A DNA stretch of 64,000 nucleotides from Lachnospiraceae bacterium (GTDB taxonomy: Bacteria; Bacillota; Clostridia; Lachnospirales; Lachnospiraceae). Below, piece after piece: positions 1 to 64,000 of this stretch. The position numbers and the translations under genes are program-made. A model generated the notes under the pieces. It worked only from the letters and a program-made list of their open reading frames with translations, searched no databases and had not been told where the DNA came from. Position 1 is the first letter of the stretch. Every line of letters begins with the position of its first letter. The stretch covers positions 31,564-95,563 of the forward strand of contig JAMPFQ010000008.1 in assembly GCA_023664345.1 (NCBI GenBank), written 5' to 3'.

Positions 1-335
1 TTGTCCGAATACAGGAAATCCTGCAGTCCGGCTGTATCGGTCAGTTCTTCCGACGCCACATAATAATGGGTGCTCCCGTCCTGGTTCTCCGCAAAATTGA
101 TCATCCGCTGGTAAAAGGAGGATTCATAGTTGGTGCTCAGCACAGCCACATCCACGTTTTCCCGCTCCTCTAGCACCGTGTCACTGCACCGCACGCTGTC
201 CTGAATGCCAAAGAACCATCCCGGACTGAAAAAGGCCATGCCCACTAAAGCTGTGAGCGTCAGTATGGACACGGCGTAGACCATTCTGGCCTGCGGCTTA
301 TTCCTGCGCCTGCTTTGCTTTCTTTTTCCGCTCAT
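1..335 (-). CDS. Partial membrane-anchored protein of unknown function
   Basis: Only the first 111 codons are in the window; the gene runs off the left edge. The start at 335 is preceded by GAAGGA eight bases upstream. It opens with a strongly basic stretch (MSGKRKQSRRRNKPQ) followed by one hydrophobic segment at about residues 19-38, as expected of a single-pass protein with a cytoplasmic basic tail. Its start lies inside the 3' end of the sensor kinase gene (38-bp overlap), so it is translationally linked to that two-component system and may act in, or be an output of, the same signalling pathway. I do not recognise the family. The extracytoplasmic part that is visible (residues 40-111) contains no motif I can name. 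Confidence 0.65.
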   Translation of the reverse strand, partial: MSGKRKQSRRRNKPQARMVYAVSILTLTALVGMAFFSPGWFFGIQDSVRCSDTVLEERENVDVAVLSTNYESSFYQRMINFAENQDGSTHYYVASEELTDTAGLQDFLYSD

Positions 336-1785
336 CTGTTTTTTCCTTCTTCGGCAATACCGCCGGAAACACTACCTTCATGACCGTTCCCTCACCCAGC
401 TTGCTGTCGATCTTCAGCACACCGTCGTGAAGCTTGATGATCTTATGACACAACGCCATGCCGATTCCCGCGCCGCCCTCCCTGCGGGAACGGGACTTGT
501 CAACCATGTAGAACGCCTCCGTGATGCGGCTGATCTCCTCCTGCGGAATGCCTCGTCCGTTGTCCACTACCTTGATCTCGTACCTGCCGTCTTCCAGATT
601 TTTCCCTTTCAGCCAGATGAACCCGCGATCCCCCTTATCCATGGCTTTCGCCGCGTTATCCAGCAGATTGTATAATAAGGACAGCAAAAGTTCCATGTCC
701 CCCAGGATCATGCCCTTATCCATATCCACTTTTCCATGGATATTTTTCTGCGCCCAGATGGGCCGCACGGTAGCCCTGATATTCTCCTCCAGAAGCTTCG
801 CCTGGATCGGCCTGTTTTCCAGGGGGTTCTTGTCCATGCTGACCAGTTCCAGCAGCTTATACGACAGGCTCTCCAGGCGCTTTCCCTGGCTGTAGATGTA
901 GAAAGTAGCCTCTGCACGCTCTTCCTCCGATATCTTCATGGAATTCATCATATCCGCGTAACCGATGATGGAAGTCAGCGGCGTTTTCAGTTCATGGGCA
1001 AAAGCGGCTGTGAAATCCTCTTTCTGCTTTGCCTCCAGCGCCTTTGCCTCCGCCTGCTCCACCAGTCTGTCCGCCATGCGGTTAAAATTCCGCGCCAGTT
1101 CTCCGATCTCGTCCCCGCTCTTGTTGGAAGAACGCAGTTCCATCCGTCCGTCCGCGATCTGTTTTGCCACCCGGTCCAGGCTGCGGATGGGTCTGGTGAT
1201 ATATCTGGACAGCCCGTAAATACCGATGCTGCCCACCGCCAGCAGGCCAAGAAGCGCGGTGCGGTACTGCCGCAGCAGATCCTGACGATTTTCATAGATC
1301 GGCGTCAGTTCCCGGCACAGACCCAGATACAGGGGATTCTGCGCCGCAGTAGTGACGGTGACCGTGAACATATAGTAGGCGTCCTCAAATCTCCTGATGC
1401 AATAGCCGTATGTGTTCCCCGCCCTCGCCATGGAATCCGCCAGACTGCCGATCTCCCCGTCAAATCCTCCCCTGACCGTGAAATCTTCCCCGGCGAAATA
1501 AGAGCCGTCCTCCTTGAGCACGAAAAGGCGGCTGCCATCGCGCTCCACACTGTCCGTGATGCTGTCCAGGGTCCGGCTGACTGCGTAATCCCCACCGAAT
1601 TCCTCCATGGAGCGGTAGCCCATCTCAAACAGAAAGGCGAACATCCTGCTCTCGCTGTTCCCCCTCTCGATCTCCTTGTCGAGAAGCTGTGAAAAATTGG
1701 AGAAAAGCAGCCAGCTTCCGAAAACCATGAAGATCACAGTCAATAATGCAGTTGTGGCAAGAAACAGCTTGTCCGAAAATCTCAT
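298..1785 (-). CDS. HAMP-domain sensor histidine kinase
   Basis: Membrane sensor kinase of a two-component system; it autophosphorylates and passes phosphate to the regulator encoded just upstream. Visible order: membrane helix at about residues 7-29, an extracytoplasmic sensor region of about 145 residues, a second helix at 176-193, HAMP linker at about 194-245, a HisKA dimerisation helix with the phosphoacceptor His264 in AHELKTPL, then a HATPase domain with DNGRGIP and a GGAGIGMAL G-box. Length (495 aa) is normal for the class. The start codon overlaps the stop codon of the regulator gene by four bases (ATGA), so the two are translationally coupled. The signal sensed cannot be read from the sequence. 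Confidence 0.93.
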   Translation of the reverse strand: MRFSDKLFLATTALLTVIFMVFGSWLLFSNFSQLLDKEIERGNSESRMFAFLFEMGYRSMEEFGGDYAVSRTLDSITDSVERDGSRLFVLKEDGSYFAGEDFTVRGGFDGEIGSLADSMARAGNTYGYCIRRFEDAYYMFTVTVTTAAQNPLYLGLCRELTPIYENRQDLLRQYRTALLGLLAVGSIGIYGLSRYITRPIRSLDRVAKQIADGRMELRSSNKSGDEIGELARNFNRMADRLVEQAEAKALEAKQKEDFTAAFAHELKTPLTSIIGYADMMNSMKISEEERAEATFYIYSQGKRLESLSYKLLELVSMDKNPLENRPIQAKLLEENIRATVRPIWAQKNIHGKVDMDKGMILGDMELLLSLLYNLLDNAAKAMDKGDRGFIWLKGKNLEDGRYEIKVVDNGRGIPQEEISRITEAFYMVDKSRSRREGGAGIGMALCHKIIKLHDGVLKIDSKLGEGTVMKVVFPAVLPKKEKTDERKKKAKQAQE

Positions 1786-2438
1786 TCTGCCTCCAGGCGA
1801 TAACCTACCTTATACACCGCGGAAATCTCGTTGTCCCAGTTCAGCTTCTTTTTCAGCCTCTGGATATGCAGGTCCACGGTCCTGCTCTGTCCCATATATT
1901 CCCCGCCCCAGACCGTCTCGTAGATGGTCTCGCGGTACAGCGCGATATTACGGTTCCTGACAAGCAGAAGCAGCAGGTCGAATTCCTTCATGGTAAGGGG
2001 AATCTGCTCCCCGTCTCTGGTGACGGCCCTGGAAGCAGTATCGATGACAATATCGAAGACTTCCATCACGCTCTCCGTCTTGTGATACCTGCGCAGGACG
2101 GCCTCCACCCTGGCCAGCAGTTCTACGATCTCAAAAGGCTTGGTGAGGTAATCGTCCGCCCCCATCCTCAGCCCCTTTACTTTATTCTCCGTAGTCCCCA
2201 GGGCTGTCAGGAAGATCACTGGCAGTTCCAGCGTCCTGGCGTAGTCCATCAGTTCATAGCCGTTGATCCCCGGAAGCATCACATCCAGCAGCACCAGATC
2301 CGGTTTCTCCTTTTCCATATAGTCTGCGGCGGTTTCCCCGTCCGCCGCCCAGATACAGCTGTAGCCCGCCCTCCTGAGATTCATTTTGATCAGATTGGCG
2401 ATAGGCTCCTCATCCTCCGCGATCAAAATCTTTAACAT
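1782..2438 (-). CDS. OmpR/PhoB-family response regulator
   Basis: DNA-binding regulator partner of the kinase encoded downstream. The receiver domain (residues 1-115) has the acidic pair near Glu8/Asp9, the phosphoacceptor Asp52 in LLDVMLPG and the conserved Lys in the YLTKPF motif. A winged-helix output domain fills residues 125-216 and ends with the usual RVDLHIQRLKKK recognition region. The total of 218 residues is typical. The gene leads a transcription unit of regulator, kinase and a third partial gene. Three 9-bp direct repeats spaced 11 bp apart lie about 77-107 bases upstream of the start and are a plausible binding site for this protein itself. Confidence 0.95.
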   Translation of the reverse strand: MLKILIAEDEEPIANLIKMNLRRAGYSCIWAADGETAADYMEKEKPDLVLLDVMLPGINGYELMDYARTLELPVIFLTALGTTENKVKGLRMGADDYLTKPFEIVELLARVEAVLRRYHKTESVMEVFDIVIDTASRAVTRDGEQIPLTMKEFDLLLLLVRNRNIALYRETIYETVWGGEYMGQSRTVDLHIQRLKKKLNWDNEISAVYKVGYRLEAE

Positions 2439-2514
2439 CCTGCTCCCCCGTTTCCGTCAGTCTATCCGAAACCGATATTTATCCTGAAAATATGTCTGAT
2501 CCCGAACAATGATA

Positions 2515-2545
2515 TTTTGTACCATTTTTGTATCGGTTTTGTATC
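2515..2545 (-). promoter_or_regulatory. Triple 11-bp-period direct repeat, probable response-regulator operator
   Basis: Read on the minus strand, the 9-mer GATACAAAA (last copy GGTACAAAA) occurs three times at exact 11-bp spacing; on the plus strand the copies begin at 2515, 2526 and 2537. Direct repeats with an 11-bp period are the usual binding pattern of OmpR/PhoB-type regulators. The only regulator gene immediately downstream is of that family, so autoregulation is inferred. No convincing -35 box is seen, which would fit an activator-dependent promoter. Confidence 0.6.
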
Positions 2546-2547
2546 AT

Positions 2548-4611
2548 TCAGACACCCTTTTCCAACACAAAGGGGGCGGCGATCCTTTTCAGATACTCTT
2601 CACCGTGGCCGGCGGCCGCCAGCATGGGCGCACAGGCATCCCGTCCGCTGATGCCAAACAGGGCAGGCTCCCCCCTGAAATGTTCCACATAGTCGGACAC
2701 AAAATCCAAGATCCCTCTCCTGATTTCCAGAATCCCCTCCTGATCGGCGTCCCGCCCGCCGAACAGCAGCCTGACCTCCCGACCGTCTTCCCCATAAACG
2801 CCCGCGGACACACCCTCTTTAAAGCTGAATCCAAGAAACCTCTTCTCCGGCGAGGAAAGCAGAAGTTCCCAATATACATTGTAGTCCCTGTCAGGATCAT
2901 GCTTTTTCATCACATCCCTGTTGTGGGACTGGGAAAACAGATAGGAAACCATTTTCCCGTTTTGCAAAAACATCTCTCCTGCCTCCGGTTCCCTGTTATG
3001 CATGGTGTTTGTCCCCGCCAGGATCCCCGTTATCTGACAGGGCAGCTTCCACACTCTTTCCACAAGATAGGACAGAGAAACAGCTCCGCTGCCCGCCCAT
3101 CCGATATCCACGGCGGCGGCATGGCCAATCCCGGACAGTTGTTTTTCATAATAGGCTCTTGCCGCTTCCTGTCCCTCCCGGTAAACGGCGCATACCTCCT
3201 CATAATGATTCAGCAGGAACGCTTTCACTGCATCCACATTTTTATTTGTCAGGCGATCCGACAGACGCAGGGCGGGCTGCATGTCCCCGCTTTCAGGATC
3301 TTTGTGCTCCAATGTTTCCCACAGCTTATGCAGCCCCATGGCATCAAGGATCTCACCGATGGAAATCCCCTGATCCACCTTATGGTACAGAAACCTCCTG
3401 AAATAGTCGTAACGGTCATACTCCGCCATCAGCTTCACAGCCGCGTTCCGGGACCAATAGACATAAGCCGTGCAGTCATCAGGGTACAGCCCGTCATAAA
3501 CCCTTTTCAGAACATCCCCGTCCCGGGACAGGAACAGCAGCTTCTCCACCCCATGGCAATGGCAGTATTCATGGATAAAATGGCAGTAACCCAGGACGAA
3601 AAGCCCTCCGTAAACAAAGCCGTACTCATATGCCGCGGAATAGGTGTTCCCGCCCTGATATAAACGATTATCCACGATTCCCCGGTACGCCCCGCCGACA
3701 ATGGGCGACATATCATAAGGGCGGAAAGACAGCGCCTGTCTGTTCACATTGGGATAATGCACGGCTTTAAACCCATGTTTTTCCGCCATTTTCACATCAC
3801 TTTGCGCATTGTCCCCCACATGGGCAAATGTGACTCCCTCCGGGAAGTCCGCCCTGACCGTCTCATAGAGCTCCCCGCCGCCTTTGTTCTTCCCATATTC
3901 GCAGGATACATATACCCTGCGGATTCCTGTGTATCCGTTCTCTGTAAGCAGTCTGTCCAGAAAAGCCCGGGGCAGGTACATATCGGAGACGCAGATGATC
4001 TCCTTTCCTCTGGCGCACAATTCCTCAAACACCCGGAACATAAATGAGTTTGCGTAGCAGAACTTCATTTCCAGTTCCTGTTCCAGTTTCATGCCGCTTT
4101 CCGCCTGTACGCCCATCTCGCGTTCCATGCGCTTCCATATTTCCTCAAAAGTAACTTCGCAGTGCCCTTGTTCCAGGAAACAGTCCCGGCGCGCCAACGC
4201 CTCCTGTTCCATGCGGATTCTTTTCAGATCCATCAGCCCCAGCCGGTCTCCCAGAAAATAAAACAGGTCTGCGGGCTCCGAAAAGGGGCGGAAGATCAAC
4301 GTGTCAAAGATATCAAAAGAGACCACGTCATATTGCGACAGGGTGTCTACAAGATTCGTAACTGTGAGTTTCTGCCCCGCATACAGCATGGATTCCGGTG
4401 ATCTGGGCAGCCGCTTTTCCTCATACGCCGCCATCTGCTCCTCTTTGTCAAGGAAACGGCAGAACAGGCAGTAATAACAGAAGTTCAGGAAGATCAGGTA
4501 AAGATAAGACACAAGCCGCCTGACTGTGCCGCCCTGATCGTGGAACTTATGGTATCGGCTCCTGATCCCGCTGTGGCGGTTTACCAGGGCGTAGTATAGT
4601 TTCATTCTCAT
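2548..4611 (-). CDS. HAD-superfamily two-domain protein (COG5610-like)
   Basis: A 687-residue protein with a HAD hydrolase core. The nucleophile motif DIFDTL is at about residue 100, preceded by a hydrophobic stretch near residues 30-52. Motif IV appears as HVGDNAQSDVKMA. The C-terminal half contains a second HAD-like signature, LLFLSRDGDVLKRVY, and a long helical tail. Proteins of this architecture are often found near surface-glycan genes, but the substrate is unknown and no glycan locus is seen here. AAGGGA stands seven bases before the ATG. The start lies 11 bases after the recQ stop, so it is probably the last gene of the hisD-hisB-hisIE-recQ transcript. Confidence 0.75.
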   Translation of the reverse strand: MRMKLYYALVNRHSGIRSRYHKFHDQGGTVRRLVSYLYLIFLNFCYYCLFCRFLDKEEQMAAYEEKRLPRSPESMLYAGQKLTVTNLVDTLSQYDVVSFDIFDTLIFRPFSEPADLFYFLGDRLGLMDLKRIRMEQEALARRDCFLEQGHCEVTFEEIWKRMEREMGVQAESGMKLEQELEMKFCYANSFMFRVFEELCARGKEIICVSDMYLPRAFLDRLLTENGYTGIRRVYVSCEYGKNKGGGELYETVRADFPEGVTFAHVGDNAQSDVKMAEKHGFKAVHYPNVNRQALSFRPYDMSPIVGGAYRGIVDNRLYQGGNTYSAAYEYGFVYGGLFVLGYCHFIHEYCHCHGVEKLLFLSRDGDVLKRVYDGLYPDDCTAYVYWSRNAAVKLMAEYDRYDYFRRFLYHKVDQGISIGEILDAMGLHKLWETLEHKDPESGDMQPALRLSDRLTNKNVDAVKAFLLNHYEEVCAVYREGQEAARAYYEKQLSGIGHAAAVDIGWAGSGAVSLSYLVERVWKLPCQITGILAGTNTMHNREPEAGEMFLQNGKMVSYLFSQSHNRDVMKKHDPDRDYNVYWELLLSSPEKRFLGFSFKEGVSAGVYGEDGREVRLLFGGRDADQEGILEIRRGILDFVSDYVEHFRGEPALFGISGRDACAPMLAAAGHGEEYLKRIAAPFVLEKGV

Positions 4612-4622
4612 ATGTATTTCCC

Positions 4623-6536
4623 TTACCCGAAATAGTATTTCCCTTTCACTCCGCCGGTAAATTCCTTTATCCTGCCAATAAAACGCTCCCCGTATTTCTC
4701 ATATTTATGCTCGCCCACTCCGGTCACTCGCAGCATCTCCGCCCTGGTGAAAGGAAGCCGGACGCACATATCCACCAGCGTTTTGTCGGAAAAGACGATG
4801 TAGGGCGGAACGGCCTCCTCTTTGGCGATCTCCGTGCGCAGGGCACGCAGGGCGTCAAAACATTCCAGGCCTTTTGAATTCAGGATATCCGACCTGCGGC
4901 TGCTTTTCTGTTTCCGGGAGCCGTCAGCCTCATGACCGCTGTATGCAGCCGCGCCGGAATCGCCTTTCCGTCCGGCCTCTTTTGCCTGCAGCGGTATCTT
5001 TATCATAACCTCTCTTTTGCCGTCCGCTACCTCCGCCGCCAGGGGAGTCAGCTTTAACAGTGCGTATCTGTCCCTGGTCTGACACAGGATACCGTCCTGA
5101 AGAAGCTTCTGGATCAGCTTTTTGATCTCCGCTTCCCGCATCTGATCTAAGGCTCCAAAGGAAGTGTAACGCTTTACCCCGTATTCCCGCAGTTTGGCGG
5201 TCTCCCCGCCCATCAGCGTCCCGGTCACTACGTTGATGCCGAAGCGTCCGCCCTGTTCCCTGATGCACCGGATCACGGCCCGGGCTTCCTCCGTCATGTT
5301 TTTCTCCGTATATTCCCTGCTGCAGTTGGAACAGTTGCCGCAGTCTGCGCCCTGTTCCCCGAAATATCGGAGAATGTAACGCCGCAGGCAGTCCGTGGTG
5401 GTGCAGTAGGCGGTCATGATCCGCAGCCGCTCCTCGTCCCGTTCGCGGATCGCCTGTAGTTCCTCCCGGTCATAATTTTCCTCTTTCTGCTCTTTATTCT
5501 CGATCAGAAACCGGTTCACCATCACATCCTGGGGCGAATACAGCAGGATACATTCCGACGGCTCCCCGTCCCTGCCCGCGCGGCCCGCTTCCTGATAATA
5601 GTTCTCCATGCTCTGGGGCATGTTATAGTGGATCACATAGCGAACATTGGACTTGTCGATCCCCATGCCGAAAGCGTTGGTGGCCACCATCACGGGCTTT
5701 CTGTCATAGATAAAATCGTCCTGACCGCATTTGCGCTCTTCCGCCGACAGCCCCGCATGATACCTGGTGGCGGGCAGACCTGCCCGACACAGCAGTTCAT
5801 GTACCTGCTCCACATTCTTTCGGGTGGCGCAATAGATGATACCACTGTCGCCGCCATGCTCCGATACATAATCCAACAGAAAGGCGCTCTTGCGTTTCGG
5901 GGTCTCCACGCCGAAATAGAGATTTTTCCTGTCAAATCCGGTCACAAGGATCTCCGGATCCTTAAGGCCCAGGACGCAGATGATATCCTCTTTCACCGCT
6001 CCCGTGGCCGTGGCCGTGAACGCGCTGAGCACAGGCCGCAGGGGCAGCTGCTCCACAAAGCGGACGATCTTCAGATAGCTGGGCCGAAAATCCTGTCCCC
6101 ACTGGGAGATGCAGTGAGCCTCATCCACAGCCACCATGCTGATCTCCACATGCTGCGCAAACCACAGGAAAGAGGATGTCTCCAGACGTTCCGGCGCCAC
6201 ATAGATGATCTTATACTGTCCCGCCGCAGCCAGCTGCAGGGCCTTTGCTATTTGGTTTTCCGTCAGGGAACTGTTGATATAGGCCGCATGGATGCCTGCG
6301 TGATTCAGAGCCTGGACCTGATCTTTCATCAGGGAGATAAGAGGGGAAATGACCAGCGTGATCCCGGGAAACATCAGCGCGGGGACCTGATAGCATATGG
6401 ACTTTCCCGCTCCGGTGGGCATGATCCCCAGCACATCCCTGCCGCTTAAGATACTGTCTGTGAGAAGTTCCTGCCCCTCCCGGAAAGCGTCATATCCAAA
6501 GTATTTTTTCAGTATTTCGTGTTTATCCATCCGCAC
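4623..6536 (-). CDS. recQ: ATP-dependent DNA helicase RecQ
   Basis: 3'-5' DNA helicase of recombination and fork repair. Visible in order: the FGYDAFREGQ start of the RecQ core, Walker A GAGKS, DEAH box in VDEAHCISQWG, helicase C domain with the arginine-rich QEAGRAGRDG motif, the zinc-binding cysteine cluster (CLRRYIL ... CGNCSNC), an RQC region, a polar linker rich in Lys/Ser/Arg, and a C-terminal HRDC domain at about residues 560-630. At 637 aa it is slightly longer than usual because of the linker. It starts 17 bases after the stop of hisIE, so it appears to be co-transcribed with histidine genes, which gives no obvious functional link. Confidence 0.96.
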   Translation of the reverse strand: MRMDKHEILKKYFGYDAFREGQELLTDSILSGRDVLGIMPTGAGKSICYQVPALMFPGITLVISPLISLMKDQVQALNHAGIHAAYINSSLTENQIAKALQLAAAGQYKIIYVAPERLETSSFLWFAQHVEISMVAVDEAHCISQWGQDFRPSYLKIVRFVEQLPLRPVLSAFTATATGAVKEDIICVLGLKDPEILVTGFDRKNLYFGVETPKRKSAFLLDYVSEHGGDSGIIYCATRKNVEQVHELLCRAGLPATRYHAGLSAEERKCGQDDFIYDRKPVMVATNAFGMGIDKSNVRYVIHYNMPQSMENYYQEAGRAGRDGEPSECILLYSPQDVMVNRFLIENKEQKEENYDREELQAIRERDEERLRIMTAYCTTTDCLRRYILRYFGEQGADCGNCSNCSREYTEKNMTEEARAVIRCIREQGGRFGINVVTGTLMGGETAKLREYGVKRYTSFGALDQMREAEIKKLIQKLLQDGILCQTRDRYALLKLTPLAAEVADGKREVMIKIPLQAKEAGRKGDSGAAAYSGHEADGSRKQKSSRRSDILNSKGLECFDALRALRTEIAKEEAVPPYIVFSDKTLVDMCVRLPFTRAEMLRVTGVGEHKYEKYGERFIGRIKEFTGGVKGKYYFG

Positions 6537-6553
6537 TCTCCTTTTACTGCGGC

Positions 6554-7840
6554 TTATCTGTTGGCCAGTTCCGTGGTGATCTCTTCCCAGGTGATATCCT
6601 TTTCCGCCATCAGTACCATCATATGGTACAGGAAGTCACTGATCTCGTACTTAATCTCGTTGGGATTGGGGTTCTTGGCGGCAATGACGATCTCCGTCGC
6701 CTCCTCGCCAAGCTTCTTTAATATCTTATCGATTCCCTTGTCAAACAGATAATTGGTGTAAGAACCCTCCTTGGGATGTATCCTGCGGTCTTTGATCACG
6801 TCAAACACTTCCTCAAACACCTGAAGGGGATTGCCGCTCTCCTCATGGTCTTTCTTCGTGATCTCATTGAAAAAGCAGCTTCTTGCCCCCGTGTGGCAGG
6901 CCGCTCCCACCTGGGAGACCTTTGCCAGGATGGTGTCCATATCGCAGTCTGCGGTAAGACTTTTCACATACTGATAATGGCCGCTGGTGGCGCCCTTTAA
7001 CCAGAGTTCATTGCGGCTGCGGCTGAAATAAGTCATTTTGCCGGTACTGATGGTCTGTTCATAAGCCTCTTCGTTCATATAGGCCACCATCAGTACTTCC
7101 ATCGTGCGGTGATCCTGCACCACCACAGGCACCATGCCATCGCTGTTTAACTTAAAGTCAGCCCACCGATAAGCCGCTTCGAACATCTCCACCTGTATAC
7201 CGTTTTCCCTGCAGAGGTCTTTCAGGGACAGGATCTCCCTGTGATTGTCGTTGATGGTGTTGCCCGTGACGCCACATACATTGTCACAGGCAAATATTTC
7301 CATCAGCTTGTTCAGCGCGATCTGGTTGATCTGCACATAAAAGGGCAGCCCGGTGATCTCCTGTGTCCCGCGGATCTGGTGCGGGTTCATCAGCACCATG
7401 GCGGAGGCGTATTTTTCAACCAGATCCTTATTCGCGCCGATCACCTGGGGATCGTTATAGCTCACCAATATCTTGTCCCTGCCAAATTTCAGCGAGACCT
7501 CCTCGGTGATGGCGATATTGCTCTCTTTCTCATAATCCAGGATTGCTTTCCTGCAGCCCGCATAGAGAAGCTTCTTCACATCCTCCATGCGCCTGATATT
7601 TCCGGCGCCGATCACATCGACTTCCGCGGCTTCACAGATCTCCTTGATCAGGTCAAGAGCCGCCTCGTGCTCCTCGTCTCCCTCCGACAGATCGAAAACA
7701 ATCAGTTCATCGGCGTTATGCTCGTTATAGAGATGCACCAGGCGCAGAGGATCCGTCTCCACAACAGAAGTATCGGTAAGGCTCCTTACCGCATGTTCAT
7801 GATATAGATAGATACAGGGTACAAATTTTTTCGTTATCAT
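6554..7840 (-). CDS. hisI: HisIE bifunctional enzyme with an N-terminal degenerate HisF-like domain
   Basis: Catalyses steps two and three of histidine synthesis: phosphoribosyl-ATP pyrophosphohydrolysis and phosphoribosyl-AMP cyclohydrolysis. The cyclohydrolase part (about 216-325) carries the metal-binding DCDMD and ACHTGARSC motifs; the pyrophosphohydrolase part (about 335-428) carries LGEEATEIVIAAK and EISDFLYHM. The first 215 residues look like a HisA/HisF TIM barrel (VPCIYLYHEH, then GAGNIRRMEDV). By alignment from memory with Thermotoga HisF, catalytic Asp11 is Tyr11 here and catalytic Asp130 falls at Asn129, so this domain is probably not a cyclase. Ordinary HisIE proteins are about 200 residues. 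It follows hisB by 26 bases in the same operon. Confidence 0.9.
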   Translation of the reverse strand: MITKKFVPCIYLYHEHAVRSLTDTSVVETDPLRLVHLYNEHNADELIVFDLSEGDEEHEAALDLIKEICEAAEVDVIGAGNIRRMEDVKKLLYAGCRKAILDYEKESNIAITEEVSLKFGRDKILVSYNDPQVIGANKDLVEKYASAMVLMNPHQIRGTQEITGLPFYVQINQIALNKLMEIFACDNVCGVTGNTINDNHREILSLKDLCRENGIQVEMFEAAYRWADFKLNSDGMVPVVVQDHRTMEVLMVAYMNEEAYEQTISTGKMTYFSRSRNELWLKGATSGHYQYVKSLTADCDMDTILAKVSQVGAACHTGARSCFFNEITKKDHEESGNPLQVFEEVFDVIKDRRIHPKEGSYTNYLFDKGIDKILKKLGEEATEIVIAAKNPNPNEIKYEISDFLYHMMVLMAEKDITWEEITTELANR

Positions 7841-7866
7841 ATGCAGTCACACCTTTCACAGCCTTT

Positions 7867-8454
7867 TTAAAGGCTTCCCTTTGTACTGAGCACATCCGTG
7901 ATGCGGGGATCTGTTCCCACGGCCTGATCCAAAGCTTTCGCAAAGGCCTTGAACATGGCTTCCGTCATGTGATGCGCGTTGATGCCGTCCAGCATCTTGA
8001 GATGCAGGTTCATACCGGCGCTGTAGGAGACGGCATAGAAGAATTCTCTCACCAGTTCGGTATCCAGCCCGCCCACACGCTCTACCGAAAAAGTACAGTC
8101 AAAATTCAGATATGGCCTGCCGCAGAGATCTATCGCGCAGAGCGCCAGTGCATCGTCCATGGGCAGGATAAAGAAGCCGTAGCGGCGGATGCCTTTCTTG
8201 TCCCCCACCGCCCGGGCAATGGCCTGTCCCAGCACGATTCCCGCATCCTCCACGGTATGGTGCCCGTCCACATGCAGGTCGCCCTTTACATTACATTTCA
8301 AGTCAAAAAATCCGTGCCTGGAAAATCCCTCCAGCATGTGGTCAAAGAAACCGATGCCCGTGGAGATTTCCGATACTCCCGTGCCGTCCAGATCCAGGGT
8401 CAGGAAAATTTCCGTCTCTTTCGTTTTACGCTCTATTGTCGCTGTCCGTGCCAT
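7867..8454 (-). CDS. hisB: Imidazoleglycerol-phosphate dehydratase
   Basis: Sixth step of histidine synthesis, dehydration of imidazole glycerol phosphate to imidazole acetol phosphate by a manganese enzyme. The two metal-binding His motifs are present: HVDGHHTVED at about residue 70 and INAHHMTEAMFKA near residue 168. The length of 195 residues is that of the monofunctional enzyme. The start is supported by AGGAGG five bases upstream. A long hairpin repeat (8467-8575) ends directly before this ribosome-binding site, separating hisB from hisD by 173 bases, so expression of hisB may depend on that structure. Confidence 0.97.
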   Translation of the reverse strand: MARTATIERKTKETEIFLTLDLDGTGVSEISTGIGFFDHMLEGFSRHGFFDLKCNVKGDLHVDGHHTVEDAGIVLGQAIARAVGDKKGIRRYGFFILPMDDALALCAIDLCGRPYLNFDCTFSVERVGGLDTELVREFFYAVSYSAGMNLHLKMLDGINAHHMTEAMFKAFAKALDQAVGTDPRITDVLSTKGSL

Positions 8455-8466
8455 ATGATCCTCCTG

Positions 8467-8626
8467 TTCCAGTTCCGTCTCTTCACTTCAGCCCCCTTTG
8501 CGGAGGAAGAAATTTTCATCTGTACAGACCACAGCTGAAAATTCCTTCCGGGGGCTTCCGTTCCGAGACTGTTTTTATTCAATTACCGTTTACGGTAATT
8601 TGTTCCGTCTCTTCACTTCAGCCCCC
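8467..8626 (-). repeat. SD-proximal hairpin repeat, copy 1, with truncated extra arm
   Basis: A hairpin about 105 nt long between hisD and hisB. Pairings: GTCTC (8477-8481) with GAGAC (8565-8569); AGCCCCC (8490-8496) with GGGGGCT (8550-8556); a 14-bp inner stem 8505-8518 with 8536-8549 (one mismatch). On the minus strand it ends in GGAACTGGAACA joined to the AGGAGG of hisB. A palindrome AATTACCGT/ACGGTAATT follows at 8581-8600, then a second copy of the outer arm only (8602-8626), next to the hisD stop. It shares layout but not stem sequence with copies at 25581, 25687, 41351 and 55983. Confidence 0.75.
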
Positions 8627-8627
8627 G

Positions 8628-9917
8628 TCATTCAAACCTGACTCTGATGCTGTTGGCGTGCGCTGTCAGGCCCTCGCTCTCCGCAAAGGTCTCGATATCC
8701 GTATGTACTTTCTCCAAAGCTTCCCTTGAATAGGAAATGATGCTGGTCTTTTTGATAAAGTCGTCCACGTTTACCGGGGAGAAGAACTTCGCCGTCCCGT
8801 TGGTGGGGAGGATGTGGTTGGGACCCGCAAAGTAGTCCCCCAGCGGCTCGGAAGCGTATTCTCCCATAAAGATCGCCCCTGCGTTGCGGACTTTGGTCAT
8901 CACTTCAAAGGGATTGGCCGTCAGGATCTCCAGATGTTCGGACGCGATCTCATTTACCGTGTCGATGGCATCCCTCATATTTTCCGCTACCAGGATATAT
9001 CCGTAATGATCCAGTGACTGTTGTATGATATCCTTTCGGGAAAGTTCTCTGACAAACACATCCACTTCCGCGGAAACTTTCCGCGCCAGTTCCTCCGAGG
9101 CAGTGATCAGGATGGCGCTTGCCATCTCGTCATGCTCCGCCTGGGACAGCAGATCAGCCGCCACATAGCGGGGATCGGCCGTCTCGTCCGCAAGCACCAG
9201 GATTTCGCTGGGGCCTGCGATGGAATCGATGCTCGCATATCCGTATACTGCTTTCTTCGCCAGCGCCACGAAAATATTGCCCGGGCCTGTGATCTTATCC
9301 ACCTTGGGGATGGATCCTGTGCCGAACGCCATAGCCGCGATGGCCTGTGCGCCACCCACTTTATAGATCGTATCAACCCCTGCGATATCCGCTGCCACCA
9401 GCGTTCCGGGATTGATCTTACCGTCCGCTCCGGGAGGCGTAGTGACGATGATCTCGTTCACTCCCGCCACCTTTGCGGGGATTACATTCATCAGCACGCT
9501 GGAGGGGTATGCCGCCTTTCCGCCGGGCACATAGACGCCGACTTTGGCGATGGCGGTGATCTTCATGCCAAGGATAGTCCCGTCCTCTTTTGCGTCAAAC
9601 CAGCTGTTGCGCAGCTGTCTGGAGTGGAAAGCGCGGATATTCTCCGCCGCTCTCCTGATCACGCCTACAAGTCCGTCGTCCAGCTTTTCATAGGCTTCTT
9701 TGATCTCTTCTTTCGTCACCTTGATATTATCCGCATTCAGAGCAAATTTATCAAATCTCAGGGTATACTCAAAAACCGCCTCATCCCTCCGGGTGCGCAC
9801 ATTGTTTATGATCTCGTTTACGGTTGCCTCATACTCCATGTAATTGTTGGGACTTCTCTTTAACAGATTGTCAAGAATGTCCTTTTTTGTCTCGTCTGTA
9901 AGGTTTACGATCCTCAT
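8628..9917 (-). CDS. hisD: Histidinol dehydrogenase
   Basis: Last two steps of histidine synthesis: NAD-dependent oxidation of L-histidinol to L-histidine. Zinc and active-site motifs are visible: SQAEHDE, SEHLEI near residue 330, and GEYASEPLGDYFAGPNHILPT near the C terminus. The start at 9917 (MRIVNLTDE) gives 429 residues, the family length, and has AAAGG eight bases upstream. A longer reading to 10028 would add 37 residues overlapping the promoter and is not supported. First gene of the hisD-hisB-hisIE-recQ-HAD unit; separated from hisG by an inserted chemotaxis gene. Confidence 0.96.
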   Translation of the reverse strand: MRIVNLTDETKKDILDNLLKRSPNNYMEYEATVNEIINNVRTRRDEAVFEYTLRFDKFALNADNIKVTKEEIKEAYEKLDDGLVGVIRRAAENIRAFHSRQLRNSWFDAKEDGTILGMKITAIAKVGVYVPGGKAAYPSSVLMNVIPAKVAGVNEIIVTTPPGADGKINPGTLVAADIAGVDTIYKVGGAQAIAAMAFGTGSIPKVDKITGPGNIFVALAKKAVYGYASIDSIAGPSEILVLADETADPRYVAADLLSQAEHDEMASAILITASEELARKVSAEVDVFVRELSRKDIIQQSLDHYGYILVAENMRDAIDTVNEIASEHLEILTANPFEVMTKVRNAGAIFMGEYASEPLGDYFAGPNHILPTNGTAKFFSPVNVDDFIKKTSIISYSREALEKVHTDIETFAESEGLTAHANSIRVRFE

Positions 9918-10005
9918 TTTTCTGCCTTTCTTTCTGATTATATTTAATGTGCTTTTACTTGATCTGATCTTTTCTGTTTCAGGTTCAGCGCCTGTCACAT
10001 AGCAC

Positions 10006-10014
10006 AGTATAACA
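10006..10014 (-). promoter_or_regulatory. Extended -10 promoter element upstream of hisD
   Basis: On the minus strand TGTTATACT, an extended -10 (TGnTATACT). No good -35 is seen at 17 bp. The predicted start of transcription is near 9999, leaving a leader of about 82 bases before hisD. It lies just after the MCP terminator, so the hisD operon has its own promoter. Confidence 0.55.
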
Positions 10015-10062
10015 TAAATCGCTTCCAAATAGAAATGATTTATGAGATAAAATTACCTGAAA

Positions 10063-10101
10063 CAAAAAACGCCTGTCAGAGAATAGTTTCCCTGACAAGC
10101 G
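10063..10101 (-). terminator. Rho-independent terminator after the chemotaxis gene
   Basis: Minus-strand hairpin CGCTTGTCAG / CTGACAGGCG (one G-U type mismatch) with a 12-nt loop, followed by TTTTTTG. It lies 63 bases past the stop of the MCP gene and before the hisD promoter. Confidence 0.85.
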
Positions 10102-10163
10102 TGGATCAGACTTTCGTCTCATATCATAAACATTATACCAGATACTTCAGTAAATGTCAAATA

Positions 10164-12194
10164 TTATTCATTTCGATACTGGAATCTGCCAACCAGGTCT
10201 TTCAACATATCAGCCTGCCTTGACAGTTCCTCGGATGCCGCGGCGCTTTCCTCTGAAGTCGCGGAATTGGATTCCACTACATCGGCAATCTGGCTGATAC
10301 CATCGGAAATCTGGGACGCTGCCATTGCCTGATCTTCGGACGCGATAGCGATCTCTTCCATGGATTCGTTTACTACCTTGGCATTATCCACAACGGTAAG
10401 CAGAGAACTTGCGGTAGCATTGGCAAAACGGATACCTTCCTCCACTGCCAGAATCGCATTCTGAATCAGATCCTTTGTATTCCTTGCAGCTTCCGAACTC
10501 TGATCCGCCAACGCGCTGACCTGGGTTGCGACCACTCCGAATCCCTTTCCGTGCTCTCCTGCCCTCGCCGCCTCAATGGAAGCGTTCAGAGCCAGCAGAG
10601 CGGTCTGGTCAGCCACATCCTCGATACTGCTGATGATCACCGCAATCTTATCCGATGTCTCCCTGATCTTGTCCATGGCTTCCGTGTTATTCTTCATCTG
10701 CTCGTTGCTTTCCATCACACGGTCATTCATATCCGCAACGATCGCCCTTGTCTTCTCCGCGTTCTGGGCGTTTACTTTGATCTTTTCGGAGATATCCGCA
10801 ATGGTGGCCGTCAACTCTTCCACTGCGCTGGCCTGATCCGTAGCGCCCTCCGCCAGCTGCATGGCCGCGCCGGAAAGATCCTCAGCGCCTCTCTGGACGC
10901 TCTTGGCGTTATTGTCAATATCGCGCATCGCAGCGCTCAAGGAGGCAACGATCCCCCTGAAAGAACGGCTGATCTCCGCAAAATCTCCCTTGTAATCCTC
11001 GTCGATCGTGATCATGAAATTGCCGTCCGACAATTCTGCAAGGTGGGTGTCAATGTCATTTATTACGTCTTTCAGATCCTGGACTGTCTGTGAAAGGCTG
11101 TTCATCAGCGTGGCTGTCTCATCATTTACCTCAGGCGTAGGCGTAGCGGTATGGAGATCGCCCTCCGCCAGCAGTCCCAGCCTCTTTACCACGACGGTAA
11201 TGGGATGCACGATCCTTTTGCCAAGAACAACGCCGCTTCTGACGCCATATACGGTAAAGGCAATGACGAAGAGGACTGTCAGCACCAGGGACAGGAAAAA
11301 CATGCCCAAAAACTCATTCCTTACTGCGGCTACGCCGATGCTCCATCCGTTCGTGCCCGGAACCGGCGAATAAGCCACTACCTTTGTCACGCCGTTGTAG
11401 GAATAGGTTCCCGTTCCGTCCGCGCCCGTGATCATCTCCTTACAGATCTCGCTGTACTTCCTGAGTTTCCGGTTGGTGTCGCCAAGATGGATACTGTCTT
11501 CCACGCCTACCAGGGAGGAATCCAGATCCGCGATGGTGATACCGTTGGAATCCAACATGAACGCTGTACCGCCCTCGCCCACTTTGATGGAACGCATGAT
11601 ATCGTTCAGGGATTCCCCGTCAGGCACATAGACTACGGCGCCCACGGGCGTTGTCCCGGGAATGCCGCCCTCCCATAAAGGGGCTGCCACGGCATAAGAT
11701 ACCTCTTTTGTGACATCACTGTACGCCGGCGTGGAAATATAAGTATTGCCTTTCATGGCCTCCGCGAAAAACGGCCTGTCAGACAGATCCGCTCCCGAGA
11801 TCACATCCACACCGCTGCTGTCCAGCAGGAATCCCGTTTCAAAATTATGATCCTGAATCCTCTGGTCCAGGATGGCCGCTTTGTCCTCCACTGACCTGTC
11901 AGGGTCGGCAAGGCGGGCTATGCTTCCTGTCTCATAAGCGATCGCAACATACTCCTGAAGCGCGGCGGCAACATAATTAGCCGCTACCCCCGAAGTATTG
12001 TTGATAGTCTCAGAAACCGCGTTTATGGATGAATTATAGCTTAAAATGGAAGTGATCACTCCCAGCACGATACAGCAGATCATGATAGTACGCGCAAAAT
12101 TTACAGAAATCTTCTTTTCGATACTGACGAACCCACCGTCCTGTCTTCCGACCATAAGTTTCCTTTGTGATGTGTTACTGTTCTCTTTTTGCAT
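10164..12194 (-). CDS. Methyl-accepting chemotaxis protein with dCache sensor
   Basis: Transmembrane chemoreceptor that controls CheA. N-terminal helix at about residues 33-54, a large extracytoplasmic double-Cache-like region (55-300; FLLDSSGVDVISG, DRPFFAEA, PVPGTNGWSIGVAA), a second membrane helix near 305-328, HAMP, then a long coiled-coil signalling domain with the hairpin tip EHGKGFGVVATQVSALADQSSEA. The C terminus (GRFQYRNE) is not a clear CheR-binding pentapeptide. GGGGGAAA precedes the start. It has its own promoter, a 200-nt leader and a terminator, yet sits between hisG and hisD; no other chemotaxis gene is in the window. Ligand unknown; Cache domains commonly bind amino acids. Confidence 0.94.
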   Translation of the reverse strand: MQKENSNTSQRKLMVGRQDGGFVSIEKKISVNFARTIMICCIVLGVITSILSYNSSINAVSETINNTSGVAANYVAAALQEYVAIAYETGSIARLADPDRSVEDKAAILDQRIQDHNFETGFLLDSSGVDVISGADLSDRPFFAEAMKGNTYISTPAYSDVTKEVSYAVAAPLWEGGIPGTTPVGAVVYVPDGESLNDIMRSIKVGEGGTAFMLDSNGITIADLDSSLVGVEDSIHLGDTNRKLRKYSEICKEMITGADGTGTYSYNGVTKVVAYSPVPGTNGWSIGVAAVRNEFLGMFFLSLVLTVLFVIAFTVYGVRSGVVLGKRIVHPITVVVKRLGLLAEGDLHTATPTPEVNDETATLMNSLSQTVQDLKDVINDIDTHLAELSDGNFMITIDEDYKGDFAEISRSFRGIVASLSAAMRDIDNNAKSVQRGAEDLSGAAMQLAEGATDQASAVEELTATIADISEKIKVNAQNAEKTRAIVADMNDRVMESNEQMKNNTEAMDKIRETSDKIAVIISSIEDVADQTALLALNASIEAARAGEHGKGFGVVATQVSALADQSSEAARNTKDLIQNAILAVEEGIRFANATASSLLTVVDNAKVVNESMEEIAIASEDQAMAASQISDGISQIADVVESNSATSEESAAASEELSRQADMLKDLVGRFQYRNE

Positions 12195-12404
12195 AAGTTT
12201 CCCCCATTCCCGGCGGCTCCAATGAAATTTCCCTGTGACTGAGTCCTTCGCGATCGCAGCGGAGTTATATTGTATGCTTTTGAAAAGCTGAGACCGCTAT
12301 ACAATGCGTGTGTTACCAGTCATGGAGCGAACAGTAACATTTTCATATCCGGCAGTATCTGTTTTTCATATTTATTTCCGAAGCGCCAAAATTTTTCTAA
12401 ACAC
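12195..12404 (-). other. Structured 5' leader of the chemotaxis gene
   Basis: About 210 nt between the promoter and the MCP start. On the minus strand TTGTAT pairs with ATACAA around a GCTTTT/AAAAGC hairpin (12270-12305), and an AGCGG in the same loop can alternatively pair with CCGCT just downstream, giving mutually exclusive or pseudoknotted folds. I tested it by eye against cyclic-di-GMP type I and II riboswitch consensus sequences and found no match. A regulatory role is possible but unproven. Confidence 0.35.
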
Positions 12405-12413
12405 ATTATAGCA
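12405..12413 (-). promoter_or_regulatory. Extended -10 promoter element of the chemotaxis gene
   Basis: Minus strand TGCTATAAT, a perfect -10 with TGn extension. The -35 region is AT-rich with no clear box. Transcription would start near 12398, leaving the long leader described for 12195-12404. Confidence 0.6.
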
Positions 12414-12476
12414 CTAATAGGAAAAAAATACTATTGATTTTTTGAATTACTTTAAAATTTATTTAAATGCCTGTTA

Positions 12477-13121
12477 TCACAGCTTTTCGCGCAGCTTATT
12501 CACCAGTTCTTTGATCCGCTCCGTCTCCATCTGCATGCTGACAGGGTTCACGATCATCCTGGCGGACAGGGAGCAGACCTCCTCCAGCACCCCAAGGCCG
12601 TTCTCTTTCAGAGTGGAACCCGTCTCCACGATATCCACGATCACATCGGACAGTTCCACCAGCGGCCCCAGTTCCACGGAGCCGTTCAGCTTGATGATAT
12701 CCACGGTCTGATGCTTCTTATTATGGAAATATTCCCTTGCAATATTAGGATATTTGCTTGCCACACGGATCCTCTCATGATGCTGCAGCAATTCCCTGGC
12801 AGAATCCGGCCCGCAGACGCACATCCTGCACTTTCCGTAACCTAAGTCCAGCACCTCATAGACATTCCTGTTCTCCTCCAGGATCGTATCTCTGCCCACA
12901 ATGCCGATATCCGCCGCGCCGTACTCCACATAGGTGGGTACATCCGGCCCCTTTGCCAGAAAGAACCGTAATTTCAGTTCCTCGTTGACAAAGATCAGCT
13001 TCCGGGAGTTCTTGTCCTTCATCTCCTCGCAGGTGAGCCCAATCTCCTCGAATAATTCCATGGTCTTAACCGCCAGCCTGCCCTTGCCCAGGGCAAAGGT
13101 CAGATATCTTTCCGCACTCAT
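12477..13121 (-). CDS. hisG: ATP phosphoribosyltransferase, short form
   Basis: First committed step of histidine synthesis, joining ATP and PRPP. The 214-residue protein is the short, catalytic-only form that needs HisZ. TFALGKGRL opens the fold, and the PRPP-binding loop VDIVETGSTLKENGL is near residue 165. The start at 13121 (MSAERYLTF) has AGAAAGGGA upstream; an alternative ATG at 13160 has a poorer site. hisZ lies 63 bases upstream in the same direction, as expected for the HisZG complex, in which HisZ carries the histidine feedback site. Confidence 0.95.
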   Translation of the reverse strand: MSAERYLTFALGKGRLAVKTMELFEEIGLTCEEMKDKNSRKLIFVNEELKLRFFLAKGPDVPTYVEYGAADIGIVGRDTILEENRNVYEVLDLGYGKCRMCVCGPDSARELLQHHERIRVASKYPNIAREYFHNKKHQTVDIIKLNGSVELGPLVELSDVIVDIVETGSTLKENGLGVLEEVCSLSARMIVNPVSMQMETERIKELVNKLREKL

Positions 13122-13184
13122 TTGATGGATGTCCCTTTCTGCGCTCAATCCTGTTTCCATTGTTGCTTTCGTCCCCGCGCCGCA

Positions 13185-14297
13185 TCAGTCTTTTCTGGTC
13201 AGGATGGCGGCGATATTTTCCCTGCGGAGCCTCTGGGCCTCCGCCAGCTTCTCTTCATAATCATTCTTACCATAATAAAGAATCTGCGCCGCTCTCTCCA
13301 GGGGAATCTCAACTTTCTGCCTGGAGAACGCTTCCATGATACTGTCTATGACCACGCAGAAGCCCACCGCAGGCGCTTCTTTGCCGAAATGCTTCAACAG
13401 ATGGTCGTATCTGCCGCCTTTCACCACTGCCTCTCCCACGCCGTAGGTATAGGCCTTGAAAATGACGCCGGTATAATAATGATATTTGCTCAGCATCCCC
13501 AGGTCAAAGGAGATATACTCGGCCACCCCGTAAGCCTTCAGCACCTCATACAGCTTCTCAAGCCTCTCGATAGCCGCCAGGGAGCGGGCGTTGCCTGCCA
13601 TGTCTCTGGCTTCCGCGAGGGAACACATATTGCCGAACATATCCGCCACTTTCAGCAGCTTCCCCCGATAGGGCTCCGCCACATTTCGCCCGACCAGCAG
13701 TTCCTGGGCCGCGAAATAGTTCTTGCCGGAGATGCATTCCCTGAGATCCAGTTCCGTCTCCTCGTCCAGGCCTGCCTCTTCACAGAGACCCTTAAAGTAT
13801 TCCACCTGGCCGATGCTCACTTGAAAACGCTTTAACCCCGCGTCCAGAAGCGTTTCCACCACCAGGCTGATCATCTCGCCGTCCGCCTCCACCGACGGCT
13901 CGTTGATCAACTCCGCGCCCATCTGGGTCACTTCCTTTGATTTCCCCTGTAGATTGGAGGTATTGTTAAAGGTATTTCCCATGTAACTGAACCGTAAGGG
14001 CACCTGCTCCTCACAGAAATACTTGGCGGCGCAGCGGGCGATGGAGGGGGTGAAATCCGGGCGCAGCACAAGGGTGTTGTTCTCCTTGTCAAAAAATTTG
14101 TATAATTCCCTACTGGGCGTGGTTCCTACCTCTTTGGAAAAGACATCGAAAAATTCAAACGTGGGGGTCTGGATGTCCTGATAGCCATAGAGATGCAGCT
14201 TCTCGCGGATCTTCCGCTCCACGTATAATTTCTGTTCATATTCTTTTCCGTAGATGTCCCGAACTCCCTCGGGGGTATGCAACAGTTTTTTGCTCAT
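13185..14297 (-). CDS. hisZ: HisZ, regulatory subunit of ATP phosphoribosyltransferase
   Basis: Paralogue of histidyl-tRNA synthetase that forms a hetero-octamer with short HisG. It keeps the class II synthetase motif 2 region (LRPDFTPSIARCAA, then LRFSYMGNTFN) and the HisA-like glycine motif GGRYDHLL, but at 370 residues it lacks the C-terminal anticodon-binding domain. The start at 14297 (MSKKLLHTPEGVRD) has GGAGG five bases upstream; the longer reading from 14321 includes that site. It is the first gene of a hisZ-hisG transcript driven by a near-consensus promoter at 14539-14567 and preceded by a 235-nt structured leader. Confidence 0.95.
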   Translation of the reverse strand: MSKKLLHTPEGVRDIYGKEYEQKLYVERKIREKLHLYGYQDIQTPTFEFFDVFSKEVGTTPSRELYKFFDKENNTLVLRPDFTPSIARCAAKYFCEEQVPLRFSYMGNTFNNTSNLQGKSKEVTQMGAELINEPSVEADGEMISLVVETLLDAGLKRFQVSIGQVEYFKGLCEEAGLDEETELDLRECISGKNYFAAQELLVGRNVAEPYRGKLLKVADMFGNMCSLAEARDMAGNARSLAAIERLEKLYEVLKAYGVAEYISFDLGMLSKYHYYTGVIFKAYTYGVGEAVVKGGRYDHLLKHFGKEAPAVGFCVVIDSIMEAFSRQKVEIPLERAAQILYYGKNDYEEKLAEAQRLRRENIAAILTRKD

Positions 14298-14532
14298 AAG
14301 ATCCTCCATTTGATCAATCATCCTTCCAAGCAGCCGTTACCATGCCAAAGGGATAAACTTGTTACCATGCCGTTCACAAGCGGCACAAATGGCCATGAAA
14401 TCCACGGCCTGGCAACAAGTTGATGCACACAAAACGCCAAAGGACGGCGTTTTGGCGCCTGCTGTCTCGGATTTTGACATAAAAATGCCAAAATCTCTCG
14501 CGGTGCCGTCCGGTGCCGTTTACTTTCAAACT
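14298..14532 (-). ncRNA. Structured hisZ leader with three-way-junction fold
   Basis: Minus-strand pairing: AACTTGTTGCCA with TGGTAACAAGTT closes 14356-14421; inside it GGCCGTG/CATGGCC and TGCCG/CGGCA form two arms, giving a three-way junction. Upstream, AAAACGCC/GGCGTTTT (14431-14453) is a terminator-like hairpin with four U residues. A 47-codon reading frame (14337-14480, MSKSETAGAK... to FIPLAW) spans the structure but has no ribosome-binding site and follows the stems, so it is probably not a gene. There is no run of His codons and no T-box motif. This could be an attenuator or a dispersed structured repeat. Confidence 0.45.
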
Positions 14533-14538
14533 TTATGT

Positions 14539-14567
14539 AGTATATCGGATTCTCCTGCTGCTGTCAA
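14539..14567 (-). promoter_or_regulatory. Near-consensus promoter of hisZ-hisG
   Basis: Minus strand TTGACA (14562-14567), 17-bp spacer, TATACT (14539-14544). This is the best sigma-A promoter in the window. It begins five bases past the recU stop. Confidence 0.88.
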
Positions 14568-14571
14568 GGCT

Positions 14572-15105
14572 TCATTCCCTGTCCTCCAGGTCTTTCTGCA
14601 GCATATCCAGATAGGGGACCAGGATGCCGTGTTTCTTAGGAAGGATGTACGCAGGGTTCAGTTCCTCATAGCGGAAGCTTTTCCGTCCGCCCTCCTGCGC
14701 CCGGCGCCAGAAAAAGAGCAGCATCTCCAGAGGGAGATAATACATCACATCCTTATGGGTATAGTAGATCAGGAAAAAGGCGATCCCGCCCTGTTTTTCA
14801 AAGTTTTCCATGAACCTTACCTGATGCGCATGGATATTCTGCAGGGAAAAGGTATCCACGGCGCACTCCTTTGCATCGAAACACACCGGAATGCCCTGCA
14901 CCGCCCCGATATAATCCACCGTGCTCTTCTGCTCGAAATAGGCCAGGGTGATCTGCCTGTTTTCCTTGTCGATCCTGATGGGGGTGATGGGAGTGGGGAT
15001 CTTCTGGATCAGAGCCAGTCCCGCTTCCTCGTATTTTTCATTTGTACGGTTTATCATATCCTCCAGAGTGGAGCCGCGCAGCCCTCTGGAATTCCAGGTT
15101 GCCAT
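14572..15105 (-). CDS. recU: Holliday junction resolvase RecU
   Basis: Structure-specific endonuclease that cuts four-way DNA junctions and works with RuvAB, whose genes lie at 50842-52540. Signature features: NSRGLRGSTLEDMIN at the N terminus, PTPITP, AYFEQKSTVDYIG, the PD-(D/E)XK-like active site IPVCFDAKE, and NIHAHQVRFM. The length of 177 residues fits RecU. It starts 23 bases after the stop of the RluA-family gene. In Bacillus recU pairs with a penicillin-binding protein gene, which is not the case here. Confidence 0.93.
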   Translation of the reverse strand: MATWNSRGLRGSTLEDMINRTNEKYEEAGLALIQKIPTPITPIRIDKENRQITLAYFEQKSTVDYIGAVQGIPVCFDAKECAVDTFSLQNIHAHQVRFMENFEKQGGIAFFLIYYTHKDVMYYLPLEMLLFFWRRAQEGGRKSFRYEELNPAYILPKKHGILVPYLDMLQKDLEDRE

Positions 15106-15128
15106 TTATGTATCCAGCCCTTTCCGTC

Positions 15129-16193
15129 CTACATCAGCCCCAGTGCCCTCTTTACTTCCATAAACTCCCTCGGTTCCGGCGCAGTGAATTCACGTCCGCC
15201 AAGAGACGCGCCCACGCCGGATGTTATCTCGGGAAAAACAACGCGGCATGCATGCAGCAGCTGGTGGCTCAGACCATACTCCTGCTTCCACCTGCGGTTG
15301 ATCTTATCCCCGCCATATTTGAAGTCCCCGATCAGAGGATGCCCCATGCTGGCCAGGTGGGCGCGGATCTGATGCGTTTTCCCTGTGATCAGCTCGACCT
15401 CCAGGTAAGTATGACCGTTCTTGATGCCAAGGAAAGTATAGCCTGTTTCGATATACTCCTGTTTCTGCTCAGAAGATGGCTTGGAGCCGGCCTGCGGTTT
15501 ATACTGTTTCGAGATGACTGCCTTGTTGGCCTTTTCGTCCTTGAACAGGTATCCCTGGACTCTGCCCTCTTCCCTCAGTTCGCCGACGCAGATGGCATGA
15601 TAGAATTTCCGCACTTTTTTTTCACGAAGGCATTGGCTCAAGAACTGCAGCCCTGCCAGTGATTTCCCACACAGCACGATGCCGCTGGTATTGCGGTCAA
15701 GGCGGTTGCAGACAGACGGGCGGAATGTATGAAAGTCCGCCGCCAGCCCCGGATCTTTCTGTAACAGATAGCCCACCAGCCATTCATTTAAACTGCTGTC
15801 CTCCGATCCTGCTTTCTGGGTCAAGATCCCGGCAGGCTTGTTCAGGAACAGGAAGTGTTCGTCCTCATAAACGATCTGTATGCCCTTTAACGATCTGTAT
15901 GCCTTTTCGTATTCTGAGAAAGAAAGCCCTTTCCCGGCGGTTTCCGATGGCATTTGATCCTGTCCCGCTACAATCCCTGAAAATTTTTCAAAGGTCTCCT
16001 GTGAAAAGAAAAAGCTGACGGCATCTCCCTCTTTCAGCTTCTCGGAACCTTCCGCTTTTCTGCCGTTCAGAGTGATATTTTTCTTGCGCAGCATCTTATA
16101 GAGAAATCCCGTGCCCGCATTGGGCAGATATTTGTGCAAAAATTTGTCCAGGCGCTGCCCAGCCTGATTGCTTCCTATGATCGTTGACTGCAT
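15129..16193 (-). CDS. RluA-family pseudouridine synthase with S4 domain
   Basis: Converts uridine to pseudouridine in ribosomal RNA. An S4-like RNA-binding segment (QRLDKFLHKYLPNAG, then the LNGRKAE turn) covers about residues 10-80. The catalytic domain has the RluA motif CNRLDRNTSGIVL with the nucleophilic Asp, and GKTHQIRAHLASMGHPLIGD near the C terminus. At 354 residues it resembles RluC/RluD. AAGGAGG precedes the ATG. Which uridines are modified cannot be told from sequence. Confidence 0.93.
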   Translation of the reverse strand: MQSTIIGSNQAGQRLDKFLHKYLPNAGTGFLYKMLRKKNITLNGRKAEGSEKLKEGDAVSFFFSQETFEKFSGIVAGQDQMPSETAGKGLSFSEYEKAYRSLKGIQIVYEDEHFLFLNKPAGILTQKAGSEDSSLNEWLVGYLLQKDPGLAADFHTFRPSVCNRLDRNTSGIVLCGKSLAGLQFLSQCLREKKVRKFYHAICVGELREEGRVQGYLFKDEKANKAVISKQYKPQAGSKPSSEQKQEYIETGYTFLGIKNGHTYLEVELITGKTHQIRAHLASMGHPLIGDFKYGGDKINRRWKQEYGLSHQLLHACRVVFPEITSGVGASLGGREFTAPEPREFMEVKRALGLM

Positions 16194-16202
16194 ACTCCCT
16201 CC

Positions 16203-16787
16203 TTATAAAACAACACTCTTCAAAGTAGCCATGACCGCAGCTGTCCTGTCCTCGTCCGCTTCCAGCCCGTTCATCTGCTCCAGCCGTTCCGTGTATTTGT
16301 TCAGATCCGTAAAGACTTTCACCGTCACATCTTTCAGGCCGTCCATCTTCAGGATATTGTCGATATGTTTATAAAAATCATTCTCCGGAAAATCCGGCTT
16401 CTCGGAATAGCCGCAGACCGTGTTCCCCCGGACCGCCATATGGCTGACCACATAATTCTTCTGATAAGAAGTAAACACCATATCATACAGGCAGCACAGT
16501 CCCCGGCAATGCTTCTCGATCCTGGCCGCCGCATCCGCGCCGCAGCTTTGGAACCGCAGGAACATGATAACGCTGACCGCGCTCTTGCTGGCGGGCAGGC
16601 AGCCTAAGATCGCCACCACCGTCAACAGGTTTGTCTTTCGTCCCGTCTGGATATACCCCGCCGCGAACAGGGAAAGAGAGATCCCAAAATAGAGCAGCGT
16701 CCGGATGATCTCATACTTTTTCTGAGTGTCGATATAATTTTTTGTGCCTCTGTATTTCTCCGCGGAAAATATCCTCATCAACTGCAT
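16203..16787 (-). CDS. Conserved membrane protein of unknown function
   Basis: A 194-residue protein. Start at 16787 (MQLMRIFSAEKYRG) chosen over an upstream TTG at 16817 because AGAAAGGG lies 11 bases before it. Two hydrophobic segments at about residues 30-45 and 53-72 suggest a membrane hairpin. The remaining 120 residues are soluble, with several cysteines (near residues 80-100) and a mixed alpha/beta pattern ending in a Leu-rich strand. I do not recognise the family. The stop lies nine bases before the RluA-family start, so the two are co-transcribed. Confidence 0.8.
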   Translation of the reverse strand: MQLMRIFSAEKYRGTKNYIDTQKKYEIIRTLLYFGISLSLFAAGYIQTGRKTNLLTVVAILGCLPASKSAVSVIMFLRFQSCGADAAARIEKHCRGLCCLYDMVFTSYQKNYVVSHMAVRGNTVCGYSEKPDFPENDFYKHIDNILKMDGLKDVTVKVFTDLNKYTERLEQMNGLEADEDRTAAVMATLKSVVL

Positions 16788-16900
16788 GATATCACAACCC
16801 TTTCTGTTTGATCCCAATTCCGCACGTTCCTTGCATCATGCTGTCTTTGGCAGAGTCATTTCCAGCCGCAGGATCCATGCGCCCGCAAATGCTCTGGGCA

Positions 16901-17677
16901 TTATGCGGGAGAATGCTGTTTTAAATATCTCATCGCCTTGAAGAGCAGGTCGTGGGGAACTGCCTTGGCAAGGCACTGGAAGTATTTGATGGGCAGGCCG
17001 TACACGGACATGGTACGCTTATAGTAGGAATCTTTCAGCGCCAGCGCCACCACTTTGTCCGGGCTTACCATGGTATACTTCTTGATGGAAAGGGTGGTTC
17101 CCGTTTTCTCCGCAATGTCAAAAAAGGGTGTGTCCACGGGGCCGGGACAGACGCTGGTGACATAGATCCCGGCTTCCTTAAGCTCCTCTCCCAGCGCCCT
17201 GGAAAAGCTTAACACATATGCCTTTGTAGCCGCGTAGACCGCAAAGTCCGGCTGGGGCAGGAAAGCCGCGCTGGACGCCATCTGGATAATGCGGCTGTTC
17301 TTTCGCATATAAGGGATCATGCGATGGGTCAGGGCGGTCAGTGCCTCGCAGTTCAAACGAACCATCTCCTGCGCCGTCATGCGCTCCTGCTCGCTGAAAG
17401 GCCCCATGACTCCGAAGCCCGCCGCGTTGATCAGCATCCTCACGGTGGCGTTTTTCTCGATCAGCAGATCCTCAAGGACATCCAGCTTTTTATCGTCCGT
17501 GATATCCATGGCGATCACCCTTGCCTTATGCTCCAGCACTTTCGCCACTTCCTCCAGATGTTCCCTGTTCCTGGCAATCAGCCAGAATTCATCAATCGTA
17601 ACAAAGTAATTGTCCATCTGCATGGCAAATTCCATGCCGATGCCTGAGGACGCTCCTGTGATGATTGCAACATTCAT
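16901..17677 (-). CDS. Short-chain dehydrogenase/reductase
   Basis: NAD(P)-dependent oxidoreductase. Rossmann motif TGASSGIG at residues 7-14, NAAG at about 87-90, the catalytic Ser in MASSAAF and the YAATK catalytic Tyr/Lys pair, then CPGPVDTPFF. At 258 residues it is a classical SDR. The C-terminal region (YYKRTMSVYGLPIKYFQ) is hydrophobic and may bind a lipid or membrane; similar proteins are annotated as acyl or steroid reductases, but the substrate is not evident. GGAAGGG lies before the start. Confidence 0.92.
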   Translation of the reverse strand: MNVAIITGASSGIGMEFAMQMDNYFVTIDEFWLIARNREHLEEVAKVLEHKARVIAMDITDDKKLDVLEDLLIEKNATVRMLINAAGFGVMGPFSEQERMTAQEMVRLNCEALTALTHRMIPYMRKNSRIIQMASSAAFLPQPDFAVYAATKAYVLSFSRALGEELKEAGIYVTSVCPGPVDTPFFDIAEKTGTTLSIKKYTMVSPDKVVALALKDSYYKRTMSVYGLPIKYFQCLAKAVPHDLLFKAMRYLKQHSPA

Positions 17678-17712
17678 GTGTTTTCCCTTCCTTTCTGAAC
17701 TTTGATGATATA

Positions 17713-19740
17713 TCAGCCTTTTTTCTTATGTATGTTTCGGATGGTCTTCTTTTTCCGCGGTGAGCCGTTTCCACGCTGCTGTCCGCTTCCCTGCGCCACC
17801 TGTCTGCCCGCTCTTTTGGCCGTATCCTGCTGCTTCTTTCTGTCTGTGGCCCTGCCATTTCGTTTCGCCGCCTTGCCCTCCGTACCGCTGTCTCTTGCGA
17901 CTCTGCCCGTGGGTCTCTCCTGCCCCATCTTCCGTGGGCGGATCAGGCACTTCTTGTCGAACCCGATGAGATCCGTCCTGCCCGCTTTGACCAGCGCTTC
18001 ATGGACCAGATCGTAATTCTTCGGGTTCCGGTATTGTATCAACGCCCGCTGCATCGCTTTCTCGTGGGGATTGCGGCACACATACACCGGCTTCATATCC
18101 CTGGGGTCCAGCCCCGTATAATACATGACCGTGGACATGGTGGAGGGCGTGGGATAAAAGTCCTGCACCTGTTCCGGCATATAGCCCATGTCCCGCAGGT
18201 ACTCCGCCAGTTCAACGGCCTCTTTCAAGGTGGAACCGGGATGGGAGGACATCAGGTAAGGCACCAGGAACTGATCTTTGCCCACCTGGGCGTTCAGCTT
18301 TTTATACTTTGCCACAAAACGCTCGTAGACCGCGTTCTCCGGCTTTCCCATCCTGCGCAGCACCGCGTCGGAAATATGCTCCGGCGCCACTTTCAGCTGC
18401 CCGCTCACATGATGCTCCACCAGTTCCCTGAAAAAGGTATCGTCCTGATCCGCCAGCAGATAATCAAAACGGATGCCGGAGCGCACAAAGACCTTTTTCA
18501 CCCCCGGAAGCGCCCTGAGCTTCCGCAGCAGTTCCAGATAATCGCTGTGATCCACATACAGATTCTTACAGGGCGAGGGGAACAGGCACTGTTTGTTCTT
18601 GCAGACGCCGTAAGTCAGCTGTTTCTCGCAGGAGGGATGCCGGAAATTGGCCGTGGGGCCTCCTACATCGTGGATATAGCCCTTAAAATCCGGTTCTTTG
18701 ATCAGCAGCTTTGCTTCTCTGATGATCGACTCATGGCTTCTGGCCTGCACCGTCCTGCCCTGATGGAAAGTCAGTGCGCAGAAACTGCATCCCCCGAAGC
18801 ACCCCCGGTTGCTGATCAGGGAAAACCTGATCTCCGCGATCGCCGGGACACCGCCCTTTTCCTCATAGGAGGGATGATAGGTGCGCATGTAGGGCAGCGC
18901 GTAGACATCATCCATCTCTGACCTGGTAAGGGGCGGCTGGGGCGGATTCTGCACCACATAGACCCCGTTGGGATATTTTTCCATCAGGACTTTGCCGTTG
19001 CAGAAATCCGTGTTTTCATTCTGGATGGCAAAGCTTCTGGCATACAGAGACTTGTCTGCTCTCATCTCCTCATAGGAGGGCAGTTCTATGGCGTCATAGA
19101 TCCCTGAAATGTCCTTTGTGCGGTAGACCGTCCCCGGGACAAAGGTGATGTCCGACACCGCGATACCGCTGGCCAGGGCGTCCGCGATCTCCACGATGGA
19201 CTTCTCCCCCATCCCATAGGAAATGAAATCCGCCTGGCTGTCCAGCAGCAGGGAGCGCTTAAAGCTGTCCGTCCAGTAATCATAATGGGCCATACGGCGC
19301 AGGCTGGCCTCGATCCCGCCGATGATCAGGGGCACATCCTTATAAGTCCTGCGGATCAGGTTCCCATAGACCGCCGTGGCATGGTCGGGCCGCTTTCCCA
19401 TCTCCCCTCCCGGGGTAAAGGCATCCGTGGAGCGCCTCTTTTTCGAGACGGAATAATGGTTCACGCAGCTGTCCATATTTCCCGCGGAGACCAAAAACCC
19501 CAGCCTGGGACGTCCCAGCAGGGTAATGCTGTCGTCCCTTTTCCAGTCCGGCTGCGAGATGATCCCCACCGTATATCCGTGTGCCTGTAAGATACGGCTG
19601 ATGATGGCGTGGCCGAAAGAGGGATGATCCACATAGGCGTCCCCGATCACATACACGAAATCAAGCTGCTCTATCCCACGCTCCCGCATATCTTCGGGAG
19701 ATATGGGCAAAAATCCCTCACTGCTCTTCAAAGAATCCAT
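17713..19740 (-). CDS. YgiQ-family radical SAM protein
   Basis: Radical S-adenosylmethionine enzyme of the YgiQ (UPF0313) family; its reaction is not established. The N-terminal B12-binding-like segment (residues 1-200) precedes the iron-sulphur motif [10 protein letters not shown] (CxxxCxxC) at about residue 317. Further family marks are [24 protein letters not shown] and the [11 protein letters not shown] loop. The last 70 residues are a very basic, low-complexity tail (repeated K/R/G/Q), probably RNA- or membrane-contacting. The start overlaps the HAD phosphatase 3' end by 23 bp, with AGAGG six bases before the ATG. Confidence 0.92.
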
Positions 19741-20383
19741 AATAATCCTCTATATAATAATCCGCAAGCTGCTTTTTTTCTTCCCTGTTGGGAATGGAAA
19801 AATCATCCTCCACGGCGCAGACTCTCATGCCCGCGTTTTTCCCTGCCTGGATGCCGGGTATGATATCCTCGAACACCAGACAGCGTCCATGCTCCGCGTT
19901 CAGCCCGTTCGCCACCGCAAAATAGATGTCCGGCGAAGGCTTTCCCCGTTCCACCTCGCTGCCCGTGACGATGCAGGTAAAGTAATCCTTTAAATGATGC
20001 ACCGCCGCGATGTTTTCCACCAGTTCCCTGGAATTGCTGGTGGCAATGCCAAGCTTGATGCCCCGCTCCCTGCACCCCTTTAAAAATCCGGGGATCCCCG
20101 GCTTTAGGGGCACTTCGTGCATATATTTGTCCCAGGCCATCTCGTTCCAGGTGCGCTTGATCTCCTCCAGGGGATCCGGGATGGGAAAATGCTCCTTAAA
20201 ATAAACCGCTGTCTCATGGAAGCTCATGCCCGCTATCTCAGACTGCAGATCCGGCGGCAGTCCGACCCCGAACCGACCCAGATACTCGATATCGATCTCA
20301 TGCCATATCCACATGGAATCCACCAGGGAACCGTCCATATCGAAGATGACCGCGTCTATATCCTTTAACATTTCAGCTTTCAT
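19718..20383 (-). CDS. HAD hydrolase, beta-phosphoglucomutase-like
   Basis: Probable sugar-phosphate phosphatase or phosphomutase. Motif I is DMDGSLVDS at about residues 15-23; the helical cap occupies 25-90; motif II is IATSNS; motif III/IV appear as GKPSPDIY and [12 protein letters not shown]. The 221 residues match subfamily IA. The second Asp of DMDG favours phosphatase or mutase chemistry. Start and stop overlap the neighbouring rRNA pseudouridine synthase (11 bp) and YgiQ gene (23 bp), so the three are translationally coupled. Confidence 0.9.
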
Positions 20384-21071
20384 GTAACACTTTCTCCTCC
20401 TGTATGGTCAGAGGCCGGTAATCTCCCGGCGCCAGCCCCTCGTCCAGTCCGATCTTCCCGAAGCGTATCCTTTTCAGCGCGGTGACCTGATTGCCCACCG
20501 CCTGCAGCATACGCTTGACCTGATGATACTTCCCCTCCTGTATGGTCAGACGAATGATATGTTCCGATAATATATCGACCCTTGCCGGTAAAGTCGGCCT
20601 CTCTTCCCCAATGTCCACACCCTGTTCCAGCTGCCTGATATCCTCCCCGGACAACGCATGATCCACATTGACCTGGTAGGTCTTGTCCACATGCTTTTTC
20701 GGGGAAAGGAGCCGGTGCGCCAGTTCCCCGTCATTGGTCAGGATCAGCAGCCCCTCCGTGTCCTTGTCCAGCCTGCCCACGGGGAAAAGATCTTTTCTCC
20801 CCTCCGCCGCCAAAAGTTCCACCACCGTGCCCGCAGTGTTGTCCCGTGTGGCACAGACAACGCCTTTGGGCTTGTTGAGCATGTAGTAGACATACCTTTG
20901 ATACGTCAGCATCTTCCCCTGAAAGGCCACCCGGTCTTGCTGTTCCTCTATTTTATGATCCGCCGATCGTATGATCTGGCCGTTGACGGATACAAGTCCC
21001 TTTTTGATGGATTCTTTTACCTGGCTGCGGCTTCCCATATTCAGTTCGCACAAATATCTGTCAAGACGCAT
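20373..21071 (-). CDS. RsuA/RluB-family pseudouridine synthase
   Basis: 16S or 23S rRNA pseudouridine synthase. N-terminal S4 domain (RLDRYLCELNMGSR, residues 2-60), then the catalytic GRLDKDTEGLLILTNDG with the nucleophilic Asp at about residue 101, and the QEGKYHQVKRM motif near residue 175. The 232-residue length fits RsuA. It is the first gene of a short operon with the HAD phosphatase and YgiQ genes, and is transcribed divergently from the ylbJ-like gene across a 63-bp gap. Confidence 0.94.
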   Translation of the reverse strand: MRLDRYLCELNMGSRSQVKESIKKGLVSVNGQIIRSADHKIEEQQDRVAFQGKMLTYQRYVYYMLNKPKGVVCATRDNTAGTVVELLAAEGRKDLFPVGRLDKDTEGLLILTNDGELAHRLLSPKKHVDKTYQVNVDHALSGEDIRQLEQGVDIGEERPTLPARVDILSEHIIRLTIQEGKYHQVKRMLQAVGNQVTALKRIRFGKIGLDEGLAPGDYRPLTIQEEKVLHES

Positions 21072-21134
21072 AAAACCTCACAAAACAAACATATACAAGT
21101 ATGGAGCATTCTATAAAGAAAGGAGCCTGTCCCT

Positions 21135-22217
21135 TTGAACCTGCCTGCAAGAATGAAACGATCCGGAGTCCGGCTGTCCGGCACGATCCTGTTCCTGCTG
21201 TTCACCGCCTGCATCCTGACCCACTCGGAACTCAGCTTAAGCTACGCCTCACTGGGGCTTAGGCTGTGGCTGGATAAAATGATCCCGTCCCTGCTTCCCT
21301 TTATGATCCTGTCAGGGATCGTCATACGGCTGGGACTGACGGAAAACATTGCCTCTTTCGCCTATCCTCTGATCCGGCCCCTCTACCGCGTCCGCAAAAA
21401 TGTCTGCTACTGCATGATGCTTGGTTTTCTCTGCGGTTTCCCCATGGGGGCAAGAGTGGTGGCGGATCTCTATTCCAGAGGCCGACTCACCAGGGAAGAG
21501 GGCGAATATCTGCTGTGCTTCTGTAATAACATCGGCCCTGTCTATTATTGCAGTTTTGTGCTGCCTCTCCTGCACAGGGAACTGGCTGTGCCCTACCTCT
21601 TCGGCATGTATGGGATCCCCGCCCTGTACGGGGTCTTCCTGCGCTATACCCGGTATCGCAGTCTGGGGAATCTGCTGTCTGAAAGAACGATCCCGCCAGG
21701 CAGGCGCGGGCGTTTTATCTTCCGCCCACAGCCGACGCCCCGCAGCCGGGCAGGCCTGCACAAGCAGCCGGATTTCCAGGATAGCTCACAGAGCGCTCTC
21801 ATTGCCTGTGAAAAAAAACATGACCACCTCGTCCGCAGGGGAGAACGCCTGCTCTCCGAGACGGATCAGGCCATCAGCGCCGCCATCCGCAGTATCCTGA
21901 CCCTGGGGGGATATATGATCCTGTTCAACCTGATGAACCTGATCCCTCATGTGCTGTGCGGGAAACAGATTCCCCTGCCCGCGCCGCTCTTCGAGATCAC
22001 CGGCGGCTTAAGCATGCTGCAGGCGCAGGCGCCGCTGTACAGCCTGCTGGCGCTGTCCTTTGGCGGTTTTTCCTGTATCGCCCAGACCTACAGCTGTATC
22101 AGGGACACGGATCTCTCCATCGTGGACTATACTTTACATAAAGTCATCCTGACACTGCTGAACGCGCTTTTCTATCTCTGCTGGTCCCTGTTGTCGCCCG
22201 GTTCCTTTCTCCGCTGA
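21135..22217 (+). CDS. YlbJ-like sporulation membrane protein (Gate domain)
   Basis: Integral membrane protein with nucleoside-recognition/Gate-type repeats: several long hydrophobic helices, and the paired motifs KMIPSLLPFMILSGI and GFLCGFPMGARVVADLY, which are typical of YlbJ/SpoIIIA-gate proteins. A charged, poorly conserved loop at about residues 185-235 separates the two halves. The start is TTG at 21135, chosen because AAAGGAG lies nine bases upstream; ATG at 21153 lacks a site. In Bacillus ylbJ adjoins rsmD and coaD, and the same genes lie 2-3 kb away here, supporting the call. Its 3' end overlaps the convergent amidase gene by 46 bp. Confidence 0.78.
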   Translation: MNLPARMKRSGVRLSGTILFLLFTACILTHSELSLSYASLGLRLWLDKMIPSLLPFMILSGIVIRLGLTENIASFAYPLIRPLYRVRKNVCYCMMLGFLCGFPMGARVVADLYSRGRLTREEGEYLLCFCNNIGPVYYCSFVLPLLHRELAVPYLFGMYGIPALYGVFLRYTRYRSLGNLLSERTIPPGRRGRFIFRPQPTPRSRAGLHKQPDFQDSSQSALIACEKKHDHLVRRGERLLSETDQAISAAIRSILTLGGYMILFNLMNLIPHVLCGKQIPLPAPLFEITGGLSMLQAQAPLYSLLALSFGGFSCIAQTYSCIRDTDLSIVDYTLHKVILTLLNALFYLCWSLLSPGSFLR

Positions 22218-23542
22218 CGGCGGCGTTTCCGGCGTTTTTGGTAAGTAACATACTGGGAGATGAAAAAAGCGATGAACAAAAGGATCACAAATACCAGGCA
22301 CAATTGTAAAAAGCTTAAAAGGCTGACTTCCTGTTTCTCCTCCACGCTCTCTGAGAGCGCGGGCCGGAAAGTGGTGGTGCCGGGAAGTTCTTTTGCCTCA
22401 GGATCCCCCGACGCGGGAGGTTCCTGATTTTCCAAGGAAGCCTGGGGGCTGCCCTCCGGCTCCTCCGCTGCTCTTTGGGGCACTTTCAGCGGATTGCTTT
22501 CCGTGTAGAGGTCATAGGGATTATAAGCGCGCAGTATGATCTCCGGCGTTATGTCTGCGGGAATCTCCAGTTCCAGCTGGAAAGAATCCGTATATGTGCC
22601 GGTCAGGGTATCACAACCGGGCCAGACCTCCCTTCGACTAAAAGTCGCTCCCCCGTCCAGGCTGTAGCTGTAGTACATCAGAGGAGAATCATAGTCCGCC
22701 GCGGTCACGTTTATCGTGATCCTGCCCTCGCTGTCATACTCCGATGCCAGCGCGATCTCACAGAAGTCCGGCTCCGTGTCGTCATTTCTGGTAAGGCTGT
22801 TCAAGGAGGTGGCGCTGGCCTCTATCAGGGAATGGGCGGAATGATCCACCCCCAGTTCACTGCTGGAGAGCCCGAAATACCTTGCCACCGCCGTGGCATC
22901 CGCAATGCCGAAAGCCACCAGGTCTTCATTCGAATCACAGTAGGAAGTGTCCCTGTCGTTATCCACATGGCAGTGCTCGATGATCAGCGCCGGAAATCCC
23001 AGTTCCACGGATTCCCTGATGATGCCATAGTAATCACCATGATCCCCAAGCCTGGTCTTCACCCCCCGGATCAGCAGTCCCATTTCTTTTGCTTCCGTGA
23101 GAAATTCATAGCCGAACTGAAGCCCGTAGCCGTTGTAGGGGGACACGGAGGACACCCATACCTCGGAGCCGAACAGTTCATGGTTCTCAGACGCGTTATA
23201 ATGGATGCTGAGCATAAGATCAGCATCCACGCTGGCCGCGAATTCCGCCCGCTCCTTCAAGGACATCTTCACATCTTCCGTCCTGGTGAGATATACCTCC
23301 ACGCCGTCATATTTTAGCAGTTCATCATACATCGCCATGGCGGTAGTCATGGTCATGAACTTTTCTTCATGGTTATTTTCAAGCGTTCCTCTGTTGTCCC
23401 CTCCATGCCCCGGATCTATCACGATGACAAGCTTATCGCCTGTATCCTGCAGCCTGTCGGCTGCATGGGCGTTGAGCGGAAACAGGAGCATCAGGGCGAT
23501 AGCGGCAAGTACGGTAAAGCGTTTGAATGTTTTGTTGATCAT
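22172..23542 (-). CDS. N-acetylmuramoyl-L-alanine amidase (Amidase_3) with C-terminal anchor
   Basis: Zinc amidase that splits the bond between muramic acid and the peptide stem. Start at 23542 with AAGGAG four bases upstream. It gives a typical signal peptide (MINKTFKRFTVLAAIALML, cleavage near AHAA). The catalytic domain (about 33-225) shows IDPGHGGDNRG, the metal Glu in ENNHEEKF, LSIHYNAS and IIEHCHVDND. A beta-rich domain follows (about 250-360), then a Pro/Glu-rich linker, a membrane helix near residues 415-438 and a basic cytoplasmic tail (KRRKRRRQRRK). It is therefore probably tethered to the membrane rather than secreted. Confidence 0.92.
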   Translation of the reverse strand: MINKTFKRFTVLAAIALMLLFPLNAHAADRLQDTGDKLVIVIDPGHGGDNRGTLENNHEEKFMTMTTAMAMYDELLKYDGVEVYLTRTEDVKMSLKERAEFAASVDADLMLSIHYNASENHELFGSEVWVSSVSPYNGYGLQFGYEFLTEAKEMGLLIRGVKTRLGDHGDYYGIIRESVELGFPALIIEHCHVDNDRDTSYCDSNEDLVAFGIADATAVARYFGLSSSELGVDHSAHSLIEASATSLNSLTRNDDTEPDFCEIALASEYDSEGRITINVTAADYDSPLMYYSYSLDGGATFSRREVWPGCDTLTGTYTDSFQLELEIPADITPEIILRAYNPYDLYTESNPLKVPQRAAEEPEGSPQASLENQEPPASGDPEAKELPGTTTFRPALSESVEEKQEVSLLSFLQLCLVFVILLFIAFFISQYVTYQKRRKRRRQRRKEPGDNRDQQR

Positions 23543-23585
23543 AGTACTCCTTATCAAGTCGATATCCGTGCAGACACGATTTTCC

Positions 23586-23815
23586 CTCATTGCCCGCGGG
23601 AGTCAATAACCCCGCTGCAAGCACAATGCGTCCACAGGACGCTATGGTATTGACTTGGCTCATTGCCCGCGGGAATCAAAGACCCCGCAGCAAGCTGACG
23701 GGGTATCAATCTTGCAACGCAGCAAGCTGCGGGGTATTTGACCCTCGCGGCATTCGCCAAGGTCCAAGGGAATCATGATTCCCTGGACTTATGGCTCATT
23801 GCCCGCGGGAATAAA
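23586..23815 (-). repeat. Mosaic palindromic intergenic repeat, copy 1
   Basis: Fills the 321-bp gap between the amidase and coiled-coil genes. On the minus strand, CCCGCGGGCAATGAG occurs three times (around 23586, 23660 and 23796), each preceded by TTATT, TTGAT or TTGACT. Between the copies are hairpins: GTCCAGGGAATC/GATTCCCTTGGAC, then several CCCCGCAGC...GCTGCGGGG stems. A related copy lies at 55368-55485 in the opposite orientation, with the same end (TTATTCCC...CAATGAGCC), the shared GGCGAATGCCGCGAGGGTCAA block and a different central palindrome. No coding content is convincing. Confidence 0.75.
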
Positions 23816-23863
23816 GAACCAGCTTCCTCGCGAAAACCGGTTCTTCCCTTTTCGTTTCTGAAA

Positions 23864-24460
23864 TTACATCAGGTCGATCCCGCTGCTGCCCCCGGCAGTA
23901 CCCATGGAATCGTCCAGGTCGTCCATGGGCTGCAGGGCCTGCCTGTTGGACTGTATGACCTCTTTATATTGATTCAGGGAACCCAGCAGGCTGTCATAAT
24001 GATTGCTGACCGTCTGGATGGCGGAAAGGATCAGCGTCTCCAGCCCCGCCAGCTGCTCCTCGGTGTACCGGGCCGCCTGCATTTTCAGCTCGTTTGCCTC
24101 CATGGTCGCTTTATCCAGGATATCCTGCGCCTGCTTGGATGCCATGGATACCACTTCATTGGCCTGGGCATAGGCCTGCTGCATGATCTCATGCTCACTG
24201 ATCAGTTCGTTGGTCTTGACATTGGTCTCATTGATCAGGGCTTCTGCTTTCGCCCTGGCATCGTTCAAGATCGCCTCTTTATTGCTGATGATCTTCTGAT
24301 AGCGCTTGATCTCATCCGGCGTCTTCATCCGCAGTTCACGCAGCAGCTCATCAATCTCATCTTTATTGACGATGATCTCCGTGTTGGACATGAACTTCGG
24401 TTTGCAGCTCTCGATGTATTCTTCCAATTCGTCAATTAATTGCTCAATCCTGCTGCTCAT
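23864..24460 (-). CDS. Coiled-coil protein resembling ATPase subunit H/DivIVA-type proteins
   Basis: A 198-residue soluble protein that is almost entirely charged helix: Glu/Lys/Ala/Gln-rich heptads from about residue 1 to 150 (for example NDARAKAEALINETNVKTNE), then a less ordered tail ending in SMGTAGGSSGIDLM. Annotators often call such proteins V-type ATPase subunit H-like; DivIVA-like cell-pole proteins are an alternative. No enzymatic motif is seen. It follows coaD by ten bases, so it is transcribed with rsmD and coaD. Function unknown. Confidence 0.75.
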   Translation of the reverse strand: MSSRIEQLIDELEEYIESCKPKFMSNTEIIVNKDEIDELLRELRMKTPDEIKRYQKIISNKEAILNDARAKAEALINETNVKTNELISEHEIMQQAYAQANEVVSMASKQAQDILDKATMEANELKMQAARYTEEQLAGLETLILSAIQTVSNHYDSLLGSLNQYKEVIQSNRQALQPMDDLDDSMGTAGGSSGIDLM

Positions 24461-24470
24461 TCAATTCTCC

Positions 24471-24959
24471 TCACCTTTTGATCTGATATTTGTCATAAAT
24501 CAAATCAGCCACAAAATCGGGAACACACTGGCTGATATCACCGCCAAAACAGGCGATCTCCTTCACGCTGGAGGAACTGAGATAAGCATACTCCAGACTG
24601 GTGGTCAGGAACATGGTATCCAGCTTTCCCTTGGAGAGCAGGCGGTTGGTCTGCGCGATCTGCAGTTCATACTCAAAGTCCGTGATCGCCCGCAGCCCCC
24701 TCACTGCCACATGGAGATTGTTCTCAGCGGCGTAATTGATCAGCAGCCCGCTGAAACTGTCTACCTGCACATTGGGGATATCCTTTGTAGCCTCCTCCAA
24801 TATCTTAACACGTTCCTCCACAGAAAACAACGGTGTCTTCACCTTATTGTTCAAAACACTGACGATCAGGACGTCAAATATCTCCGCTGCCCGTCTGATG
24901 ACATCCAGATGGCCGAATGTTACCGGATCAAAACTTCCGGGATAGACTGCTCTCTTCAT
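24471..24959 (-). CDS. coaD: Phosphopantetheine adenylyltransferase
   Basis: Penultimate step of coenzyme A synthesis: transfers AMP from ATP to 4'-phosphopantetheine. The nucleotidyltransferase signature [16 protein letters not shown] is at the start, with the TxGH-type His, and [21 protein letters not shown] and [13 protein letters not shown] follow. The start at 24959 (MKRAVYPGS) has GGGGGG five bases upstream and yields 162 residues, the normal size. It starts 45 bases after the rsmD stop; the rsmD-coaD order is widely conserved in Firmicutes. Confidence 0.97.
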
Positions 24960-25004
24960 GCTAACCCCCCATGTTGCCGCTCTGCGGCGACCAGACACGT
25001 ATTT

Positions 25005-25565
25005 TTATCCGACCGTCTCCGCTTTTCGGATGAACAGATGCTTATTTGTTCTGTACTTCTTTTCCTTTTGTACGGTGTAGCCCATTGCCTCCAGATAAGA
25101 GAAATCCGTATCCAGCGCGGCCTCCACCACGATCAGGGTATCCTCTGTGACATAACGCATATCCCGCAGCAGCGACAGGACATTTTTCTCATATCCGCTC
25201 TGGTAAGGCGGATCCATGAAGATCACATCCGCATTTTCCTTGCCGATGCCGGACAGGCCGCTGAACACATCCTGCTTTAATACTATAGCACGGTCCTCCA
25301 GTTTCGTAAATGTAAGATTTTGCCGGATGCAGGAGATCGCTTTCGACGCGTTGTCAATAAAATATGCTTTCCTTGCGCCGCGGCTCAGCGCCTCGATGCC
25401 GATCCCGCCGCTGCCGCTGAACAGGTCAACAAAGACAGCGTCAGGCACATAGGTCTGCAGCATATTAAATAAGGTTTCCTTTATCCGGTCAGTGGTAGGT
25501 CTGGTGTCCATCCCCTCCGGTGCTTTCAGGGGAAGTCTTCTGGCTGTTCCTGCGATCACTCTCAT
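25005..25565 (-). CDS. rsmD: 16S rRNA (guanine-966-N2)-methyltransferase RsmD
   Basis: SAM-dependent methylation of G966 in 16S rRNA. RVIAGTARRLPLKAPEG opens the protein, then RPTTDRIKETLFNML, the SAM motif VDLFSGSGGIGIEALSRGA at about 46-65, and the catalytic DPPYQSG near residue 120. The length of 186 is typical. AAGGAG precedes the start, and directly upstream lie two tandem copies of the hairpin repeat (25581-25790) that occupy the whole gap to the topoisomerase gene. Confidence 0.96.
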   Translation of the reverse strand: MRVIAGTARRLPLKAPEGMDTRPTTDRIKETLFNMLQTYVPDAVFVDLFSGSGGIGIEALSRGARKAYFIDNASKAISCIRQNLTFTKLEDRAIVLKQDVFSGLSGIGKENADVIFMDPPYQSGYEKNVLSLLRDMRYVTEDTLIVVEAALDTDFSYLEAMGYTVQKEKKYRTNKHLFIRKAETVG

Positions 25566-25580
25566 AATAATAACTCCTTA

Positions 25581-25686
25581 TTCCAGTTCCGCTTCTTCAC
25601 TACAGCACCCATGCCAGCGGAAAGGTTGTTCAGCCGCGTTTGCGTCTGAAAACCTTTTCGGGCGCTTCCGTTCCGAAGCTGTTTGA
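25581..25686 (-). repeat. SD-proximal hairpin repeat, copy 2
   Basis: First of two direct tandem units (period 106 bp). On the plus strand: GCTTC pairs with GAAGC, an AGCACCC/GGGCGCT stem, and an inner stem GGAAAGGTT.TTCAG / CTGAA.AACCTTTTC around the loop CCGCGTTTGCGT. On the minus strand the unit ends in CGGAACTGGAATAAGGAG, so its conserved junction merges with the rsmD ribosome-binding site. Confidence 0.8.
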
Positions 25687-25790
25687 TTCCAGTTCCGCTT
25701 CTTCACTACAGCGCCCATGCCAGCGGAAAGGTTGTTCAGCCGCGTTTGCGTCTGAAAACCTTTCCGGGCGCTTCCGTTCCGAAGCTGTTT
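25687..25790 (-). repeat. SD-proximal hairpin repeat, copy 3 (tandem with copy 2)
   Basis: Differs from copy 2 at about two positions in 104 (AGCGCCC for AGCACCC, and CCTTTCC for CCTTTTC); both changes improve pairing, so this unit is a nearly perfect hairpin. It abuts the stop codon of the topoisomerase subunit gene. Confidence 0.8.
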
Positions 25791-28030
25791 TAGGCGCGGA
25801 TCTTTGTTCCCTTGCCATCACGTTTGGCAAGCTTTAAGTCGTTTAAGGTAATGTGCTTCTCTTTGTAAACGATCTCCTCATTGTCAATGACTTTGGTATA
25901 ATATACCGCTTCCACGACGTCCTTTGCGCTCAGCTTCATGCCACGGACGCCGACGGCTCCCTTTTTCTTCTCGGGGATCTCCTCGATCAGGAAACGCAGG
26001 AAATAGCCCTCTTTCGTCTGCAGGATGATATTTCGCTGCTCTGACAGTGTGGTGACGCTGACCACGCTGTCCCCCTCGGCAAGCTTTGTGGCTGCCACGG
26101 TACGCTTCGCCACGTCAAACTCCCCGCCGTCCACGATCTTCAGCATGGACTGGGCGGTGACAAAGACAAGCTGACGCAGGTTCAAATCCGTCTGGCTGGC
26201 AATGTAGACAATCTCCTCTTTCTCGGAATTGAAATTGCTGACATTGTCTATGGGCGTACCCTTGTCACGGAATTTGCCAAAAGGCAGATCCATGACCTTG
26301 ATGGTGTGCAGCTGCCCCGTATCAGTAAAAAGGCAGACCTTTCCGGTATTTTTGCAGGTGACCACAAATCTGTTCTCGCCATCGGCTGCCTCCCTGTTCC
26401 TTTCGTAGGTGGGCATATCGATGATCTTGGCATAGCCAAAGCGGTCCATGAGGAAGATCACTTCCATCTCTTCCACTTCTTTTTCCTTATAGACGGCTTC
26501 CTCTGCGTTCTCTATGACGGTCCTGCGTTTTCTTCCGTATTCTTTTTTATAGCCGTCCAGTTCGTTCATGATGACCTGAGCCATGGAATCCCGGCGGTCT
26601 AAAATGTCCTCATAACGATAGATATTGGCCATGGTCTCCTCGTGCTCATTGATCAGCGCCTCGATCTCCAGGCCGATCAGCTTGTACAGGCGCATCTCCA
26701 GGATGGCATTGGCCTGCTTCTCCGTAAACATCAGCTGGGTGGCCATGATTCTAGATTCCTTGCTCTTGAACTTGATGCCGTCGATCTTGCCCTCCACCAG
26801 ACAGGCTTTCGCCATGGCACGGTCTTTGGAGCCTCGCAGGATCTCGATGATCAAATCGATCACGTTGCAGGCCTTGATCAGTCCCTCCTGGATCTCCTTT
26901 TTCTCCAGTTCTTTCGCCAGCAGATTGGTATATTTCCTGGTGGCGATCTCAAACTGAAAGTCCACGTTCGCCTTGATGATGGCTTTCAGTCCCATGGTCT
27001 CCGGCCTGCCGTTGTAGATGGCCAGCATGTTGACCCCGAACGTATCCTCCAGCCTGGTCTTTTTGTAAAGCAGGTTCACGAAGTTTTCCGGATCCGCGTC
27101 CCTGCGCAGTTCGATCACAATGCGGATTCCCTCTTTGGAAGACTGATTGGAGATATCCACAATGTCCTGGGTCTTCTTCGTCTCCGAAAGCGCTGCCACA
27201 TCGGACAGGAACTTGGAGATATTGGCGCCGATCATGGTATAGGGGATCTCCGTGATGACCACGTTGGTCTTGCCGCCCTTGACCTTTTCAAATTCCACCT
27301 TGCCCCGGAGTTTGATCTTGCCCGTGCCGGTCTCGTAGATGTTCAGCAGTTCGTCCTTGTTGGTGACGATGCCGCCGGTGGGGAAATCCGGGCCTTTTAA
27401 GTGGCGCATCAGTTCCCTGGTGGTGATATTTTCATCCAGCATATAGGCTTTAACGGCGTCGATCACTTCGTTCAGGTTATGGGGCGGGGTGCTGGTGGTC
27501 ATGCCCACGGCGATCCCCTCTGATCCGTTCACCAGAAAATTGGGGATCTTCACGGGCAGGACTTCCGGCTCTTTCTCCGTCTCGTCAAAGTTTGGCATGA
27601 AATCCACCACGTCCTTATCCAGGTCCCCCAAAAAGGCCTCCTGGGTCACTTTCTGGAGTCTGGCCTCGGTATAACGCATGGCAGCGGCGCCGTCCCCCTC
27701 GATATTGCCGAAATTGCCGTGGCCGTCCACAAGGGGCATCCCTTTCTTGAAATCCTGGCTCATGACCACCAGCGCGTCGTAGATGGAACTGTCCCCGTGG
27801 GGATGGTATTTACCCATAGTATCGCCCACGATACGGGCGCTCTTACGGTAAGGTCTGTCATAGCGGATGCCCAGTTCGTGCATATCGTAGAGGGTCCGGC
27901 GCTGCACCGGCTTTAAGCCGTCCCTGACATCCGGCAGCGCCCTGGCGATGATGACGCTCATGGCATAATCTATAAAAGATTTCTGCATCTCCTCAGAGTA
28001 TTCTGTTTTGATGATCCTGTTGTCGTCCAT
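25790..28030 (-). CDS. parC: Type IIA topoisomerase subunit A, topo IV (ParC)-like
   Basis: DNA-cleaving subunit that acts with the ParE-like protein encoded at 29057. The breakage-reunion domain begins at about residue 25 (SVIIARALPDVRDGLKPVQRR). The quinolone-determining region GKYHPHGDSSIYDALV has the usual Ser and Asp-type positions; the catalytic Tyr follows in AMRYTEARL. The C-terminal beta-pinwheel (about 490-746) lacks a recognisable GyrA box (QRRGGKG), and at 746 residues it is shorter than most GyrA, so topo IV is favoured over gyrase. Alternative: a second gyrase-like enzyme. AAAGG lies eight bases before the ATG. Confidence 0.88.
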   Translation of the reverse strand: MDDNRIIKTEYSEEMQKSFIDYAMSVIIARALPDVRDGLKPVQRRTLYDMHELGIRYDRPYRKSARIVGDTMGKYHPHGDSSIYDALVVMSQDFKKGMPLVDGHGNFGNIEGDGAAAMRYTEARLQKVTQEAFLGDLDKDVVDFMPNFDETEKEPEVLPVKIPNFLVNGSEGIAVGMTTSTPPHNLNEVIDAVKAYMLDENITTRELMRHLKGPDFPTGGIVTNKDELLNIYETGTGKIKLRGKVEFEKVKGGKTNVVITEIPYTMIGANISKFLSDVAALSETKKTQDIVDISNQSSKEGIRIVIELRRDADPENFVNLLYKKTRLEDTFGVNMLAIYNGRPETMGLKAIIKANVDFQFEIATRKYTNLLAKELEKKEIQEGLIKACNVIDLIIEILRGSKDRAMAKACLVEGKIDGIKFKSKESRIMATQLMFTEKQANAILEMRLYKLIGLEIEALINEHEETMANIYRYEDILDRRDSMAQVIMNELDGYKKEYGRKRRTVIENAEEAVYKEKEVEEMEVIFLMDRFGYAKIIDMPTYERNREAADGENRFVVTCKNTGKVCLFTDTGQLHTIKVMDLPFGKFRDKGTPIDNVSNFNSEKEEIVYIASQTDLNLRQLVFVTAQSMLKIVDGGEFDVAKRTVAATKLAEGDSVVSVTTLSEQRNIILQTKEGYFLRFLIEEIPEKKKGAVGVRGMKLSAKDVVEAVYYTKVIDNEEIVYKEKHITLNDLKLAKRDGKGTKIRA

Positions 28031-28056
28031 TTGTGATACCTTTCATGAAGAATGCC

Positions 28057-29040
28057 TTACAGACATTCCAGTTTCCGCAGGAATCCCTCCATGCTTTCCG
28101 CCAGGATGCCATGGGGATTCTTCTCATATTTTTCATAGTGGCCGTATCCCAGATCCACCCATTCCACGGCTCCGGTCCGGTTGTCGATCACGATCGTGAT
28201 ATTGCCTATATTGGTGTAAAAGTGTCCTATGTACACGCGCTGTCCGAAATCGTTTCCCCCGGTCCATAGATGAAAATGCTCCCGGATAAGCCTGGCCGCG
28301 CTCTTTTCACTGACGCAGGGCAATAACCGGATCTCCGTATTCCCACTGATCTTATGAAAAGCAAACCATGTGTCAAAACACTTATTCCCAATGGGAACGG
28401 TAAAGTCCTTTTCCGGCAGGACGACGGTTCCCACCACCGTTGGCGCAAACACCCTGGAATAAAAGTCTTTCACGCTTTCATGCAGCGAAAATCCCAGAAA
28501 CAGTTCCGCTCTCTCAAAGTCAGGCTCCACACTGCCCCGGTTCACGGATAGATACTCCCCGAGAGTAACATTTGCCTCGCAGATGGTTCCGGAACGCGGT
28601 TCCCCGCCGCATCCGTCCGGGCCGTTTTGAAACAGTTCGCGGTAAATGGCGTCAACCCGCGGGATGTCCTTTTTTGCCGGGGGCTTTTCCATGCTGCCCA
28701 GATCCGGGAACTGCCTGCGTAAGTCGTCCGGCATGATCGCCCATAATCTATGAGCCTTTGGCACAAATTCCTCCAGGGGTATACTGTCATAGATTTCTCC
28801 CAGCTTTTTACAGATATCCGCCGGCAGGCTCTGTCCGCCATACTTCTGAGGGTCACTCCGGTAGTTTGCGTCCAACGCGATACGGGTCTTTTTCAGGTCG
28901 GTCGAAATAAATTCCAGTTCCAGCAGGAATTCATCCTCCGGGTTCTCCAGAAAATATTTGTTCAAAGTATTTTCATAACTGTTTTCCGGCTGAAATCCTG
29001 CCATCTCGAACAGGAGCGATAACAACAGGTCTTCCCACAT
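28057..29040 (-). CDS. Unknown protein between parE and parC, possibly SUKH-like at the C terminus
   Basis: A 327-residue soluble protein. Start at 29040 (MWEDLLLSLLFEMAG) because AAGGAGG is eight bases upstream; an ATG at 29064 overlaps the parE stop. The N-terminal half is helical and acidic. The C-terminal stretch GNITIVIDNRTGAVEWVDL followed by ILAESMEGFLRKL resembles the end of SUKH/Imm-type immunity folds (a strand, a 'D..TG.V' turn, and a final Ser...Phe..Leu helix), but I cannot confirm this. No toxin gene is adjacent. It is in the parE-parC operon (28-bp gap to parC). Confidence 0.6.
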   Translation of the reverse strand: MWEDLLLSLLFEMAGFQPENSYENTLNKYFLENPEDEFLLELEFISTDLKKTRIALDANYRSDPQKYGGQSLPADICKKLGEIYDSIPLEEFVPKAHRLWAIMPDDLRRQFPDLGSMEKPPAKKDIPRVDAIYRELFQNGPDGCGGEPRSGTICEANVTLGEYLSVNRGSVEPDFERAELFLGFSLHESVKDFYSRVFAPTVVGTVVLPEKDFTVPIGNKCFDTWFAFHKISGNTEIRLLPCVSEKSAARLIREHFHLWTGGNDFGQRVYIGHFYTNIGNITIVIDNRTGAVEWVDLGYGHYEKYEKNPHGILAESMEGFLRKLECL

Positions 29041-29056
29041 ACCATATTCCTCCTTG

Positions 29057-30979
29057 TCACACATCCAACTCCGCTTCCTGGGCGTGCTTATAGATAAACG
29101 CCTTGCGGGGAGGGACTTCCGTGCCCATGAGCAGTTCCGTCACCTCGGAGGCCATGCGGGCGTCCTCGATCTCCACCAGCTTCATGCGGCGTGTCTCCGG
29201 GTCAAGGGTGGTCTCCCACAGCTGCTGGGCGTCCATCTCGCCGAGACCCTTGTACCGCTGCAGGGTAAAAGGGCCTTTGTGGCTCTTCCGGTATTTCTCC
29301 AGCGCCTTGTCGTCATAGAGGTATTCCTCTTTTCCCTTGCTGGGCATGGCTTTATACAAAGGCGGCATGGCAATATAGACATGCCCCTCGAAGATCAGTT
29401 CCGGCATGAAACGGTAGAATAATGTGAGGAGCAGCGTGGAGATATGGGAACCGTCCACATCCGCATCCGCCATGATGATGATCTTGTCGTAGCGCAGCTT
29501 TGAAATGTCAAAATCGTTGCCGTAGCCCTCCGAGAAACCGCACCCGAAAGCGTTGATCATGGTCTTGATCTCGGCGTTTGCAAGCACTTTGTCAATGCTT
29601 GCCTTTTCCACGTTCAGGATCTTACCCCGGATGGGCAGGATCGCCTGGTACATCCGGTTCCTGGCAGTCTTGGCGCTTCCTCCCGCGGAATCTCCCTCCA
29701 CGATAAAGATCTCGCACTTGGAGGGATCCTTGGACTCACAGTTTGCCAGCTTTCCGTTGGAGTCAAAGGAAAACTTCTGCCTGGTCAGCATGTTGGTCTT
29801 GGCCCGTTCCTCCGTCTTGCGGATCTTGGCTGCCTTTTCCGCGCAGGAAATGATGTTTTTCAGCGTCTCCAGATTGCGGTCAAAGAAGCGCGTGATCTCC
29901 TCTCCCGTCACCTTGCTGACCACCTTCGCGGCGTCCTGGTTGTCCAGCTTTGTCTTGGTCTGTCCCTCAAACCGGGGATCCGGGTGCTTGATGGACACCA
30001 CAGCCGTCATGCCGTTGCGCACGTCGGCGCCGGTAAAATTCACATCTTTCTCTTTCAGAATGCCCAATTCCCGGGCGTATGTGTTGATCACATTTGTGAA
30101 CATGGTCTTAAAGCCGGTCAGATGCGTGCCGCCTTCGGAATTGTAGATATTGTTGCAGAAGCCCAGCACATTTTCATGGAACTCATTGATATACTGGAAC
30201 GCCACTTCCACGGAGATTCCCTCGCTCTCGCCGTTAAAGTAGATCACGTCATGCACGGCTTCCTGGGACTTGTTCATATCCTTGATGTAACCCACAATGC
30301 CCTCCGGCTCATTGTAAGTGATCTTCTCCGGCGTTTCTTTCCGCTTGTCCTGGAAAATGATGGTCAGGTTGGGATTTAAATAGGCGGTCTCATGGAGACG
30401 GCTCTTTACGTCGTCCTCCTTGAAACGGGTCTTGTCGAAGATCGTGTCGTCCGGCAGGAAATTGATGGTGGTGCCGGATTCCCTGGTCTTTCCCTTTATG
30501 GGCAAAAGGCCGTCCACCAGCTCCACAACGGGATTGCCCCTCTCATAGGAATCCTCATAGATAAAGCCGCCGATCTTGACCCGAACGGTCAACCGCGTGG
30601 AAAGCGCATTCACCACGGAAGAACCCACGCCATGCAGGCCGCCGCTGGTCTTGTACGCGGAATTATCGAATTTCCCGCCTGCGTGCAGGGTGGTAAATAC
30701 CAGACGCTCCGCGCTCACGCCCTTTTCATGCATCCCCACGGGGATGCCCCTTCCGTTGTCGGATATGGTGGCGGAACCGTCCGCCTCCAGCGTGACGGTT
30801 ATGGTATCGCAAAAGCCCGCCAGGTGCTCGTCCACGGAATTGTCCACAATCTCATATATCAAATGGTTCAGTCCCTTTGTGGAAACACTCCCGATGTACA
30901 TGCCGGGGCGCTTCCGCACTGCCTCCAACCCCTCCAGCACCGTAATGCTGGAGGCGCCATAATTGTCTGCTTTCGCCAT
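29057..30979 (-). CDS. parE: Type IIA topoisomerase subunit B, topo IV (ParE)-like
   Basis: ATPase subunit of topoisomerase IV or gyrase. GHKL ATPase motifs are clear: EIVDNSVDEHLAG, DNGRGIPVG, the GGLHGVGSSVVNALS lid and the QTKTKL transducer Lys loop. The Toprim domain has EGDSAGGSAK and the DADVDGSHI metal site. The C-terminal tail is AQEAELDV. At 640 residues it is the short form typical of Gram-positive ParE/GyrB. A promoter (31049-31077) and AAGGAG lie upstream. Together with the subunit A gene it makes a complete enzyme. Confidence 0.93.
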   Translation of the reverse strand: MAKADNYGASSITVLEGLEAVRKRPGMYIGSVSTKGLNHLIYEIVDNSVDEHLAGFCDTITVTLEADGSATISDNGRGIPVGMHEKGVSAERLVFTTLHAGGKFDNSAYKTSGGLHGVGSSVVNALSTRLTVRVKIGGFIYEDSYERGNPVVELVDGLLPIKGKTRESGTTINFLPDDTIFDKTRFKEDDVKSRLHETAYLNPNLTIIFQDKRKETPEKITYNEPEGIVGYIKDMNKSQEAVHDVIYFNGESEGISVEVAFQYINEFHENVLGFCNNIYNSEGGTHLTGFKTMFTNVINTYARELGILKEKDVNFTGADVRNGMTAVVSIKHPDPRFEGQTKTKLDNQDAAKVVSKVTGEEITRFFDRNLETLKNIISCAEKAAKIRKTEERAKTNMLTRQKFSFDSNGKLANCESKDPSKCEIFIVEGDSAGGSAKTARNRMYQAILPIRGKILNVEKASIDKVLANAEIKTMINAFGCGFSEGYGNDFDISKLRYDKIIIMADADVDGSHISTLLLTLFYRFMPELIFEGHVYIAMPPLYKAMPSKGKEEYLYDDKALEKYRKSHKGPFTLQRYKGLGEMDAQQLWETTLDPETRRMKLVEIEDARMASEVTELLMGTEVPPRKAFIYKHAQEAELDV

Positions 30980-31048
30980 TGGAATGATTCTCCTTGCTGT
31001 TTAGTCCTGTTCATGGCCATTCGACCGCTGATGTCTCGAATAAGGATT

Positions 31049-31077
31049 ATTTTACCATAAAAATTTTATTTTGTAAA
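31049..31077 (-). promoter_or_regulatory. Promoter of the parE operon
   Basis: Minus strand TTTACA (31072-31077), 17-bp spacer of mainly A/T, TAAAAT (31049-31054). It lies about 70 bases before the parE start. Confidence 0.75.
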
Positions 31078-31100
31078 AGGAAAACCAAAAGAATGTTCGA

Positions 31101-31973
31101 TTATTTTACACCCCTCAACACCATCGTCAGCGACGTGCTTGTATCCCACTGCTTGATTCCCGCATTGTAAAGTTTCATGCGCTTATCATACCTCTGCCCG
31201 ATCAGTCCCTTCATCTCACGCACTTCCTCCACGCTTACCACGCCGGGAGCAGCACGGAGCAGGGAGTCCGCCGCATCGATGCTTGTCTGGCGGTGGGCAT
31301 CGATCATTGCGCATGCCAGTTCTCTGGAATTTCGGGGATCATCGGGAGTGAGATTGACCACTGCATAATCAATGGAAACCTGACGGAAGCCATATTGTTC
31401 CATGGCGCGGGGCAGTTCACTTTCACTCATGGCATACTGTCCCACACCGTATCTGCTGTTGATATCCTGATATAAAGCAGATGCCCTTGCCCATACTTCT
31501 TTTTCCAGACTGCTTTGCTCCGCAACGCAGTCCGACGTTATATTGATCCCCCGCCTGGCGGACAGCACAAGGCAGACGCCGCCCGGCTTCAACACCCGGA
31601 ACTGTTCCCCGAAAAACGCGGACGGCTCCACATGCTCCTGCACCGTGTTTGAAATAGTCACGTCAAAAGAAGCATCCTCAAAAGGCAGCGCGGCGGCATC
31701 AGCCTCCATAAACTTCAGTCCGGGAGCCCGCTGCGCGGCAAACCGGACAAAGGCGCTGTCCCTGTCCGTCCCCACGATCTCCGCATCGGGATACCAGCGG
31801 GCAAGGGCCTGGGTCAGCGCACCGGGGCCGCATCCGATCTCCAGGATCCGCTTCCTGCCTGCAATGTCAAAGGCATCCATGTACGCTCGCCTGTATTCGT
31901 CGGAAAACCGCAGCATCCGGGATAAATACAAGGTTCCTGTGTTCTGTACATAGTCGGACCAGATCGTGTTCAT
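31101..31973 (-). CDS. Class I SAM-dependent methyltransferase
   Basis: Methyltransferase of the UbiE/Methyltransf_11 type. Motif I is RILEIGCGPGALTQALA at about residues 40-55, motif II VGTDRDSAFV, motif IV FDVTISNTVQEHV, and the post-motif FRVLKPGGVCLVLS. The 120 C-terminal residues are helical and probably set substrate specificity, which is unknown. The start codon overlaps the stop of the exonuclease gene by four bases (ATGA), so the two are coupled. Confidence 0.88.
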   Translation of the reverse strand: MNTIWSDYVQNTGTLYLSRMLRFSDEYRRAYMDAFDIAGRKRILEIGCGPGALTQALARWYPDAEIVGTDRDSAFVRFAAQRAPGLKFMEADAAALPFEDASFDVTISNTVQEHVEPSAFFGEQFRVLKPGGVCLVLSARRGINITSDCVAEQSSLEKEVWARASALYQDINSRYGVGQYAMSESELPRAMEQYGFRQVSIDYAVVNLTPDDPRNSRELACAMIDAHRQTSIDAADSLLRAAPGVVSVEEVREMKGLIGQRYDKRMKLYNAGIKQWDTSTSLTMVLRGVK

Positions 31974-32560
31974 TTACTGCCTCCTCTGCTTTCACGCCTC
32001 TTATCCGGAAGTAACGCGATTTCATATAAATCGATCTCATGCCCCAGCAGCCGCATGATCTCCAGTTCATCCATGGCATCCATCACCGCGTTATGGGTCT
32101 CGCTGTAGCGCCTGTTCTTACGGAGCATCCGCAGAACGTCCTCAACGCCGTATCCCCACTTCATTCTTCCTGTCTTATAGCATTCCGCGGTATCCGGTAT
32201 GGCGGGATTATACTGACGGTATGCCGCCAGGCGCATGATATCATACCATTCATAGTGCGAATATTCCGGCAGATGGTTCCTGTCAAAATACGCATTGTAT
32301 GCGAAAAGTTTCCGCACATGATAAGCGTCCAGCCACTCCCTGATCTTCTTTAACGCCTGCTTTCTGTCCGTGACGCGGGCTGTTTTGTCATCCAGCCGCA
32401 ATTCCTGGGAATACATCCCGCCCACCCTGTATTCCGGGTCGATGATGTAATATACCGAGTCAATTTTATCTTTTGTCCCCGAATCGGCAACCACTACGCC
32501 TATCGACATTACCCGGTCATTCCAGTTTGTTTCCGTATCGATCACCGCAAATTTATCCAT
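31970..32560 (-). CDS. DEDD-family 3'-5' exonuclease
   Basis: Nuclease of the RNase T/DnaQ superfamily. Exo I is FAVIDTETNW near the N terminus, with the catalytic Asp and Glu; Exo II is a weak match (NAYFDRNHLPE); Exo III, ETHNAVMDAMDEL, has the expected His and Asp. A start at 32560 (MDKFAVIDTE) is backed by AGAAGGA eight bases upstream and gives 196 residues. The 4-bp overlap with the methyltransferase suggests a small two-gene operon. RNA or DNA substrate is not evident. Confidence 0.85.
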   Translation of the reverse strand: MDKFAVIDTETNWNDRVMSIGVVVADSGTKDKIDSVYYIIDPEYRVGGMYSQELRLDDKTARVTDRKQALKKIREWLDAYHVRKLFAYNAYFDRNHLPEYSHYEWYDIMRLAAYRQYNPAIPDTAECYKTGRMKWGYGVEDVLRMLRKNRRYSETHNAVMDAMDELEIMRLLGHEIDLYEIALLPDKRRESRGGSK

Positions 32561-32740
32561 GGTATGTTCCTTCTGCCCTGTCCGTTTCACATGTGCATCC
32601 TGTTTCTATCCTTCGCTGGCATCTTCCATTGAAATATTACTATATTTCTCCCGTTACAACTTGTCAAGAACTTATTTTCATCACTTTTACTGTTTTGCCA
32701 TGTTTCCCATGCTTCAGGCCATGGAGAACCTGCGATGATA

Positions 32741-32785
32741 CCAATATTTAAGTCCCCGCTGCAGGCGCGGGGACTCAAGTAACGA
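32741..32785 (-). terminator. Hairpin after the AraC-family gene
   Basis: GAGTCCCCGC / GCGGGGACTT with loop GCCTGCA on the minus strand, placed ten bases past the regulator's stop. There is no U-run, so its efficiency as a terminator is uncertain. The stem resembles the GCAGCGGGG stems in the mosaic repeats at 23586 and 55368. Confidence 0.5.
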
Positions 32786-33691
32786 TCATTTTTTGGTTTT
32801 TCGCACGGGGCGCAGGACCTCATAGCCTATCACTTCGGGGAAATGGCGCTGGTAGTCCTGGCAGGCTTCCTCGTTCCACTCATATCCCTTTGTTCCGGGG
32901 TCAAAATTCCACGCCAGCTTTTCCACTCTCCCCATGACTTCGCCGCAGTCCTTCAGATAATCAAAGGGCGGATGGAAGAAAACAAGATAATCGCTGGCAG
33001 GCACTTCCCTGACCTCAAATCCCTCCGGGACGACGCCCTGATGATCCTCCGGCACGCCAAATCCATAAAAGTAACCTTTCCTGCCCTTTTCGTAAAACCA
33101 CCCCGCTGTATGGCAGGTAACGATCGGGTGGGCGACATGGCTCATGCTGTCAATGGTCCCGCAGATGCTGTCGCAGTCATGCCTGCTCCAGAAACTCATA
33201 TAATCCGTGGCGTCGATATCCCAGATGCCGACATATTTATGTGCCGGGATATGCTCCACGCGGATGTGCGCTTCCGTCAATAATGTCTGATTCATGGTGG
33301 GTTCTCCTTTATTCCTGTAATGTTCAGGGAAGAAAACGACCTTTAAATTGGAAAGTGCGATAGGAACGGGATTTCTCCGGTAGGCAGCCGGTGTACATCC
33401 GAATGCGCTCATAAAAGCCCTCGTCAGGGCTTCCTGGGAAGAATATCCGTATTTGACAGCGATATCGAGGATGCGGGCATTGGTATCCCTAATCTCCAGG
33501 GCAGCCATGGCCAACCGTCTGCCTGCGACATAACTCTTAAATGTCATTCCTGAGATCTCATGAAAGCGGCTAGAGCAGTAATAGGGCGAATATCCGATCT
33601 GTTCCGACATTTTCATAAGAGACGGATCTTCCGCTAAATTTGCTTCTATCCAGTCTATCATTTTCTGCACGGTCTCGTTCCATTCAAACAA
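32786..33691 (-). CDS. AraC-family regulator with effector-binding (GyrI-like) domain
   Basis: Transcription regulator. Two helix-turn-helix motifs fill residues 8-110: MKMSEQIGYSPYYCSSRFHEISG and the second LDIAVKYGYSSQEALTRAF with the signature GCTPAAYRR. Residues 140-290 look like an AraC effector-binding/GyrI-like domain (VGIWDIDATDYMSF, FEVREVPASDYLVFFHPPFDY). The domain order, DNA-binding first, is that of the MerR/Rob-like AraC class that senses small lipophilic compounds. No target is evident from the neighbours. Confidence 0.88.
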   Translation of the reverse strand: MFEWNETVQKMIDWIEANLAEDPSLMKMSEQIGYSPYYCSSRFHEISGMTFKSYVAGRRLAMAALEIRDTNARILDIAVKYGYSSQEALTRAFMSAFGCTPAAYRRNPVPIALSNLKVVFFPEHYRNKGEPTMNQTLLTEAHIRVEHIPAHKYVGIWDIDATDYMSFWSRHDCDSICGTIDSMSHVAHPIVTCHTAGWFYEKGRKGYFYGFGVPEDHQGVVPEGFEVREVPASDYLVFFHPPFDYLKDCGEVMGRVEKLAWNFDPGTKGYEWNEEACQDYQRHFPEVIGYEVLRPVRKTKK

Positions 33692-33775
33692 GTCTTTTCC
33701 CTCCTTGTCAGAAACAGGATAACACAGGAACCGCCGGAAAGTTTTGATATAAGTTGTACTTTATGATAATGCTTT

Positions 33776-35482
33776 TTACCCTGAAATAACCCTGCAGCTT
33801 TTTTTATGACACGCGATCCCATACCTGTATATGGTCTTCATGCCGTCATTTATCAGCATTTCCTCATATTTCTTTTCCTGGATCTGATTTAACGCTTTAT
33901 GACACGCCTCGTCAAACCGGGCATTTTCAGCATATTTCAATTCTATGACAATGCCGATTCCGTCCTCTTCCACTTCCGCCGTAATATCACTGTAGCCATC
34001 CCCTGCCTCGGCGTTGGAAGTGATATTCCAACCGTCCATATGACTGAAAAGCCCTAACAGGATACCGTGGTAAAAGTTTTCCTTCATGCCGCTCCTGACA
34101 CTTGTGTCACGGACGCTGATGGTCTTCTTCAGATATGCATTAAATCCTGCCTCAATAGCAGGTACATCATTTTCCTGAAACGCCTTGCAGAAATCCTTTA
34201 TTTTTTCGCCGTCTTTTGCCGTTTCCTCCTGAAACCACCGGCGGATCTGTTCCACAAATACCCATCGGATCTCCCGGTTGGGAATCATAAGACCGATCGT
34301 ACCGTTGTCGTCCCCGTCCTCCCTTTCACACCGGGTCAGGTAGCCTGTTGTAAAAAGCATGCTCCACAGATGCTCCAGGTCGGAATCCAAATCCCTGTAT
34401 GTCAATTCCTGCCGTATTTTCTTTTGAACGCTTTCCCCGTCTATTAACTGCTCGATTTCATTGCGGGTACTTGATTTCGCCCTGCCTAAAAACTTCCTGA
34501 TAATTTCATTGCTGCTGGTATTTACCCAATAATTCTGCGGTTTCACGGATGGATTCATCCGAAGCGCATGGCAGTAGCTTATCACATCCCAGGGACAATA
34601 GATCTCCGCATCGCCAAACCGATAACCGTCATACCATTCCCTTATCATCCCATACTTTTCTGTCCAACCATAATACGCCAGCATCTTTCGGACTTCCCCG
34701 TCCGTGAAACCAAAATACTCATTATATTGCGCGTCCTGTACGGTATACACGCTGAAATTATTCATTCCGGTAAAGATGCTTTCTTTTGATATTCGAAGGC
34801 AGCCTGTCAGCACTGCAAAACACAGGCTGTCATTCGTCTTAAGCGCCTGCCCGAACATTCCTTTGATCAGGGACACCATATCATCATAATATCCTGACTG
34901 ATATGCCTTATCCAGGGGCACGTCATATTCGTCAATCAATATAATGGCGCTCTGCCCGTAATGCCTGTGCAATAATTGTGATAAAATCAAAAGGCTGTCC
35001 TGCAGAATTTCATCCGCCATCACAAAAAGCCCTTCGTCATTTACCCTGGTCAATGCCTTGAATTGTTTCTGCTCGATCTTGGTCAATCTGTCGCTCTGCG
35101 CAAGGAACAGAAACCTGGAGGCTTCTTTTCCCATGATCCTGCGGAAGATTCCCTTTGCTTCGTCCATGCTTCTGCCGTTGACATCTTTTAAACTGATGGA
35201 AATAACAGGAAAATTTCCCATGTATTTATCACAGAGTTCTCTTTCTTCAGATATTGCAAGCCCGTCAAAAAGCGTACTGTCACATCCGTATTCAAAAAAG
35301 TATTTCAGCATGCTCAGATTCAACGTCTTTCCAAAGCGTCTGGGCCGCGTGAACAGATTCACATACGCCCTGTTGTTCAGAAGATCCCTGATCAGTCCTG
35401 TTTTATCGATATAATAGAATCCGTCCCTGCGTATTCTTGCAAAATTCTCGATTCCCATGGGAAGTCCCAGTTTGGTTTCCAT
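33776..35482 (-). CDS. AAA-ATPase-like protein with C-terminal PD-(D/E)XK nuclease, paralogue 1
   Basis: A 568-residue protein of the AAA-ATPase_like plus PDDEXK_9 family, often expanded in gut anaerobes. The N-terminal part shows YIDKTGLIRDLL, a degenerate Walker A RPRRFGKTLNLSM at about residues 42-54 and a Walker B-like ILIDEYDVPLDKA. The nuclease part at about 500-540 shows YSDITAEV and IVIELKYA, the Asp and Glu-x-Lys residues. The start ATG has AGAGG six bases before it. A close relative is encoded at 57444. Function is unknown; defence or DNA-processing roles are only suggested. Confidence 0.85.
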   Translation of the reverse strand: METKLGLPMGIENFARIRRDGFYYIDKTGLIRDLLNNRAYVNLFTRPRRFGKTLNLSMLKYFFEYGCDSTLFDGLAISEERELCDKYMGNFPVISISLKDVNGRSMDEAKGIFRRIMGKEASRFLFLAQSDRLTKIEQKQFKALTRVNDEGLFVMADEILQDSLLILSQLLHRHYGQSAIILIDEYDVPLDKAYQSGYYDDMVSLIKGMFGQALKTNDSLCFAVLTGCLRISKESIFTGMNNFSVYTVQDAQYNEYFGFTDGEVRKMLAYYGWTEKYGMIREWYDGYRFGDAEIYCPWDVISYCHALRMNPSVKPQNYWVNTSSNEIIRKFLGRAKSSTRNEIEQLIDGESVQKKIRQELTYRDLDSDLEHLWSMLFTTGYLTRCEREDGDDNGTIGLMIPNREIRWVFVEQIRRWFQEETAKDGEKIKDFCKAFQENDVPAIEAGFNAYLKKTISVRDTSVRSGMKENFYHGILLGLFSHMDGWNITSNAEAGDGYSDITAEVEEDGIGIVIELKYAENARFDEACHKALNQIQEKKYEEMLINDGMKTIYRYGIACHKKSCRVISG

Positions 35483-35797
35483 CCAATGCCTCTTTTCTTA
35501 TAAATTATTCCTTCTATTCTTCTGTTTTCCATCCCTCAAAACCACAGGCATTCAATTTACATTTTACTTTTTGTATGACAGCCTGATCTACATTTAAGCC
35601 GGGCGCTTTGCAGGCAAAGTAACGCTCTTCAGCATATTTCCCGCCTCTTTATTTTATCATGAACGTAATTGACCCACCATATAAACTTCTGATTATTTAA
35701 ATTATGTGGTTTACTCGTTTCTTTTTTGTTCTGACAAAGTCATATAAATATGGAACGACAAAGTTTTTCGCCGTCCCATAACTGTACAATTTTCTTT
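35483..35797 (-). other. AT-rich non-coding gap
   Basis: A 315-bp gap between the AAA/nuclease gene and the DegV gene. A minus-strand stem GGGACGGC...GTCGTTCC at about 35748-35776, with a loop near AAAAAC, is a possible terminator for DegV. No gene, promoter or repeat that I can defend is present. Confidence 0.4.
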
Positions 35798-36667
35798 TCA
35801 AACCTCAATCTTCCTGCAACACGCAAACGCCAGCGCACCGGGGCCGATGTGGCAGGCAACGCTGAGGGAAAGGGGATCGATATGGATATCATAGCCGGGG
35901 AACTGCTCTGCGATCTCCTCCCTAAAGGCTTCCGCAGCCGCCTCGTTATGGGTATGGGCAATCTGCAGCCAGATATGTTTATCCTCCGTGAGGCCGCCGA
36001 AGCGCTTCTCGATATCGCTCCTGATGGCATTGATCATGGTGGTCTTGCCCTGGTTCACGGTGCGGGCCTTTGCGAACGCGTCCAGCTTATCGCCCTGGAT
36101 CTGGAGCACCGGCTTCAGCTTCAGCATGGTGCCGATAGCCGCAGCCGCAGGAGTGATCCTGCCGCCCTTTTTCAGGTAATATAAGGTGTCCAGCATGATA
36201 TAGATGCTGCTGTTGAACTTATCCGCCTCCAGGAATTCTTTGATCTCCCGGGCGCTCATCCCCTTTGCCGCCAGCAGCTTCGCATCCAGACAGGACTGGC
36301 GCTGGGTAACGGATATCCTCTGGTTGTTGGCCACCTGGACCCTGCCGTCATAGTCCTGGGAAAGCATGATCGCCGACTGGCAGGAACCGGAAAGACCGCT
36401 GCTCATGGGGATGTGCACGATCTCGTCATATTCTTTCAGCAGCCTGTCCCACAGTTCCGTCACGGATTCAGGGGAGGGCTGGCTGGTGCCGATCTGCGCC
36501 CCGCCAGTCAGCTTCTCGTAAAACTGCTCCTGGGTCAGATCGATATCCTCGAAAAATGTCTCATCATTGATCATGAACGGCATGGGCAGGACATAGATCC
36601 CGTACTCTTTCCCCTTTTCCTGCGTGATGCCGCTATTACTGTCGGTGACGATCGCAACGCTGCTCAT
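35798..36667 (-). CDS. DegV-family fatty-acid-binding protein (FakB-like)
   Basis: Member of the DegV family, which binds a fatty acid for phosphorylation by FakA; the matching fakA gene is 2.6 kb away at 39265. It begins SVAIVTDSNSGITQEKGK and has EQFYEKLTGGAQIGTSQPS, HIPMSSGLSGSCQSA and a C-terminal DIHIDPLSLSVACHIGPGALAF, the standard DegV fold. The start at 36667 (289 residues) was chosen at MSSVAIVTDSN with AGGTA about nine bases upstream; the frame is open farther upstream only because it runs through the repeats after recG. Confidence 0.9.
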   Translation of the reverse strand: MSSVAIVTDSNSGITQEKGKEYGIYVLPMPFMINDETFFEDIDLTQEQFYEKLTGGAQIGTSQPSPESVTELWDRLLKEYDEIVHIPMSSGLSGSCQSAIMLSQDYDGRVQVANNQRISVTQRQSCLDAKLLAAKGMSAREIKEFLEADKFNSSIYIMLDTLYYLKKGGRITPAAAAIGTMLKLKPVLQIQGDKLDAFAKARTVNQGKTTMINAIRSDIEKRFGGLTEDKHIWLQIAHTHNEAAAEAFREEIAEQFPGYDIHIDPLSLSVACHIGPGALAFACCRKIEV

Positions 36668-36732
36668 AACAATATACCTGTACCTTTCCTGTCTCTGAAA
36701 TAATTTTGATCCTGCATTCCACACCTGATCAT

Positions 36733-36791
36733 GCCATTCATAAATTGCCTGCAGGCCATTCATAAATTGCCGCAGGCCATTCATAAATTGC
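36733..36791. repeat. Three tandem copies of a 21-22 bp unit
   Basis: GCCATTCATAAATTGC occurs at 36733, 36755 and 36776 with CTGCAG- or CGCAG-type spacers. The last copy continues into its own reverse complement, AAATTGCCTGCGGCAATTT, making a small palindrome. Confidence 0.85.
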
Positions 36792-36828
36792 CTGCGGCAA
36801 TTTATTTCATGTCGGGCGTCCGCCCTAT

Positions 36829-36893
36829 AGAAATGAGTGGGTAAACTGCCCTTAGTGAGCAAGCTCCCACGGGCAGTTTACCCACTCATTTCT
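36829..36893. repeat. Perfect 23-bp inverted repeat after recG
   Basis: Arms 36829-36851 and 36871-36893 are exact reverse complements (left arm begins AGAAATGAGTGGG, ends CTGCCC) around a 19-nt loop. Neither end has a T-run, so it is not a classical terminator. It directly follows the recG stop (36924) and precedes the tandem repeats. Confidence 0.9.
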
Positions 36894-36923
36894 GCATGAT
36901 CAGACTGTATCTCCATTTTAATG

Positions 36924-38981
36924 TCATATGGTGCGAAAGTCAACACTGTTTGCGGACGCATATTCCAAATGACGCCTCAACGCCTCATGCTCCGAGGCTT
37001 CCAACGAGGGATCCTTCTGCGTCAGCGCATCGATGGCGGCGGAAGCCTTCTGCAGCACCCCCGCGTCATTGTAGATATCCCCGATCCGGAACGAAAAGTC
37101 CCCGCTCTGCCGGATACCGAACAGGTCCCCCGGCCCCCGCAGTTTCAGATCCTGGTTTGCGATGTAAAAGCCGTCGTTGGACCTGTTCAGGATCTGCAGC
37201 CGTTCCATGGTCTCCTTATTTTCCTTTGTACTGACGAAAATACAGTAGCTCTGATGCTCTCCCCTGCCCACGCGTCCCCGCAGCTGGTGGAGCTGGGCCA
37301 GTCCGAAACGCTCCGCGTTCTCCACCATCATCACCGTGGCGTTTGGCACATTGATCCCCACCTCGATGACCGTTGTGGATACCAGAACATCAATCTGACC
37401 GACGGCGAACTCTTCCATGATGCGATTCTTGTCCGCCGGACGCATCTTGCCGTGGAGGTAGGCTATCCGAATGTCAGAGGGCAGCCTGCCCCGCAGCTTC
37501 TCCGTATAGTCCACCACATTTTCCAGATCCTCCAGTTCTCCCTCCTCCACCTGGGGACAGATCACATAAGCCTGATGCCCGGCTTTTACTTCTCTTTCGA
37601 TAAATTCATAAGCCTTTGCACGGTAGGAAGTGTTCACCACGCAGTTTTTGATGGGCAGCCTGTTTGCCGGAAGTTCGTCCACCACCGAGATATGGAGATC
37701 CCCATAGAGGATGATGGCCAGCGTCCTGGGAATGGGGGTGGCGCTCATCACCAGGATATGGGGAGCCTCCCCCTTTTCCGCAAGCTGCTCCCGCTGCCTG
37801 ACACCGAACCGGTGCTGTTCGTCCGTCACCACCAACGCCAGGGCTTTATATTCCACCTTACCCTGGATCAGGGCGTGGGTGCCGATAACAAGGTTGACTT
37901 CGCCGGACGCGATCTTCGCGTAGGCTTCCTTTTTTTCTTTCGCCGTCATGGAGCCCACCAGCAGGACGGGCTTCAGCACAAGCTTCCCCTTCTCTGTGTA
38001 TTCGGAAATGGTCTCAAAATGCTGTGCCGCCAGCACCTCCGTGGGCGCCATCAGGGCTCCCTGATAGCCGTTCGCGGCGGTCATCAGCAAGGCCAGCAGG
38101 GCCAGCACCGTCTTGCCGGAGCCCACATCGCCCTGGATCAGGCGGTTCATGCAATAAGGGCTGCCCAGATCGTCCCTGATCTCGCCCCAGACACGCTTCT
38201 GCGCCCGGGTCAGGGGAAAGGGAAGCTGCTCCAGAAATCGCACCGTATCCGCCGTTTCAAACATGGGATATCCGTTTTTCATCCGGTCGCTGAACTCCTT
38301 GTTCTGCCGCATCAGGAACAGGAACGTGAAAAATTCGTCGAACACCAGCCGCTGCCTTGCCTTTACCAGCTGCTCCATGTCCACAGGAAAATGGATGGCA
38401 TGAAGCGCGTCCTCCGCTCCCATCAGGTCATAGGCGCACAGGAACTCCCTTTCATAATATTCCTCCTCCGCAGGGCACAGGGACAGCGCCTGCTTTACCG
38501 CTTTCTGCACCGCCTGGTTGGTCAGCCCTTTGGTCAGTGGATATTTTGGCACCAGCCTGTCCATCTGCTTCCCATATTCCTCCAGAGAATAGATCCTGGG
38601 CTGCTCCATGATCTTAAAAGTCCCACGAGTCTGTATGTTTCCGCGGAAAATATAATACCCACCCTGCCGCAGCGTCTTTTTTAAGAACGGCATATTGAAA
38701 AAAGTAAGCTGCAGATGCCCCGTTCCGTCGGATACGTTGACATTCAGGATATGCAGGTTTCTCACCCGCTTCTCGCCGGGGATCCCCGCCACCGCCGCCC
38801 GCACGGCGCAGACCTCGCCGGAGCCTGCATGGTCGATGGCCACAGGTTCCCGGAAATCCTCGTAATCCCTGGGGTAAAACGCCAGCAGATCCCCCACTGT
38901 ATACAGGTTCAGTTTGGCGAACAGTTTCTGGGTCTTCTCGCCCACCCCTTTCAGTTCTATGATCGGTGTGTTTCTGTCCAT
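36924..38981 (-). CDS. recG: ATP-dependent DNA helicase RecG
   Basis: Branch-migration helicase that reverses stalled forks. A wedge/OB region (ELKGVGEKTQKLFAKL, YPRDYEDFREP) covers about residues 1-180; then Walker A LIQGDVGSGKTVLA, the DEQHRFGVRQR box, SATPIPRTLAI, and C-terminal motifs STTVIEVGINVPNA and QLRGRVGRG. The TRG segment GPGDLFGIRQSG is present. I prefer the start at 38981 (MDRNTPIIELKG), with GAGAGGG just before it, giving 685 residues; ATG at 38993 is also possible. In Bacillus recG also lies near yloU-yloV. Confidence 0.95.
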   Translation of the reverse strand: MDRNTPIIELKGVGEKTQKLFAKLNLYTVGDLLAFYPRDYEDFREPVAIDHAGSGEVCAVRAAVAGIPGEKRVRNLHILNVNVSDGTGHLQLTFFNMPFLKKTLRQGGYYIFRGNIQTRGTFKIMEQPRIYSLEEYGKQMDRLVPKYPLTKGLTNQAVQKAVKQALSLCPAEEEYYEREFLCAYDLMGAEDALHAIHFPVDMEQLVKARQRLVFDEFFTFLFLMRQNKEFSDRMKNGYPMFETADTVRFLEQLPFPLTRAQKRVWGEIRDDLGSPYCMNRLIQGDVGSGKTVLALLALLMTAANGYQGALMAPTEVLAAQHFETISEYTEKGKLVLKPVLLVGSMTAKEKKEAYAKIASGEVNLVIGTHALIQGKVEYKALALVVTDEQHRFGVRQREQLAEKGEAPHILVMSATPIPRTLAIILYGDLHISVVDELPANRLPIKNCVVNTSYRAKAYEFIEREVKAGHQAYVICPQVEEGELEDLENVVDYTEKLRGRLPSDIRIAYLHGKMRPADKNRIMEEFAVGQIDVLVSTTVIEVGINVPNATVMMVENAERFGLAQLHQLRGRVGRGEHQSYCIFVSTKENKETMERLQILNRSNDGFYIANQDLKLRGPGDLFGIRQSGDFSFRIGDIYNDAGVLQKASAAIDALTQKDPSLEASEHEALRRHLEYASANSVDFRTI

Positions 38982-39264
38982 GTTCCCTCTCATTCTTTGC
39001 CTATACTGTAAACAATATCAACAGAACCCTGTTCATTACGCGCCGCCAGCCATCATAGCCAATTTTGCTGACAAATGCAAAAATGCGCCCGTCGAACAAA
39101 GTATCTTATCAAAGATGATAACTCATCTCTGGTCAGAACACAAGTTCGGGATGTGCGGTTTGAAATGACGATCCGGCCCTGATGGTGCCAGTACAAAAAT
39201 ATTCCGCATGACACATTTAAAAAGGAGACAGAAATAATCTGCCCCCTTGTTACTGGGAATAACC

Positions 39265-40956
39265 CTACTCCACAGACATCACATAATAATAGATCGGCTG
39301 TCCCCCATACTGCAGTTCGATATCGCAGGAGGAATAACTCTTCTCCACTTCTGCCCGGAACGCTTCCGCCTCCTCCTCTTTCACATCACTGCCATAATAA
39401 ATGCTGATCAGGACGGAATCCTCATCCACCATCTGCCCGATGGTTTCCCTGGCCACCGCGTTGATATCCGTGCCTACGGCAAGGATCCCATCGTCACCGA
39501 TCCCCATATAATCGTCCTTTTTGATCTCCTTATCGTCGATCACCGTGTCGCGGACCGCGTAAGTGACCTGACCGGTCTTCACATTAGCGATCTCCTGGAT
39601 CATGGTGGCCTCATTCTCGTCCGCGGACATCTCCGGCACAAAATTGATCACCGCCGTGATCCCCTGAGGAATGGTCTTTGTAGGAATCACCAGCAGATCC
39701 TTATCCGTGGTGAGCTCCGCCGCCTGGTTTGCCGCCAGGATGATATTCTTATTATTAGGCAGTACGAACACCGTCTTTGCGTTCACCTTGTCAACCGCGT
39801 CCAGGATATCCGCCGTGCTGGGGTTCATGGTCTGGCCGCCCTCGATGATATAGTCAACCCCCAGGCTCTTAAATATCTCGTTCACGCCCTCGCCCACGGA
39901 AACCGCGATAAATCCAAAGTCCCTGGGCGGCTCGGCGGGTTTTGCCTGAGGCTGCTCTACAGGCACGGGAGCACCGTTCTTTTCGGACATCTTGAACAGT
40001 TTCTCCTGATGCTCCAGGCGCATGTTATCGATCTTCATGTTGGAAAGGGCGCCATACTTCAACGCTTTCTGGATAGCCAGACCAGGATCGTTGGTATGTA
40101 CGTGCACCTTAACCACGTCGTCATCCGCCACACAAACGATAGAATCACCGATAGATTCCAGATAAGCCTTGAAATCCATCTCCATTTTGATGTTAAAGGT
40201 CTTGTTCAGTAAAATGATAAATTCCGTGCAGTATCCGAATTTGATCTCCGCCTCCGCCTGCACTTCCATGGAAGATTTCGCTGTCGCTGCGCTTTCGGAA
40301 GCAGCAGGCTGGGAAAGGGAGTAATCGATCTCCTTGCCCAGATAGGCGTCAAATGCACCCTGCAAAACTTCCATCAGACCCTGCCCGCCGGAATCCACCA
40401 CGCCTGCCTGCTTTAAGACGGGCAGCATCTCCGGTGTCTGGCTGAGCACATGATTGCCATGCTCGATGACCTGGCCCAAAAAAGCTTCCAGATCGCCACA
40501 GCCGTCCTCCACCAGTTCTTTCGCCTTATCCGCCATCCCTCTGGCCACGGTCAGGATGGTTCCCTCCTTAGGCTTCATGACAGCTTTATACGCTGTCTCC
40601 ACCGCTTTCTCATAAGCCTCCGCCAAGATCGCCATATCCAGTTCATTCTCTTCCTTGATCCGCTTGGTAAAGCCGCGGAACAGCTGGGACAAGATCACGC
40701 CGGAATTGCCTCTTGCGCCTCTTAAGGAGCCGCTGGAGACCGCCTTGCAGATGGATGCCATGTCCGCGCTCTCGCCCAGTTCGGACACTTCCCTGGCCGC
40801 GGACATGATGGTCATGGTCATATTGGTCCCGGTATCGCCGTCGGGAACAGGGAATACGTTCAGTTCATTAATCCATTCTTTTTTATTTTCCAGATTCTTT
40901 GCACCGGCTAAGAACATCCTGGAAAGCATCTTAGCATCGATTTGTTGTACACTCAC
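39265..40956 (-). CDS. fakA: Fatty acid kinase FakA (DhaL/YloV-type)
   Basis: Phosphorylates fatty acids held by FakB (DegV) proteins, feeding exogenous fatty acids into phospholipids. The N-terminal DhaL domain (residues 1-200) has NVFPVPDGDTGTNMTMT with the metal-binding Asp pair, and SGSLRGARGNSGVILSQLFRG. A middle linker domain contains FGYCTEFIILLN; the C-terminal part ends with the QYGGQPIYYYVMSVE strand. The start is GTG at 40956, set by AAGGAGG eight bases upstream; an ATG-like reading at 40977 would contain that site. The gap to the Asp23 gene is 13 bases. The pair is conserved as yloU-yloV in Bacillus. Confidence 0.93.
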   Translation of the reverse strand: MSVQQIDAKMLSRMFLAGAKNLENKKEWINELNVFPVPDGDTGTNMTMTIMSAAREVSELGESADMASICKAVSSGSLRGARGNSGVILSQLFRGFTKRIKEENELDMAILAEAYEKAVETAYKAVMKPKEGTILTVARGMADKAKELVEDGCGDLEAFLGQVIEHGNHVLSQTPEMLPVLKQAGVVDSGGQGLMEVLQGAFDAYLGKEIDYSLSQPAASESAATAKSSMEVQAEAEIKFGYCTEFIILLNKTFNIKMEMDFKAYLESIGDSIVCVADDDVVKVHVHTNDPGLAIQKALKYGALSNMKIDNMRLEHQEKLFKMSEKNGAPVPVEQPQAKPAEPPRDFGFIAVSVGEGVNEIFKSLGVDYIIEGGQTMNPSTADILDAVDKVNAKTVFVLPNNKNIILAANQAAELTTDKDLLVIPTKTIPQGITAVINFVPEMSADENEATMIQEIANVKTGQVTYAVRDTVIDDKEIKKDDYMGIGDDGILAVGTDINAVARETIGQMVDEDSVLISIYYGSDVKEEEAEAFRAEVEKSYSSCDIELQYGGQPIYYYVMSVE

Positions 40957-40969
40957 GATACAGTCCTCC

Positions 40970-41329
40970 TTAATCAATCACTCGGACACCATCTACATAG
41001 ATGTTGATCTTTTCGATCTCAATGCCGGTAAACTCTTCCACTTTATATTTTACGCTGTCGACCAGGTTATCCGCCACAGCCAGAATACTCACGCCGTATG
41101 CAACGATCACATGAAAATCGAGGATCAGCTTATTCTTGTTCAGGGATACACTGATCCCTCTGGTAATACTGTCCATCTTCAGAAGCTTGACAATGCCGTC
41201 TTTCATGCTTACTCCGGCCATGCCGACAATACCAAAGCATTCCACCGCGACGCTGCCCGCGTATTGAGCGATCACTTCATTGTCAATGACGATATTTCCC
41301 ATATGGGTATTCATAGAAGAACCTTTCAT
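40970..41329 (-). CDS. Asp23/Gls24-family protein (YloU)
   Basis: Small alkaline-shock/cell-envelope family protein. Hallmarks: GNIVIDNEVIAQYAGSVAVECFGIVGMAG, GISVSLNKNKLILDFHVIVAYG and the C-terminal VDGVRVID. At 119 residues it is the YloU size. ATG at 41329 or at 41314 (AAAGG seven bases upstream) may be used. Directly upstream lies a copy of the SD-proximal hairpin repeat. It is divergently oriented from rpmB, the usual arrangement. Confidence 0.92.
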   Translation of the reverse strand: MKGSSMNTHMGNIVIDNEVIAQYAGSVAVECFGIVGMAGVSMKDGIVKLLKMDSITRGISVSLNKNKLILDFHVIVAYGVSILAVADNLVDSVKYKVEEFTGIEIEKINIYVDGVRVID

Positions 41330-41350
41330 ATCGCTACCATTCCTTTCTTA

Positions 41351-41475
41351 TTCCAGTTCCGCATGTACCCGCCCAGCGCCCAGACATGGCAGAAAAATTT
41401 CTGTCCCAGGATCAGGGCCTGAAATTTTTCTAGGGCACCGGCCAGGCACATGCTGTCAGTTCCGCATGTACCCGC
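41351..41475 (-). repeat. SD-proximal hairpin repeat, copy 4, with truncated extra arm
   Basis: GCATGT pairs with ACATGC as the outer stem, AGCGCCC with GGGCAC-type bases next, and an 11-bp inner stem AGAAAAATTTC/GAAATTTTTCT. The outer arm (CAGTTCCGCATGTACCCGC) recurs alone at 41457-41475. On the minus strand the unit ends in CGGAACTGGAATAAG just before the yloU ribosome-binding site. Confidence 0.75.
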
Positions 41476-41555
41476 GGACATATATGTTATATTCTAACAG
41501 CTTTCCCTGAAAAAGGAAACAATAAATACAAAAAATAAAAAAAGAATTTTTTTAC

Positions 41556-41584
41556 TTGCTTTTCCTGTCTATATCTGTTAAAAT
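41556..41584 (+). promoter_or_regulatory. Promoter of rpmB
   Basis: TTGCTT (41556-41561), 17-bp spacer, TAAAAT (41579-41584). A strong GAGGAGGTG ribosome-binding site follows eight or so bases before the rpmB ATG. Confidence 0.8.
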
Positions 41585-41630
41585 ATCACTGTTGTGATAA
41601 TGAAAATGCAGGTGTCGAGGAGGTGTCAAG

Positions 41631-41816
41631 ATGGCTAAGTGTGATATTTGTGGCAAGGGCGTTCATTTTGGTAACAACGTAAGCCATTCCCATAGAAGAA
41701 GCAACGCAATTTGGAAGCCTAATGTTAAGCGCGTGAAATGCAAGGTCAATGGCGGTTCAAAGAAATTGCATGTCTGCACCAGCTGCCTGAAATCCGGCAG
41801 AGTTGAAAGAGCATAA
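41631..41816 (+). CDS. rpmB: 50S ribosomal protein L28
   Basis: Large-subunit ribosomal protein of 61 residues. The sequence begins AKCDICGKGVHFGNNVSHSHRR and ends LHVCTSCLKSGRVERA; the two CxxC pairs (Cys4/Cys7 and Cys48/Cys51) make this the zinc-binding (C+) form, whose paralogues without cysteines are used in zinc limitation in some Firmicutes. It has its own promoter and terminator and is transcribed away from yloU-fakA. Confidence 0.98.
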   Translation: MAKCDICGKGVHFGNNVSHSHRRSNAIWKPNVKRVKCKVNGGSKKLHVCTSCLKSGRVERA

Positions 41817-41833
41817 ATCTTCAGGAAATGAAA

Positions 41834-41858
41834 AGAGCAGGTCAGCTGCTCTTTTTTT
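41834..41858 (+). terminator. Terminator of rpmB
   Basis: AGAGCAG / CTGCTCT stem with a GTCAG loop, followed by seven T's; upstream A's let it also act on the minus strand for the J-domain gene's end. Confidence 0.92.
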
Positions 41859-41884
41859 GTCCATGTGCGCCTGACGGCGCACGT

Positions 41885-42412
41885 TTATATCTCTTCCCGG
41901 CGCCTCATATATTCCCTGTTTATCATCTGCACCAGTTCCTCGTCCCCGAACAGGTTGTCCGGGTGGAATATCTTCACCAGATCGCGGTAACGCTTTCTCA
42001 GCGCCAGGGAATTGGTCGCTCCCCGGAACAAAAGCTTTACAGCCTCCTCGGAAGCCGGTCCGCGGCTTATCTGCTTTGCAACGCTGAGTTTTTGCGCCGC
42101 AAATTCTTTCTTCTGGCGCTCCAGGGACTGCCTGTCCTCGTCCAGATGCTTAAAACCGTCCTGAAGGATGGCCATCTTTTTCTCAAAAAAAATGGTCTCC
42201 TCTTTCAGCCGTTTCCGCTCCAACAATGTCTTACGGTTCAGTTCGTCCAGTTCCTGGCGCATCCTTACGCGCTCATTAACGAAGTTCTCCTGTGAGAGCG
42301 CAAGTTCCCTCCGCTCATTTTCCAAACGTACATTTTCCTGAAACAGCCAGAGCTTGACACTCTTCAATTCATCGACATTCTCGGCTCTGTTTACCTCGTC
42401 CCAATCAATCAT
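41885..42412 (-). CDS. Coiled-coil protein with C-terminal J-domain-like segment
   Basis: A 175-residue protein: residues about 15-125 are a charged coiled coil (ENVRLENERRELALSQENF, RQELDELNRKT), then a segment LALRKRYRDLVKIFHPDNLFGDEELVQMINREY. The HPD tripeptide between two helices is the DnaK-stimulating signature of J proteins; here it is at the C terminus rather than the N terminus. Start at 42412 with AGAGG nine bases upstream; an upstream TTG is less likely. Could be a specialised DnaJ-like cochaperone or a cell-division protein. Function is unknown. A 46-residue membrane protein gene begins just upstream. Confidence 0.7.
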   Translation of the reverse strand: MIDWDEVNRAENVDELKSVKLWLFQENVRLENERRELALSQENFVNERVRMRQELDELNRKTLLERKRLKEETIFFEKKMAILQDGFKHLDEDRQSLERQKKEFAAQKLSVAKQISRGPASEEAVKLLFRGATNSLALRKRYRDLVKIFHPDNLFGDEELVQMINREYMRRREEI

Positions 42413-42425
42413 TAGAATCAACCTC

Positions 42426-42566
42426 TTAGTCGCCACAGACGCAAATATATCCGACAAACAATAACAGAGCGATGATGATCAGCCCGATCAGCCGATTGTG
42501 TGTGATCAGCATGATCAGCATTCCGATGGCCACCAGAAAAGCAATACATCCAATCATCTTCTTCAT
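42426..42566 (-). CDS. Small membrane protein (46 aa)
   Basis: An open frame too short for most gene finders: MKKMIGCIAFLVAIGMLIML, then a short polar turn ITHNRLIG and a second hydrophobic stretch LIIIALLLFVGY, ending CVCGD. It looks like a helical-hairpin membrane protein. A GGGG run eight bases upstream is a weak ribosome-binding site. The stop lies 13 bases before the J-domain gene start, so co-transcription is likely. Function is unknown. Confidence 0.6.
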   Translation of the reverse strand: MKKMIGCIAFLVAIGMLIMLITHNRLIGLIIIALLLFVGYICVCGD

Positions 42567-42632
42567 GGGACAGCCCCGATCTTCCAATGAGCTTCACTCC
42601 ATTATATTCACCTGTCGGCAGTCAAATGCCTG

Positions 42633-43055
42633 TCAGTCCACACTTTCCTTTCCATCCTCAGGAAAAGCGATATCCACTACTTCCGCATCGGATATCTCGC
42701 CACTCTGATCCTTAGGCTTTGTAAATCTTTCCACGATATCAGGGATCATATCCAGCACCTTGGTCACTGCATCCTGATTCTTGATATTGACCAGCTTGGT
42801 GGAACCGTCCTTGATCACCAGCACCGCGCTGGGCGTCATTTTGCCGCCCAGGCCTCCCGCTCCGGAAGCGGAATTCTTTCCGGCGTTGCTGCCCGCTCCG
42901 GCGCCTACGCCGAAAGTCACGTCCACCAGGGGCAGGATGATGGTATCACCGATCTGCGTTGCCTCTCCCACTACTGTCTTGGTGGAGAGCACCGTGTCCA
43001 TTCCCTTTAACAGAGACTCCACAACTCCCTGAAACTGATTCTCTTTATCCGCCAT
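42633..43055 (-). CDS. gerW: Sporulation protein GerW/YtfJ
   Basis: Spore protein needed for germination in Bacillus. Shows the VVGEATQIGDTIILPLVDVTFGVGAGAG core and the Gly/Ser-rich middle, then TPSAVLVIKDGSTKLVNI. The 140-residue size is typical. It follows the DUF2953 gene with no gap (the stop of one adjoins the start of the next), as ytfI-ytfJ do in Bacillus. Good evidence that the host forms endospores. Confidence 0.92.
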   Translation of the reverse strand: MADKENQFQGVVESLLKGMDTVLSTKTVVGEATQIGDTIILPLVDVTFGVGAGAGSNAGKNSASGAGGLGGKMTPSAVLVIKDGSTKLVNIKNQDAVTKVLDMIPDIVERFTKPKDQSGEISDAEVVDIAFPEDGKESVD

Positions 43056-44051
43056 CTACTTCTTCCTCCCTGCTTTCATTTTACTGATAAACCTTCTCAA
43101 CTTTTTATCCAACAGCAGCTTCCCTGCATTCCACAGGATCGTAACGACCGTGATATGCCCGGAAATATCCACCTCGCCCTCCAGCACCGCTCTGGTAAAA
43201 TCGGGCGTCACGAGCAGCCGGTCCCCCAGGAGGGGCGACATCATCCCATATACGCCATAGGCATACCCCGTGGTATCGGGAGAACCTGTGCCGAACAGCA
43301 CCTGTCCCCGGATGCGTCCGGGGCGGATATTCTTCCATATCTTGCCCAGCCGGAGCATCACATGGGAAAACAGCTGCCCTGTCTCTTCCTCCTGAAGAAG
43401 TTCAAAGTAATAGGATATATTCTCCCAAATATTTTTTATTTTATCATATATGCCACGGATTGTGTACTTTATCTTCTTAATTTTTTTTAAAATCGCAGGA
43501 TCGGCGTCATTCCCGGCTTCCTCTTCGGCTGATGTGCCTGATGGCCCGCTTCCGGCGGCTGTGTTTTCCGTCGCCGCGCCGCCTGAGACGTTATCATCCG
43601 TCGCCGCCCGGGAATCTTCCGCAGACAGCGCCGCGTCTTTTTCCCGATCCGTGCCCGATGCCTGTTCCGGGGCGGCTTCCAAGGGCGAATCCTGCCCTGC
43701 GTCCGCGCTGACGCCTTCCTCCGCTCCATTCTTTTCCTCCGCCTTTTGTTGCGAGCTGCCGGAAGCATCTTTCTTTTCCTTCCCGGTCACTTTCCCGGAA
43801 TCAAAGACGGTGAACGGCAGGACTTTCACCAGAACCGTTCCCGGTTTTGGATAGTCATAACGGACACGCAGAAAGCCGAACAGCCATGACGCCCTTGCGC
43901 TGACAGCCATCTTTTCCGGGTCTTTCCTGCCGGTCAGCTTGTAGCTTATGGGAAAGAACAGCGCCAGAAGGATCAGCAGGAGAGCCACTCCCAGCAGGCA
44001 CAGGAGAAAGATGCCCAATATGGAAAGAATCTTCAATACAACACTCAGCAT
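43056..44051 (-). CDS. DUF2953 membrane protein, YtfI-like
   Basis: A 331-residue protein with a strong N-terminal membrane helix (about residues 5-33, rich in Leu/Ile). DUF2953 features follow: YDYPKPGTVLVKVLPFTVF, a long acidic low-complexity insert (residues about 95-190, Glu/Ala/Ser/Asp-rich), and the conserved C-terminal KIKYTIRGIYDKIKNIWENI and FGTGSPDTTGYAYGVYGMM. The start at 44051 (MLSVVLKILS) has AAGGAG eight bases upstream. The DUF2953-gerW pair is conserved in spore formers, though the role of DUF2953 is unclear. Confidence 0.88.
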   Translation of the reverse strand: MLSVVLKILSILGIFLLCLLGVALLLILLALFFPISYKLTGRKDPEKMAVSARASWLFGFLRVRYDYPKPGTVLVKVLPFTVFDSGKVTGKEKKDASGSSQQKAEEKNGAEEGVSADAGQDSPLEAAPEQASGTDREKDAALSAEDSRAATDDNVSGGAATENTAAGSGPSGTSAEEEAGNDADPAILKKIKKIKYTIRGIYDKIKNIWENISYYFELLQEEETGQLFSHVMLRLGKIWKNIRPGRIRGQVLFGTGSPDTTGYAYGVYGMMSPLLGDRLLVTPDFTRAVLEGEVDISGHITVVTILWNAGKLLLDKKLRRFISKMKAGRKK

Positions 44052-44389
44052 AACAGGTACTCCTTCAGTGCGCAGTCCCCTCTCTTTTCCAAACATTCCC
44101 GCACGATTTGCTCCACCAGGGCCACCGCTTCCTCGCGGCTCTCCGCGATCCCCACCACATGGGGCGGATTCTTCTCATAATAAGGCTGCACAAGCAGCCT
44201 GGCATCAAAAATATCAAGCTGATCGGACGGGTTTGCGGAAACAGCAATCAGAAAAACGCCGGAAAGCAACGGTCTCTTTTCCAGTTTCTTCTTGATCTTA
44301 TCCAGTTTTTTCTCTCCAATCCCTTCACTCAGGTATAATCTGGAGTGATACCGGATCTTTCCCGCCATAATCATCGATCCCTCTGCCAT
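44045..44389 (-). CDS. Conserved small protein of unknown function
   Basis: A 114-residue, soluble protein with a basic Lys-rich helix (IGEKKLDKIKKKLEKRPL at about 24-41), then IAVSANPSDQLDIFDARLLVQPYY and a C-terminal acidic helix. Start at 44389 or at the second Met (44374). Its stop overlaps the DUF2953 gene start by seven bases. I recognise no family; the link to the DUF2953-gerW pair suggests a sporulation or envelope role. Confidence 0.7.
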   Translation of the reverse strand: MAEGSMIMAGKIRYHSRLYLSEGIGEKKLDKIKKKLEKRPLLSGVFLIAVSANPSDQLDIFDARLLVQPYYEKNPPHVVGIAESREEAVALVEQIVRECLEKRGDCALKEYLLC

Positions 44390-44402
44390 GAAAACAGGGC
44401 AG

Positions 44403-44855
44403 TTAAAAATATTTCCGACTGCCCCATAAGTTATTCTTCTTCAATTCCAGATACTCGTTGTACGCATCCTCCAGAATCTGCTTCTCATTGGCAAATTTCA
44501 ACAGATGGTACGCCTCGTGATACTTGTAGAACCCGGAATCTACAAAGTACTCCTCCCTTTGTGGTTTACTGTAATAACTGTCTGCCATCATCAGGTACCA
44601 GTGCACTTCTTTTTCTACCATATCTTCCGGCACGGCAAAAGAATACTCACTGGTCCCCACATACTTTATGATGGTAGCTTTCGCTCCCGTCTCCTCCAGG
44701 ACCTCCCTCAGAGCGGTTTCCTTGTAATCCTCTCCCTGCTCCACGGTCCCTTTCGGCAATACCCAGCCTTCGTATTTATTTTTGAAATTCTTATACAAAA
44801 GCAGTATCTTTCCACGAAAAATTACCACACCACCACAGCTTGTTGCTTCTATCAT
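44403..44855 (-). CDS. NUDIX hydrolase
   Basis: Hydrolyses a nucleoside-diphosphate-linked substrate. The Nudix box is GTVEQGEDYKETALREVLEETGA (residues about 36-58), with the REVLEETG metal-binding helix. Overall 150 residues. AGGAGG precedes the start, and a good promoter lies upstream. Substrate unknown; similar proteins act on 8-oxo-dGTP or ADP-ribose. Confidence 0.92.
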   Translation of the reverse strand: MIEATSCGGVVIFRGKILLLYKNFKNKYEGWVLPKGTVEQGEDYKETALREVLEETGAKATIIKYVGTSEYSFAVPEDMVEKEVHWYLMMADSYYSKPQREEYFVDSGFYKYHEAYHLLKFANEKQILEDAYNEYLELKKNNLWGSRKYF

Positions 44856-44897
44856 TGCAATTCCTCCTGTCGGTGGTCACAAACCTGACCTAGATTC

Positions 44898-44926
44898 AGT
44901 ATAGTCTAAACGGACATTTCACGCAA
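44898..44926 (-). promoter_or_regulatory. Promoter of the NUDIX gene
   Basis: Minus strand TTGCGT (44921-44926), 17-bp spacer, TATACT (44898-44903); only about 43 bases upstream of the start codon. Confidence 0.75.
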
Positions 44927-44935
44927 CTATAACTT

Positions 44936-46534
44936 TTATTTTTCCCTGAAATACACGTCAAATATCCGCTTCGCGCTGGGAACCGCGTAACTGCCTCCGC
45001 TGCCCGCGCCCTCTATGATTATGGTGACGCAGATCTCCGGATCCTCCGCCGGCGCAAAGCCCGTAAACCATGCGTGGCTGTCCTCCTTGACATTATTGTA
45101 CTCCGCCGAGCCGGTCTTGCCCGCCGCCGTATAATCCAGCCCCGACAGCCTTGTGGCCGTGCCGCTCTCCACCACCTCTGTCATCAGCTGCGTCAGGATC
45201 TGTGCCTCCTCTTCGCTCATGAGCCGCCCATAAGCGGCGGGCTTGAACGATCTGACGATATTTCCCGCGTCATTTTCCACATGATCGATAAAAGAGGGCT
45301 TCATCAATATTCCGCCATTTGCAATGGCGCAGGTGATCATGTTCAGGTGCATGGGCGTGATCTGCGTCACACCCTGACCGATGGACAACTGCATCATGCT
45401 GTCCTGCGATATCTCATCCGATACGGTCGTCCTGCTCTTCAGATAAGCCAGATCCAGGGGCAGTTCCTCTCCAAAGAGCAGTTCCTCCAACGTATCCGCG
45501 AAAGCTTCCCTGTCCAGTCCCATTCCGATGTTGGCAAAGGAAGCATTGCAGGACTTGGCAAAGGAACGGGTCAGATCCACCTGCCCGTGGCTGGTGCCGT
45601 GATAACAGTTGATCCGGCTGCCGTCGGACCTGAAATATCCGGGACAGTTAAAAGAATACTTCTGATATTCTGTGGGATTTTCCCTGATATATTCCAGCGC
45701 CGTCACGATCTTGAACGTGGAACCCGGAGGATACAGCCCCTGGGTGACACGGTTGAGCAGCACGGTGCTGGAATCATCCTCCACCAGGGAATCCCAGATA
45801 TCCTGGATCTCATTGGGATCGAAGTCGGGATGGGATACCATTGCCAGAACCTTGCCCGTAGAGACTTCCGTCACTACGATGGCGCCCCGGTAGATGCTCA
45901 GCTCGGAATCAGCGGCCTCCTGGAGCTGCACATCCAGCGTGGTATAAACATTATCTCCGGGATTTTTCACTCCCGCCATATCGTTGGCGACTTTATTGTT
46001 CAGGGAGGTATTGGTATTGATCAGGTAATAGTTGGCCAGGGCCTCTACTCCCATGCGTCCCTGTGTGGAATACCCCACCACATGGGCAAAAAGTTCCTCA
46101 TAGGGGTACACCCTTGTCTCATTCTGTTCCCTGTCCAGAACGGTCTCCGCCAGGACCTCTCCGTCCCTGGCATAAATCGTTCCCCTGTAATTGCGTGATA
46201 ACAGGATCTCCTGCCTGGAATTGTAGCTGTTGTTGATCATCTCCTGCTCGCTGGTGGCCGTGAAATACCCCAGATGACCGATCATCACTGCAAAGAGCGC
46301 CAGAAAGAAGCAGCATGACACGATGATCTCCGGCCTGTTGGCGCTGTATCTGACGGAGGAGGCTTTCTTTTTCTTCCCTGATGTCCGGCTATTCTGAGCG
46401 GATTGGCTTTCCTGCTGCGGCTGTTTCTTTTTTCCCGCCTGTGTTTCCTGCGGATGTGCCTGCTGTTTTTGTCTTGCCCGCGGTTCTTGCAGGCGTTTTT
46501 GTGCTGCCTGACGCTCCTGCTTTTCTTCTGCCAT
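44936..46534 (-). CDS. Penicillin-binding protein transpeptidase (PbpA/FtsI-like)
   Basis: Class B PBP that crosslinks peptidoglycan, paired with the FtsW/RodA-like polymerase upstream. A basic, Gln/Lys-rich N-terminal tail (residues 1-65) precedes one membrane helix at about 68-90. The transpeptidase motifs are present: the active-site Ser272 in GSTFK, SCN, and KTGSAEYN. It starts at 46534 with AAGGAGG eight bases upstream. This start lies inside the end of the FtsW gene, so 146 bases are read in two frames; the next internal Met would remove the anchor. Confidence 0.92.
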   Translation of the reverse strand: MAEEKQERQAAQKRLQEPRARQKQQAHPQETQAGKKKQPQQESQSAQNSRTSGKKKKASSVRYSANRPEIIVSCCFFLALFAVMIGHLGYFTATSEQEMINNSYNSRQEILLSRNYRGTIYARDGEVLAETVLDREQNETRVYPYEELFAHVVGYSTQGRMGVEALANYYLINTNTSLNNKVANDMAGVKNPGDNVYTTLDVQLQEAADSELSIYRGAIVVTEVSTGKVLAMVSHPDFDPNEIQDIWDSLVEDDSSTVLLNRVTQGLYPPGSTFKIVTALEYIRENPTEYQKYSFNCPGYFRSDGSRINCYHGTSHGQVDLTRSFAKSCNASFANIGMGLDREAFADTLEELLFGEELPLDLAYLKSRTTVSDEISQDSMMQLSIGQGVTQITPMHLNMITCAIANGGILMKPSFIDHVENDAGNIVRSFKPAAYGRLMSEEEAQILTQLMTEVVESGTATRLSGLDYTAAGKTGSAEYNNVKEDSHAWFTGFAPAEDPEICVTIIIEGAGSGGSYAVPSAKRIFDVYFREK

Positions 46535-47843
46535 CCTGCCTGCCTCCTTCCTGCTGCATCCGGATGTAGATGCCCTGTATGATAAAGAACATGATCATAG
46601 TCGTCATGATCGAACTTCCGCCGTAACTGATGAACGGAAGCGTCACTCCGGTCAGGGGGATCAGTTTGGTGCCGCCCCCCACGGTGAGGAATATCTGAAA
46701 GATATACATGATCCCGATGCCATAGACGATCAGCTGATAAAAGCGATCCCTGATCCGCATGGCGATCCACATCATCATCATAAAACAGCTTATCATGATC
46801 AGGATCAGGCAGATGCCGAAGATCACGCCCAGTTCCTCGCACACGGATGAGAAAATAAAGTCCGCGTCCACCTTGGGTATCTTTACGGGGTCTCCCTGCA
46901 GAAGCCCCATGCCGAACCAGCTTCCGCTTCCTATGGCAAAGAGGGACTGTGTGATCTGATACCCCTGATTGTCGATATACGACCAGGGATCCCTCCAGGC
47001 CAGCACCCTGGTCCTCACATGGCCGAACAGACGATAGGCCACATAAGCGGCGCCGCTCCCCCCTGCCGCCCCGCAGAGCAGATAGAGATAATTCCTGGTG
47101 GCGGCGAACACCACGAACACATATCCCACAAAAAAGATCAGTGCGCTCCCAAGGTCCGTGGATATCACCAGCACGATCACATGGAGTCCCGCCAGGACCG
47201 CCGTCACCGCCACCCGGGCAAAACTGTATCTTTCCCACAACGCGCCCGCCAGAAAGAAGATGAAAAGGATCTTCACAAATTCGGAGGGCTGGAAACTGAT
47301 CCCTATCACGCTGAAAGATATCTTTGAGCCATAGGTGGTATCTCCCAGGAGCAGCACCAGGCTTAAGGCTCCGATTCCCACAGCCGCGTACATCCAGGTC
47401 AGCTTCTTCAGAAAACGGATCCTGGACAGCAGGTAAGGTATCAGCATAGCCACGATCAGGGAGACAAGAATGATGATGTACTGTTTTACCGCTTTGTTAA
47501 AAGACAGTCTTGAGATCATACACAACCCCGTGCCGGCCAGCATGCACAGGTTGTTCAGCAGGAGCCTGTTCACGTTCTCATAGATCATGGGCACGATCGC
47601 CAGCACGGCGATCAGGAATACCTGCACAAAGACATAGAAAAATACGTACTGCATATCCTCGCTGACCAGGAACAGATCCGCGAAACAGAGCAGCTGGATC
47701 AGGAAGATCAGTACTTTCTGCGTCCCGAAAAGGACGCGGCTGTCCTTCCATCTGCCCACAAATGCCAGAAAGCATTCCAACGTATAAATGATCATGCATA
47801 TGTTGATAAAATATTTGGATAATTCCGTCACATATTCCCGCAT
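46389..47843 (-). CDS. FtsW/RodA/SpoVE-family peptidoglycan glycosyltransferase
   Basis: SEDS membrane enzyme that polymerises glycan strands with a partner PBP. Ten membrane helices can be traced from about residue 10 to 425. The family marks STDLGSALIFFVGYVFV and the TVGGGTKLIPLTGVTLPFISYGGSS loop (about 380-400) are clear. After the last helix a Gly/Thr/Lys-rich tail of about 50 residues follows, which is the part that overlaps the PBP gene. GAGG precedes the start. RodA or SpoVE roles cannot be separated by sequence. Confidence 0.92.
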   Translation of the reverse strand: MREYVTELSKYFINICMIIYTLECFLAFVGRWKDSRVLFGTQKVLIFLIQLLCFADLFLVSEDMQYVFFYVFVQVFLIAVLAIVPMIYENVNRLLLNNLCMLAGTGLCMISRLSFNKAVKQYIIILVSLIVAMLIPYLLSRIRFLKKLTWMYAAVGIGALSLVLLLGDTTYGSKISFSVIGISFQPSEFVKILFIFFLAGALWERYSFARVAVTAVLAGLHVIVLVISTDLGSALIFFVGYVFVVFAATRNYLYLLCGAAGGSGAAYVAYRLFGHVRTRVLAWRDPWSYIDNQGYQITQSLFAIGSGSWFGMGLLQGDPVKIPKVDADFIFSSVCEELGVIFGICLILIMISCFMMMMWIAMRIRDRFYQLIVYGIGIMYIFQIFLTVGGGTKLIPLTGVTLPFISYGGSSIMTTMIMFFIIQGIYIRMQQEGGRQDGRRKAGASGSTKTPARTAGKTKTAGTSAGNTGGKKETAAAGKPIRSE

Positions 47844-47907
47844 TTACATTTTCCTCATTTTACACTGTCTTTTGTATATCATACCCAAAGCCAACAAGTT
47901 GGCTTAT

Positions 47908-47952
47908 GAAAAACGCCATGTGACGGCACGTCACATTATTTAGGCGTTTTTC
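47908..47952 (-). terminator. Terminator-like hairpin between U32 and ftsW genes
   Basis: GAAAAACGCC (47908-47917) pairs with GGCGTTTTTC (47943-47952), and an inner TGTGAC/GTCACA stem sits inside. T/A-runs flank both ends, so it can act on both strands. Confidence 0.75.
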
Positions 47953-47953
47953 G

Positions 47954-48018
47954 GGGTGAAACTTAGAATTTCTTTGCGAAACGCCCTCTGGCGTGAGCAT
48001 TAGAAATTCTTTTCACCC
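47954..48018 (-). repeat. Long interrupted hairpin at the U32 gene's end
   Basis: Three nested stems with symmetric spacing: GGGTGAAA/TTTCACCC, AGAATTTCT/AGAAATTCT and ACGCC/GGCGT. It ends at the U32 stop codon and adjoins the terminator hairpin. Confidence 0.8.
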
Positions 48019-50303
48019 TATTCCACGCCGCGCCTGTCATGACCCGTGGTATATTCGCCACAGGGAGGCGCTCCCCCGCCCCAAAAGGCTTCCAGGACAC
48101 GCCTTGCCTCCCCGCCGGTCTCCAGGGTAAGCTCCAGCCGGATATCCGTCTTCTCCAGCCATTCCCCGGCGGTCTGATGGAGGGAAAGAGGCACGCTGTT
48201 ATAAATGATGTTCATACAGTGGCGGCAGTTTTTCACCACCGGGAATTCTTTCCGGTATCTGTCTGTCAGAACGACGGCCTCCCGATCTTGCGGCCGACAG
48301 CTTTCGGTAGTCTTTGACAGACAGTTTGCCGTGATCATCATGGGGATCCTGCCATAAACGATCTTCTCAAACTTCTGCCCGCCGGATATCTTTTCACATG
48401 CCTCCAGCAGCTTCCGCTGTTCCCCGGACTTTAATTCAAACGGCATACAGAAACCCTCTGCCACGGGCAGCAATTCCTCCAGAGCCATGCTGTTCCAGCA
48501 GTATACACCAGCGTCCAGCCTGACGGGATACCCTTTCCCGCGGGCATATGCCAGTCCATCCAGAGAACGCGCCAGCACACCGCAAAACAGGGGATATCTG
48601 TCCATCAGCCCGGACAGGGTTCCAAGATAGATATCGTCTTTCCGCCGCAAAATATAAGGCAGCGCAATATAAAATTCCGTAATATCGCGCAGTTTCTCAC
48701 AAAAAGAGACTATTTCCCCGGTCTGTTCCAGCAGCAGATCCCCGTCAAGATATAGCCGCTTAAAGCGTTTTTTCGGGTGATCTGTGATATGATCCGCCAC
48801 ACTGCGCAGCTGTTCGAGAGTCCGCACGCTGACTGCAATGCCGGGAGTTTCTTCAACTGAGGCTTTCACTTCCGCTGCGGACGCCGCCGCGTCTGACTGC
48901 CTCTCTTCACGCTGTGATCCTTTCACAATCCGCTGCGGCGCTTTTTTCGATGCCAAATCGCCGCATCTTCTCCCACCGTAACCATTCTTCTCAAGGATCG
49001 CCAGTTCCAGTTTTAACACAGCCTCCCTCCGCAGTTCGTTGATCTGCTTTAACGGATAAAAGGCATCTTCCCCCACGTTCAGTTCCATCTGTTCGGGAAC
49101 AAAAGCGCTGTCCCCCATTTTGCCCAGCTGTTTCCGTACATTTTCCTCTGTGATGGGCTGCTTCTGCGCCCTGTCCACAGGCGAACCCTGAATCGTAACA
49201 GACAACTCTCCCGCCTGCAGGGTGACTTCCGCGGGCTGTCCTGTCACAAAGGATGCATCCACTTTCACAGGCAGCTTCAGACGTTCCTCCAGATACCGGG
49301 TCCTGATCTTCTCCAGCAGCTTCTCGTCGCTCCCACTGTAGGCAGGACTGGATAAAGTCACCATATCCCTGCCATTGTGCTTAAAATAATAGCCGTCCTG
49401 TTTTTCACTCCGTATATAAAGGCCGGAAAGGATGTCCCTATCTTCCCGCGCCACCCTGTAGAACTCCGCCGCCTGCTCTTTTCCGAACCGTTCCCTCAGT
49501 TCATAGTACCGATCGATATATCTGCGGTAAACAGCGGTCACTCCTGCCGCATATTCAGGCTTCTTCATGCGCCCCTCGATCTTCAGGGAATCAATGCCCG
49601 CCTCGATCAGCCGGGGAAGATGTTCGATGGTGCACATATCTTTCAGGCTCATGGGGTAACAGACATCACTCTGTTTCCTGCCTGTGCCCACCTGATAGGG
49701 AAGCCTGCAAGGCTGGGCACAGCGCCCCCTGTTGCCGCTCCTGCCGCCCAGCACGCTGCTGAACAGGCACTGTCCCGAGTAACAATAGCACATGGCGCCA
49801 TGGATGAAAGTTTCCAGTTCCACATCAACCCTGTCCCTGATCTCAGAAAGTTCCTCAAGACTCAGTTCCCTGGCAGGCACGATCCGGGAGACACCCAGTT
49901 CTTTCAACAGTTCCGCGCCATGATGGCTGCAGAGCGTCATCTGGGTGCTGGCATGCAGTTCCATTCCCGGAAAATGCTCCCTGATGAAGCCAAGCACTCC
50001 CATATCCTGCACAATGACGGCGTCCAGTCCTGCTTCATAAAAGGGGTTAAGATACCCATAAAGTTCCGAAAGTTCCTCTTCTTTTAAGAGCGTGTTCACC
50101 GTAAGGTAAATCTTCCTGCCCAGAAGATGCCCGTAGCGGATACACTCGATCAGTTCCTGATCTGTGAGATTCTCAGCGTAGGCCCTGGCGCCAAAACGGC
50201 TGCCTCCCAGATAGACGGCATCCGCCCCTCCATGGACAGCCCCGTAAAAACCCTCGATATTCCCTGCCGGCGACAGAAGTTCTACCCGCTTTTGATCCAA
50301 CAT
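48018..50303 (-). CDS. U32-family peptidase/rRNA hydroxylase RlhA-like
   Basis: Large U32 family protein (761 residues). The N-terminal TIM-barrel-like U32 domain has ELLSPAGNIEGFYGAVHGGADAVYLGG and the cysteine cluster HGAMCYCYSGQCLFSS with RCAQPCRLPY. The C-terminal half is the DUF3656/U32_C region. Proteins of this layout, such as RlhA, are needed for hydroxylation of C2501 in 23S rRNA; older annotation calls them collagenase-like peptidases. GAGAGGGG precedes the start, and zapA is 57 bases upstream. Confidence 0.88.
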   Translation of the reverse strand: MLDQKRVELLSPAGNIEGFYGAVHGGADAVYLGGSRFGARAYAENLTDQELIECIRYGHLLGRKIYLTVNTLLKEEELSELYGYLNPFYEAGLDAVIVQDMGVLGFIREHFPGMELHASTQMTLCSHHGAELLKELGVSRIVPARELSLEELSEIRDRVDVELETFIHGAMCYCYSGQCLFSSVLGGRSGNRGRCAQPCRLPYQVGTGRKQSDVCYPMSLKDMCTIEHLPRLIEAGIDSLKIEGRMKKPEYAAGVTAVYRRYIDRYYELRERFGKEQAAEFYRVAREDRDILSGLYIRSEKQDGYYFKHNGRDMVTLSSPAYSGSDEKLLEKIRTRYLEERLKLPVKVDASFVTGQPAEVTLQAGELSVTIQGSPVDRAQKQPITEENVRKQLGKMGDSAFVPEQMELNVGEDAFYPLKQINELRREAVLKLELAILEKNGYGGRRCGDLASKKAPQRIVKGSQREERQSDAAASAAEVKASVEETPGIAVSVRTLEQLRSVADHITDHPKKRFKRLYLDGDLLLEQTGEIVSFCEKLRDITEFYIALPYILRRKDDIYLGTLSGLMDRYPLFCGVLARSLDGLAYARGKGYPVRLDAGVYCWNSMALEELLPVAEGFCMPFELKSGEQRKLLEACEKISGGQKFEKIVYGRIPMMITANCLSKTTESCRPQDREAVVLTDRYRKEFPVVKNCRHCMNIIYNSVPLSLHQTAGEWLEKTDIRLELTLETGGEARRVLEAFWGGGAPPCGEYTTGHDRRGVE

Positions 50304-50359
50304 AAACCCCTCTCTGTATCAATCAATAGAAAAGCTGTCCGGGACACGGACAGCCGATA

Positions 50360-50761
50360 TCACTTTTTCTTCAACTCTGTTTCCAGCCTGACGATCTTCT
50401 TCCCAGTTTCGTCAGCTTCCTGCTGCAATGCCTTAACCTGTTCCTCACAACTCTCCAGCTTGATCTGCGTGGAAATCAGTTCATGCTTCAGATCATACAA
50501 TTCCTTTTCCTTTGTCTGCAGTTCCTCCTCCAGGACAGAGATCTGCTTTTTAGCCTTGAAATAATCATCCGCAATGTTCAGCTGGAGCAGGACGCCCTGC
50601 GTATCCATGGGCTTCCTGCGAAAGCTTTCGACTTTGTTATATTCATTTATCTTGTTATTGATGTACGAAGCGACTTTCTGCAGATATTCTTCACTTTCGT
50701 ATCCACTCAGCGTAAAGACCTTGCCGCCGATTATCACTTCTGTATCTGTTTTGGAAGACAT
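50360..50761 (-). CDS. zapA: Cell division protein ZapA
   Basis: FtsZ-ring stabiliser. The N-terminal ZapA domain (VIIGGKVFTLSGYESEEYLQKVASYINNKI, about 10-40) is followed by a long C-terminal coiled coil (residues 55-133, EEELQTKEKELYDLKHE). AGAGG precedes the start. The protein is a little longer than usual (133 residues) because of its coiled-coil tail. Confidence 0.9.
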   Translation of the reverse strand: MSSKTDTEVIIGGKVFTLSGYESEEYLQKVASYINNKINEYNKVESFRRKPMDTQGVLLQLNIADDYFKAKKQISVLEEELQTKEKELYDLKHELISTQIKLESCEEQVKALQQEADETGKKIVRLETELKKK

Positions 50762-50841
50762 AATCGCACCTCTTGCCTGTGTTCTTAAGGATCGCTATAA
50801 GGCTATTATATATCATAACACTGTGACAGGCAAGCAAAACT

Positions 50842-51843
50842 TTAATCCAGCCCAAGATGCATCCCAAGATGTTGGTATGCCAGGCTCGTCACAACCCTAC
50901 CTCTTGGGGTTCGATTCAGAAATCCGTTCTTGATCAGATAGGGTTCATAGACATCCTCAATGGTTCCCGCATCCTCTCCGATGGCCGCCGCCAGCGTGTC
51001 AAGCCCTACCGGGCCCCCGTCAAACTTCTCGATCATGGTGATCAGCATATTCCTGTCGATATGATCCAGCCCCAGCCTGTCCACATCCATCAGATCCAGC
51101 GCCGTCCTTGCCACATCCTCCGTGATGATGCCATCGTATTTCACCTGGGCGAAATCCCGGACCCGCTTCAAGATCCGATTGGCCAGCCTGGGAGTTCCCC
51201 TGCTCCTGCGGGCCATCTCCATGGCGCCCCCGGGCTCGATCTCCACCTCCAGCACCCTTGCGGAATGCATGATGATCTGCTGCAATTCTTCCACCGTATA
51301 GAATTCCAGATGATGGATCATACCGAACCGATCCCTCAAAGGAGCCGTCAGAAGTCCCGCCCTTGTGGTGGCGCCCACCAGGGTGAACCTGGGCAGATCC
51401 AGCCGCACGGAACGGGCGGACGAACCCTTGCCGATCATGATGTCGATACAGTAATCCTCCATGGCGGGATACAGCACCTCTTCCACCTGTCGGTTCAGCC
51501 GGTGTATCTCATCCACGAACAGCAGATCACCCTCCTCCAGATTGTTCAAAACTGCCGCCATCTCCCCCGGTTTCTCTATGGCGGGGCCGCTGGTAACCCT
51601 GATATGCACCCCCATCTCATTGGCGATAATGGTAGCTAAAGTAGTCTTCCCCAGACCGGGAGGGCCGTAAAACAATACATGATCTAACGCATCACCGCGC
51701 TGCTTCGCGGCCTCGATATATACTTTCAGGTTTTCCTTTATCTTGGATTGACCGATATAGTCATTCAATGTCTGCGGCCTTAAGGAGCCTTCGATTCTGC
51801 TGTCCTCTTCTGTTATGTTTGTTTCGATCATTCTCCTGGGCAT
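50842..51843 (-). CDS. ruvB: Holliday junction branch-migration ATPase RuvB
   Basis: Motor of the RuvAB complex. Walker [12 protein letters not shown] is at about residues 61-71; the sensor and DEIH box (VDEIHRLNR) and the [18 protein letters not shown] arginine-finger segment follow; the C-terminal winged helix ends [13 protein letters not shown]. At 333 residues it is full length. It is in an operon with ruvA upstream and shares its SOS-controlled promoter; recU at 14572 would supply the resolvase. Confidence 0.97.
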
Positions 51844-51931
51844 ATAGTCTGTCCTTTTGCATTATCATAAACCGTTCAGAACCGGCCTCGAACACACCGC
51901 ATGTTTCTGAACGATCTTATATTTTTTCTTC

Positions 51932-52540
51932 TTAAAACATCTTCTTCAGGGCTGCTTTCAGTATCGCGCCGGAATCCATCTCATCGATACCCTCAATGGA
52001 ATTTACCGCTTTCAGGCTCTCCGCCTGTCCGTACCCCAGGGACACAAGCGCCGCCACCGCTTCCTGCTTCTGGGCGCTGTCCGCCGCCATGGGGTCAGCT
52101 CCATAGCTGCCGATTTCCTTATGGATCATGGCATCATCGATTTCAATCTTGTCCTTCAGATCAAGGATCACCCGCTGTGCCGTCTTCGCACCGATGCCGG
52201 GAGCCCTGGAAATGGCCTTGCTGTCTCCTGACATGATGGCAAAGCGCAGATCGTCCGCATCCATCACCGACAGGATGGACAGGCCGCCCTTTGGCCCGAT
52301 GCCGTTCACCGTAATCAGCTTCTTAAAGATCTCCAGGTCGCTGCGGGTCAGGAAGCCGTACAGCACAAAGGCATCTTCCCGGACGCTTGTATAAGTATAC
52401 AGTTTCACCGGCTCCCCCACTCCCGGAAGCCGGGACGCCGTGTCGGAGGATATCCTGACATTATATCCGATTCCTCCCACATCGATCACCGCGTTATCCT
52501 CTGTGATCTCCTCTATGATTCCGTTTACGTATGCTATCAT
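51932..52540 (-). CDS. ruvA: Holliday junction branch-migration protein RuvA
   Basis: Tetrameric DNA junction-binding partner of RuvB. The OB fold MIAYVNGIIEEITEDNAVIDVGGIGY (1-65) is followed by helix-hairpin-helix motifs NGIGPKGGLSIL and APGIGAKTAQRVILDL, then the RuvB-binding C-terminal domain (about 155-202). The ATG has AAGGA upstream. Transcription is from a strong promoter overlapped by a consensus LexA site, indicating DNA-damage induction. Confidence 0.97.
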   Translation of the reverse strand: MIAYVNGIIEEITEDNAVIDVGGIGYNVRISSDTASRLPGVGEPVKLYTYTSVREDAFVLYGFLTRSDLEIFKKLITVNGIGPKGGLSILSVMDADDLRFAIMSGDSKAISRAPGIGAKTAQRVILDLKDKIEIDDAMIHKEIGSYGADPMAADSAQKQEAVAALVSLGYGQAESLKAVNSIEGIDEMDSGAILKAALKKMF

Positions 52541-52594
52541 GCTTTTCCGTTCCTTGTTTCCAGTGTTTTAGATGTGCCTTTTCATTACTTTTAA

Positions 52595-52623
52595 AGTATA
52601 ACATGTTCGAACATATGTTTCAA
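52595..52623 (-). promoter_or_regulatory. LexA (SOS)-controlled promoter of ruvAB
   Basis: Minus strand TTGAAA (52618-52623), 17-bp spacer, TATACT (52595-52600). The plus-strand sequence CGAACATATGTTTC (52608-52621) matches the Gram-positive LexA/DinR consensus CGAACRNRYGTTYC at every position and covers the spacer and -35 region. Repression by LexA until DNA damage is inferred. Confidence 0.9.
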
Positions 52624-52644
52624 GTACTTTTCTGGTTTTGTTTT

Positions 52645-53091
52645 TTATCCCACCTTTTTGAAAAGCTGAGCATACCAGAATTCCATGCCGAGTTCATCTA
52701 TATAAAAGTGAAGGATCGCCCGGAAATTTTTGGTCGCCGTGCTGAGCAAAATCATGTCAGCATCGTCGGCAATCTTTTTCTCCACATACTGGAATAATCT
52801 CTTTCCGATTCCACGGTTTCTGTATAGCGGTTTAACATACAGTTCCTCAATTTCAAAGCATTTCGCGCCTGCCGGGCAGACAGAGGATGTCTCCTTCGCA
52901 ACTTTCATATGCCCGAACAGGTAGCCTGTGATCTGGCCGTCTTCAACCGCCAGAAAAATCCGGTTTCCCTCGATATATTCTTTACTGTTCTTTCGATATC
53001 CGTGGCAGGAGTTTTCCGCTTCCCATGCTTCAGAAAGAGAAATCAATTGCTTTAATACTTCATCGGTCAAATCTATTTCTTTGATTTCCAT
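52645..53091 (-). CDS. GNAT-family N-acetyltransferase
   Basis: Acetyl-CoA-dependent acetyltransferase of 148 residues. Visible are FLAVEDGQITGYLFGHM (beta4), IEELYVKPLYRNRGIGKRLFQYV, which holds the acetyl-CoA loop (Q/RxxGxG/A), and the C-terminal TATKNFRAILHFYIDELGMEFW motif. AAGGAG precedes the start. The substrate is unknown. AT-rich codon use differs slightly from that of its neighbours. Confidence 0.9.
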   Translation of the reverse strand: MEIKEIDLTDEVLKQLISLSEAWEAENSCHGYRKNSKEYIEGNRIFLAVEDGQITGYLFGHMKVAKETSSVCPAGAKCFEIEELYVKPLYRNRGIGKRLFQYVEKKIADDADMILLSTATKNFRAILHFYIDELGMEFWYAQLFKKVG

Positions 53092-53300
53092 GTTCCGTGC
53101 TCCTTAAAATCTCACTTTTTAATAAACCACTTTTCAAAAAAAGTGTTTCTATCAACGGTTTATCTTATCTGGTGAGTGTCTATCATAAAGTATGTATCCG
53201 TGCTGGCCCCATAATGCCGGATCATTACTTTCTTTGCCATAAACCAATGGCGCTCCTCCGTTATGATCATTATTTCGCTGCCGCTTTCCTGGGAAGTTGT
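53092..53300 (-). other. Non-coding gap with a possible gene remnant
   Basis: On the minus strand one frame (about 53152-53295) reads a 48-residue tail-like sequence (GGAPLVYGKESNDPALW ... DRHSPDKINR) ending in a stop, without a start codon or ribosome-binding site. It may be the 3' remnant of a decayed gene. A weak CACTTTT/AAAAGTG hairpin lies at about 53128-53146. Confidence 0.3.
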
Positions 53301-53806
53301 TTATTTACTTTGTACTATATTTAAATAACCGTTAACGGTATGAATGATAAAAAATATCGAGGCAGTCCCGACTAATAAATAATTGCTTTTCCATAATCCG
53401 AAAAACAGGTAGTACAACGGGACAACCGCAAACTGGCTTATTACGATCAACCAGCCATATTGAAACCCAAGGTAGTAAAAAGCCCAACCGATAAAATTTA
53501 TCAGTATCAATAAAACGGTTATTGTAAAAAAATTTTCTCTTTGTATGTAACTATTGAAAAGAATTTATTGTTATCCCTGACGATCAACATTAACAGAATC
53601 ATAGACAACACACCGAATATACTTTGTGTTTTTTCTATCCAGGGAATTTCATTCGGCATATTCATTACGGGATTAGATTTCAGCTTTATCAGCGGCATGA
53701 TCATATACGGAATTTCCTGAACAGCAAATGCGATCATTCCCGCAAAAGAAATTCCGAGATAATAATTCTTAAACAAATGAAAAAACTTTACCATATACGT
53801 CTCCAT
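53301..53806 (-). pseudogene. Membrane protein gene broken by a frameshift in a T7 run
   Basis: Two open frames, 53519-53806 (95 residues, start Met) and 53301-53510 (no ATG start, begins with TTG-encoded residue), read as one protein of about 170 residues if one base is added at the run of seven T's at 53526-53532 (minus strand). Joined, the text runs TYKEKIF-FTITVLLILINFIGWAFYY, a continuous membrane helix. Five or so hydrophobic segments are visible. No family recognised. The region is more AT-rich than its neighbours. Sequencing error, phase variation or decay cannot be separated here. Confidence 0.6.
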
Positions 53807-53863
53807 TTATAAATCCCGATTATAACTATGATGTCCCTATATCTTTCCATCATATATTCCTCC

Positions 53864-55252
53864 TCATCCCCCAGCCCCGGAAGCATCCTTCGAGGTTACG
53901 CTGCGCAGCAGCTTCCTGTACACGATCGCAAAGCAGGCCAGATGCACCAGAAACGTCAGCGCCCAGCTGATGGGATAGGAAATATACAGGCAAGCCAGCG
54001 TCCTCACCTGCCGGAATATGGTATAGATCCAGACTACCCGAAACAGGCAGGCTCCCGTCAGGGACACCAGCATGGGCATGATGGAACAGCCGATCCCCCG
54101 CAGTACCCCCACTATCACATCCATCATGCCGCACAGGAAATAAGTCACGCAGATATAACTCATGCGCAGGATCCCATAGGAAATAACTTCCGGATCCGTG
54201 GAGTATATCTTCAAAATACTCCCCGCAAAAAAATAGGCCGCATTCCCCAGCGCCAGTCCCACAACGACCACCAGCGCCTCGCAGATGAGGAGCACCTTTC
54301 CCACTCTTTTATACTTCATCGCACCGTAATTCTGTCCCGTGAAACTGATCGCCGCCTGATGGAACGCGTTCATGGAAGTATAGACAAAGCCCTCCACATT
54401 GCTCCCCGCCGTGTTTCCCGCCATGGCGATAGACCCGAAGCTGTTCACCGATGACTGAATCAGCACGTTGGAGATGGAGAACAGAGATCCCTGAAGCCCC
54501 GCGGGAACCCCGATCTGTACCATGCGGATCAGCTTATCTTTTCTGATCTTGATCCCTTTTAGCTCCAGTCTGTAAGCGCCGTCCGTGCGGATCAGGCACC
54601 GGATCACCAGCGCCGCGGAAATGGCCTGGGAGATCACGGTGGCGGTAGCCACGCCTGCCACTCCCATGGAAAAATAAATGACAAAGACCAGATTCAGCGC
54701 CACATTGACCACTCCCGCGATCATCAGATAATACAGGGGCCTTCTGGTATCTCCCACCGCCCGCAGGACGGCGCTGCCGAAATTGTAGGCCATCATAAAG
54801 GGCATTCCCGCAAAATAGATGCGCATGTAAAGCACGGAATGATCGATTACATCAGCAGGCGTGGCCATCAGGGCAAGGGCCGGCCTTGCCACAAAGAAGC
54901 CCACGAAGATCAGGATAACGCCGCTGACCACCGCCGTCGCCACCGCCGTCTGCACCATCTCTTTTAACTCTTTTTGCTGTCCCGCGCCGTAATACCTTGC
55001 CACCAGCACATTGGCTCCCACCGACAATCCAATAAAGAGATTGACGATCAGGTTTGTCAGCGAACTGGTGGAGCCCACCGCCGCCAGGGACTCATTTCCG
55101 GCAAAACGCCCCACCACCGCGATATCCGCCGCGTTGAACAAAAGCTGCAGCACGCCGGAAAGCATCAGCGGGACATAAAATATCAGTATCTTCCCCAGCA
55201 GGGGGCCGTTGCACATATCGATCTCGTACTTTTTTGAATGATTCTCCGCCAT
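53864..55252 (-). CDS. MATE-family multidrug/sodium antiporter
   Basis: Multidrug and toxic compound exporter of 462 residues with twelve predicted membrane helices. The N half shows VPLMLSGVLQLLFNAADIAVVGRFAGNESLAAVGST, and the mid-protein SSVNSFGSIAMAGNTAGSNVEGFVY and MNAFHQAAISFTGQNYGA repeats are typical of the DinF/NorM class. Start at 55252 (MAENHSKKYEID) with GAGG five bases upstream; a longer reading to 55309 is less likely. Transported compound unknown. Confidence 0.92.
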   Translation of the reverse strand: MAENHSKKYEIDMCNGPLLGKILIFYVPLMLSGVLQLLFNAADIAVVGRFAGNESLAAVGSTSSLTNLIVNLFIGLSVGANVLVARYYGAGQQKELKEMVQTAVATAVVSGVILIFVGFFVARPALALMATPADVIDHSVLYMRIYFAGMPFMMAYNFGSAVLRAVGDTRRPLYYLMIAGVVNVALNLVFVIYFSMGVAGVATATVISQAISAALVIRCLIRTDGAYRLELKGIKIRKDKLIRMVQIGVPAGLQGSLFSISNVLIQSSVNSFGSIAMAGNTAGSNVEGFVYTSMNAFHQAAISFTGQNYGAMKYKRVGKVLLICEALVVVVGLALGNAAYFFAGSILKIYSTDPEVISYGILRMSYICVTYFLCGMMDVIVGVLRGIGCSIMPMLVSLTGACLFRVVWIYTIFRQVRTLACLYISYPISWALTFLVHLACFAIVYRKLLRSVTSKDASGAGG

Positions 55253-55334
55253 GATATCCTCGTTTCCATGTTCTCGCATTCCGCGCACAGCCGCTTCCAT
55301 TGCACTCATGCCCGCGCAGTCTGCAAAATCTTAC

Positions 55335-55365
55335 CCCGCTGTTCACAGCGGGGCATAAAATTTTC
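55335..55365 (+). terminator. Hairpin between MATE and leuD genes
   Basis: CCCCGCTG / CAGCGGGG stem with TTCA loop, then ATAAAATTTT. Weak as a terminator; adjacent to the mosaic repeat. Confidence 0.4.
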
Positions 55366-55367
55366 AC

Positions 55368-55485
55368 TTATTCCCGTGAGCAATGAGCCAAACGGCCATC
55401 CTTGCAGCCAACCATGGTTGGCTTGGACATTTGGCGAATGCCGCGAGGGTCAATGCCCCGTTGCTTGCAGCGGGATTATTGACTA
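55368..55485 (+). repeat. Mosaic palindromic intergenic repeat, copy 2
   Basis: Plus-strand relative of the element at 23586-23815: TTATTCCCGTGAGCAATGAGCC, a central palindrome GCCAACCATGGTTGGC, CTTGGACATTTGGCGAATG, CCGCGAGGGTCAA and TTGCTTGCAGCGGG, then TTATTGACT. It lies downstream of leuD and upstream of the MATE gene, in the opposite orientation to both. Confidence 0.75.
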
Positions 55486-55961
55486 TTGATATAATTGATC
55501 AGTCCCTCGGAGGCTATGATCTTCTGCATGAACTCAGGGAATGCCTGACCCTTAAAAGTCGTCCCCTTTGTCACATTTGTGATCACGCCTGTGTCAAAGT
55601 TCACTTCCACCTCATCTCCCGCTTCGATCCCCTTGCTGGCCTCGGGACATTCGATGATGGGAAGCCCGATGTTGATGGCATTTCTGTAAAAGATCCTGGC
55701 GAAAGTCTCCGCGATCACACAGCTGACTCCCGCCGCCTTGATGGCGATGGGCGCGTGTTCCCTGGAGGAGCCGCAGCCAAAATTCTTTTCCGCCACGATA
55801 ATATCGCCCTTCTGCACTTTCTTGATAAATTCCGTGTCGATATCCTCCATGCAATGGGCTGCAAGTTCCGCCGGGTCGGAGGTATTTAAGTATCTCGCGG
55901 GGATAATGACGTCCGTATCCACATTGTCGCCATATTTGAAAACTGTTCCTTTTGCGTTCAT
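55476..55961 (-). CDS. leuD: 3-Isopropylmalate dehydratase small subunit
   Basis: Small swivelling subunit that completes the aconitase-like isomerase of leucine synthesis. The 161-residue protein shows [36 protein letters not shown] and the C-terminal [22 protein letters not shown] precedes the start. A copy of the hairpin repeat (55983-56077) lies directly upstream, between leuC and leuD. No leuA or leuB is in the window. Confidence 0.97.
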
Positions 55962-55982
55962 ATCTGTATTATCTCCTTATTA

Positions 55983-56077
55983 TTCCAGTCCTGCACATAT
56001 CATCCCTAACAGGAAAGCATTGTTCATCCGTTTGCGCGTTTGAAAATTTTTCCGGGCGATACCGCTCAGGGACTGCT
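55983..56077 (-). repeat. SD-proximal hairpin repeat, copy 5
   Basis: CAGTCC pairs with GGACTG as the outer stem and GGAAA-GCATT-GTTCA with TTGAA-AATTT-TTCC as the inner stem, around the loop TCCGTTTGCGCGT. On the minus strand the end is CAGGACTGGAATAATAAGGAG, again joined to the leuD ribosome-binding site. Confidence 0.7.
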
Positions 56078-56095
56078 GCCATTCAAATATTTTCC

Positions 56096-57364
56096 TTACA
56101 GTTCCTCCGGGCTGGAAATCTCTCCGGTGATCGCGCTTGCTGCCGCTACCGCGGGACTTGCCAGATAGATCTCGGATTTCACATGCCCCATGCGCCCCAC
56201 AAAATTGCGGTTGGTGGTGGAAACGCAGCGCTCTCCCTCCGCCAGGATGCCCATATAACCGCCCAGACAGGGGCCGCAGGTAGGTGTGCTGACGATGGCG
56301 CCCGCCTCGATAAAGGTCTTTAACAGCCCCTCCTCCATGGCCTGCATGTAGATGGCCTGTGTGGCGGGGATCACGATACATCTCATGCCCTTTGCCACAT
56401 GCCTGCCCTTCAGCACTTCCGCCGCCGTGCGCAGGTCGTCCAGCCGGCCGTTAGTACAGGAGCCGATCACCACCTGGTCGATGGCGATCTTTTCCATGCC
56501 TTTGATCTCGTCAATAGTATGGGTATTTTCGGGCAGATGGGGGAAAGCCACCGTAGGGCGCAGCTTGGACAGGTCGATGGTATATTCCTCGTCATATACC
56601 GCATCCTCGTCCGCCTCGAAGACCTGATAAGGCTTCTGTGAATGTGCCTTCATATAATCTTCCGCCAGCTTGTCAACGGGGAAGATGCCGTTCTTTCCGC
56701 CTGCCTCGATGGCCATGTTGGCAATGGTGAAACGGTCGTCCATGGACAGGTTCGCGATCCCGTCCCCCACAAACTCCATGGATCTATACAATGCGCCGTC
56801 CACGCCGATCATGCCGATGATATGTAAGATCACATCCTTACCGCTGACCCATTTTGCGGGCTTTCCCACTAAATTGAACTTTATCGCGGAGGGCACCTTG
56901 AACCATGCCTTGCCGGTCGCCATGCCTGCCGCCATATCGGTGCTGCCCACCCCGGTGGAAAAGGCTCCCAGGGCGCCATAAGTACAGGTGTGGGAGTCCG
57001 CGCCGATGATCACATCGCCCGCCACCGTGAGGCCCCTCTCAGGAAGCAGCGCGTGCTCGATCCCCATTTCCCCTACCTCAAAATAATTTGTGATCTCATT
57101 TTTGTGCGCAAATTCCCTCACGCATTTACAGTGCTCAGCGGACTTGATATCCTTGTTGGGCACGAAATGATCGGGCACCAGGGCGATCTTATCCTTGTCA
57201 AACACACCTTTCGCCGTAAATTTATCCATCTCCTTGATGGCCACAGGACTTGTGATGTCGTTTCCCAGCACCAGATCAAGATCCGCTTCGATCAGCTGGC
57301 CCGCCTCGACTTTCTCCAGTCCCGCGGCTGCCGCCAGAATCTTTTGTGTCATTGTCATTCCCAT
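56096..57364 (-). CDS. leuC: 3-Isopropylmalate dehydratase large subunit
   Basis: Catalytic subunit of isopropylmalate isomerase (leucine pathway) holding the [4Fe-4S] cluster. Motifs: [66 protein letters not shown] and [14 protein letters not shown] with the cluster cysteines. At 422 residues it is the bacterial LeuC class seen in clostridia. It starts MGMTMTQK; which of the three Met codons is used is not certain. Promoter upstream; leuD 134 bases downstream. Confidence 0.96.
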
Positions 57365-57404
57365 AACGCTTAACCAAACCTTTCCGCAGATTTTCTACCT
57401 GACT

Positions 57405-57433
57405 ATCATAGCACAAATGGAGGCATTGTTCAA
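57405..57433 (-). promoter_or_regulatory. Promoter of leuC-leuD
   Basis: Minus strand TTGAAC (57428-57433), 17-bp spacer, extended -10 TGCTATGAT (TATGAT at 57405-57410). The leader is only about 35 nt, leaving no room for a T-box. Confidence 0.75.
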
Positions 57434-57443
57434 ATTCATTTTT

Positions 57444-59147
57444 TCAGCCCTTTTCCACCGCGACCCTGCAGCTTTTCTTATAACAGGCAATGCCAAACCT
57501 GACGATCCGCTCCATCCCATCGTCTATCAGCCGGGCGTCATACTGCCTTTGCCTGATCTGTTCCAAAGCCTCCACAGACATTTTATCAAGGGCATCCCGC
57601 TCCGCATATTTCACCTCGATCACAACCCCTGTCCTGGATTCCGGCGCCTCAAGCAGAATGTCGCCGAAACCCTCCCCGGATTCTTCATTGGATCTGATGA
57701 TCCAGTTTTCCTTAAAGCGCAGCAGGCCGAGCAGAATCCCATGGTAAAAATTCTCTTTCCGTTCTTTTTGCACAAAGGTATCCCTTATACTGATCATATG
57801 CCACAGGTAATCATTGAATCCTTCCTCTACCCTCTTCGCGTCACCGGCTGGGAACGCTTCACAGAAAGAATCGATCTTGGAAACATCCTGCTTAGAGGTT
57901 TCATCAAACCACTCCATGATCTGCGATACGAACAGTTCCCGGATCTCAAGATTTGGGATCACCAGCTGATATCCGCCGTTTTCCCCACGTCCCTGATAGG
58001 TCAGATAACCGATGGTAAAAAGCACGTTCCACAGATTTTCAATAGTGGAATCCAGTTCATGATAGGTTACTTCCTGCCGGATCGTTTTCAAAACCGTCTC
58101 TCCGGCGATCAGGCGTTCCAATTCTTCCCTGGTCTGCCTGGTGGACTTGTCGATAAAGCGCCTTACGATATGATTGCCGCTGGTATTGGCCCAGTAATTC
58201 TCCGGCCGGGCATCCCTGTCCGCCAGGAGCGCATAACAATATTTGATCACATCCCACGGACAATATACCGAGGTATTGCCAAACCGATAGCCGTCATACC
58301 AGGCCTTTATGGTGTCATAATATGCATCCAGCCCATAATAGGAAAGCATTTCTCTTGTTTCCCGGTCACTGAAGCCAAAAGAATCGTCAAAATGGGCGTC
58401 CGTGATCGATAACACATTAAAATTGTTCAATCCGGTAAAAATGCTCTCTTTCGCAATGCGCAGGCAGCCGGTCAGCACCGCGAAATGTAAGTTTTCGTTG
58501 CTTTTCAGCGCGTTACTGAACAGATTGCGGATCAGGGATACCATTTCATCATAATATCCTGCCTGAAACGCTTTGTCCAGGGGCACGTCATATTCGTCGA
58601 TCAGGAAGATGATCTTGCGGCCATAATGTTTTTCCAGCAGGAAAGACAGTGTCCGCAGGCTGGTTTCCAGCACGGCATCCGGCATATCAAAACACCCCGT
58701 TTTATCCACATTTATCAGCGCACGATACATATTTTTCTGTTCTTCCGTCAGTTTGCCGCTTTCCGCCAGAAAAGGGAAACGCATTGCCTCCATGCCGATC
58801 GTATAACGAATGGAAGCGCATGCTGACTCAAATGTCCTGCCGCCTGCGTCTTTCAGGCTTATGGATACTACTGGAAACTGCCCCATATTCTGATCGCACA
58901 GATTGCTTTCCCGCATGATCTCCAGTCCGTCAAAAAGAGATCTGTCGCAGCCAATCTCAAAAAAAGCTTTCAACATGCTCATATTCAGGGATCTTCCGAA
59001 ACGCCTGGGGCGGGTAAACGAATTGACTTCTCCCAAATTATCAAGCAACTCTCTGATCAAGCGTGTTTTATCAACATAGTAAAATCCCATCTTTCGAATA
59101 TCTTTAAAACAGTCGATACCCACAGGCAGTTTATTTTTCAATTCCAT
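57444..59147 (-). CDS. AAA-ATPase-like protein with C-terminal PD-(D/E)XK nuclease, paralogue 2
   Basis: A 567-residue paralogue of the protein at 33776-35482, in the same order: YYVDKTRLIRELL, degenerate Walker A RPRRFGRSLNMSM (Lys replaced by Arg and Thr by Ser compared with RFGKT), ILIDEYDVPLDKAFQAGYYDE, and the nuclease site GFGDILLEA with VIEVKYA. The Walker A change suggests weakened ATP hydrolysis in this copy. Function unknown. Confidence 0.85.
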   Translation of the reverse strand: MELKNKLPVGIDCFKDIRKMGFYYVDKTRLIRELLDNLGEVNSFTRPRRFGRSLNMSMLKAFFEIGCDRSLFDGLEIMRESNLCDQNMGQFPVVSISLKDAGGRTFESACASIRYTIGMEAMRFPFLAESGKLTEEQKNMYRALINVDKTGCFDMPDAVLETSLRTLSFLLEKHYGRKIIFLIDEYDVPLDKAFQAGYYDEMVSLIRNLFSNALKSNENLHFAVLTGCLRIAKESIFTGLNNFNVLSITDAHFDDSFGFSDRETREMLSYYGLDAYYDTIKAWYDGYRFGNTSVYCPWDVIKYCYALLADRDARPENYWANTSGNHIVRRFIDKSTRQTREELERLIAGETVLKTIRQEVTYHELDSTIENLWNVLFTIGYLTYQGRGENGGYQLVIPNLEIRELFVSQIMEWFDETSKQDVSKIDSFCEAFPAGDAKRVEEGFNDYLWHMISIRDTFVQKERKENFYHGILLGLLRFKENWIIRSNEESGEGFGDILLEAPESRTGVVIEVKYAERDALDKMSVEALEQIRQRQYDARLIDDGMERIVRFGIACYKKSCRVAVEKG

Positions 59148-59266
59148 ATTTTCTTGCCTTTCATATCCTGTTAAAATCCACTGTCAATATTATACCAAAT
59201 TCCGAAATAATGGCAACTGATTTATGGTTCAAAAAAAGATAGGTCGGCAACAGCTTGCAATATACA

Positions 59267-59422
59267 GGAGTCGGGACGGCAGGGGCATCTTTCTGTGGCA
59301 TGAGTGAGATGTGGAGATGAGACTCCGACGATGCCCGTCCAATGGCGGGCATCGTCGTGCCTGAGGCTCATCGGAACGCCTATCGAGCCGTCACAGAAAG
59401 ATGCCCCTGCCGTCCCGGCTCC
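59267..59422. repeat. 156-bp MITE-like palindromic element
   Basis: Terminal arms 59271-59296 and 59394-59419 are perfect 26-bp reverse complements, and the match extends outward with one G-U position (GGAG at 59267). Inside are GATGAGACTC/GAGGCTCATC and CGACGATGCCC/GGGCATCGTCG, so the whole unit folds on itself. It has no gene and lies just after the sensor kinase stop. Confidence 0.75.
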
Positions 59423-59446
59423 GTTCCTTTACCTGCCCCTCAACCT

Positions 59447-61912
59447 CTACACATGCCATGTCGTCGTCGCCTTGAACAGATCCCCGTCCACCTCCAGGGA
59501 CAGTTCGCCGCCCTGCATTTCCATAAATCCTTTCGCAATGGCAAGCCCCAGGCCGGAGCCCTCCGTGTTCCGGGAAGCGTCGCCCCTGACGAAACGCTCC
59601 GTCAGCTCCGCGGTGTCCACCGTGATCTCCTGGGCGGAGATATTTTTCAGGGTGATGATCACCGTATCGTCAATACGGAAACCGTTGATATAGACCCGCG
59701 TGCCGGGCAGGGCGTACTTGGCGATATTGCCCAGCAGGTTCTCATAGACCCGGTAGGTCTTCTGGCTGTCCAGGGGCAGGATGACTTTCTCGTCGGTCAG
59801 GTTCATGCGCACATCCAGGCTGGAAGCTTCCAGTTTATCCGACATTTCAAAGGCAACCTGCTTTACCAGGTTCATGATGTCCACATCCATGATGTTCAAA
59901 GTGACCGTCTGGGAGTTTGCCTTGCTGACCTCAAACAGATCCTCGATCAGGACTTTCAGCCGCAGGGATTTCCGCTCCAGCGTATCCAGATACTCCTTTC
60001 GCTGTTCCTCCGTGATGTTCTCCTCTTTCAGCAGGTTGATATAGGTGATAATGGCCGTCAGTGGGGTCTTCAGGTCGTGGGACACATTGGTGATCAGCTC
60101 CGCTTTCATGCGCTGGCTCTTCGTCTCCTCCTCCACCGCGTTCTTAAAACCGTTCTGGATCCGCAGGATCTGGGGCTTGAAAGGCTCGAACACCCCCAGG
60201 TCCTCCGTAATCTTCACGTTTAGATTTCCCTCCGCAATCTCGTTGGTGGCGTGGAGCAGCTGCCCGTACTTCTTCTGCAATTTGCTGATGTAATTTCGCA
60301 GGAGGACATACAAAAGCAGGGAATACACCACCGTAAGGGGCAAACCCGTGACCCAGAAGCAGCTGATCACGAACAGGATCGCCGCGTTCAGCAGCACGAT
60401 CTTCCAGATCATCTTGTTGGCGTCCCTGGTCACGTCAAAATGGCAGACCTCATCATAAAATGCCAGCGCCTTGCTCTTGATAAAGGGGAATATCCTGTAA
60501 AAAACGCATCTCTGCCTGATGTATTCCCTGACGCTCAGATCCCGCACCGCCCTGGCGCACACGCCCAGATACCAGCCGCAGAAAAAGAATGCGGTGAGGC
60601 AGGCAACATTGATCAATGGAGACAGGATCCATGTCAAGTCAGAGAACGCAGAATACTCCAGCAGCCTTTCCAGACCGTCACTGGCCGTATAGACCGCCAG
60701 CTGAAAGACCAGGTCGCCAAGTCCCGCAAAGACCACGATTCCGATGGCCAGGAGCGCTTCCAGGGGCAGGCTGCATATCCTGATTTCCCTCCAGGGCTTC
60801 TCCTCCCCCAACACGGGAAGAAACAGCCCGCAGACCAGCGCAGCGATCAGCAGCAGGAACAGGAATTCCCCCATATGGGCATACCGGTAAACCGTTGTAG
60901 CTGCCACATCGACATAAAATCCGGCAGCGCTTCCGTAAGGATCGTAGGAAAATACTGCCACTGATTGATTCCCCGCCAGGCTTGCCGTCCAGTCTTTCTC
61001 CGAGACCCGGAACATCACCGTACAATTGACCGGCCCGCTCAGGGAACTGTAACGCAGAACGGTGTCTATCCTGTCCGCCCCCAGGAAATCGGTCATGGAA
61101 TTTGACCGGATGGCCTCATTTGCATACTTCCTGATTCGGGTCGTGTCGATCCCCGCCATTTCCTCGTCCACCGTCACGCTTCCATATTCGTTAAAAGTGA
61201 ACCCAAGCTGGAAAAACTGTAACGCAACACTGCTGGACAGATCCGCTTCAGACATATTTGTAAGATATCGCCCCGATTCATTATCCCGGATCACATAATC
61301 ATAATTACTGTTCAGGGCGCTGTAATTTTCCTCCAGGGAATTAAATGTATTTTCAATCCCCCATATGCCATCTCTCAGGGTATAATAATCCTCCTGCTCA
61401 TTGTCAAAAGAGTCATACCTTTCCTCATATTCATCAATGGTTTCGTCCCACGCGTCCGCCTCCAGGATCCATTCGTATCCCTCTTTGGGCTGCACAAAGA
61501 GTTCCTTATAATCTTTCTGCACGTCTGTCTGGGCATTGTACAGATCCCGGTACAGCATATAACAGTTCCGATACAGCCACGCTATGTTGCTGTATTCCTC
61601 CAAAGGGCTGCTCTTGTATTCTTCCGCCCTGTCATGGAAGAAACCGTACATGCAGAACATGACCAGGGCAAGGGCTGCGCTGACCAGGATGCCCCGGCGG
61701 ATCCATGCGCCCTTTTTGCGGGTGGTTTTTTTCGCAGCTTTGTCCCTTTTCTTTCGGGCTGTTTTCCCTGCTTTCCCTGTTTCCTCCTGTGCGTTTTCTT
61801 CCGGTGAAGATTCTGTCGTCCCCTCTGTGGGTTTATCCGCCGTTTTCACGCTGTCGATCTCTCTTTCCTCTGTCCGCGTTACATCCTCCGATATTCTCTT
61901 ATTCTTCATCAT
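59447..61912 (-). CDS. Large multi-pass sensor histidine kinase
   Basis: An 821-residue membrane kinase paired with the response regulator upstream. A charged, Glu/Lys/Thr-rich cytoplasmic tail (1-70) precedes membrane helix 1 (about 72-92). A large extracytoplasmic domain (about 93-345) follows, then four or more helices between about 348 and 545, a HAMP-like linker, HisKA with His612 in NVSHDLKTPLTAI and a HATPase with NLLGNIAKYALPG and GSGLGLAIAKG. Its N box has Ala-Lys in place of the usual Asn-Ala. GAAAGG lies before the start. The signal is unknown. Confidence 0.9.
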   Translation of the reverse strand: MMKNKRISEDVTRTEEREIDSVKTADKPTEGTTESSPEENAQEETGKAGKTARKKRDKAAKKTTRKKGAWIRRGILVSAALALVMFCMYGFFHDRAEEYKSSPLEEYSNIAWLYRNCYMLYRDLYNAQTDVQKDYKELFVQPKEGYEWILEADAWDETIDEYEERYDSFDNEQEDYYTLRDGIWGIENTFNSLEENYSALNSNYDYVIRDNESGRYLTNMSEADLSSSVALQFFQLGFTFNEYGSVTVDEEMAGIDTTRIRKYANEAIRSNSMTDFLGADRIDTVLRYSSLSGPVNCTVMFRVSEKDWTASLAGNQSVAVFSYDPYGSAAGFYVDVAATTVYRYAHMGEFLFLLLIAALVCGLFLPVLGEEKPWREIRICSLPLEALLAIGIVVFAGLGDLVFQLAVYTASDGLERLLEYSAFSDLTWILSPLINVACLTAFFFCGWYLGVCARAVRDLSVREYIRQRCVFYRIFPFIKSKALAFYDEVCHFDVTRDANKMIWKIVLLNAAILFVISCFWVTGLPLTVVYSLLLYVLLRNYISKLQKKYGQLLHATNEIAEGNLNVKITEDLGVFEPFKPQILRIQNGFKNAVEEETKSQRMKAELITNVSHDLKTPLTAIITYINLLKEENITEEQRKEYLDTLERKSLRLKVLIEDLFEVSKANSQTVTLNIMDVDIMNLVKQVAFEMSDKLEASSLDVRMNLTDEKVILPLDSQKTYRVYENLLGNIAKYALPGTRVYINGFRIDDTVIITLKNISAQEITVDTAELTERFVRGDASRNTEGSGLGLAIAKGFMEMQGGELSLEVDGDLFKATTTWHV

Positions 61913-61985
61913 AAACCATGCCTTTCACAAAAGCGCTGTTCTTCACAACCTCATTGTTCTCAGAAGCGATCGATCACACAAAATG

Positions 61986-62696
61986 CTACTGCCTGTCAAT
62001 CTTATACCCTACACCCCAGACTACTTTTAGATACTTCGGATTTTTGGGGTCTATCTCGATCTTTTCCCTGATGTTCCGCACATGCACCATGATGGTGTCC
62101 GTGTTCACCGCCTTTTCGTTCCAGATGCGCTCGTAGATCTCCTCCGCCGAGAACACCCTGCCAGGATTCCTGATCAGCAGCTGCACGATCTTAAATTCCA
62201 TGGGAGTCAGCCTCACCGGCTCGCCGTCCACGGACACCTCCACCGTGTCCTCGTTCAGTTCCAGGCCGCCGATGGTATAGACATGCTCCTTATTCTTATC
62301 ATCATTCACCGCGCTCAGATACTTGGAATATCTCCGCAGGTGGGAGTTCACCCTGGCCAGCAGTTCCAGGGGCGTAAAGGGCTTCGTCACATAATCGTCC
62401 GCCCCCATGTTCAGCCCCATGATCTTATCCACTTCCTCCGACTTGGCCGACAGCATGATTACAGGGAACTCATAATTCATGGAGCGGAGTTTCATCAGCA
62501 TGGTCACGCCGTCCATGACGGGCATCATGATATCCACGATGGCAAGGTGCAGTTCCTGCTGTTCTATCACTTTCAGCCCCTCCGCGCCGTTGGCCGCCTG
62601 AAAGACCTCGTAGCCCTGATTGCGCAGATAAATCTCCACGCCGTCCCTGATCTCCTTGTCATCCTCCACGATCAAAATACGGTATTTATCTTCCAT
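61986..62696 (-). CDS. OmpR-family response regulator
   Basis: Regulator of the two-component system with the kinase downstream. Receiver domain with Asp55 (VDIMMPV), the DD pair near residues 11-13 and the VTKPF Lys; the winged-helix domain at about 130-232 ends with VWGVGYKID. The 236 residues are typical. GAGGAG precedes the start. The gene's start lies inside the glycosyltransferase gene end (25-bp overlap), so the three form one operon. Confidence 0.95.
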   Translation of the reverse strand: MEDKYRILIVEDDKEIRDGVEIYLRNQGYEVFQAANGAEGLKVIEQQELHLAIVDIMMPVMDGVTMLMKLRSMNYEFPVIMLSAKSEEVDKIMGLNMGADDYVTKPFTPLELLARVNSHLRRYSKYLSAVNDDKNKEHVYTIGGLELNEDTVEVSVDGEPVRLTPMEFKIVQLLIRNPGRVFSAEEIYERIWNEKAVNTDTIMVHVRNIREKIEIDPKNPKYLKVVWGVGYKIDRQ

Positions 62697-63865
62697 GTCT
62701 CCTCTTTTCCTTCCGTCAAATCGATAACACTATTATAATAGTGAACCGCCTGCAAAGCAACCGCATCTTCCCTGAAAGCCAGGGCCGACTGCCCGGCGCA
62801 GGATGCCATGCGCTCCCTGAGGGTTGTGTTTTCCAGCAGGGAATCCAGTTCCCCGGCGAACTGCTCCCTGTTTTCTTCCGTCAGGATACCGTTGAAACCG
62901 CTTTTCACCAGATCCTTTACCCCGGAAGCCTCCACCGCCACCACGGGCGTTTTCCCCGCGAAAGCTTCCAGGATCACAATCCCCTGGGTCTCCGTCCTGG
63001 AGGCAAAAAGGAATGCTTCCGCCGCCGCAAAATAAGAAGCGATTTCCTGATTGGGGATCTTTCCCGTAAAACGGATCTCCTGCCCCAGACCCAGTTCCGC
63101 CGCCGTCCGCTCATAGGCTTTCCTGTCCGGACCGTCCCCGATCATCAGCATACGGAAAGGCTTTCCCCAGCGCCGCTTGAACAGCTCCAGGCTATGTAGC
63201 AGAAATTCCACATTCTTTTCCTGCGCCATCCTGGATACGGTGATCAGCAGCGGCATATCCTCTGCCTGATATTGTTCCCTGATCTTCGCGATAGCGTCCC
63301 CATCCACCTGAAAATTCTCTTCTTCGATCCCCGTGGGAAGAATCCCGATCTTTTCCGGGTACACCCTGCATGCTTCCACCAGATAGTCCTTCATCCCCCG
63401 GGTGGGGGCGAAGATGAAGTGACAGTGTTTCAGGAATGTACGCAGGTACAGGGGCGTCAGTTTCTCGATCAGCCTGGACTTTGTATAACATTCCGCATAC
63501 CGCTCATAGCGGGTATGGTAAGTAAATGTCAGGGGCACATTGTATTTCTTTGACAGGTACACCGCCGTCCTGCCGATGAGCATGGGGTGGTGCACATGGA
63601 TGATGTCAAAATCATGCTTTTTAAACTCCTCCTCGATCCGCCTGTCAAAGGGATTGGGCAGCACGATGCCGCCGATGAACCGCTTCATGCAGGTGGCGTA
63701 GCGGAACACGTTTTCCTCCTCCGCCTGCTCCCCATAGGTGGGCGCAAACACCGTCACCTGATGCCCCAGCCCCTCCAGGCCCCGCTTCAGCCTCTCGATG
63801 GAAATGGGAACGCCGCCCATGAAAGGTTTGTAATTATTTGTCATCAGTGCTATTTTCATTTTCAC
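62672..63865 (-). CDS. Family 4 glycosyltransferase (monoglucosyldiacylglycerol synthase-like)
   Basis: Retaining sugar transferase of the GT4 class. The N-terminal half has MTNNYKPFMGGVPISIERLKRGL and HVHHPMLIGRTAVYLSKKYNVP. The C-terminal Rossmann domain has VSRMAQEKNVEFLLHSLELF, IGDGPDRK and the E-x7-E-like SRTETQGIVILEAFAGKTPVV. The whole resembles clostridial glucosyl-diacylglycerol synthases and glycolipid enzymes. Start at 63865 (GTG) or ATG at 63859; both have AGGAG upstream. It precedes and overlaps a two-component system, suggesting that envelope glycolipid synthesis and this signalling pair are linked. Confidence 0.88.
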   Translation of the reverse strand: MKMKIALMTNNYKPFMGGVPISIERLKRGLEGLGHQVTVFAPTYGEQAEEENVFRYATCMKRFIGGIVLPNPFDRRIEEEFKKHDFDIIHVHHPMLIGRTAVYLSKKYNVPLTFTYHTRYERYAECYTKSRLIEKLTPLYLRTFLKHCHFIFAPTRGMKDYLVEACRVYPEKIGILPTGIEEENFQVDGDAIAKIREQYQAEDMPLLITVSRMAQEKNVEFLLHSLELFKRRWGKPFRMLMIGDGPDRKAYERTAAELGLGQEIRFTGKIPNQEIASYFAAAEAFLFASRTETQGIVILEAFAGKTPVVAVEASGVKDLVKSGFNGILTEENREQFAGELDSLLENTTLRERMASCAGQSALAFREDAVALQAVHYYNSVIDLTEGKEETWKINTVF

Positions 63866-63958
63866 TCCTGCCTCCTGTTATCACAAACTGCCCCAAAGGG
63901 CAAAAGCCTGCTCTGCCGCCTGCGGCGGCACAAACAATCCATGAACCTTCGCAAGACC

Positions 63959-63987
63959 GGAAGAATCGCTGCTCTTGCGATTCTTCC
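63959..63987. repeat. Perfect 11-bp hairpin at the right edge
   Basis: GGAAGAATCGC (63959-63969) and GCGATTCTTCC (63977-63987) with a seven-base loop, about 95 bases upstream of the glycosyltransferase start. Possible terminator or leader element of a gene outside the window; no T-run is visible. Confidence 0.5.
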
Positions 63988-64000
63988 GTGTGAGACTTAG

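Follow-up and report, generated by a model that had tools for sequence, protein, structure and literature searches.

Folded repeats that precede Shine–Dalgarno sequences throughout the genome of a Lachnospiraceae bacterium

Introduction

Why should hisB, rsmD, yloU and leuD, four unrelated genes, each begin behind the same kind of folded repeat? The question arises in the window, a stretch of 64,000 nucleotides from a Lachnospiraceae bacterium (assembly GCA_023664345.1, contig JAMPFQ010000008.1), in which an earlier note had described five such units, two of them in tandem before rsmD. Their stems were said to differ between loci and to stay complementary, and their 3′ ends to run into the Shine–Dalgarno (SD) sequence. 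Two explanations were offered, a translational control element and an element that inserts before ribosome-binding sites. Here, we follow the repeat through the genome from which the window comes (the source genome) and through its relatives, and we weigh these explanations against others.

Results

Units in the window and their anatomy

The covariance model found five units in the window, all on the minus strand, before hisB, rsmD (twice), yloU and leuD (Table 1), and direct reading placed them at the same positions as the earlier note. Its description of a 3′ tail that leads into the SD in every case also held, as the tail, GGAACTGGAAYA (GGACTGGAATA at leuD), was read to end no more than about 5 nt from the SD in five of five units. 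Alignment and single folds agree with the claim that the stem arms differ between loci yet remain complementary. On the other hand, the claim that all five units fold into stems stood for four of them, whose single folds were better than those of most dinucleotide shuffles (z −2.45 to −5.25), but not clearly for the leuD copy, whose fold was equalled by 29 of 200 shuffles (z −1.18). In the rsmD tandem, the first base of unit 1 overlaps the TAA stop codon (25790–25792) of the gyrA/parC-like ORF upstream. Spacer modules of the AAATTACCGTAAACGGTAATTGAAT kind, seen here at hisB, are also present at other loci. A weak match elsewhere in the window, where a tail-like sequence precedes another gene, is perhaps a decayed copy.

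Table 1. Positions of units, partial copies and genes. Coordinates refer to the window, except in the last three rows, which refer to loci of the MAG ERR6760096_bin.74.
Feature	Position	Strand	Remarks
hisB	7870..8454	−	
hisB unit	8465..8574	−	105.7 bits; hisB ATG at 8454
Palindromic spacer module AAATTACCGTAAACGGTAATTGAAT	8577..8601	−	between left R copy and hisB unit; direct reading
Left partial copy R1 of hisB unit	8602..8627	−	3′ arm only; directly 3′ of hisD stop codon
Candidate decayed sixth copy	16810..16921	−	weak match, 19.6 bits, E 0.0059
rsmD, gene behind the tandem	25008..25565	−	
Unit 2 of rsmD tandem	25579..25684	−	109.9 bits; tail end 13 nt 5′ of ATG at 25565
Unit 1 of rsmD tandem	25685..25790	−	112.4 bits; follows gyrA/parC-like ORF
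yloU (Asp23)	40973..41329	−	
Divergent yloU unit	41349..41458	−	60.6 bits; yloU (Asp23 family) ATG at 41329
Left partial copy R1 of yloU unit	41459..41479	−	
leuD	55479..55961	−	
Divergent leuD unit	55981..56078	−	57.4 bits; between leuC and leuD
Sibling-like family, L140	7120..7334	+	
Sibling-like family, L158	2554..2660	−	
Sibling-like family, L176	3916..3985	+	

A unit is about 105 bases long, is often found in tandem and often carries an extra arm R on its left. In order, it consists of AAACAG, the 5′ arm of P1, GNA-AC-GNA, the 5′ arm of P2, the apical hairpin P3, a bulge, the 3′ arm of P2, GNA-GU-GNA, the 3′ arm of P1 and the tail CGGAACTGGAAT; more simply, arm A precedes the apical hairpin and arm R follows it. 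The bases GGAACGGA, described earlier as kept and unpaired, are conserved but not simply unpaired; they form one side of an 8 × 8 internal loop, GNA-AC-GNA/GNA-GU-GNA. The G and A positions of its four GNA motifs were kept in 113–117 of 117 distinct units. This loop is probably a non-canonical helix, in which sheared G·A pairs may form. At the unit ends, the P1 arms are subterminal inverted repeats, and the outer repeats, which are copies of arm R, are direct (R … R). Two modules vary this plan, namely a palindrome of the AAATTGCCGCAAGCGGCAATTGAAT type, which follows CGGAAC, and a CAATGTGCC..GGCACATG-type hairpin that takes the place of part of P2. The GC content of the units is 0.44–0.60.

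A partial copy of the 3′ arm often starts a cluster of units, its local match being better than those of 20 shuffles in 41 of 77 long-unit clusters. A left R in the strict sense (complementary P1 arm plus GGNA) was counted in the clusters that met the length and motif conditions (71 of 92 in the source genome and 35 of 37 in relatives), and it was present in 30/71 and 23/35 of them, respectively. By complementarity alone, the counts were 35/71 and 24/35, compared with 11.6% in shuffles. In the predicted folds, arm A paired with the left R in 26 clusters and with the right R in 27, out of 53.

Copy number and placement in the source genome

How far does the repeat extend beyond the window? With a covariance model built from 26 units, we found at least 129 units in the source genome (E ≤ 0.001), a lower bound since 150 of 2640 candidates were scored, and far more than chance would give. 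After merging, they formed 92 clusters (60 single, 27 double and 5 triple). The earlier observation is thus confirmed as a whole, on a far larger scale than was noted. BLASTN with the rsmD tandem as the query gave 46 matches in this genome, which were 66–90% identical to it, excluding the query itself.

A downstream ORF was readable for 89 of the 92 clusters. The distance from the unit end to its start codon was at most 25 nt in 78 of these and at most 40 nt in 88, and these 88 clusters run in the orientation of that gene. Because open-frame starts can occur by chance, the 3′ side was compared with the 5′ side and with random points as controls for 91 clusters (one cluster too close to a contig end was left out). 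A start codon with an SD lay within 40 nt on the 3′ side of 82/91 clusters, compared with 2/91 on the 5′ side and 171/1820 random points; when an SD was not demanded, the counts were 88, 29 and 790. Consequently, the matches are not scattered with respect to start codons, which is the check that the earlier note had proposed.

The tail GGAACTGGAAT adjoined the SD core with zero gap in 47 of 72 recognised tails and with a gap other than zero in the remaining 25. In 20 of the 92 clusters, there was no tail of the searched form, partly because a palindromic module intervenes. On the upstream side, 75 of 92 clusters had an open frame on the same strand, 90 codons or longer, that ended within 160 nt (a count taken without a random control), and in several of them the stop codon of that frame touches the unit. 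At proS and pheS (L010, L014), GGGTGGTACCGC motifs, presumably of the T-box type, occur upstream of the units, so that the unit is placed between a T-box-like transcription-control leader and the SD.

Covariation and the folded strand

Has the fold been kept by selection, and on which strand? The covariation alignment comprised 121 matches from a search given 98 loci (83 from the source genome, 19 from G014, 13 from G020 and 6 from G021; 117 distinct), and it was made to the model, hence biased toward the structure of the model. Paired cells reached 95.3%, compared with 83.2% in shuffles and 43–53% in slid controls, and changes on both sides were seen in 21 of 23 base pairs. Compensatory cells numbered 357 versus a shuffled mean of 76, with none of 500 shuffles reaching 357. 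By this shuffle test, the covariation is strong, and the compensating changes that the earlier note had read as selection on RNA structure are borne out.

A comparison independent of the model was provided by units at the same gene in two species. We used 15 positions picked for a full-length unit in both species; at least five shared places with solo, short or variant copies (C22:24299, C43:37873, C47:13868, C5:106850 and C11:247650) were excluded. At these positions, 32 compensated pairs were found versus 5.8 expected from random placement of the same changes, and 23 broken pairs versus 60.9 expected, which indicates that the fold was kept after dispersal. Furthermore, G-U pairs far exceeded A-C pairs on the sense strand (86 versus 15); therefore, the mRNA strand is the strand that folds.

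Does the folded unit hide the SD? Accessibility of the SD–start region was computed for the 66 of 92 clusters that met the conditions, and its predicted value was 0.561 with the unit and 0.566 without it (p = 0.90), so that sequestering of the SD by the unit was unsupported. When the unit was replaced by shuffles, accessibility fell to 0.525 (p = 3 × 10−4), and the real unit gave the higher value in 48 of 66 clusters, a small effect in a prediction. The unit seems to be built to fold on itself, with the SD predicted to be left open.

Downstream genes and conservation of sites

We scanned 44 distinct proteins of the 89 downstream proteins. Those identified were mostly housekeeping: proS, pyrD, a glycoside hydrolase, grpE, glpK, an ammonium transporter, clpB (cut by the locus end), asnS, fabH, accD/accA, hisB, rsmD, leuD, murD, rnz, pheS, rmlA, grcA3, an Asp23 protein, a Band_7 protein, regulators and others. 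An ATP synthase c-like subunit scored under its cut-off, and several proteins had no family. No common function or pathway was found among these 44 of 89 proteins, nor was there a conserved association with a functional gene set of the kind that marks a cis-regulatory RNA regulon.

The gene sets differ per species. Only 3 of the 34 downstream proteins compared from G014, G020 and G021 were orthologous to the set of the source genome (66–81% identity), and G014 and G020 have three pairs of downstream genes in common. Closer relatives have many unit positions in common with the source genome, in a set of loci picked by pattern and hence biased. Three shared genes out of 34 are more than chance would give (about one, if a genome has some 3500 genes), and several units are common to closer relatives, so that part of the set is inherited or preferred. 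At leuD (loci of 19 relatives) and hisB (loci of 18), the model found no unit except at the source genome's own loci; G001 has none at either gene despite 97% and 88% identical proteins. By eye, the hisB leader of G001 contains a palindrome resembling the spacer module, possibly a remnant.

Distribution among relatives

In a close sample of 41 genomes, searched with strict filters and at most 96 candidates scored per genome, units were found in six, all of the source genome's own genus (at least 96 in the source genome, 6 in G001, 42 in G014, 44 in G019, 42 in G020 and 28 in G021). Under the strict filters, no unit was found in 19 of 24 genomes of the same genus, and 16 genomes of other families were without units. 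A family-wide sample, with strict filters and 13 candidates scored per genome, had units in 6 of 299 genomes (6 of 298 genera), and the exact 17-base tail pattern was present in 3/396. The distribution is patchy.

Nine loci from five other genera had the same layout with other stems and with tails such as GGAACTCAAAAT; the units were followed by a further unit in two of them and by an SD-like stretch and a start in seven. A 21-base pattern matched 97 stretches of named genomes, of which we examined 80; the groups named were Lachnospiraceae, Acetatifactor, Blautia or Clostridia, and a few of these loci had a solo arm or tail alone, or were perhaps chance matches. Viral contigs gave no match to one exact 21-base pattern, nor did phage and plasmid records to the rsmD tandem as a blastn query. 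The repeat family has apparently spread independently in several Lachnospiraceae.

Two further observations concern similar sequences. The MAG ERR6760096_bin.74 carries a sibling-like family of the same layout, with the tail GCGGAACTGGAATAGGAG and quite different stems (19–35 bits; Table 1). In D16-50, a tandem repeat of about 34 bases lies upstream of a gene (L173, upstream of 2846, minus strand) whose own-genome relative (63% identity) carries units.

Solo arms and tails

Solo arms and tails occur at sites where relatives have units. In JAMPAC (Blautia sp. NALB_7811_2), a single 3′ arm with its tail stands where the source genome has a double array, and in G001 and the source genome, too, some starts are preceded by arms and tails that are solo or shortened. 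Such remnants may result from deletion between the direct repeats. At a locus that we take to be nnrD-alr, a solo tail in the source genome (L355) forms the last codons and the stop of the nnrD-like gene before the next gene, and in G001 (L360) a full unit lengthens the protein. We considered the solo tail as a pre-existing target and rejected this, as a 77% relative (G449) has a different C-terminus; more probably, the tail was left behind when a unit was lost.

An inverted pair of units about 4 kb apart in G020:C42 was considered as a composite element and turned out to be an inverted duplication of ordinary ORFs. The same ORFs occur there twice (L130, G020:C42:4500-11200), inverted around the middle of the contig, probably an assembly artefact.

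Comparison with known systems

At the gathering threshold, Rfam release 15 gave no match in the window, and four loci searched at E up to 5 gave one weak match, outside the units. The family, which the earlier note could not name, thus corresponds to no known Rfam family in the window or at these four loci, and among the systems tested here, it belongs to none. Among the open-access papers listed in our literature searches, none was seen to describe the repeat, and by these searches it is unpublished.

Many dispersed hairpins conserved by pairing are also a feature of REP/REPIN sequences with their RAYT (Y1) transposase, and in this respect the units resemble them. REPs are, however, extragenic and not known to be tied to SDs, and the Y1 transposase was unmatched in the source genome. 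Like cis-regulatory leader RNAs and riboswitches, the units are a covarying structure directly 5′ of the ribosome-binding site. Unlike riboswitches, they have no Rfam match and precede unrelated genes at about 90 places in one genome, in a gene set that is not conserved.

In the published description used here (PMC3049150), the BOX elements of Streptococcus pneumoniae are modular, tandemly variable, strongly folded repeats in transcribed spacers, over-represented between convergent genes, with extensive past proliferation and slow insertion at present. The units are likewise modular, tandemly variable, folded and intergenic, with one to three model matches per cluster, a likeness and not a membership. 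Set against that description of BOX, they differ in that almost all clusters end at an SD and are oriented with the gene. MITEs are portrayed in the account consulted (PMC10969869) as short, non-coding, palindromic, dispersed and patchy between species. The units share each of these traits. Set against that portrait of MITEs, they differ in that they are not AT-rich. Terminal inverted repeats bordered by duplicated target sites were not recognised in them, and no related transposase was found among the two enzyme families tested. On the DNA side, the unit would work like a BOX/MITE-like repeat and, on the RNA side, like a self-contained 5′ leader.

Three candidates for a mobiliser were discarded. 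The Y1 transposase had no match in the source genome and none in four of the six unit-bearing sample genomes. Reverse transcriptase occurred in 6/11 unit-bearing and 9/11 unit-free genomes and so showed no association. A Band_7 gene that has a unit in two species does not encode a transposase.

Discussion

What, then, is the repeat? We think it probable that it is a BOX/MITE-like dispersed element that came to lie behind one gene's stop codon and ahead of the following SD and was kept as a self-folding leader that spares the SD. Copies lie upstream of the SD, in most cases right after the stop codon that ends the gene before, and have the orientation of the mRNA. Once transcribed, A and R would form a rod interrupted by two conserved GNA/GNA internal loops, with the SD and the tail, which is rich in purines, left single-stranded. 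As the self-folded unit would spare the ribosome-binding site, the gene would stay on and the native leader would be replaceable. The element would have spread in the manner of BOX/MITE-type elements and have strongly preferred the few nucleotides 5′ of the SD, and selection would afterwards have kept the fold at each gene, as a leader, an insulator or a protection of the mRNA end.

What the data show directly is the placement, the orientation, the covariation and its sense-strand bias, the differing gene sets, the patchy distribution and the solo arms and tails at sites where relatives have units; the open SD is a prediction, and we infer insertion as the cause, the SD region as its preferred landing site and the insulator or leader role. 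The 66–90% identity of the matches in the source genome speaks against recent spread; therefore, the dispersal is old. We saw no case in which a recently inserted copy faced an empty site in a near-identical strain, and no mobiliser was found in the searches for Y1 transposase and reverse transcriptase. Since the gap between tail and SD is variable, the apparent SD-directed landing could reflect selection after random insertion. Between the two options of the earlier note, insertion before ribosome-binding sites fits better than translational control, because the gene sets differ, there is no common pathway and the predicted fold spares the SD; translational control by some factor is possible.

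Could the units instead constitute a true translational regulon of about 90 genes controlled together, with their GGA-rich loops and tail recognised by an RNA-binding protein (for example, of the CsrA type) or by a ligand? CsrA binds GGA, conserved GGA motifs lie in the loop and in the tail beside the SD, and the structure has been selected at each gene. Five CsrA-type domains are present in the source genome (on C4, C11, C14, C17 and C33, four of them in frames of 144–192 codons), and the 24 relatives have 0–3 each. However, CsrA occurs in 20 of the 25 genomes irrespective of the presence of units and went undetected in G020, a genome with 42 units that is only 80% complete, so that CsrA as the reader shows no association with the units. 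As the identified genes are also unrelated and differ between species, and the fold leaves predicted SD accessibility unchanged, we regard a regulon as unlikely. A two-state switch, in which A pairs with the left or the right R and upstream translation or a factor picks the helix beside the SD, would agree with the strict left R of 30/71 source-genome and 23/35 relative clusters and with the even split of predicted pairing (26 left, 27 right, of 53). Yet no usable left R is present in 41 of the 71 source-genome clusters, tandem repeats also produce one trivially, and the SD is unpaired in either state, which makes a switch improbable. Finally, template switching in DNA could keep the arms of a palindrome complementary without any function, and tandem copies, internal deletions and solo remnants do bespeak repeat instability. 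Such upkeep should, however, correct the mismatched GNA/GNA loops, which are conserved, and a DNA process indifferent to strand should yield as many A-C as G-U pairs, not 15 and 86; we consider it very improbable.

Returning to the dispersed element that folds as a leader, a bolder form of this explanation, which we entertain as a possibility with some doubt, is that the SD region itself is the landing site. A class of mobile DNA would then slip in behind the stop codon and ahead of the SD, always in the orientation of the mRNA, and its own folded leader would keep the gene translatable. It would be an ancient and distinct kind of repeat, present with other stems elsewhere in the Lachnospiraceae. 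To our knowledge, the known small bacterial repeats occupy spacers and have no fixed link to translation signals; an SD landing site, if real, would add a new type of target for mobile DNA. The covariation on the sense strand makes the fold directly testable. With about 90 unrelated genes in one genome, the repeat offers a natural library of swapped 5′ leaders, which may serve questions on how structure near the SD relates to translation, on coupling and on mRNA stability in gut bacteria.
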